A stretch of DNA of 22,394 nt. Origin: a virus. A model generated the notes under the pieces. That model was not told where the DNA came from. It saw nothing but the letters and a program-made list of their open reading frames with translations, and ran no database searches. This document shows, in pieces, positions 1-22,394 of the stretch (the first letter of the stretch is position 1; the number at the start of each line of letters is the position of its first letter). The DNA lies in the IMG/VR virus record IMGVR_UViG_3300020020_000164, positions 1-22,394 of that record; one strand, written 5' to 3'. The position numbers and the translations under genes were made by a program.

Positions 1-1
1 C

Positions 2-142
2 GCTGAAGGTAGACAGCAAGCGGCAGCCGACATCCGGGCCGTTGACGTTCAGCGCGTCGCCAGATTAGAGGGCGACACCGTCCGCGTCGGGCTGACCGTC
101 GCTGCGCGGGCTGCGGGTGGGGAGGGTGGGACCGATGGATGA
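2..142 (+). CDS. C-terminal end of an unknown upstream gene (partial)
   Basis: This frame is open from the window edge to a TGA at 140-142; the other two plus frames stop within the first 70 bases. The visible 46 residues are Ala/Gly/Arg-rich with a central LEGDTVRVGLTV strand-like stretch and no recognisable motif. The stop lies 8 nt inside the next gene, the overlap style seen across this operon, which supports it being real. Its start is outside the window and its function cannot be told. Confidence 0.45.
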   Translation, partial: AEGRQQAAADIRAVDVQRVARLEGDTVRVGLTVAARAAGGEGGTDG

Positions 143-437
143 TGAGGTCTACGAGGTGATGTTGCCGCCCGGGCATGACCGAAACGTAGCGGTCGCCATC
201 CTGAGCCAAGCCCGGCTAGGGCGCAACCCGATCGACGACATCCAGGTGAGGCATCTGTTGGCGATCGGCTACCGCGCCGGGCTCGCCAAGGGGCGGGAGC
301 GGACAGTGCTGACGTGGGCGGTGGTAGAGGCGGCGGAAGTCTGGCGCGTCGACGGTTCTGATCCGTCGGTCATCGCGCTCATCGTCGCCCTCGACGCCCT
401 CGACGCTGGGGCGGCTGCGCCAGAGGTGCCGCAATGA
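135..437 (+). CDS. Small phage protein of unknown function
   Basis: A 100-residue protein starting at the ATG at 135, chosen over the in-frame GTG at 117 because GGAGGG at 121-126 sits 8 nt upstream of the ATG. The N-terminal part (MDDEVYEVMLPPGHDRN) is acidic; the rest looks helical, with RHLLAIGYRAGLAKGRE and an Ala-rich C-terminus. No membrane segment, zinc motif or catalytic motif is visible. It lies just upstream of the terminase small subunit, where actinophages often carry small unknown or HNH genes; there is no HNH motif here. It is followed by about 146 nt without a convincing gene. Confidence 0.65.
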   Translation: MDDEVYEVMLPPGHDRNVAVAILSQARLGRNPIDDIQVRHLLAIGYRAGLAKGRERTVLTWAVVEAAEVWRVDGSDPSVIALIVALDALDAGAAAPEVPQ

Positions 438-583
438 TCGCGCACGTACTCGACGCCAAGTACCACACGACCAGATAACCGCCGCCACCCCGGAAAATAG
501 TCTTCAGGTCACCGATGGTGGTGGCGGACCGATGCAAGATCTTGCGTGTTACCAGGTCGTATCTCTCATGAAGGGGCAGGCCA

Positions 584-1141
584 GTGGCCTACAGGGCAGA
601 TCTTGTGGACGGCCGTCGGGAACGCGTCGCCGATCTGATCCCGCCGCGGAAGTGCTCTGGTCGGACGACCAAAGGGCTGCCCTGCAAGAACTCCGCCTAC
701 GTGGGTGCGGTTGTCTGCCGCAAGCACGGCGCGGGTGCGCCGCAGGTGAAGGCGGCCGCGGATCGCCGGGTGGTCATGGCCGAGATGCTCGTTGATGGCG
801 GCCCACGCCGGCCTGCGTGGGAGATTCTGCTGGACGTGATGCACGCCGCGGACGTGCTGATGAAGGTGGCCCGCGAGAAGGTTGCGCTCGGCGAGACGCT
901 AACCGTCGCTGATATGGAAGCCTTCACCGCCGCGTTAGAACGGGCTCAGCGGTTCGCTAAGACGGTTCTGGACGCGGGTGTGGATGAGAGGCAGACCAGG
1001 GTCGCTGAGGCGCTCACGGCGCGTCTGACGGGTTTTGTGGACAGAGCTATGGCGTCGGTTGGTCTGCCGTCGGCGGTGCAGGGGCGGTTACGGAAGGCGA
1101 TCGCGGCGGAGGTGGTGGCGGACCGTGCCAACACTCACTGA
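584..1141 (+). CDS. Terminase small subunit, zinc-motif type (putative)
   Basis: A 185-residue protein, GTG start, with AAGGGG at 571-576 seven bases upstream. The N-terminus holds a Cys/His cluster, C24-x9-C34-x10-C45-x2-H48, within RKCSGRTTKGLPCKN and VVCRKHG. This knuckle is familiar from actinophage proteins encoded just before the large terminase. The rest (about 60-185) is predicted all-helical, with a heptad-like stretch around MEAFTAALERAQRFAKTVLD that would suit oligomerisation. The expected role is recognising phage DNA and recruiting the large subunit to start packaging. The call rests on the zinc motif, size, helical content and the 17-nt overlap with TerL. A non-terminase DNA-binding protein is possible. 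Confidence 0.65.
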   Translation: MAYRADLVDGRRERVADLIPPRKCSGRTTKGLPCKNSAYVGAVVCRKHGAGAPQVKAAADRRVVMAEMLVDGGPRRPAWEILLDVMHAADVLMKVAREKVALGETLTVADMEAFTAALERAQRFAKTVLDAGVDERQTRVAEALTARLTGFVDRAMASVGLPSAVQGRLRKAIAAEVVADRANTH

Positions 1142-2648
1142 GCAGGTCGAAGATGGTTATGTGACGTGGGGTGACCCGCCAGAACACGGACCAGAGCTCG
1201 CCTCGCCTGTCAGCCTCGCGCATCACTTGGACACGGGCTACAACGTGCGAGCGCACCTGGATGTGATCGGGGCCGAGATGGCTGCGCTCGAGGCTGGCGT
1301 GTTTGACAGGCTCATGGTCAACTGTCCGCCGCAGGTCGGTAAGTCCAGGTCAGCGGTGGAGTGGGGCGCATTCTGGTGGCTCTGCAAACACCCCACGGCG
1401 AGCATTGTGGTCGGCTGCTACGGCGACGATCTGGCCATCAAGCGTGGTAAGGCGATCCGCCGTCTGGTTGAGTTGCATGGCGGAAAGTATGCGCTGACCA
1501 TTGAGCGCGGTTCGGCGGCGATGAAGGATTGGTCCCTCACCTCTGGTGGCGGGGTCCGGTCGGTTGGTGTTGGCTCGGGTATCACCGGGCATCCGGCGGA
1601 TCTGATCCTGATTGACGACCCGACCCGCTCCCGGCAGGACGCCGACAGTCAGATCAAACGCGACACGGTGCACGACTGGTACTCCGCTGACCTGCTTTCC
1701 CGCCAGCAGCCCGGTACCAAAGTCGTGTTGATCCAAACCCCGTGGCATCCCGACGACCTGCGCGCGCGGGTGATTCAGGAGGAAGGCGACCGCGCTAAGG
1801 GTGGGCGGTGGCGGGTCGCCATCATGGCTGCCCTGGCGGAGTCGCCTGACGATCCGTTGGACCGGTCTCCTGGTGAACCGTTGCCGCATCCCAAGATTGA
1901 CGTCGGTGACACAGCGGCGCTGATGGCGTACTGGGAGGGGTTCCGCTCGAGCGTGTCGGTCAGGGATTGGCGTGCCCTGTGGCAGTGCGACCCGAAGGCC
2001 CCGGAAGGTGCACTCGTCTCCTGGCAGCTGCTCAGGGAACGGCGCTGCTACGAACCCGGCCGGGGTGGGTGCTCGACCGCTCAGCGGACCGCGGTCGCGG
2101 TGGACCCGTCCGGTGGTGGTCGGGATACGGCGGGTGTGATCGGCGGGTTCCTCGGCGTGGACGGCAGGTTGCATTTCACCCATGACCGCAGTGGTGTGAT
2201 GCCGTCGGATCAGTGGGCTCGGGCTGCGAGTGAGATGGCCGCCGAGACGGATGCGGACTGTTTCGTGGTGGAGAAAAACTACGGCGGCGACATGGCCAAG
2301 CTGGTGATCAGGACGGCGTGGGATGCGCTCAGGCGGGAGCAGCCGGACCGGTTCGGTGCGCTGGTGCCAAGGATCGTGGAGGTGACCGCACGCAGGGGGA
2401 AGATGTTGCGGGCTGAGCCGATTGGGCAGCAGTGGCAGGAGGGCAGGTGTGTTACTGCCACGTATCTCCCCGATCTCGAAAGCGAGTGGGCCACTTTTCA
2501 GCCGGGCTCGACGGATAGCCCTGGGCGGTTGGACGCGTCGGTGCATTTGGCCTACGAGCTGCTGCCGATTCCTTCGTCGGGGGTGGCGTCGATGGTGGGG
2601 GCGCAGATTCTGTCGGACACGGATCTGTTGGGTTGGCGGACCCGGTGA
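1125..2648 (+). CDS. Terminase large subunit (DNA-packaging ATPase/nuclease)
   Basis: Powers DNA translocation into the prohead and cuts the concatemer. The start is taken as GTG 1125 (507 aa), because the 30 residues upstream of it in the open frame are an Arg/Trp-rich translation of the TerS gene; GGAGG lies at 1108-1112. ATPase domain: Walker A CPPQVGKS at residues 67-74, Walker B LILIDD at 160-165, followed by DPTRSRQDADS, and a coupling-type motif VVLIQTPWHPDDL near 200-212. RNase H-like nuclease domain: D327 in AVAVDPSG, E383 in VVEKN and D470 in GRLDASVHLAYEL as the likely metal-binding acids. The GITGHPADLILIDDP block is typical of the psiM2 ORF9/Terminase_6C type. All key residues are present, so it should be active. 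Confidence 0.95.
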   Translation: MPTLTEQVEDGYVTWGDPPEHGPELASPVSLAHHLDTGYNVRAHLDVIGAEMAALEAGVFDRLMVNCPPQVGKSRSAVEWGAFWWLCKHPTASIVVGCYGDDLAIKRGKAIRRLVELHGGKYALTIERGSAAMKDWSLTSGGGVRSVGVGSGITGHPADLILIDDPTRSRQDADSQIKRDTVHDWYSADLLSRQQPGTKVVLIQTPWHPDDLRARVIQEEGDRAKGGRWRVAIMAALAESPDDPLDRSPGEPLPHPKIDVGDTAALMAYWEGFRSSVSVRDWRALWQCDPKAPEGALVSWQLLRERRCYEPGRGGCSTAQRTAVAVDPSGGGRDTAGVIGGFLGVDGRLHFTHDRSGVMPSDQWARAASEMAAETDADCFVVEKNYGGDMAKLVIRTAWDALRREQPDRFGALVPRIVEVTARRGKMLRAEPIGQQWQEGRCVTATYLPDLESEWATFQPGSTDSPGRLDASVHLAYELLPIPSSGVASMVGAQILSDTDLLGWRTR

Positions 2649-2718
2649 GGGTGGTTTGTCCTAGCTTTGAAGATCGTTCTTACCCGGGAACGCGGGGTTG
2701 AGACCCGAAACCACGCCT

Positions 2719-2731
2719 GGTGTCTGACACC
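2719..2731. promoter_or_regulatory. Palindrome upstream of the RHH gene, candidate operator
   Basis: GGTGTC-T-GACACC is a perfect 6+1+6 inverted repeat in the gap between TerL and the ribbon-helix-helix gene. TGTCTGACA within it recurs inverted as TGTCAGACA at 2792-2800, across the RHH start codon. Ribbon-helix-helix proteins bind short palindromes and usually repress themselves, so this is a reasonable operator; binding is inferred. Confidence 0.35.
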
Positions 2732-2779
2732 GTTCGGGACACGCCGCATTGTCGGCGTCTCCTCTGCCGGCGAAAGGTA

Positions 2780-2790
2780 GTGTGACACAC
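2780..2790. promoter_or_regulatory. Palindrome abutting the RHH start codon, candidate operator
   Basis: GTGTG-A-CACAC is a perfect 5+1+5 inverted repeat ending at the base before the ATG at 2791. It shares TGACAC with the palindrome at 2719-2731. Occupation by the RHH protein would block its own translation start region or an overlapping promoter. No clear -35/-10 pair could be read here. Confidence 0.3.
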
Positions 2791-2976
2791 ATGTCAGACA
2801 GCGCGGTGGTGGACAAGACACGGCACACCCCGGCGATCGCCGTCCGGGTGAAACGGACCGGCATTGACGTGCTGAACGAACGCGCCCGGGTGGAGGGTGT
2901 CAAGCGGTCTGAGCTTGTCAGGCGGATGTTGGCGTTCGCGTCGGCGCATATGCCTGTCGGGTGGCGGCCGCTGTGA
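2791..2976 (+). CDS. Ribbon-helix-helix (CopG/Arc-like) DNA-binding protein
   Basis: A 61-residue protein with the ribbon-helix-helix layout: a beta strand at about 13-20 (TPAIAVRV), helix 1 at about 23-35 (GIDVLNERARVEG) and helix 2 at about 39-51 (RSELVRRMLAFAS). Such proteins dimerise through the strand and insert it into the major groove. ATG 2791 is chosen because the ribbon is near the N-terminus; an in-frame start at 2749 would add 14 residues not needed by the fold. GAAAGG at 2772-2777 is a weak, distant ribosome site. It is first in a chain of overlapping small genes and is flanked by palindromes, so it probably autoregulates this cassette. A fully stand-alone RHH could also be the antitoxin of a toxin-antitoxin pair, but no toxin family is recognisable next to it. 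Confidence 0.75.
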   Translation: MSDSAVVDKTRHTPAIAVRVKRTGIDVLNERARVEGVKRSELVRRMLAFASAHMPVGWRPL

Positions 2977-3197
2977 GCCAGGTCGACGAGGCGCGACGGT
3001 CGGCCCTGTGGTGGTTCGTCTCGGCGTCCCTGGTGTTCGCCGCCTATCCGGGTTTGTACTTCTGGTGGCGGGATGGTTGGGAAGCGTTCCACACCCTGCT
3101 GGTCGGTGGTGCTTGGTTCTGCATTGGAATGGCGTGGAACCGCCGCGGCTTTGTTGAGGGTTGGCAGGCACGGACCGCAGCGGAGGCAAAGCTGTGA
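2973..3197 (+). CDS. Small two-pass membrane protein, unknown function
   Basis: A 74-residue protein starting at GTG 2973, which overlaps the RHH stop by 4 nt (GTGA). An in-frame GTG at 2961 would add four residues. Two hydrophobic segments are visible, about 11-31 (ALWWFVSASLVFAAYPGLYFW) and about 41-55 (TLLVGGAWFCIGMAW), joined by a short WRDGWEAFH loop; the C-terminus is basic/amphipathic. No ribosome site is obvious, so it is probably translated by coupling. Its position between terminase and portal is unusual for a membrane protein. Superinfection exclusion is one guess, but nothing in the sequence proves it. Confidence 0.65.
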   Translation: MSQVDEARRSALWWFVSASLVFAAYPGLYFWWRDGWEAFHTLLVGGAWFCIGMAWNRRGFVEGWQARTAAEAKL

Positions 3198-3511
3198 TTG
3201 CTGCGTGGCCTCCGGTTGGTGTGCCTGGTGGCGAACCCCCCACCATCCTGATGTGCCCGACCGCGGGCTATCGGTGTGTGGTGAACCTGCCGTCAGGCCG
3301 GGTCAGCCTTGATCACTATCCGTCGCAGTGGACTGTGGGTTCCCGGGTGATGGACTACCCGCAGCATCAGGCGATGTTGATGTTCGCGCCGACAGTCGGG
3401 TTGCTGCGGGCGGCGCAGCGGGCCGGTGTGCAGGGGTCGTTCCGGCGGAAGGTGCCGGGGTTGGTTGAGGCTCTTGAGCGGGCCGGGTTGAAGGTTGGTG
3501 ATGGGTCGTGA
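3194..3511 (+). CDS. Phage protein of unknown function
   Basis: A 105-residue soluble protein. GTG 3194 is preferred over the upstream in-frame start at 3161 because GGAGG at 3182-3186 lies 7 nt before it and it overlaps the preceding stop by GTGA. The N-terminal half looks beta-rich (ILMCPTAGYRCVVNLPSGRVSL, WTVGSRVMDY). The C-terminal half is helical and basic (GLLRAAQRAG, FRRKVPGLVEALERAGL), possibly nucleic-acid binding. No family is recognised. Confidence 0.65.
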   Translation: MIAAWPPVGVPGGEPPTILMCPTAGYRCVVNLPSGRVSLDHYPSQWTVGSRVMDYPQHQAMLMFAPTVGLLRAAQRAGVQGSFRRKVPGLVEALERAGLKVGDGS

Positions 3512-3732
3512 GTGAGCGCGATAAGTGGGATCCGGAGGGTGATACGGCCAGGTATCACCCGGGTAGGGCGTCGCTGCCGATGGAGGACTATCCGGGGCGT
3601 CCGGCGTTCATTCATGACCGGAAGGGTCGGCAGTCGCCGCCACTCACGTGGCCGCATGTCGGGTTGGTTGCTGTCATCGCACTCGCCCTGGTGGCGGTTG
3701 CGTTCGCTTGCGCGTGGGGAATCAAAGGATGA
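3508..3732 (+). CDS. Small single-pass membrane protein, unknown function
   Basis: A 74-residue protein with GTG start in a 4-nt overlap (GTGA) with the previous stop. The first 50 residues are polar and Pro/Asp/Arg-rich (WDPEGDTARYHPGRASLP); residues 51-72 form one hydrophobic helix (VGLVAVIALALVAVAFACAW) ending in GIKG, so it resembles a tail-anchored protein with a cytoplasmic N-terminus. It is the second of three membrane proteins in this cassette. The ribosome site is weak, and coupling from the gene before is likely. Confidence 0.6.
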   Translation: MSERDKWDPEGDTARYHPGRASLPMEDYPGRPAFIHDRKGRQSPPLTWPHVGLVAVIALALVAVAFACAWGIKG

Positions 3733-4376
3733 GCGGCCCGGTCAAGTTTGAGCGTCCGGAGTTGATGCCGGCGTGGGTGTGGTGTGAGCCGCCTGCCGAC
3801 TTCGACGCGATCCGTCTCCGCGGTGAGTTGTACTTTGCCGGGCTCGAGGAGACAGGTATCCGGGTGCAGCGGGTCAAGGCCGGTACTGCGTACAACGCGG
3901 CGGTGTATCAGCCGTGGACGTTCATGTTCATGATGCTGCCCTGGGATGACTTCGCCGATCATGCGGAGTGGTTTGCTACGCGCAACGCTTCGCTGATCAT
4001 GGACTGCCATTTTCCGATCATGAACATGGAGACGGCTGTCGGGTCGGATCAGACGTTGGTTGACATCATCGACCGGAAGGACACCCTCCTCGCGAATCTG
4101 GCGTTGGCGGATGCGGTCACCTGCCCGCGGCCGGAGTGGGCTGCCGACCTGGCTGAGGTTAATCCGAACGTGTTCGTCCTACCTGACATTGAGGCCCCCG
4201 CGTGGATGTACGACGACAGCGACTCTGATGAGGAGCCGTCTGATGCGGAGGTCGACGAGTATGAGTCGGCCATGGCTAGTGCGCAACGGTTCGGGATGCG
4301 CATGATGGAGATTGCGCAGGCATCGATTCGGGTGAAGCAGGAGCGGATGCGGGCACGTCGGGAGATGACATTGTGA
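3729..4376 (+). CDS. Glycosyltransferase-like truncated protein (putative)
   Basis: A 215-residue protein starting at ATG 3729 in an ATGA overlap, with GGGGA at 3716-3720 upstream. Residues about 56-156 read like the end of the first Rossmann domain of GT-B (GT4-like) glycosyltransferases: YQPWTFMFMMLPW, LIMDCHFPIM (90-98), LANLALADAVTCP (120-132), then AADLAEVNPNVFVLPDIE, which parallels the usual aDaVt..s..la..l....NV.VlPN pattern. The donor-binding C-terminal domain is absent. It is replaced by an acidic linker (about 161-180, DDSDSDEEPSDAEVDEYE) and a Met/Arg-rich helix (183-212). It may be a degenerate or repurposed enzyme, or a helper that binds a glycan or another subunit. The family call is by eye and tentative. 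Confidence 0.5.
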   Translation: MSGPVKFERPELMPAWVWCEPPADFDAIRLRGELYFAGLEETGIRVQRVKAGTAYNAAVYQPWTFMFMMLPWDDFADHAEWFATRNASLIMDCHFPIMNMETAVGSDQTLVDIIDRKDTLLANLALADAVTCPRPEWAADLAEVNPNVFVLPDIEAPAWMYDDSDSDEEPSDAEVDEYESAMASAQRFGMRMMEIAQASIRVKQERMRARREMTL

Positions 4377-4846
4377 CCGTCCTGCTGGTGCTGGGCCTCA
4401 TCGTGGCTGTGTGGCGGGTGAGTCGCCTGTTGGTGTCGGATGCGTTCCCGCCGGTGAAGGCTGTGCGGGAGTGGACGGTCCGCACGTTCGGCGACGTGGA
4501 CGCGGAGGGCGGGTTGGTGGGTGGCCGTCGCTGGGGTTGGATGGTGCGGTTGGACAAACCCAACGCTGATGGTGAGGTGTCGACGGGTCGGCATGTGGGT
4601 CGGGCAGCTGCGGGGGCACTGCGCGGCTTTAGCCATGCAATCGCGTATGTGTGGACGTGTCCGTGGTGTATGTCGGTGTGGGCTGGTGCCGTGTTGGTTG
4701 CTGCTGCGGATTGGCGGTTGTCGGTGCCTTACCCGTGGCTGATTGTGGCGGCTGGGTCGGCGTTGTCGGGGGCTATGTCGTGGGTTGAGTCTGAGCATGA
4801 TCAGCGTTGGGAGTTGCGGCAGCGGGAAGTGGAGAGGGGACGCTGA
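4373..4846 (+). CDS. Membrane protein resembling DUF1360
   Basis: A 157-residue protein with GTG start in a GTGA overlap. An N-terminal hydrophobic helix (about 2-16) runs into WRVSRLLVSDAFPPVKAVREW, then a basic/acidic middle part, then AIAYVWTCPWCMSVWAGAVLVAA (about 89-111) and a third hydrophobic segment YPWLIVAAGSALSGAMSW (about 120-137); the C-terminus is charged. The arrangement of an RLL-D-P-R start and a CPWC (C96, C99)-x3-W segment entering a membrane helix matches what I recall of the DUF1360 family, whose function is unknown. It is the third membrane protein of the cassette. Confidence 0.6.
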   Translation: MTVLLVLGLIVAVWRVSRLLVSDAFPPVKAVREWTVRTFGDVDAEGGLVGGRRWGWMVRLDKPNADGEVSTGRHVGRAAAGALRGFSHAIAYVWTCPWCMSVWAGAVLVAAADWRLSVPYPWLIVAAGSALSGAMSWVESEHDQRWELRQREVERGR

Positions 4847-5232
4847 TGGCTGACGTGGATCACATCCGTCGGGACACGCTGCGTCTGGTGGAGGCGCTTG
4901 TCCGGGCCAAGGTTGAAACTCGCCGGGCGGAGTTGGCTTTCGCCAACGGGTGCGAGGCGTCGGCGGCTAGGGCTTTTGAGGACGGCCGGCTGTCGGTTGT
5001 CGAGGTCGACATGTGGCAGGCGGTTGGTTTGACGAGAGAGCTGACCGCAGCGGGTCTGGTGTTTGGCGACCCGTGTCCTGTGTGCGGGAAGGATGGGTGG
5101 CCAGCGGGGTCAGCTGGAAATGCTCGGCGGGGTCATGAGTTGGATCAGCATGAGGGCGATCCGCGGATCGAGCCGCGGTGGAGACAGTCCCGTGTCGGTG
5201 AGGGTGGGTTACTTGGTGGTAGCACACCATGA
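4846..5232 (+). CDS. Small protein with a CPVC/His zinc-knuckle-like motif
   Basis: A 128-residue protein. ATG 4846 is chosen over the upstream in-frame start at 4807 because GGAGAGGGG (4831-4839) lies just before it and the codon overlaps the preceding stop (TGATG). The N-terminal half is helical (DTLRLVEALVRAKVETRRAE). The C-terminal half has C77-P-V-C80-GKDGW ... H97-ELDQ-H102, a C-x2-C ... H-x4-H set that could bind one zinc. The C-terminal tail is Gly/Arg-rich. DNA or protein binding is possible; no named family is recognised. Confidence 0.65.
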   Translation: MADVDHIRRDTLRLVEALVRAKVETRRAELAFANGCEASAARAFEDGRLSVVEVDMWQAVGLTRELTAAGLVFGDPCPVCGKDGWPAGSAGNARRGHELDQHEGDPRIEPRWRQSRVGEGGLLGGSTP

Positions 5233-5522
5233 CGGCATTCATTCCTGGTTGTGGTGATGAGGGCTGCGAATGCCACCACAAGACACCGGATGTCTTGCTC
5301 GGCGTGGCTGTGCCGGGGGGCCGGGCTGAGTTCGCCGCCGCGTTCGTGACACTCGCCGAACTGTTGGCCAGCGAGGATCGAGGCGGTGCGATTCCGGCTG
5401 GCATCATCCAAGGCGTCGACGCGGTGACACCGCAGTTTGCCCGCGAGTTCGGCGAGGCGGTAGGGCGCGGGATCGACGCCGTCCTGGGGGCTGACATGCC
5501 AGACCCCCAGCCCGAAGGCTGA
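5229..5522 (+). CDS. Small Cys/His-cluster protein, unknown function
   Basis: A 97-residue protein in an ATGA overlap with the gene before. A tight cluster CGDEGCECHH near residues 8-17 (three Cys, two His) suggests a metal site. The remainder is a mix of hydrophobic strand and helix (FAAAFVTLAELLA, FAREFGEAVGRGIDAVLGAD). It is the last gene of the overlapping cassette. A hairpin overlaps its 3' end, and the next gene lies on the opposite strand. Confidence 0.6.
   Translation: MTAFIPGCGDEGCECHHKTPDVLLGVAVPGGRAEFAAAFVTLAELLASEDRGGAIPAGIIQGVDAVTPQFAREFGEAVGRGIDAVLGADMPDPQPEG
5484..5510. terminator. Hairpin at the end of the accessory cassette
   Basis: CTGGGGG at 5484-5490 pairs with CCCCCAG at 5504-5510, and the inner CTG/CAG extends the stem across one bulged A, leaving a 6-nt loop. 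It overlaps the last codons of the gene ending at 5522 and no T-run follows. It may act as a weak actinobacterial terminator between the plus-strand cassette and the convergent minus-strand gene. Confidence 0.3.
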
Positions 5523-5663
5523 GGGTCCGGTTGTCGCGGCGCAGGCTGGCACTGTCCCGTTGAAACTCCAGGGGCCCAGGGGTATCGGTTCTGTAGGGTC
5601 CCAGCCTTTGGAGCGGAGGTGTTACCGGTTGCCCCTGGTGACTCCGTTGACGCCGTCGCGACG

Positions 5664-6017
5664 CTATTCGTCGGCCCCGTACGCGGAGTTCCGGGCTCGG
5701 CGCAGGACCCGAATCAACTGGTTGACTTGGTGCCGGTCGAACGTTCCCCACAGGCCGGTGAACTGGGCTGGTTCGTCTTCGGGTTCGCCGTTGGCGCTCT
5801 CGGTGGGGCTGAGTTGCTTCACCTCGGGAACGAACCTGCCGAGCTCGGCGTCGGGCCATTCGGCGGCTGGCTTCTTCGACGGTCCGAGTCCGAGCATGCG
5901 GGCGATCGGGTGGCCTTCGTGGGTGGTGACTCCGACTTGGACGTACGTTTTTTCGCCGGACCACGCAACGGCGACGTCGAACATGCTGGCGTTGTCGCGG
6001 ATGACTTCTTTGGGCAT
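5664..6017 (-). CDS. Lone minus-strand gene, actinobacterial small acidic protein
   Basis: A 117-residue protein, the only convincing minus-strand gene in the window. Its ATG has GGAGA 6 bases upstream on the coding strand (read from 6028 down to 6024). The sequence looks protein-like: RDNASMFDVAVAWSGEKTYV then QVGVTTHEG at the N-terminus, an acidic Pro/Glu linker (about 65-82), then FTGLWGTFDRHQVNQLIRVL and RRARNSAYGADE. The N-terminal strand pattern and the C-terminal QVNxLIRVLRRARxxAxGxDE ending resemble small proteins I recall from Actinobacteria and their phages, of unknown function. Its orientation inside a late operon suggests a separately expressed accessory gene (moron). The overlapping plus-strand frames lack comparable composition or ribosome sites. 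Confidence 0.75.
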   Translation of the reverse strand: MPKEVIRDNASMFDVAVAWSGEKTYVQVGVTTHEGHPIARMLGLGPSKKPAAEWPDAELGRFVPEVKQLSPTESANGEPEDEPAQFTGLWGTFDRHQVNQLIRVLRRARNSAYGADE

Positions 6018-6037
6018 CTCTGTTCTCCTTCGCGGTA

Positions 6038-6050
6038 CCCCGTCACGGGG
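6038..6050. promoter_or_regulatory. Palindrome in the leader of the minus-strand gene
   Basis: CCCCG-TCA-CGGGG is a 5-bp perfect inverted repeat 20 nt upstream of the minus-strand start codon and just before its ribosome site. It could be an operator for a repressor or a leader hairpin; either role is inferred from position only. Confidence 0.25.
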
Positions 6051-6152
6051 CTGCTGTCAGCGTAGGCTTCAGATGCGAGGCGTGCGGCGGCATCCGCCCG
6101 GTGTCGGGCACGCCTGATGTGTGGCCGCCCGACCGCCGCGGTCACGTGTCGC

Positions 6153-6187
6153 GCAGACCCCCGGGATCCTCCGTTCCGGGGGTCTGC
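6153..6187. terminator. Strong perfect hairpin, probable factor-independent terminator
   Basis: GCAGACCCCCGG at 6153-6164 pairs perfectly with CCGGGGGTCTGC at 6176-6187, a 12-bp GC-rich stem with an 11-nt loop that can shorten by a G-T and an A-T pair. It stands between the minus-strand gene and the portal gene. There is no T-run, which is common for actinobacterial terminators. It would stop plus-strand read-through from the terminase/accessory region, and anything entering from the right on the minus strand. Confidence 0.55.
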
Positions 6188-6214
6188 TGCATAGGTAGAT
6201 CCGTGATCGCGGTC

Positions 6215-6220
6215 TACGAT
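6215..6220 (+). promoter_or_regulatory. Candidate -10 element for the portal operon
   Basis: TACGAT lies 35 nt before the portal start codon, after the 6153-6187 hairpin. It fits the TANNNT -10 pattern used by actinobacterial sigma-70-type promoters. No good -35 is visible. A matching TACGAT stands before the protease gene at 14193-14198. Confidence 0.25.
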
Positions 6221-6255
6221 GAGTCCACCGTCTCGGCTGATCACGGGGGTGAGCA

Positions 6256-7815
6256 GTGCCGGACTCGCTGCGTCTCCCTGCACGTCTCCGACCTCGAGCC
6301 ATCACCGCAGCTAGCCAGCCCTACACACCCGACTTGTTCCAGTCGAGTTCGCTGTTTGGTTCGCGTCCGTGGCAGTTGGAGGCCTGGGCGTTCCGCCGGA
6401 CGATGGGCGAATTCGGGCAGGCCATCGACTGGCAGGCCCGCGCCATGTCCCGCATCCGCCTCCTAGCCGCTGAGGTTGTTCCCGGCGGGGACGAACCCGA
6501 ACCGCTCGATGAGGGACCGGCCTCGCAGCTGGTGGAAGACTTTTGCGGCGGCGGACCCGGCCACTCCGCATTCCTGAAGGCGATCACCCCGCATCTGCTG
6601 ATCCCGGGTGAGGGTTGGCTGATCGCGGAACGGGACGACCCACGCATGCCGCTGGCCGCCGCAGAGTGGGGCATCTTCTCCACCGAATGCGTCCAGGTCC
6701 GCGGCGGCGTGTTCTGGGTCCGCGTGGGTGAATCGTTGTGGCGGCCGCTGCTACCGGATGCGTTGCCGATGCGGATTTACGAGCCGGACCCGCAGTACCC
6801 GTGGCTGGCCACCTCCAATGCCGAGGCCGCGGTACCTATTTTGCGGCGCATCTTTTTGATCGATTCGCGGATCATCGCCATGATGGTGTCCCGCCTGGCG
6901 ATGAATGGGCTGCTGCTGATTCCGCAGGAGGGCATGTTCACGGTGCCGGCGCAGTACATGGAGGCGCCGGATCCGTTGGTGGCCATGTTCATCGACATCG
7001 CGGCGAAGAACGTCGCCAACCCGGGCAACGCCAGTGCTGCGATACCGATCCCGATCAGGTTCACCGCCGACCTGATCGACAAGTGGAAGTTGCTGAAGCA
7101 GGACGACCCGCTTGACGAATGGCTGTTGAAGGAGCGGGAGGACGAGCTCGGCCGCCTGGGTGACACGCTCGGGATCGCGCGGGAGCGGGTTTCGGGTGGG
7201 ATGGGTGAGCAGAACCATTGGGGTGCTGCGATCGCGTCGGAGGAGGAAGTCCGGATCACGTTCGCGTCGTTGGCGGAGACGATTTGCGGGGGTGTTACTA
7301 AGGCGTATCTCCACCCCATGCTCCGCAACGCCGGACTCAGCTTGGTTGGGCCGAACGGTGGCCGGTTGATTGTCTGGTACGACACGTCCGAGTTGACCGC
7401 GAAGGTGGACAAGTCGGATGCGGTCGTGAAGGCGTATGACCGCCTGGAGGCCAACGGGGCCGCGTTGCGGCGGGAGCTTGGTTTGGATGAGTCGGACGCT
7501 CCGGTCGGGGCTGAGCTCGCGGAGATGCTGTGGAAGAAACTCGCGGCGACTGAATCGTTGGCTCCGACTGCGATCAGTAATTTGATCGGCGTTGAGACTC
7601 CGGGGGTGGGTGTGTCGGCTCCCCCAGCCGATGGCCCCGGTGGCGGTGCGGCCCCGCCGCTCGATACACCTGCCCCCGGCCCAAACAACCAACCACCGAG
7701 GGCGGTCGAACCCGATCCGGGCGTGGTGCCGGCCCGGGTTGCGGCCGCAGCGAAAGTGTTGGCGTTGAACGGTGCGAACGGTAACGGTCATGCGACTCGT
7801 CACCGGCCTCACTGA
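6256..7815 (+). CDS. Portal protein
   Basis: A 519-residue protein that should form the dodecameric ring at one capsid vertex, through which DNA is packaged and the tail is attached. The GTG start has CACGGGGG at 6242-6249, 6 nt upstream. The N-terminal WQLEAWAFRRTMGEFGQAIDW and RLLAAEVVPGGDE regions, GEGWLIAERDD, and the long central and stem region match the general actinophage portal pattern. So does the block GERVSGGMGEQNHWGAA-type region at about 312-327 (ERVSGGMGEQNHWGAA), followed by VRITFASLAETICGGVTKAY. The C-terminal 80 residues are Pro/Gly-rich and likely disordered. Size, position before a MuF gene and a 26-nt overlap with it support the call. Confidence 0.85.
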   Translation: MPDSLRLPARLRPRAITAASQPYTPDLFQSSSLFGSRPWQLEAWAFRRTMGEFGQAIDWQARAMSRIRLLAAEVVPGGDEPEPLDEGPASQLVEDFCGGGPGHSAFLKAITPHLLIPGEGWLIAERDDPRMPLAAAEWGIFSTECVQVRGGVFWVRVGESLWRPLLPDALPMRIYEPDPQYPWLATSNAEAAVPILRRIFLIDSRIIAMMVSRLAMNGLLLIPQEGMFTVPAQYMEAPDPLVAMFIDIAAKNVANPGNASAAIPIPIRFTADLIDKWKLLKQDDPLDEWLLKEREDELGRLGDTLGIARERVSGGMGEQNHWGAAIASEEEVRITFASLAETICGGVTKAYLHPMLRNAGLSLVGPNGGRLIVWYDTSELTAKVDKSDAVVKAYDRLEANGAALRRELGLDESDAPVGAELAEMLWKKLAATESLAPTAISNLIGVETPGVGVSAPPADGPGGGAAPPLDTPAPGPNNQPPRAVEPDPGVVPARVAAAAKVLALNGANGNGHATRHRPH

Positions 7816-10800
7816 CGCCCAGCTCACCGACTACGAGCTGCACGCCGAACTCGCCACCGTCGAAGCACTCCAAAAGGTCGCCGACATCATCGCCGACCGG
7901 ATTGGCCAGATTCAGGTTGCTTCCGGTCGGGTTCGGTGGGACGGCTGTCCGTACGGGTTGCACCCGGCGCACGCCGGCCCCTGCACGCTGATCGCAGCCG
8001 ACGACGTGCCAGACGACGGGTTGCCGCCTGGGCAGCCGTACGTGTCACCCGACGACCTAGCCAGCATTCCGCCTCTGTGGGCGGAGGCTGCCGCGCAAAC
8101 CATCCTCCCCGTTGTCGCGGAGGTGTGGCAGGCCTCGTCAGGATCCGTCTACGCGCAAATGGTTGACGCAACAAACATCACGGCTCTGCCGTCCGTCGGC
8201 TCACTAGCTGCGGAGCAGTACCTAGCCCAAGCGGCCAACACCTTTGCTGAGGTCGGGGACGACCTGTGGGCCACCGCGCGGACGCAGCTGTTGGAGGGGT
8301 TTGAGCAGGGCGAATCCATCCCACAGTTGGCCGCACGGGTTCGCGGGTCGGCTGGGTTGACGGCGAAGACGGCGACGCTCGTGGCCAGAACGCAAGTACT
8401 TGACGCTTCAAACGCCGGCAGCATGGCTACCGCGCGGGCCTCCGGCCTGGAGATGCAGAAAGAGTGGATGTCCGCCGAAGACCTCCGCGTCCGACCCGCG
8501 CATGCGGCCGCCAACGGGCAGAAGGTTGACCTGGCCGCGAAGTTCAACGTCGGCGGGTTCGAATGCGACCGGCCCCACGACCCGATCCTGCCGCCCGAAC
8601 TCAGATATAGCTGCAGGTGCACTACGGGATACCTGATGGCCGAAGCGCAGGTCCGCCAAGGGCAACGTGACGCCGAACCCGAACCACCCCTGCCTGGGAC
8701 ATCCGGTGTGGACGACATAGCCGCGCAACAGTCCGCCGAGGTGGGGCGTGTCTTCGCCGAAGTAGACGAGGCATTCGACGCGTTGGGTTTGCCGCCGGTG
8801 CCAGCAACGGCGACAGCCATCCGTGAGATTGAGATCGACAACCGGATTCGGGCCGCGTACCGGCAAGTTGCCTCCGCCGATGGCGAATACGTCCTGCTGT
8901 CGGATCTGCGTCGCCACCTGGATGATCTGCCCCGCCGGGATGTTGACCTGACGCTGGCTCGGATGAATCGTGGCGACTATCCGGATGATGTCGTGGTGGT
9001 GCCGCAGTCCAACCAGAAGGCTTTGACGCAGGCCGACCGTGACGCGGCGGTGTTTGTCGGTGGCCAGTACAAGCATGCGATCAGGTTTGCGGATGCTTCG
9101 CCGCGGCCGCTGCCACCAGGAGGCGGGTTACCTAGAGGTATCCCCAATCTGCCCAGCCTGAGGACACCAGGTGATGTGATCCCCGGCGGTGCGGTGGTTG
9201 AGGCTGGTGTCCGCCCAGTCCTGGCATCAGCCCGCACACAAGGTGCAGTCGAACGGGTTTTTCGCGAAGAGTTTGAACGCATCACCGGCCGCAAACCGCG
9301 ATACGTCGACTTCCCGGGTTCTGCTGCAACCGCCCGGGAACACGCCGAGGGTCTGTTGCGTGGCCTGGAACGGTTCCCTGACGCCAAACTCGACTCAGTC
9401 GGCCCCCTTCTACGGCCGGTCAGAAGTGAGTACGCCCACGCCAGCGGCGGGACGATCCGGTTCAACTACGACGACTGGACAAGGCCGGCCCGGCGTAAGG
9501 CTTATCTGGAGTCCCTTCAGGGTGACGTCGCGGGCTGGGATAGGGGTGTTGTCGAGTTCGGCCTGGGCCTGTTCAAGAGATCCGCCTTCCACCCGCGCGG
9601 TACAGGCAACCCCATCGGTGTGGCTCTGCACGAGTTCGGCCATGTTCTCGACATTGCTACCGTTCAGAAAGCGATCCGTGGCGATCTTGATAAGCTGCTG
9701 AAAGCCCGTACGGCTGAGGCGATGCGCCGACCCCGGCCGGCGGGAGAGACGCCGATCACCGGTCCCGACGACTTGATACAGCGGGAGATTTCGGCCTACG
9801 CCGCCTCGGATCATGAAGAGTTGGTGGCTGAGGCGTTCGTCGACGTAATGATCAACGGCGAGGCTGCGTCCGTCTTGTCGAGGCAGATCTTTACGATTCT
9901 TGAGGTTGAATACCGGCGTGGCGGTATGCACATGGGTGCGGAAACGGTGGGCAAAGCCGCGGCGCGTATCCCTGCCCGTGCGGCTGGGCGTCCACGTCCA
10001 CTCGCTCAGTCGGATGCTGAACGGTTCGCTGGCATGGACCTGGAGGCAATCGCCCGCAGCCGCCATCTAGACACGGGCCCGAAAGTCGTCACAGCAGCTG
10101 AAGTTGATGCCGCCGTCGCCCGAGGGTGGGTTGAGGTGTGGCGTGGGGTGCGGAAGGTCGACGCCAACGACGCGTTCCGCACCGGCGAGTTGGATTTGGG
10201 TCAGGGCTTGTTCGGGCGTGGCTACTACTTCTCGACCCAACGTGGTGTGGCCGAGGTTTACCGCGGCGCGGACGTCAAGTTCGACTTGAATTACAGGATT
10301 AGCTCGTTCAGCGGCGGAATTGATGGTGGACTGTTGCGGGTCGCGATCAACCCAAGCGCGAGAGTCATTGACTACGACGACCTGCTCGCCGAGCGTAAGG
10401 CCCTGCTGGAGAAGTGGCGTGCGGAAGGGAAGCTGACCGGCGAGGCTGAAAAGTTGCTGACCGATCGGGATGTCAGCAAGTATGCGGCGGCTCGCGGGTA
10501 TGACGTCGTGCGGGTCAGGAACCGCACTGATGGTGTGAACATTGACGACTGGCCCGATCAGTATGTGGTGATCAACCGTAGGGCTGTGTTGGTGGAAGGT
10601 ACGCCTGCCGACATTCCAGTGCCCAGAATCGCTCGTGCGGTGCCGGCGCCGAAGCCGTTGCCGCGGATGACTGTTGCCGAACTTCGCACCGAGGCGTCTG
10701 CGCGGGGTGTGGTTGTTCCGGCGGGGGCGCGTAAGGCCGACATTGTGCGGCTGCTCGACGAGGCGCCGGCGACTGACCCGCGCAGGATTGCCGCGGCTCG

Positions 10801-12895
10801 GGCGCTGCCGGGCGTATCGGCATCCGTGCAGAGGGAGATGGTCGATCTCCTCGTCCGGATCGACGACCAGCCCGGAATCGCCATCGGCTTGTCGGATGAG
10901 CTGGACCGGCTCGTCTCCCGCGGACTGGTGCGCAGCGAGGCCGGTACGTTCGGCGACGCCATTCGGGGCCGGGCGCAACTGACGTCGACGAAGTATTTCC
11001 TCACCGACAAGGGCCGCGACGCACTGCGATCGGCCGCCACAGAAGCGCCTACCGCGACCCGCACTGTCGCCCAGTCCACCGCCCGCCAGACGCTGATCGA
11101 CAAGCGCCGCCAAACAGCCGACTTCAACGCCGACACACTCGCAGCACTGCTGGACGCGCAGGTTGACACCGACGTTCTGGTGCGCACGATCCAGCAGTCC
11201 GCCGCCCGCAACAGCATTCCGAAACGCACCGTCGACTCGCTGGTCACCGCAGCCAGGTCCGGGGATCCGGCGAAGGTTGAGGCCGCAGCGGCGCGGGTTG
11301 CCCGCACCGGCAAGGTTCAGCCGCTGGCCCGTACGACGGACATCGTGGCGTACGACCCGAAGACGATGCAGGCGCTGGAACGAGCCCAGCCGGGGCAGAA
11401 GGTCCGCGTTGTGCGACCCGGCCACACCGCCGATGTCGACGGCGAACGGGTGCAGTTGTCCAAGTCCGTCGTTGAGGTGTTGACGCCGGCCGAGATCCGC
11501 GACATCGAAGGCCGGGCGTTGCGCCAGGCGGCTCGTGAGCGGAATCGGCTGATCGAAGCCCGCACTGGTATGGCGCGTCTGCTGGCCGAGGTCGATGAGC
11601 TGATCTCCAAGGGCGCGTCGAAGGCGACCATCGCGCAACGCCTGGATGTGAAACTGACTGTGCCGGAGCAGATTTTCGCCGGCGCCGACCCTGCCATCGT
11701 CAAAGCCTTGGCGGATGCGCTTGCGTCTGGTGACATGGCCAAGCTGCGCGCAGCGGTCACACGTGCCGGGACGAAGGTGAAGATCAAGCCGATCTCCCGC
11801 GCCGGTGCGAAGGCCAAGTACGACCCGGACCTGATGGAGCCGTTCGCCGGTGACATTCCGGCCGGGGCGCAGGTGACTGTGGTGACGCGCGGCTCGTCGT
11901 TGACGCTGCCGGACGGCACCGTTTTGCAGTTGACTAAGGCGCGGGTGCAGCCGGTGCCGGTCAAGGCGACGAAGGCATCCTCTGCGGCCCCCGTCTACAA
12001 ACCACCGGGATCAATCAGCACAACGGACCAGGCTCGGGCCGCGAGGCTCGTCAGACGCGACCCGCAAATCTACGCCACCGTGCAGGACCGATTCGGCGGT
12101 ATCTCAACGTCCGGCAACCTGAGTGCGGAAGATGCGGCATGGTTGCAGACCCTCTACACGCGGGAGCGTGCTTTCGTTGAGCGGCTGGTGCAGACGGCGA
12201 GCATCGAACGGGACCTGGCTCGAGCGGCGAAGGCCGCAGGTTCAACGCCAGCCAAGTTCAAAGCTGAAGTGAGCGCCAAACTCAAGACAGCCTTCGCGGG
12301 CAAGCCGATCGGCGTGCGGGTCAGCTCCGAGGATTCGCTACAGGCGATCCTCCGGGACGGCCGGTTCAAGACGCAGTTCGAAGGTGCCAAGCGGGCGCCC
12401 GGGTTGCACGCTTCGGTGGACAGGCGGCGTCTCGGTGAGGAAATTCACGGCATCCCTGCCGGGACCGACCCGGCTAGCCGTCCGATCTACGGTTATGTCA
12501 TGCCCGACGGCATTAGGGCGGCCGGCGTCGGGGGTGACCAAGGCAACGATCTACTCAGTGCGTATGGGCGAATCCAGGTCGTGCTCAGACCTGAGGTTCG
12601 TGCACGCACCACGGCGACAATCGGGGACAGCCTCGATCGGCTCTTCGGGGTGCAGCCATCCGCAATCGACAACCCGTCCGCAGTTTCTGCGGCCGTAAGC
12701 TACCGCTGGTCGATCGGCGAGATTGACGAGATCTTCACCACCGAGTTCCGGCGGTCCAACTACGTGGAGGCACAGATCAATGGTGGCGTCGCCGTAAGCG
12801 ACATCGCCGAAGTGATCTTCCCGTCCACACCCAGCGCCGCTACCCAGGCTGCACTAGAGCGGCAGGGCATACCCTGGCGGGTGATGAGCCGATGA
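7790..12895 (+). CDS. MuF-like minor head protein fused to metallopeptidase, ADP-ribosyltransferase and DUF3626-like domains
   Basis: A 1701-residue protein (ATG 7790 chosen; GTG 7772 is an alternative). Order: zinc-knuckle-like VRWDGCP...H61AGPC65 at 48-65; MuF domain at about 95-285 (RTQVLDASNAGSMATA, EWMSAEDLRVRPAH238, SCRC 274-277); winged-helix-like module at 344-432 (NQKALTQADRDAAVFVGG); metallopeptidase-like region at about 470-720 with HEFGH 614-618 and a candidate third ligand E681 in ELVAEAF; ADP-ribosyltransferase-like region at about 765-940 with R785 (VWRGV), GYYFST 811-816 and DQYVVINR from 923; SAP-like motif at 960-992; second winged helix at about 1008-1081; two YDP repeat modules; and a C-terminal DUF3626-like domain at 1408-1701 (RPIYGYVMPDG, RTTATIGDS, YVEAQINGG). 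MuF proteins sit inside the capsid and can carry polymorphic toxin domains delivered with DNA. The enzymatic roles are inferred. Confidence 0.85.
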   Translation: MRLVTGLTDAQLTDYELHAELATVEALQKVADIIADRIGQIQVASGRVRWDGCPYGLHPAHAGPCTLIAADDVPDDGLPPGQPYVSPDDLASIPPLWAEAAAQTILPVVAEVWQASSGSVYAQMVDATNITALPSVGSLAAEQYLAQAANTFAEVGDDLWATARTQLLEGFEQGESIPQLAARVRGSAGLTAKTATLVARTQVLDASNAGSMATARASGLEMQKEWMSAEDLRVRPAHAAANGQKVDLAAKFNVGGFECDRPHDPILPPELRYSCRCTTGYLMAEAQVRQGQRDAEPEPPLPGTSGVDDIAAQQSAEVGRVFAEVDEAFDALGLPPVPATATAIREIEIDNRIRAAYRQVASADGEYVLLSDLRRHLDDLPRRDVDLTLARMNRGDYPDDVVVVPQSNQKALTQADRDAAVFVGGQYKHAIRFADASPRPLPPGGGLPRGIPNLPSLRTPGDVIPGGAVVEAGVRPVLASARTQGAVERVFREEFERITGRKPRYVDFPGSAATAREHAEGLLRGLERFPDAKLDSVGPLLRPVRSEYAHASGGTIRFNYDDWTRPARRKAYLESLQGDVAGWDRGVVEFGLGLFKRSAFHPRGTGNPIGVALHEFGHVLDIATVQKAIRGDLDKLLKARTAEAMRRPRPAGETPITGPDDLIQREISAYAASDHEELVAEAFVDVMINGEAASVLSRQIFTILEVEYRRGGMHMGAETVGKAAARIPARAAGRPRPLAQSDAERFAGMDLEAIARSRHLDTGPKVVTAAEVDAAVARGWVEVWRGVRKVDANDAFRTGELDLGQGLFGRGYYFSTQRGVAEVYRGADVKFDLNYRISSFSGGIDGGLLRVAINPSARVIDYDDLLAERKALLEKWRAEGKLTGEAEKLLTDRDVSKYAAARGYDVVRVRNRTDGVNIDDWPDQYVVINRRAVLVEGTPADIPVPRIARAVPAPKPLPRMTVAELRTEASARGVVVPAGARKADIVRLLDEAPATDPRRIAAARALPGVSASVQREMVDLLVRIDDQPGIAIGLSDELDRLVSRGLVRSEAGTFGDAIRGRAQLTSTKYFLTDKGRDALRSAATEAPTATRTVAQSTARQTLIDKRRQTADFNADTLAALLDAQVDTDVLVRTIQQSAARNSIPKRTVDSLVTAARSGDPAKVEAAAARVARTGKVQPLARTTDIVAYDPKTMQALERAQPGQKVRVVRPGHTADVDGERVQLSKSVVEVLTPAEIRDIEGRALRQAARERNRLIEARTGMARLLAEVDELISKGASKATIAQRLDVKLTVPEQIFAGADPAIVKALADALASGDMAKLRAAVTRAGTKVKIKPISRAGAKAKYDPDLMEPFAGDIPAGAQVTVVTRGSSLTLPDGTVLQLTKARVQPVPVKATKASSAAPVYKPPGSISTTDQARAARLVRRDPQIYATVQDRFGGISTSGNLSAEDAAWLQTLYTRERAFVERLVQTASIERDLARAAKAAGSTPAKFKAEVSAKLKTAFAGKPIGVRVSSEDSLQAILRDGRFKTQFEGAKRAPGLHASVDRRRLGEEIHGIPAGTDPASRPIYGYVMPDGIRAAGVGGDQGNDLLSAYGRIQVVLRPEVRARTTATIGDSLDRLFGVQPSAIDNPSAVSAAVSYRWSIGEIDEIFTTEFRRSNYVEAQINGGVAVSDIAEVIFPSTPSAATQAALERQGIPWRVMSR
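11315..11482 (+). repeat. Internal protein repeat, copy 1 (YDP barrel-like module)
   Basis: Residues 1176-1231 of the MuF fusion: VQPLARTTDIVAYDP, then a PGQKVRVVRPG turn and DGERVQLSKSVVEVL. The beta-rich pattern matches copy 2 at 11780-11956 position by position (YDP, PxGxxVxVVxxG, DGxxxQL). Each copy follows a helical segment containing an alanine-rich DPAxVxA-type stretch. It is probably a small barrel used as a spacer or binding module. Confidence 0.6.
11780..11956 (+). repeat. Internal protein repeat, copy 2 (YDP barrel-like module)
   Basis: Residues 1331-1389 of the MuF fusion: KIKPISRAGAKAKYDP, PAGAQVTVVTRG, DGTVLQLTKARVQPV. The YDP of this copy is 156 residues after that of copy 1, so the duplicated unit includes the helical stretch before each barrel. 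The copies have diverged well beyond simple recent duplication. Confidence 0.6.
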
Positions 12896-13122
12896 GAGTT
12901 GTAGCGCGCGACGGTGATTCGCTGCTCCTGACGGATGAGTCGGCGGGCGCGATCCTGCTGCCTGATGGGGCTGTGCTGTTGCGGGACGTTGCCGTTCTGC
13001 TCGGGCACGGCCAGTGGCGCGACTCAGACGAAGCCGTACCGCCTCACGCTCCGGCCGATCTAGCAGGCAGACTTTCGGCGCTACGGGCCGAGATAGACAG
13101 CGGCGCTACGGTGAAGTCATGA
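12892..13122 (+). CDS. Small protein downstream of the MuF fusion, candidate cognate/immunity protein
   Basis: A 76-residue protein whose ATG overlaps the MuF stop by 4 nt (ATGA); GGGTGAT just upstream can serve as a ribosome site. The N-terminal half is beta-rich and hydrophobic (RVVARDGDSLLLTDESAGAI, LLPDGAVLLRDVAVLL). The C-terminal half is polar with an amphipathic helix (ADLAGRLSALRAEID). No family is recognised. Polymorphic toxins usually have their immunity gene directly after the toxin-encoding C-terminus, which makes this the natural candidate, but it may equally be a small head protein. The next gene starts within its stop codon. Confidence 0.65.
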   Translation: MRVVARDGDSLLLTDESAGAILLPDGAVLLRDVAVLLGHGQWRDSDEAVPPHAPADLAGRLSALRAEIDSGATVKS

Positions 13123-14186
13123 CTGCACGGGTTCAGTCTCAGTGCACCCCGTCCTGCTCGAGGTTCCTGTCACCGTTCAACCCGGCCAACACGACCGGTG
13201 TGAAGGCGTGTGCGGCGTTCCCTCAGGGGATCCCGGACCGGGTGTGGAACAACGAGTTGGATCACCGGGAGCCGATCGACGGCGACCACGGACTGCGCTG
13301 GGAAGCCAACGAAGGCTACGACTTCCCGACGTATGCGTTCGCACCCGAGGCGTTGGGGAAAGGTACGATGGTGGCGGCAGGGGATTTTGAGTCCTACGTC
13401 GCCCGGAGTGGCCGGGAGACGCTAACCGGACGTGGAGCCGACCAGAAGACCGAGCCCGGCTCGGCAGGTGGCTATGAAGCGTCTACCCCGCACCACGGCA
13501 GTGGACAAGACGGGGACCGCCGGCTGGTAACGGTCGGCTGCGAGCAGCGAACCTTACTCGCAACGGTTACTGGTGAGTTGCATACCGGCGCGATGATCGC
13601 GTTGATCCTCGCCGACCCGGAGCAGTTGGCCGTGGACGGCGGGGAACCACCGGAAGAGTTGCATTGCACGTTGCTGTTCCTCGGCGAGGCAGACAAGATC
13701 GACGACCAGCGCAGGACGCAGATCCTGGAGATCTGCGAGATCATCGCGGCCGGCTGGTCTGAGTTCGAGGCCGAAGCATTCTCTGTGGCCATGTTCAACC
13801 CGCTCGGCGACGAACCGTGCATCGTGTTGGGCCTGTCCGGGGTCGAGTTGGCGGACCTGCACGACGACATCGAAGCCGAAATCGAAACCGACGTCGACCA
13901 GCACCAGCCCTGGGTGCCGCACATCACGCTCGCATACACCGATGACGCGATGCTGATTGGTGATCTGTTGGACCGCTGCGGCCCGGTCGTGTTTGACAGG
14001 CTGCGGGTGGCGTTCGGCGACCAAATCACAGACATCCCGTTGGGCGACGAGGAACCGGACGAACCCGACGACGAAGACGAGCCCGCCGAAGACGTCCCGG
14101 TGGTCGCCAGTCGGGTGCAGTGGGACGGCTGTCCCCGGTGTTCGAATCCGGTCCACGACGGTCCGTGCACCGCTATGGCGGCTTGA
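13119..14186 (+). CDS. 2H phosphoesterase (LigT-like) domain protein with zinc-knuckle tail
   Basis: A 355-residue protein starting at ATG 13119 (ATGA overlap). N-terminal part: CTPSCSRFLSPFNP, then ACAAFPQGIPDRVWNNELDH and GDHG (about 9-60), a Cys/His module that I recall from other actinophage head-region proteins. The central domain (about 155-310) has two HxT motifs, H182-C-T in LHCTLLFLG and H268-I-T in PHITLAYT, about 84 residues apart. That is the hallmark of 2H phosphoesterases, which act on 2',3'-cyclic or 2'-5' phosphodiesters and related cyclic nucleotides. An acidic linker (310-326) leads to C338PRCSNPVH346DGPC350, the same motif as near the MuF N-terminus. A role in the virion or early in infection (RNA repair, cyclic-nucleotide cleavage, ADP-ribose chemistry) is inferred; the substrate is unknown. 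Confidence 0.75.
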   Translation: MTARVQSQCTPSCSRFLSPFNPANTTGVKACAAFPQGIPDRVWNNELDHREPIDGDHGLRWEANEGYDFPTYAFAPEALGKGTMVAAGDFESYVARSGRETLTGRGADQKTEPGSAGGYEASTPHHGSGQDGDRRLVTVGCEQRTLLATVTGELHTGAMIALILADPEQLAVDGGEPPEELHCTLLFLGEADKIDDQRRTQILEICEIIAAGWSEFEAEAFSVAMFNPLGDEPCIVLGLSGVELADLHDDIEAEIETDVDQHQPWVPHITLAYTDDAMLIGDLLDRCGPVVFDRLRVAFGDQITDIPLGDEEPDEPDDEDEPAEDVPVVASRVQWDGCPRCSNPVHDGPCTAMAA

Positions 14187-14192
14187 GAGGGT

Positions 14193-14198
14193 TACGAT
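14193..14198 (+). promoter_or_regulatory. Candidate -10 element before the capsid protease
   Basis: TACGAT in the 39-nt gap before the protease gene is identical to the hexamer before the portal gene. No -35 is evident. With the shared CACGGGGG ribosome site it gives the two genes similar leaders. Confidence 0.2.
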
Positions 14199-14225
14199 CA
14201 CGGCAACACTCACGGGGGTGATGTG

Positions 14226-15614
14226 GTGCCGTGGCATGTCGAAGACGACAACGCTGACTGCCCAGGGTTCGCTGTCGTCAAGGACGAGGATTCGTCTGTG
14301 GCTGGGTGCCATGACACCGAGGCCGAGGCCGACGCCCAGGTCGAGGCTCTCTACGCCCAAGAGGTAATGGACGGCGAGGTACCTGAGGAGATGTCGGGTA
14401 CGGCGTGGGCCGGTGTCCTTGCAGTTGAGGGTGAGTGGACCGGCGACGGACGCATGTTCGCCCCCGGCTCCCTGGAGTGGGCTGATCTGCCGCTGCCGTT
14501 GAAGTGGCAACCCGCCGAATCGGAAGGACACACCGGCGCTGTCATCGTCGGCCGGATCGACAGCATCGTCCGGGACGGGAAACTGATCCGCGGCACCGGA
14601 ATCATGGACGACGACGGGCAGATGGGTGCCGAGGCGGTCCGGTTGATGCGGAAGCGCATGCTCCGCGGAACGTCGATCATGGCCGACGACACGGAAGACG
14701 AAGACATCGAATTCGTCTACGCCACCAACGACGAGAAGCCGGCAGAAGCACCCGAGGAACCCGCCGAAGGTGAAGACGTCGAAGTGCTGCCGTTGGGACC
14801 GTCGAAGATGGTTGTTCATCACGGCCGCATCCGCTCCTCCACCCTGTTGGCCGAACCGGCGTTCGTCGAAGCCACGATCGAACTCGACGAACCGGTCACC
14901 GCGGCCGCCTACACGGTGACTATTCCCGAGGTGTGGCCGGAGTGGTGGTTCCAGGAACCCGCCGAGCAGCCACCATTCGGCGCCCTGCACATCACACCCG
15001 AAGGCAGAGTCTTCGGATACCTCGGCCCAGCCAAAGTGCCGCACCGCGCGTTCCGGGCCTCAGGCCGGTCTATCACCATCCCCCGCGGAATCGATTACAC
15101 CGAGTTTCAGAACAAGCCCTGCCTCGTGGCTGGCGCTGATGGGCACGTCTATCGGATCAACGCCGGGAATGTGACGTTCGACTGCGGCCACCCATCCCCC
15201 TACGACACGAGGCGTGAGGACCCGTCGTGGGCGATGCAGCACTACGACAACTCGTGCAGTGTCGCCGCCAGGATCAGGGTGGGTGAAAACGGCCATGGGA
15301 CGTGGGTGGCTGGCGGGTTACTACACGGCATCACACCGGATGCGTTCGAACGGATGATGGCCTGCGCCCTCAGTGGTGACTGGCAGGGCGGGAAGTTGAA
15401 CGCCGCCCTGCTGGTCCCCGTTGAAGGGTTCCCCGTCGCCGCCGCGTCTATCCGGGTTCGGGACGATGCTTTGGTCGCGTCGACGGTGCCGATCGTGTTC
15501 GACGCGCCCGGTCCGGGTCCGGACACTCGGGCGACGTTGGAACGCATCGCCCGCAGCGTCGGCCGCGACGCCACCACCCGGTTCAAACTGCTACGGCAAC
15601 GGGCTGGGAGGTGA
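14226..15614 (+). CDS. Capsid maturation protease (prohead protease)
   Basis: A 462-residue protein that should cleave scaffold/delta segments of the capsid protein during prohead maturation. GTG 14226 is chosen because GGGGGTGAT (14214-14222), a near match to the ribosome complement, then has a 7-nt spacing; the adjacent GTG 14223 would leave 4. Residues 1-50 hold the CPGFAVVKDED...GCHDTEAEADAQVEALYAQE N-terminal module usual in this family. The protease core (about 60-220) has WAGVLAVEGEWTGDGRMFAP, LPLPLKW, likely catalytic H102 (GHTGAV) and S150 (RGTSIM), and LLAEPAFVEA. The second half (about 235-440) is the companion domain of actinophage proteases: GRVFGYLGP, GHVYRINAGNVTFDCGHPS, HYDNSC, GTWVAGGLL, ALSGDWQGG and VEGFPVA. 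Confidence 0.8.
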   Translation: MPWHVEDDNADCPGFAVVKDEDSSVAGCHDTEAEADAQVEALYAQEVMDGEVPEEMSGTAWAGVLAVEGEWTGDGRMFAPGSLEWADLPLPLKWQPAESEGHTGAVIVGRIDSIVRDGKLIRGTGIMDDDGQMGAEAVRLMRKRMLRGTSIMADDTEDEDIEFVYATNDEKPAEAPEEPAEGEDVEVLPLGPSKMVVHHGRIRSSTLLAEPAFVEATIELDEPVTAAAYTVTIPEVWPEWWFQEPAEQPPFGALHITPEGRVFGYLGPAKVPHRAFRASGRSITIPRGIDYTEFQNKPCLVAGADGHVYRINAGNVTFDCGHPSPYDTRREDPSWAMQHYDNSCSVAARIRVGENGHGTWVAGGLLHGITPDAFERMMACALSGDWQGGKLNAALLVPVEGFPVAAASIRVRDDALVASTVPIVFDAPGPGPDTRATLERIARSVGRDATTRFKLLRQRAGR

Positions 15615-15620
15615 CTCCTG

Positions 15621-15686
15621 ATGTGTGCTTGTGGAAAGACGACACCCCCACCGCCGCCTCCACCGCCCCCAGACACACCCCAATGA
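15621..15686 (+). CDS. 21-residue proline-rich peptide (mini gene)
   Basis: ATG TGT GCT TGT... encodes a CxC-containing N-terminus (MCACGKTT), nine consecutive prolines and a short DTPQ end, then TGA. GGGAGGTGA at 15606-15614, which overlaps the protease stop codon, is an almost perfect ribosome site 6 nt upstream, much better than most here; that is the main evidence for translation. It lies between the protease and the major capsid gene. A polyproline rod with a CxC tip could bind metal or a partner in the prohead. The function is unknown. Confidence 0.6.
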   Translation: MCACGKTTPPPPPPPPPDTPQ

Positions 15687-15699
15687 GGGTTTGTGTGAC

Positions 15700-15714
15700 T
15701 ATGATCTGAGATCA
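15700..15714 (+). promoter_or_regulatory. Candidate promoter -10 and palindrome before the major capsid gene
   Basis: TATGAT at 15700-15705, a good -10 hexamer, overlaps a perfect 6+1+6 palindrome TGATCT-G-AGATCA at 15702-15714 in the 113-nt gap before the capsid gene. This gap is less GC-rich than its surroundings. No -35 at 16-18 nt upstream is convincing. A dedicated promoter for the most abundant virion protein, possibly controlled through the palindrome, is a reasonable inference. Confidence 0.35.
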
Positions 15715-15799
15715 CAGCCGTCTACCATGAGCGGCAAACAATCTTCCTGGGGCCATCCAGGTGCAGACAGTAGTTGTCTTCACTTCACGGGGGCTCCAC

Positions 15800-17611
15800 A
15801 TGGCAAAGACCACGAGCGGCGGCGCTGGCGCCTCGGACGCCCCGTTCACACTTCCCGCCGATCTTACGAACCTCACCGGCGAGCAGCTTGAGGAGCTGCG
15901 GGTCAAGGCTGAGGCCGAGTTCGACGCAATCTACGACCAGGACGGCGGACCGCACGCCGACCAACTCGCCCGTGCAACTGAACTCGCCGACGCTTTGGAC
16001 AAGGTCCGGGAACGTGTGTCGGCGATCGAAACCGCCGCAGCGGAGACTCAGGCCAAGTTCGACGAGTTGCGTTCCCGCCGCGCACCCGCGGTTGAGGAAG
16101 ACCTCGAGGCTGAAGAGGTCATCGAGGATCCAGAGCCGGTGGAGGGCGAAGTCCTTCCCGCCGTGCCGCAGCTCGTGACCGCGGCCGGACGTCCGCAGGG
16201 CGGCGCCGTCACGGCCTCCCGGGATACCGGCGGCCTGTCCGGACCCAGACATCGCATCAACCCGTCGCTGTCTGGGGCGCGTGCTGTCGCCCCGCCGCAG
16301 GAGCCGGCCAAACTCGAACTGGCTATGACCGCATCGGTTGGTCTACCCGGAAAGTTTGAACCCGGCGCGAAACTGACCGACCTAAGCGCGCTCGGTGACC
16401 TGATGGAAAGCCGAGCACGGTCGATGGGTGACGCCGCAAGCGGTAGCCGCAGCCGCAAGCGCCGCGGACATGAGCCATATGGCGGAGCGCAGGTCGCGTC
16501 CATCCGCAATGAGTGGGCCGACAAGCTGTCCGACACGTCGACGGCCGACGCGGTGCAGGCATACATCGAGAAGGTTCAGGGCAACCGGACCGCATCGAAG
16601 TTCGAAACTCTGGTTGCTGGCGGCGGTTGGTGTGCACCGTCGCAGAACCGGTACGACTTCTTCAACATTGCCTGCGAAGGCGGCGGAATTGACCTGCCCA
16701 CGTTCGGTGTCGAACGTGGTGGCATCAACTTCCCCGTCAGCCCGAGCTTGGCGGACACGTTCGTCCCGGCCCTGCCGTGGCTGGTGCCGTTCACCAATGC
16801 GACGGTGCCGTGGTTGTGGACCGAAACCGACGACATTCTGACCGTCACCGGGTCCACGAACAAGCCGTGCATCCGGGTCCCCTGTAGCTCCATGACGAAT
16901 GTGCGGCTGGAGTGCTACGGCATCTGCTTGACCGCCGGCAACCTGGCCGACAACGCCTGGCCCGAGTCAACTAGGAACTTCCTGCGGCTGCTCATGGCGG
17001 CGCACTCCCACGCCTCTAATGGCCGGTACATCTCGCAGATCGTCACCGCCGCTGGTACAGCCATTACCGGCTGTGCGGGAGGGTCGGCGACGACCTCGCT
17101 GCTCGGCACGGCCGAGCTGGGGGCGTGGGACTACCGGTCCCGGTTCGGCATGTGTGAGACGGACGTGCTGGAGTGGATCCTTCCCGCATGGGCCAAGGGC
17201 GTCGTCCGATCCGACCTCGCGAAGCGGACCGGCGTGTCCGACTTCATGTGCGTCACCGACGCGGAGATCGCGGCTTGGTTCGACTGCCGCAACCTGCGTG
17301 TGCAGTTCGTGGAAGACTGGCAGGTCCGCGCCACCGGCCTACCGGGTGCATCAACGCCGATCGCCCGGTACCCGGCCAATGTCAACGGCCTTCTGTATGC
17401 GGCTGGCACTGTTGCCCGCGGCAACGGCATGAGCCTCGACCTGGGTGTGGTGCGTGACTCCACGTTGAACGCGGAAAACGACTTCACCGCGGCGTGGATG
17501 GAGGAGTGCCACCTGATCGCCCAGTTTGGGCACCAGGTGCGGAACTACTTCATCCCGATCTGCCCCGACGGCCGGACCGGTATCGCCAACCTCACCGACT
17601 GCTGCGCATAA
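15800..17611 (+). CDS. Major capsid protein with N-terminal scaffold/delta region
   Basis: A 603-residue protein. ATG 15800 is chosen because CACGGGGG (15786-15793) is 6 nt upstream; the longer in-frame start at 15761 lacks this. Residues about 24-92 are a charged coiled coil (LTGEQLEELRVKAEAEFDAI, LADALDKVRERVSAIETAAA). An acidic/Pro linker and a basic, low-complexity stretch (about 205-223, SRSRKRRG) follow. This is the expected removable delta/scaffold segment, cut by the protease just upstream. The remaining 380 residues (from about 225) form the shell domain, with FNIACEGGG, LPTFGVERGGINFPV, TDDILTVTGSTNKP and a C-terminal TAAWMEECHLIAQFGHQVRN. All 14 cysteines are in the shell part, none in the delta part. 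HK97 fold is inferred from position, length and layout. Confidence 0.8.
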   Translation: MAKTTSGGAGASDAPFTLPADLTNLTGEQLEELRVKAEAEFDAIYDQDGGPHADQLARATELADALDKVRERVSAIETAAAETQAKFDELRSRRAPAVEEDLEAEEVIEDPEPVEGEVLPAVPQLVTAAGRPQGGAVTASRDTGGLSGPRHRINPSLSGARAVAPPQEPAKLELAMTASVGLPGKFEPGAKLTDLSALGDLMESRARSMGDAASGSRSRKRRGHEPYGGAQVASIRNEWADKLSDTSTADAVQAYIEKVQGNRTASKFETLVAGGGWCAPSQNRYDFFNIACEGGGIDLPTFGVERGGINFPVSPSLADTFVPALPWLVPFTNATVPWLWTETDDILTVTGSTNKPCIRVPCSSMTNVRLECYGICLTAGNLADNAWPESTRNFLRLLMAAHSHASNGRYISQIVTAAGTAITGCAGGSATTSLLGTAELGAWDYRSRFGMCETDVLEWILPAWAKGVVRSDLAKRTGVSDFMCVTDAEIAAWFDCRNLRVQFVEDWQVRATGLPGASTPIARYPANVNGLLYAAGTVARGNGMSLDLGVVRDSTLNAENDFTAAWMEECHLIAQFGHQVRNYFIPICPDGRTGIANLTDCCA

Positions 17612-17666
17612 CCCATCTCGGTGATCCGCTACGAGCTGCTGCCGAATGTGAGGGGGGTGAAACCAA

Positions 17667-18578
17667 GTGCCTGGACCTAGGCAACTGGTGGATCCCCCCA
17701 CCTTCACCGACCGCAACTTCGGCCTACTATCAGTCGTGCAGGCCCGGTACGACGAACCGGATTCGCATTGGCGTAACGGGGTCACGTTCCAAACCTTGTG
17801 CGGCATGGGCTCATCCACGTATGACCCGTTCTGCATCGTCCCCGACCCGGCCACCAAAGCCGCCACACACACGACCCCGATCCGCGGGGCGCAGCCGTTC
17901 ACCCCGTTCGCGGAGGTGGACTGCTCACCCGTCGGCTACGACCAAGCACTCCAACGCGCTAGGGGTGTCGATGCGCTAACCAGGTCGGAGCCGTGGCAGG
18001 TCGAAAACGTGTTCTGGACCGGTGCTGCCGGCGGTGACGCGAACGCTGTCTACCCCCACCTGGCAGCCAACGAAAACGTGTTGGACACCGGGACGGTGCC
18101 GACGATTCTGCTGCAATGCGCCGCCGCAACTGTCACCGGCTCCACCGGCCTCGACGTTGTTGAAGGCATCGGCCGGCTCGAAAAAGCATTGGGCGACTGC
18201 TACAACGGGCAAGGTGTCCTGCACATCCCACTCATCCTGGGTGAGCAGCTGTTCCGGGCCGCTGTCGTCAAGGCCGACGGTGCCCAGTTGAAGACCCAGG
18301 CCGGCAACTTGGTCGCGTTGGGCGCCGGGTACACCGGGTCCGGGCCGGACGGCACGTTCATCCCCAACGCCGTCTGGATCTATGTGACCGGGCCGGTGTT
18401 CGCCTACCGGTCCGGTGTCGAGGCGTTCAACTTCCGGGAGACGTTCGACCGGGCCAACAACACCGTCAAAACCATCGCCGAACGTACCTACGTGCTCGGG
18501 TTTGACTGCTGCTGCCTGTTCGCCGTCCCTGTCTCTGTCGGTGGCATTGTCACCGGCCAACCCCTGTCCCCGTTCTAG
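17667..18578 (+). CDS. Second capsid-like structural protein (possible pentamer/vertex protein)
   Basis: A 303-residue protein, GTG start, with AGGGGGGTGA at 17651-17660 upstream. Features: DRNFGLLSVVQARYDEPDSH, GVTFQTLCGMG, FTPFAEVDCSP, then LQRARGVDALTRSEPWQVEN and VFWTGAA, which resembles the E-loop/spine region of HK97-fold and encapsulin-like shell proteins. The C-terminal third has LIPL-type strands, FIPNAVWIYVTGPVFAYRSG, FDRANNTVKTIAERTYVLGF and a CCC run. It has no scaffold region. Its place directly after the major capsid gene and its size match the proteins annotated as major capsid pentamer protein in cluster B mycobacteriophages (from memory). A decoration or vertex protein is an alternative. 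Confidence 0.6.
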   Translation: MPGPRQLVDPPTFTDRNFGLLSVVQARYDEPDSHWRNGVTFQTLCGMGSSTYDPFCIVPDPATKAATHTTPIRGAQPFTPFAEVDCSPVGYDQALQRARGVDALTRSEPWQVENVFWTGAAGGDANAVYPHLAANENVLDTGTVPTILLQCAAATVTGSTGLDVVEGIGRLEKALGDCYNGQGVLHIPLILGEQLFRAAVVKADGAQLKTQAGNLVALGAGYTGSGPDGTFIPNAVWIYVTGPVFAYRSGVEAFNFRETFDRANNTVKTIAERTYVLGFDCCCLFAVPVSVGGIVTGQPLSPF

Positions 18579-18592
18579 CCCTGGAAGGGGTT
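18559..18592 (+). other. Hairpin that can sequester the next ribosome site
   Basis: AACCCCT (18559-18565), in the last codons of the preceding gene, can pair with AGGGGTT (18586-18592), covering most of the GGAAGGGG ribosome site of the gene at 18597. Ribosomes finishing the upstream gene would open it, which would couple translation of the two. The stem is only 7 bp, so the effect is uncertain. Confidence 0.25.
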
Positions 18593-18596
18593 GACG

Positions 18597-19256
18597 ATGG
18601 TAAACCTTCTCTGCGACGCCCCAGCTCAGGGACTCGTAGTCCGCGTAATCAAGTTGGACTCGTGTGGTGTGCCGGTGACGGGGGCGGCGTCGGCGCAGAT
18701 CGTCATGGACGGCTTCACCCAGGTCGCGGTATCACCGCAGTACGACACCGGCGACCGGAAAATCACCCGCAAAGCCAACGGCACCCTGTGCCAAAACTAC
18801 AAACTGCCCGACCAGTTCACCAACGACGAAGTCACCATCGACTTCTGCGTCTGGAACCCCGGGCTGATCGTCAACACCATCGGCGCCCGACTACTCACCG
18901 GGTCGTTTTCGCCGACCGGGGCCGGGTTTGCGCACGGCACCTGGTCCAACGTCACCCCCGCGCACTGGTCGCTCGAGTTGTGGGGGCCTCCGTCGGCGGA
19001 CAGTTGCGCCACCGGCGTGCCGCTGTATTCGTACTGGTTCTGGCCGCACCTGGCCGATGCGAAGAAGGGCGACTACACCATCGGCGCCGACCCGACCATG
19101 CTGCAAATCATCGCCAACACCTATGACGGATCCACGTTGTGGACGGCGGGTGCTGCGTGGTTGGCTGCGGCAATTGTTGCGGGGGATCATCAGGGGAAGC
19201 TTTTGACACCTGTGGCCCCGCCGGCGTCGACGTGCAACATCCTCGCCTATCCGTGA
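18597..19256 (+). CDS. Structural protein, tail-tube-like (putative)
   Basis: A 219-residue protein. ATG 18597 is chosen because GGAAGGGG (18583-18590) is 6 nt upstream; TTG 18591 would abut the site. The sequence is beta-rich with a layout I associate with phage tail-tube proteins: VRVIKLDSCGVPVTGA, ITRKANGTLCQNYKLPDQFT, VTIDFCVWNPGLIVNTIGAR, then WSLELWGPPSADSC, YSYWFWPHLADAKKGDYTIG, and MLQIIANTYDGSTLWTAGAAW near the C-terminus. Its position, right after the capsid genes and before the head-to-tail adaptor, is early for a tail tube, so a capsid decoration protein is the main alternative. Six cysteines are spread through it. A strong hairpin lies 18 nt after its stop. Confidence 0.5.
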   Translation: MVNLLCDAPAQGLVVRVIKLDSCGVPVTGAASAQIVMDGFTQVAVSPQYDTGDRKITRKANGTLCQNYKLPDQFTNDEVTIDFCVWNPGLIVNTIGARLLTGSFSPTGAGFAHGTWSNVTPAHWSLELWGPPSADSCATGVPLYSYWFWPHLADAKKGDYTIGADPTMLQIIANTYDGSTLWTAGAAWLAAAIVAGDHQGKLLTPVAPPASTCNILAYP

Positions 19257-19274
19257 CCGATGATCTGATGGGCC

Positions 19275-19311
19275 GGGACCGGTCACTAAGGAACGGGGGG
19301 TGACCGGTCCC
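19275..19311. terminator. Perfect 12-bp hairpin after the capsid gene cluster
   Basis: GGGACCGGTCAC (19275-19286) pairs perfectly with GTGACCGGTCCC (19300-19311) around a 13-nt loop. It lies in the 78-nt gap after the tail-tube-like gene and 8 nt before the next ribosome site. It can act as a full or partial terminator, so capsid genes are transcribed more than the connector genes, or as a 3' end that stabilises the capsid mRNA. No T-run follows. Confidence 0.5.
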
Positions 19312-19334
19312 ACCACCGGAGGGAAGGTGACGGA

Positions 19335-20504
19335 ATGCCGAGACTTCTATACGCCGACCCCGGGTCCCAACTGGTGTATCAACGGTTGGGGACATCGCTG
19401 CGCAGCGCTAACGGCCGAACAGCCACCGTCTATGCCGACGCCGCCGGAACCACCCTGGCCGACATTGCCGCCTACGATCCGTCCAATCCTGGTGTGCCTG
19501 GCGCGGTGATTGCCGGGTCCACACTGATAGTGGACACGTTTTCGCTGCTGCCCTGGTTTTGGGGGCCACTCGCAGGTGATGACACGCTGTGGGTGCAGGT
19601 TGACGGCGGCCCGGTGGCGCAGATCAACGCCTACTACGATCCGCGGATCGACGCCGCCGCCACCGCAGCCGGGTTGGCGGCGGAAACTTCGGCGCGTATA
19701 GCAGCCGACACCGCACTCGGATTGGCGATCACTGTTGGAGACGCTGCCAGCGTTGCCACCGCAGCTGCCGATGCCACAACCAAGGCGAACGCAGCTCAGG
19801 CGACAGCTATCGCATCAGCGGCGGCTTCAGCGATTCAGAAGTCGCTGGTCGATGCGAAGGGTGACCTGCTCGTCGGCACCGCGGACGATACGGTGGCACG
19901 GTTGGCGGTGGGGACCGCGGGCTACATCCCGGTGGCTGATCCGGCTGCTGCGTCGGGGCTTTCGTACCAGCCGCGGGATCCCGACCAGTTCGCTGCGGGC
20001 ACCACGACGATGGACCGTAAGGCTGCGACAGCCTCACCGACGTGTACAAGCCAGTTGCTTCGCTTGATGTACTTCACCGCACCTCGGGCTGAGACCATCG
20101 CAAACGTCGCCGTACTCACCTCTGGTACAGCCGCCGGGGCGACGCCAACGCTCTGCCGAATCGGGGTCTATTCGGTTGCCGCCAACGGCGATTTGACCTT
20201 GGTTGGCGCGTGCGCGAACGATACAAGCCTGTTCGCAACCATCAATACCCGCTACGCAAGGGCGCTATCGGCCAGCTACAACGCGGTGCTGGGGCAGCGG
20301 TATGCGATGGGTGTATTGGTTGTGACGGCCGCTGCGACGCCCACGTTTGTGGGTATCGCCCCCAACTCGGCGCTAGTCACATCGTTTTCAACGAGCCCCC
20401 GCATCTCTGGCTCGCTCGCCGGTCAATCAGATTTGCCCAGCTCGATCGCGGCGGGTTCGGTAGCCGCAACAACCGTTCTTCCGTACGGAGAGGTGCTGCC
20501 GTAA
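19335..20504 (+). CDS. Head fibre / decoration-like protein (putative)
   Basis: A 389-residue protein with an excellent ribosome site GGAGGGAAGGTGA (19319-19331). Residues 1-100 are beta-rich (LLYADPGSQLVYQRLG, GDDTLWVQVDGGPVAQINAY). An Ala-rich, probably trimeric coiled coil covers about 104-170. Residues 174-212 hold AKGDLLVGTADDTVARLAVG followed by TAGYIPVADPAAASGLSY, a linker motif common in phage tail-fibre and fibre-like proteins. Residues 213-389 form a beta-rich head domain (LLRLMYFTAPRAETIANVAV, RYAMGVLVV). The fibre architecture in a head-gene context suggests a capsid-attached fibre that may bind host or surfaces; a minor tail protein is the alternative. Confidence 0.6.
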   Translation: MPRLLYADPGSQLVYQRLGTSLRSANGRTATVYADAAGTTLADIAAYDPSNPGVPGAVIAGSTLIVDTFSLLPWFWGPLAGDDTLWVQVDGGPVAQINAYYDPRIDAAATAAGLAAETSARIAADTALGLAITVGDAASVATAAADATTKANAAQATAIASAAASAIQKSLVDAKGDLLVGTADDTVARLAVGTAGYIPVADPAAASGLSYQPRDPDQFAAGTTTMDRKAATASPTCTSQLLRLMYFTAPRAETIANVAVLTSGTAAGATPTLCRIGVYSVAANGDLTLVGACANDTSLFATINTRYARALSASYNAVLGQRYAMGVLVVTAAATPTFVGIAPNSALVTSFSTSPRISGSLAGQSDLPSSIAAGSVAATTVLPYGEVLP

Positions 20505-20794
20505 TGCCCCGCACCCTGATCTCCGACGACGGTGTGACCCGCCGGTACCGCGTCACCGACGCTGGCGGCCAGCAGATCGGCTTTGACGAGGAGCACGTCG
20601 CCACCGCCGAGGAAGCCAACGCGGCCAGCATCGCAGCCAACGCCCGCGCCGCCCTGGCTGCGAACGCCACCTACCTGGCCATTGGCACGCCCAACAACGC
20701 GCAGGTCGTGGCGCAGGTGAACCGGCTCACCCGCGAATGCCAGGCCGTGATCCGGTTGCTACTCGGAGTGCTGGACTCCACCGACGGCACCTAG
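20504..20794 (+). CDS. Small phage protein with Ala-rich C-terminal helices
   Basis: A 96-residue protein whose ATG shares one base with the preceding stop (TAATG); GGAGAGGTG at 20487-20495 is its ribosome site. The N-terminus is a short beta region (ISDDGVTRRYRVTDAGGQQIGFDEEH), followed by helical segments (EEANAASIAANARAALAANA) and a closing amphipathic helix VAQVNRLTRECQAVIRLLLG. The NRLTRxxxAxIRLLL ending is frequent in small proteins following fibre genes in actinophages. It may be an accessory or chaperone for the fibre before it. The function is unknown. Confidence 0.6.
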   Translation: MPRTLISDDGVTRRYRVTDAGGQQIGFDEEHVATAEEANAASIAANARAALAANATYLAIGTPNNAQVVAQVNRLTRECQAVIRLLLGVLDSTDGT

Positions 20795-20809
20795 AAAGGA
20801 GATGAACCA

Positions 20810-21649
20810 ATGCCCATACCAGCAGGTGGTGGCGGGGGAGAATCCCCCGGGACGGGTGGCACCGGTGGCCCCTGCGACCCGTGGGATGCCATCTTCTGCT
20901 GCACCCTCACCCCCGAATCCGCCGCCATAACAGGGCAAGCACTGCTGGCCGCAACCGAAGTCCTGTACCACCTGTCCGGGCAAAGGTTCGGGTTGTGTGA
21001 GTTCACATTCCGGCCGTGCCGGCACGACTGCTACGGCAACTCGTGGCCCTTCGACGGCGGCAGCTGGTGGCAGTGGGGCGGGTCCTACCCTCGGCCGGTG
21101 CTGTTTGACGGAGCTTGGTTCAATTTGACCTGCGGCTCCTGCGCAGGGTCCTGCAGCTGCGGGCCGTTGGAGGAAGCCTGGCTACCCGGACCGATCAACA
21201 CCATCATCTCCGTCAAGTTGGACGGGCAGACCATGCCCGCCAGTGCGTACCGGGTGGATGACTTCCGGAAGCTGGTGCGGGTCGACGGCGGGCGTTGGCC
21301 GGCATGTCAAGACCTCTCTGCGGCGGACACCGAAGACAACACCTGGTCCGTCACGTTGACCATCGGCGAGGAAGTCCCGACGATCGGGGAGATGGCCGTC
21401 GGCGAACTGGCCTGCGAAATCATCAACTCCTGCCTCGGCCTGACCTGCGCCCTGCCCAAAAACGCTGCCTCCGTGTCCCGGCAGGGCATCACCATCGACT
21501 TCCCCACCTTCACCGAACTCCTCTCGTCCGGCATGCTCGGCCTGCGGTGGACTGACATGTTCATAGCCACCTACAACCCGCAACGGTTGAAAGCCGCACC
21601 GATGGTGTTCGACGTCGACGGGTACCTGTACCGGCGTGCAGGCACATGA
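20810..21649 (+). CDS. Head-to-tail adaptor (connector) protein
   Basis: A 279-residue protein, ATG 20810, with AAAGGAGATGA at 20795-20805 as a near-ideal ribosome site. After a Gly-rich leader come ALLAATEVLYHLSGQRFGLC and EFTFRPCRHDC, then a Cys-rich insertion (LTCGSCAGSCSCGPL), PINTIISVKLDGQTMPASAY with RVDDFRKLVRVDG, a strand WSVTLTIGEEVP and a helix GEMAVGELACEIINSCLGL. The block LSGxxFGxC...VRPCR...C and the helix-strand order match actinophage head-to-tail adaptors (gp6-like), which form the ring under the portal. The 14 cysteines are many for a phage neck protein. Confidence 0.75.
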   Translation: MPIPAGGGGGESPGTGGTGGPCDPWDAIFCCTLTPESAAITGQALLAATEVLYHLSGQRFGLCEFTFRPCRHDCYGNSWPFDGGSWWQWGGSYPRPVLFDGAWFNLTCGSCAGSCSCGPLEEAWLPGPINTIISVKLDGQTMPASAYRVDDFRKLVRVDGGRWPACQDLSAADTEDNTWSVTLTIGEEVPTIGEMAVGELACEIINSCLGLTCALPKNAASVSRQGITIDFPTFTELLSSGMLGLRWTDMFIATYNPQRLKAAPMVFDVDGYLYRRAGT

Positions 21650-22185
21650 TTGTCAACCTGGCTCTGTCGCCGGCGCCGATCGTCACCGGCATCGGGGCCT
21701 GCATCGTCGACGCCCTCAACCAGACCCCCGCCGGTGCGCCCGGCCGGCAATGCCTGTTGCTGCCAACGTTTCAGATTCCGTGGGACAACTGCGACTGCGA
21801 CGGCCAGATAGCTCTAGCTATCCAGTCGGTGTACGGGTCGGACACGTTCCCGGCCCCGTTCGTTAGGGACTGGCACCTGTGCGGCCCGCACTGGCAGGTC
21901 GTGCAAGCCATCGTGTCTGTTACCCGGTGTGTTCCGCCGATGGACGACCAAGCCGTCCCGCCCTCCTGCCCGGAGGAATTGGTGGCTGCGGTGACGTTGG
22001 AGAATGACCGGACCGCGGTCCGGCAAGCCCTGGTGTGCTGCCTCACCGAGCTCAAGGCAGCCGCTCCGCCACGCATCGGGAGTTGGGCGTTGCAGCCGTC
22101 CATCACCGTCGGCGAGTCCGGAGCCTGCGCCGGCGTCGAAACGGTGTTCCTATTCAGTGTCCCGTCGCCGTGCCTGTGCGGCTGA
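21646..22185 (+). CDS. Head-tail connector / neck protein (putative)
   Basis: A 179-residue protein in an ATGA overlap with the adaptor gene. Motifs: IPWDNCDCDGQIALAIQSVY, SDTFPAP, LCGPHWQVVQAIVSVTRCVP, then a helical section (CPEELVAAVTLENDRTAVRQ) and a strand-rich end with GACAGVETVFLFSVPSPCLC. The WDnCxCgqlav...ypS.tFP...C.....vqaivsvtRCvP pattern is one I associate with conserved actinophage genes between adaptor and tail. Head-to-tail stopper or tail terminator are both possible. It has 12 cysteines. Confidence 0.6.
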   Translation: MIVNLALSPAPIVTGIGACIVDALNQTPAGAPGRQCLLLPTFQIPWDNCDCDGQIALAIQSVYGSDTFPAPFVRDWHLCGPHWQVVQAIVSVTRCVPPMDDQAVPPSCPEELVAAVTLENDRTAVRQALVCCLTELKAAAPPRIGSWALQPSITVGESGACAGVETVFLFSVPSPCLCG

Positions 22186-22187
22186 CA

Positions 22188-22394
22188 ATGGCCACCGTCT
22201 CGTTCTCCCACCGCCTCGACCTCTCCGCTGTGCGCACCTTTTTGACGTCGCCGCAGGGCGGGGTGGCGAAGGACCTGCTCCGGCGTGGTTTGTTGGTGGA
22301 GACGCAGGCGAAACGGAACCTGGGCGGGATTGGTGGGCCGAAACGCATCGACACCGGCCGGCTGAGAGCTTCCATCGCCACGCAGGTTGTGCGA
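22188..22394 (+). CDS. HK97 gp10-like tail/neck component (partial, runs off the window)
   Basis: An open frame from ATG 22188 to the window end (69 codons); GTG 22176, inside the previous gene, is an alternative start. The stretch VAKDLLRRGLLVETQAKRNL followed by PKRIDTGRLRASI is typical of gp10-like proteins (helix, then R-x-DTGRLR-x-SI), which act in tail completion or head-tail joining. The C-terminal part is outside the window. Confidence 0.65.
   Translation, partial: MATVSFSHRLDLSAVRTFLTSPQGGVAKDLLRRGLLVETQAKRNLGGIGGPKRIDTGRLRASIATQVVR

What the first reader, a model, noticed from the sequence alone, without database searches (positions are those of the whole stretch)
7790..12895. A 1701-residue MuF protein carrying several putative effector domains
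Seen: MuF signature, HEFGH, an R-S type ADP-ribosyltransferase-like block (VWRGV, GYYFST), a SAP motif, two winged-helix-like modules, two YDP repeats and a DUF3626-like end, all in one frame. Known: MuF proteins are internal virion proteins and some carry polymorphic C-terminal toxins. Inferred: this virion may deliver a protease plus one or two ADP-ribosyltransferases with its DNA, with SAP and winged-helix parts aiming them at DNA or chromatin-like targets. Most MuF toxins I know of have a single toxin domain.
Basis: partly seen in the sequence, partly recalled or inferred. Interest (0 to 1): 0.85.

Follow-up and report, generated by a model that had tools for sequence, protein, structure and literature searches.

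The report
Phage head protein carrying three effectors
A virus of actinobacteria builds a protease and two different ADP-ribosylating enzymes into one protein of its head, apparently to inject them with its DNA, and related viruses swap these parts like cassettes, with each ADP-ribosylating enzyme often paired with its own small neighbouring gene.

Summary
In detail: one 1701-aa frame, 7790-12895, with a real MuF domain (Pfam 1e-14), a zincin (HEFGH 614-618), an ART-like block (744-938), a HeH/SAP motif, two YDP repeats and a DUF3626-like end. Two points need correcting. The first ART is not of the R-S-E type: its model (pLDDT 84) matches ART folds, but it has R-Y-D and no conserved strand Glu, as in polyvalent-protein ARTs. 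The DUF3626 end belongs to the SopF family: its profile finds only the SopF crystal structures significantly (E 3e-8), and its invariant Glu1660 aligns with a Glu that is Asp in the NAD complex. So one head protein carries a protease and two unlike ARTs. A close relative (L031; portal, protease and capsid 90-96% identical) keeps the MuF, SAP and YDP parts but has divergent zincin and SopF-like modules (dS 1.7-2.5 against 0.4), a different ART in place of the first, and another order: cassette exchange. Each ART family has its own small neighbour gene: blind searches with the two partners found the matching ART adjacent in 16 of 19 and 6 of 6 new contigs. The window's partner is ORF 12892-13122. 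Packaging, ejection and activity are inferred. New variant of MuF toxins/polyvalent proteins.

The parts
6256..7815 (+). portal protein (519 aa), overlapping the MuF gene start; 95% identical in L031
   Evidence: phrog_776 2.4e-87
7790..12895 (+). 1701-aa MuF multi-effector protein
8084..8677 (+). MuF domain (res. 99-296), the presumed head/portal anchor
   Evidence: PF04233 1.3e-14; phrog_2468 9e-33; HMM range
8795..9124 (+). recurring module wh1 (res. 336-445), winged-helix-like by eye; also in L012 and L030
   Evidence: fold not tested
9209..9997 (+). zincin-type metallopeptidase (res. 474-736): HEFGH 614-618, conserved Tyr670, Glu677 and Glu681
   Evidence: lethal factor E 0.0019; pLDDT 79
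10019..10603 (+). ART1 (res. 744-938): polyvalent-type ADP-ribosyltransferase fold, R785 / Y813 / D905
10658..10765 (+). HeH/SAP motif (res. 957-992); res. 947-991 are 93% identical in L031 although the neighbours differ
10790..11074 (+). recurring module wh2 (res. 1001-1095), winged-helix-like; also in L028
   Evidence: fold not tested
11315..11491 (+). YDP module 1 (res. 1176-1234)
   Evidence: block 1098-1393 is 90.5% identical in L031
11783..11959 (+). YDP module 2 (res. 1332-1390)
12059..12892 (+). SopF/DUF3626-family ADP-ribosyltransferase (res. 1424-1701), invariant Glu1660
12892..13122 (+). 76-aa ORF overlapping the MuF stop codon: candidate cognate partner (immunity/antidote) of the SopF-type ART
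13119..14186 (+). Cys-rich N-terminus plus 2H phosphoesterase domain; possible further virion effector
   Evidence: PF13563 2.8e-8; phrog_18402 1.8e-29
14223..15614 (+). capsid maturation protease-type protein; 96% identical in L031
   Evidence: phrog_859 1.4e-68, phrog_18402 1.4e-17
15761..17611 (+). major capsid protein, nearest isolates are actinobacteriophages
   Evidence: phrog_777 1.1e-117

Best explanation
The protein is a MuF-anchored polyvalent effector of an actinobacteriophage, probably temperate. MuF attaches it to the portal/head interior, so a few copies are packaged and pass into the cell with the DNA (inferred). The zincin cuts the chain, in the virion or after entry, or attacks host proteins (inferred). 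The two ARTs, ART1 and the SopF-type domain, then use NAD to modify different host molecules, favouring infection or countering defence (fold, and the catalytic Glu of the SopF-type domain, shown by homology; activity and targets unknown). HeH/SAP, wh and YDP modules are linkers or DNA-holding parts and stay conserved while the effectors around them are exchanged between related phages (exchange shown by divergence). The 76-aa ORF downstream is the SopF-type ART's own partner, most likely an immunity or holding protein that keeps the producing cell safe until virions form (association shown, function inferred).
For: MuF in the portal-MuF-protease-capsid order. Zincin: conserved HEFGH and Glu, profile match to lethal factor, model whose first 14 PDB matches are zincins though at weak E. 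ART1: pLDDT 84, pTM 0.81; PDB matches are ExoA/cholix/RES/PARP/diphtheria-type ARTs, with a protein of the cyanophage A4 pre-ejectosome on top; many phage ART-PolyVal proteins in BFVD. SopF-type: 36-sequence profile hits 7dn8/7dn9 at 3e-8 and 6e-7; entries 7DN8/7DN9 are SopF, an ART with an I-Y-E triad (PMC10333799); SopF carries DUF3626 (PMC6682159). Exchange: dS 0.38-0.48 in portal, protease, capsid and YDP block against 1.67 (zincin) and 2.47 (SopF-type); ART1 replaced by an exoenzyme-type ART in L031. Partners: blind scans with partner alignments gave the matching ART adjacent in 16/19 and 6/6 new contigs. Integrase in the L031, L028 and L030 records. MuF-ART toxins with small adjacent immunity genes are known experimentally: Bxa (PMC11699363).
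Against: No virion proteomics, no ejection data and no enzyme assay. ART1 lacks a conserved Glu at the usual strand position, so it may be inactive or act by another residue set. The zincin's fold matches have weak E-values (0.05 at best). SopF-type domains lying inside a protein (L031, L028, L013) have no partner gene of their type next to them, and the partner can be fused in frame to the ART (L151, L155, L158, L160), which is unusual for an immunity protein. The window's own partner ORF joins its family only through intermediates (E 0.36 when its relatives are left out).
Confidence: 0.62

Rival explanations
1. It is a polymorphic toxin for competition between bacteria: particles from a lysogen inject the ARTs into rivals, and lysogens are protected by the partner gene.
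For: Partner genes specific to each ART type; integrase in related records; this role is proposed for MuF toxins (PMC5576092) and Bxa is antibacterial (PMC11699363).
Against: Three effectors in one protein and partners only for some of them fit a single immunity gene badly; ART1 in the window has no partner. Delivery in the course of ordinary infection gives the same sequence pattern.
Confidence: 0.25
2. The effector modules are mostly accessory or inactive; the protein is a large structural or pilot protein whose extra domains serve head assembly or DNA packing.
For: ART1 lacks a conserved strand Glu; one related zincin (L012) has lost HExxH; MuF proteins without effectors exist (SPP1 gp7, PMC5576092).
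Against: The SopF-type Glu is invariant in 36 sequences; the HEFGH and Glu ligands are conserved in nearly all zincins aligned; dN/dS is low; modules change carrier protein (portal, MuF, 2H/protease fusion, giant polyvalent) while keeping family-specific partners.
Confidence: 0.1
3. The small downstream protein is an activator, chaperone or loading factor of the ART and not an immunity protein.
For: In-frame fusions to the SopF-type domain (L151, L155, L158, L160) and to the next gene's product (L054, L079); no partner beside internal SopF-type domains; SopF itself needs a protein activator, ARF (PMC10333799).
Against: [quoted passage not shown]
Confidence: 0.35
4. The long frame is an assembly chimera or misread.
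For: It comes from an uncultured virus record.
Against: An independent contig (L031) has the same MuF start, SAP and YDP blocks in one long frame beside 90-96% identical neighbours; codon-position GC is uniform along the frame.
Confidence: 0.02

Closest known systems
MuF polymorphic toxins (Jamet et al. 2017, PMC5576092; Bxa, PMC11699363)
   Same: MuF N-terminus, toxin-type C-terminus including ARTs and metallopeptidases, small ORF downstream, prophage-linked lineage
   Different: Three effector modules with internal cassettes in place of one C-terminal toxin; SopF-type ART and its partner family are not named in the passages found in those papers; actinobacteriophage, whereas MuF toxins were reported mostly from Firmicutes phages
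Polyvalent proteins of phages and plasmids (Iyer et al. 2017, PMC5512222)
   Same: Large proteins joining zincin, ART, Rho-N/SAP and HTH domains, predicted to be injected; zincin proposed to process the chain; ART with Y and D active-site residues
   Different: ART1 has Arg where theirs has His; a MuF domain is the anchor; the SopF-type ART is not listed (DUF3626 not mentioned); family-specific partner genes not described in the passages read
SopF, DUF3626 (Salmonella effector; 7DN8/7DN9)
   Same: Profile match over the catalytic half, catalytic Glu conserved
   Different: Phage head protein module; N-terminal part differs; no known target; family widespread in phages of actinobacteria, cyanobacteria, lactococci and Bacillus SP-15
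MuF-VIP2 fusions of Microbacterium phages Percival and Goodman (PMC7302621)
   Same: Actinobacteriophage MuF protein fused to an ART, predicted in the virion
   Different: One ART of VIP2 type, no zincin or SopF-type domain reported, and those phages showed no sign of being temperate
Mycobacterium phage Tierra gp9 ('capsid maturation protease and ADP-ribosyltransferase')
   Same: Head protein with a SopF/DUF3626-type domain at the same genome position
   Different: Single effector domain found, 727 aa

Membership tests
MuF polymorphic toxin | N-terminal MuF domain in the head gene cluster | tested here: met
   PF04233 1.3e-14; portal upstream, protease and capsid downstream
MuF polymorphic toxin | C-terminal toxin-type domain | tested here: met
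   SopF-family ART at the C-terminus
MuF polymorphic toxin | small immunity-type ORF directly downstream | tested here: met
   ORF 12892-13122 overlaps the stop codon; family tied to SopF-type ART; function untested
MuF polymorphic toxin | encoded by a temperate phage | tested here: inconclusive
   No integrase in the 22-kb record; integrase in the relatives' records L031, L028 and L030
MuF polymorphic toxin | toxic to bacteria, neutralised by partner | not testable with these tools
   needs expression experiments
Polyvalent protein | several unrelated enzymatic domains in one virion- or transfer-linked protein | tested here: met
   zincin + ART1 + SopF-type ART
Polyvalent protein | packaged and injected | not testable with these tools
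   needs virion mass spectrometry
ART-PolyVal (PF18760) | profile match over the curated cut-off | tested here: not met
   No match in window; one weak sub-cut-off match in a relative's record and E 0.097 in L013
ART-PolyVal / Tox-ART-HYD2-like ARTs | H-Y-D active-site set (PMC5512222) | tested here: inconclusive
   R785-Y813-D905 conserved in 14/16, 16/16 and 16/16 sequences; fold matches ART-PolyVal proteins; first residue Arg, not His; strand numbering taken from my model
   Position variable in the ART1 family; window has D923-Q924-Y925
SopF / DUF3626 ADP-ribosyltransferase | sequence-profile relationship to SopF | tested here: met
   7dn8 3.1e-8, 7dn9 5.6e-7, the only significant PDB hits
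SopF / DUF3626 ADP-ribosyltransferase | catalytic Glu | tested here: met
   Glu1660 invariant in 36 sequences; aligned with the Glu of 7dn8 that is Asp in 7dn9
SopF / DUF3626 ADP-ribosyltransferase | ADP-ribosyltransferase activity | not testable with these tools
   needs enzyme assay
Zincin metallopeptidase | HExxH and downstream Glu in a zincin fold | tested here: met
   Motif and Glu at least 90% conserved; lethal factor 0.0019; first 14 PDB fold matches are zincins, best E 0.05

The most novel reading that the evidence does not exclude
These phages carry exchangeable multi-effector arrays in their head proteins, in which each ADP-ribosyltransferase family travels with its own dedicated small inhibitor gene; the SopF family of bacterial pathogens would then derive from, or share ancestry with, a large phage family of virion-delivered ARTs with inhibitors.
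Probability: 0.4. Interest if true: 0.82.

Novelty: new variant of a known kind. Interest (0 to 1): 0.66.

Why it matters
MuF toxins are usually described with one C-terminal toxin. Here the same head protein is a cassette holder for a protease and two unrelated ADP-ribosyltransferases, and close relatives show the cassettes being swapped while linkers stay. It places the SopF/DUF3626 enzyme family, best known from one Salmonella effector, in the heads of many phages (including the laboratory phage TP901-1 and a head protein of Mycobacterium phage Tierra). It also offers a testable rule: each ART type has its own small partner gene. That gives direct candidates for phage-encoded ADP-ribosylation inhibitors and for what phages inject besides DNA.

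Tried and rejected
Whole-protein scan of viral contigs: no match. Zincin, YDP block and wh1 tblastn in phage records: none. ART1 single-protein scan: none; worked only with an alignment. PF18760 on 16 records: no match over the cut-off, so ART1 was not filed there. The mixed nine-sequence alignment had no usable pattern. Host search with the MuF N-terminus in bacterial genomes: no relative. Resolvase-type integrase: none. Profile search of PDB with the ART1 alignment: no meaningful match, hence the structure model. The 'R-S type' label was rejected on the alignment. The assembly-chimera idea was rejected on L031. No paper held in the library was found that links SopF to phages or describes the cyanophage A4 ejectosome.

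Full report
1. Observation. The frame 7790-12895 gives 1701 aa. It lies in a head gene cluster: terminase (1035-2648), portal (6256-7815), MuF, a 76-aa ORF, a 2H-phosphoesterase protein, maturation protease, major capsid protein, tail genes. The record is a 22,394-base uncultured virus contig. Its capsid protein is nearest to Microbacterium and Streptomyces phages at about 30%, so the host is probably an actinobacterium; it was not identified further.

2. Domain by domain. MuF is clear. The zincin region 474-736 has HEFGH at 614 and a second helix with Glu677/Glu681; both are kept in nearly all of ten sequences, while L012 has lost HExxH. Its profile meets the lethal-factor protease at E 0.0019. 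The model (mean pLDDT 79) has zincins as its first 14 PDB matches, but the best E is only 0.05: a deep fold relationship, consistent with Iyer et al. 2017, who used the same structure to recognise zincins of polyvalent proteins.

3. ART1 (744-938). No Pfam family matches it. An alignment with a giant viral protein (L010) and Bacillus phage SP-15 gp271 found 16 viral loci. They place the domain at the C-terminus of portal proteins (L011, L013, L016), MuF proteins (L018, L023, L024, L026) and a 2H/protease fusion (L012), all linked to the head. The model (pLDDT 84, pTM 0.81) matches ExoA, cholix, RES toxin and PARPs, with a protein of the cyanophage A4 pre-ejectosome first. Among phage models it matches many named ART-PolyVal proteins. 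Conserved residues are R785 in the first long strand, Y813 in GxGxY and D905 in GYD; the late-strand Glu is not conserved. This resembles the H-Y-D set given for polyvalent ARTs with Arg for His. Whether it is active is open.

4. The C-terminal domain (1424-1701). DUF3626 is weakly matched by Pfam. A 36-member alignment has seven invariant residues, among them Glu1660. Against all PDB sequences its only significant hits are the two SopF entries (E 3e-8 and 6e-7); at the Glu1660 position 7dn8 has Glu and 7dn9, the NAD complex, has Asp. SopF is an ADP-ribosyltransferase with an I-Y-E triad (PMC10333799) and holds DUF3626 (PMC6682159). So this end is a SopF-family ART. The family is widespread in phage contigs (118 encoding stretches, the best 80 kept as loci), in TP901-1 ORF33, Tierra gp9, D29 gp2 and Nodularia phages, and in 36 genome loci, mostly Actinomycetota. 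Tierra gp9 was already annotated as an ADP-ribosyltransferase, so the enzymatic guess for phages is not wholly new.

5. Multi-effector MuF proteins and cassette exchange. Among 28 head proteins with MuF and the SopF-type domain in my set, 10 carry at least one further effector: zincin, ART1, exoenzyme-type ART or PI4K/HipA-like kinase. The close relative L031 is informative. Portal, protease and capsid are 95, 96 and 90% identical; MuF 1-337 83%; SAP 93%; YDP block 90.5%; but zincin 41% and SopF-type 54%. ART1 is absent and an ADPrib_exo_Tox domain is present; a second zincin is added and the order differs. Synonymous divergence is 0.38-0.48 in portal, protease, capsid and YDP but 1.67 and 2.47 in the effectors, with dN/dS 0.15-0.32. 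That is replacement by exchange under continued purifying selection, not fast drift. MuF itself (dS 0.89) may be a mosaic. L013 carries a portal domain, a SopF-type domain and two ART1 copies in one protein.

6. Partner genes. The ORFs following SopF-terminal genes share a motif ending in ILARGYWE. Iterated HMMs find this family 0-35 bp downstream of many SopF-type genes, and upstream of SP-15 gp271, where the SopF-type domain is not terminal. ART1-terminal genes are followed by a different small family. Counts on my loci: 31 of 56 SopF-terminal genes have the first partner and none the second; 6 of 16 ART1-terminal genes have the second and none the first downstream. These counts are partly circular and some loci are redundant. 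The non-circular test: scans of viral contigs with each partner alone gave 19 new contigs for the first, 16 with a SopF-type domain adjacent or fused, and 6 new contigs for the second, all 6 beside ART1. Of the three exceptions, two have 4 kb upstream without one and one has only 0.8 kb upstream, starting in a zincin. The window's 76-aa ORF is the divergent end of its family: 42% identical to L036's, but E 0.36 when its own relatives are left out; it is still the only window frame that scores.

7. How it probably works. Shown: domain identities by homology or fold, exchange of modules, partner association. Inferred: capsid packaging by MuF, ejection, processing by the zincin, ADP-ribosylation of host targets, neutralisation by the partner. 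Precedents are T4 Alt and MuF-ART Bxa with its small inhibitor Bsi. In-frame fusions of the partner with the ART and its absence next to internal SopF-type domains leave an activator or holding role open.

8. Novelty. MuF toxins, polyvalent proteins and MuF-ART fusions of actinobacteriophages are published. The union of three effectors on MuF, the internal cassette exchange, the SopF family in phage heads and the two ART-specific partner families I did not find in the papers held. I file it as a new variant of a known kind.

Noticed in passing
window 7937-7990 and 14121-14180; L031 5159 and 11736: A Cys/His motif (WDGCP......H.GPCT) occurs both in the MuF N-terminus and at the C-terminus of the 2H protein, in both phages; a possible shared zinc-binding or packaging tag.
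   Followed up: partly
window 14184-14186: The 2H protein and the protease frame are in the same frame, separated by one TGA that is also present in L031; a real stop, not a sequencing error.
   Followed up: partly
L005 1318-2097 (phage D29 gene 2): D29 gp2, annotated hypothetical, is a stand-alone SopF/DUF3626-family domain with the conserved Glu.
   Followed up: no
L030 2852-8263: A portal-like protein carrying a YDP module, a Nudix-box-like stretch, a SopF-type ART and the wh1 module.
   Followed up: no
L027 2-12730: A polyvalent protein of over 4200 aa with ART1, SopF-type ART, kinase-like domain and C-terminal HEFGH in one frame.
   Followed up: partly
L151, L155, L158, L160: The SopF-type ART and its partner domain are fused in frame in four phages.
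   Followed up: partly
L107, L111, L114: Very large (3800-4970 aa) Nocardia genome proteins carry the SopF-type domain, two of them with zincin-like domains.
   Followed up: no
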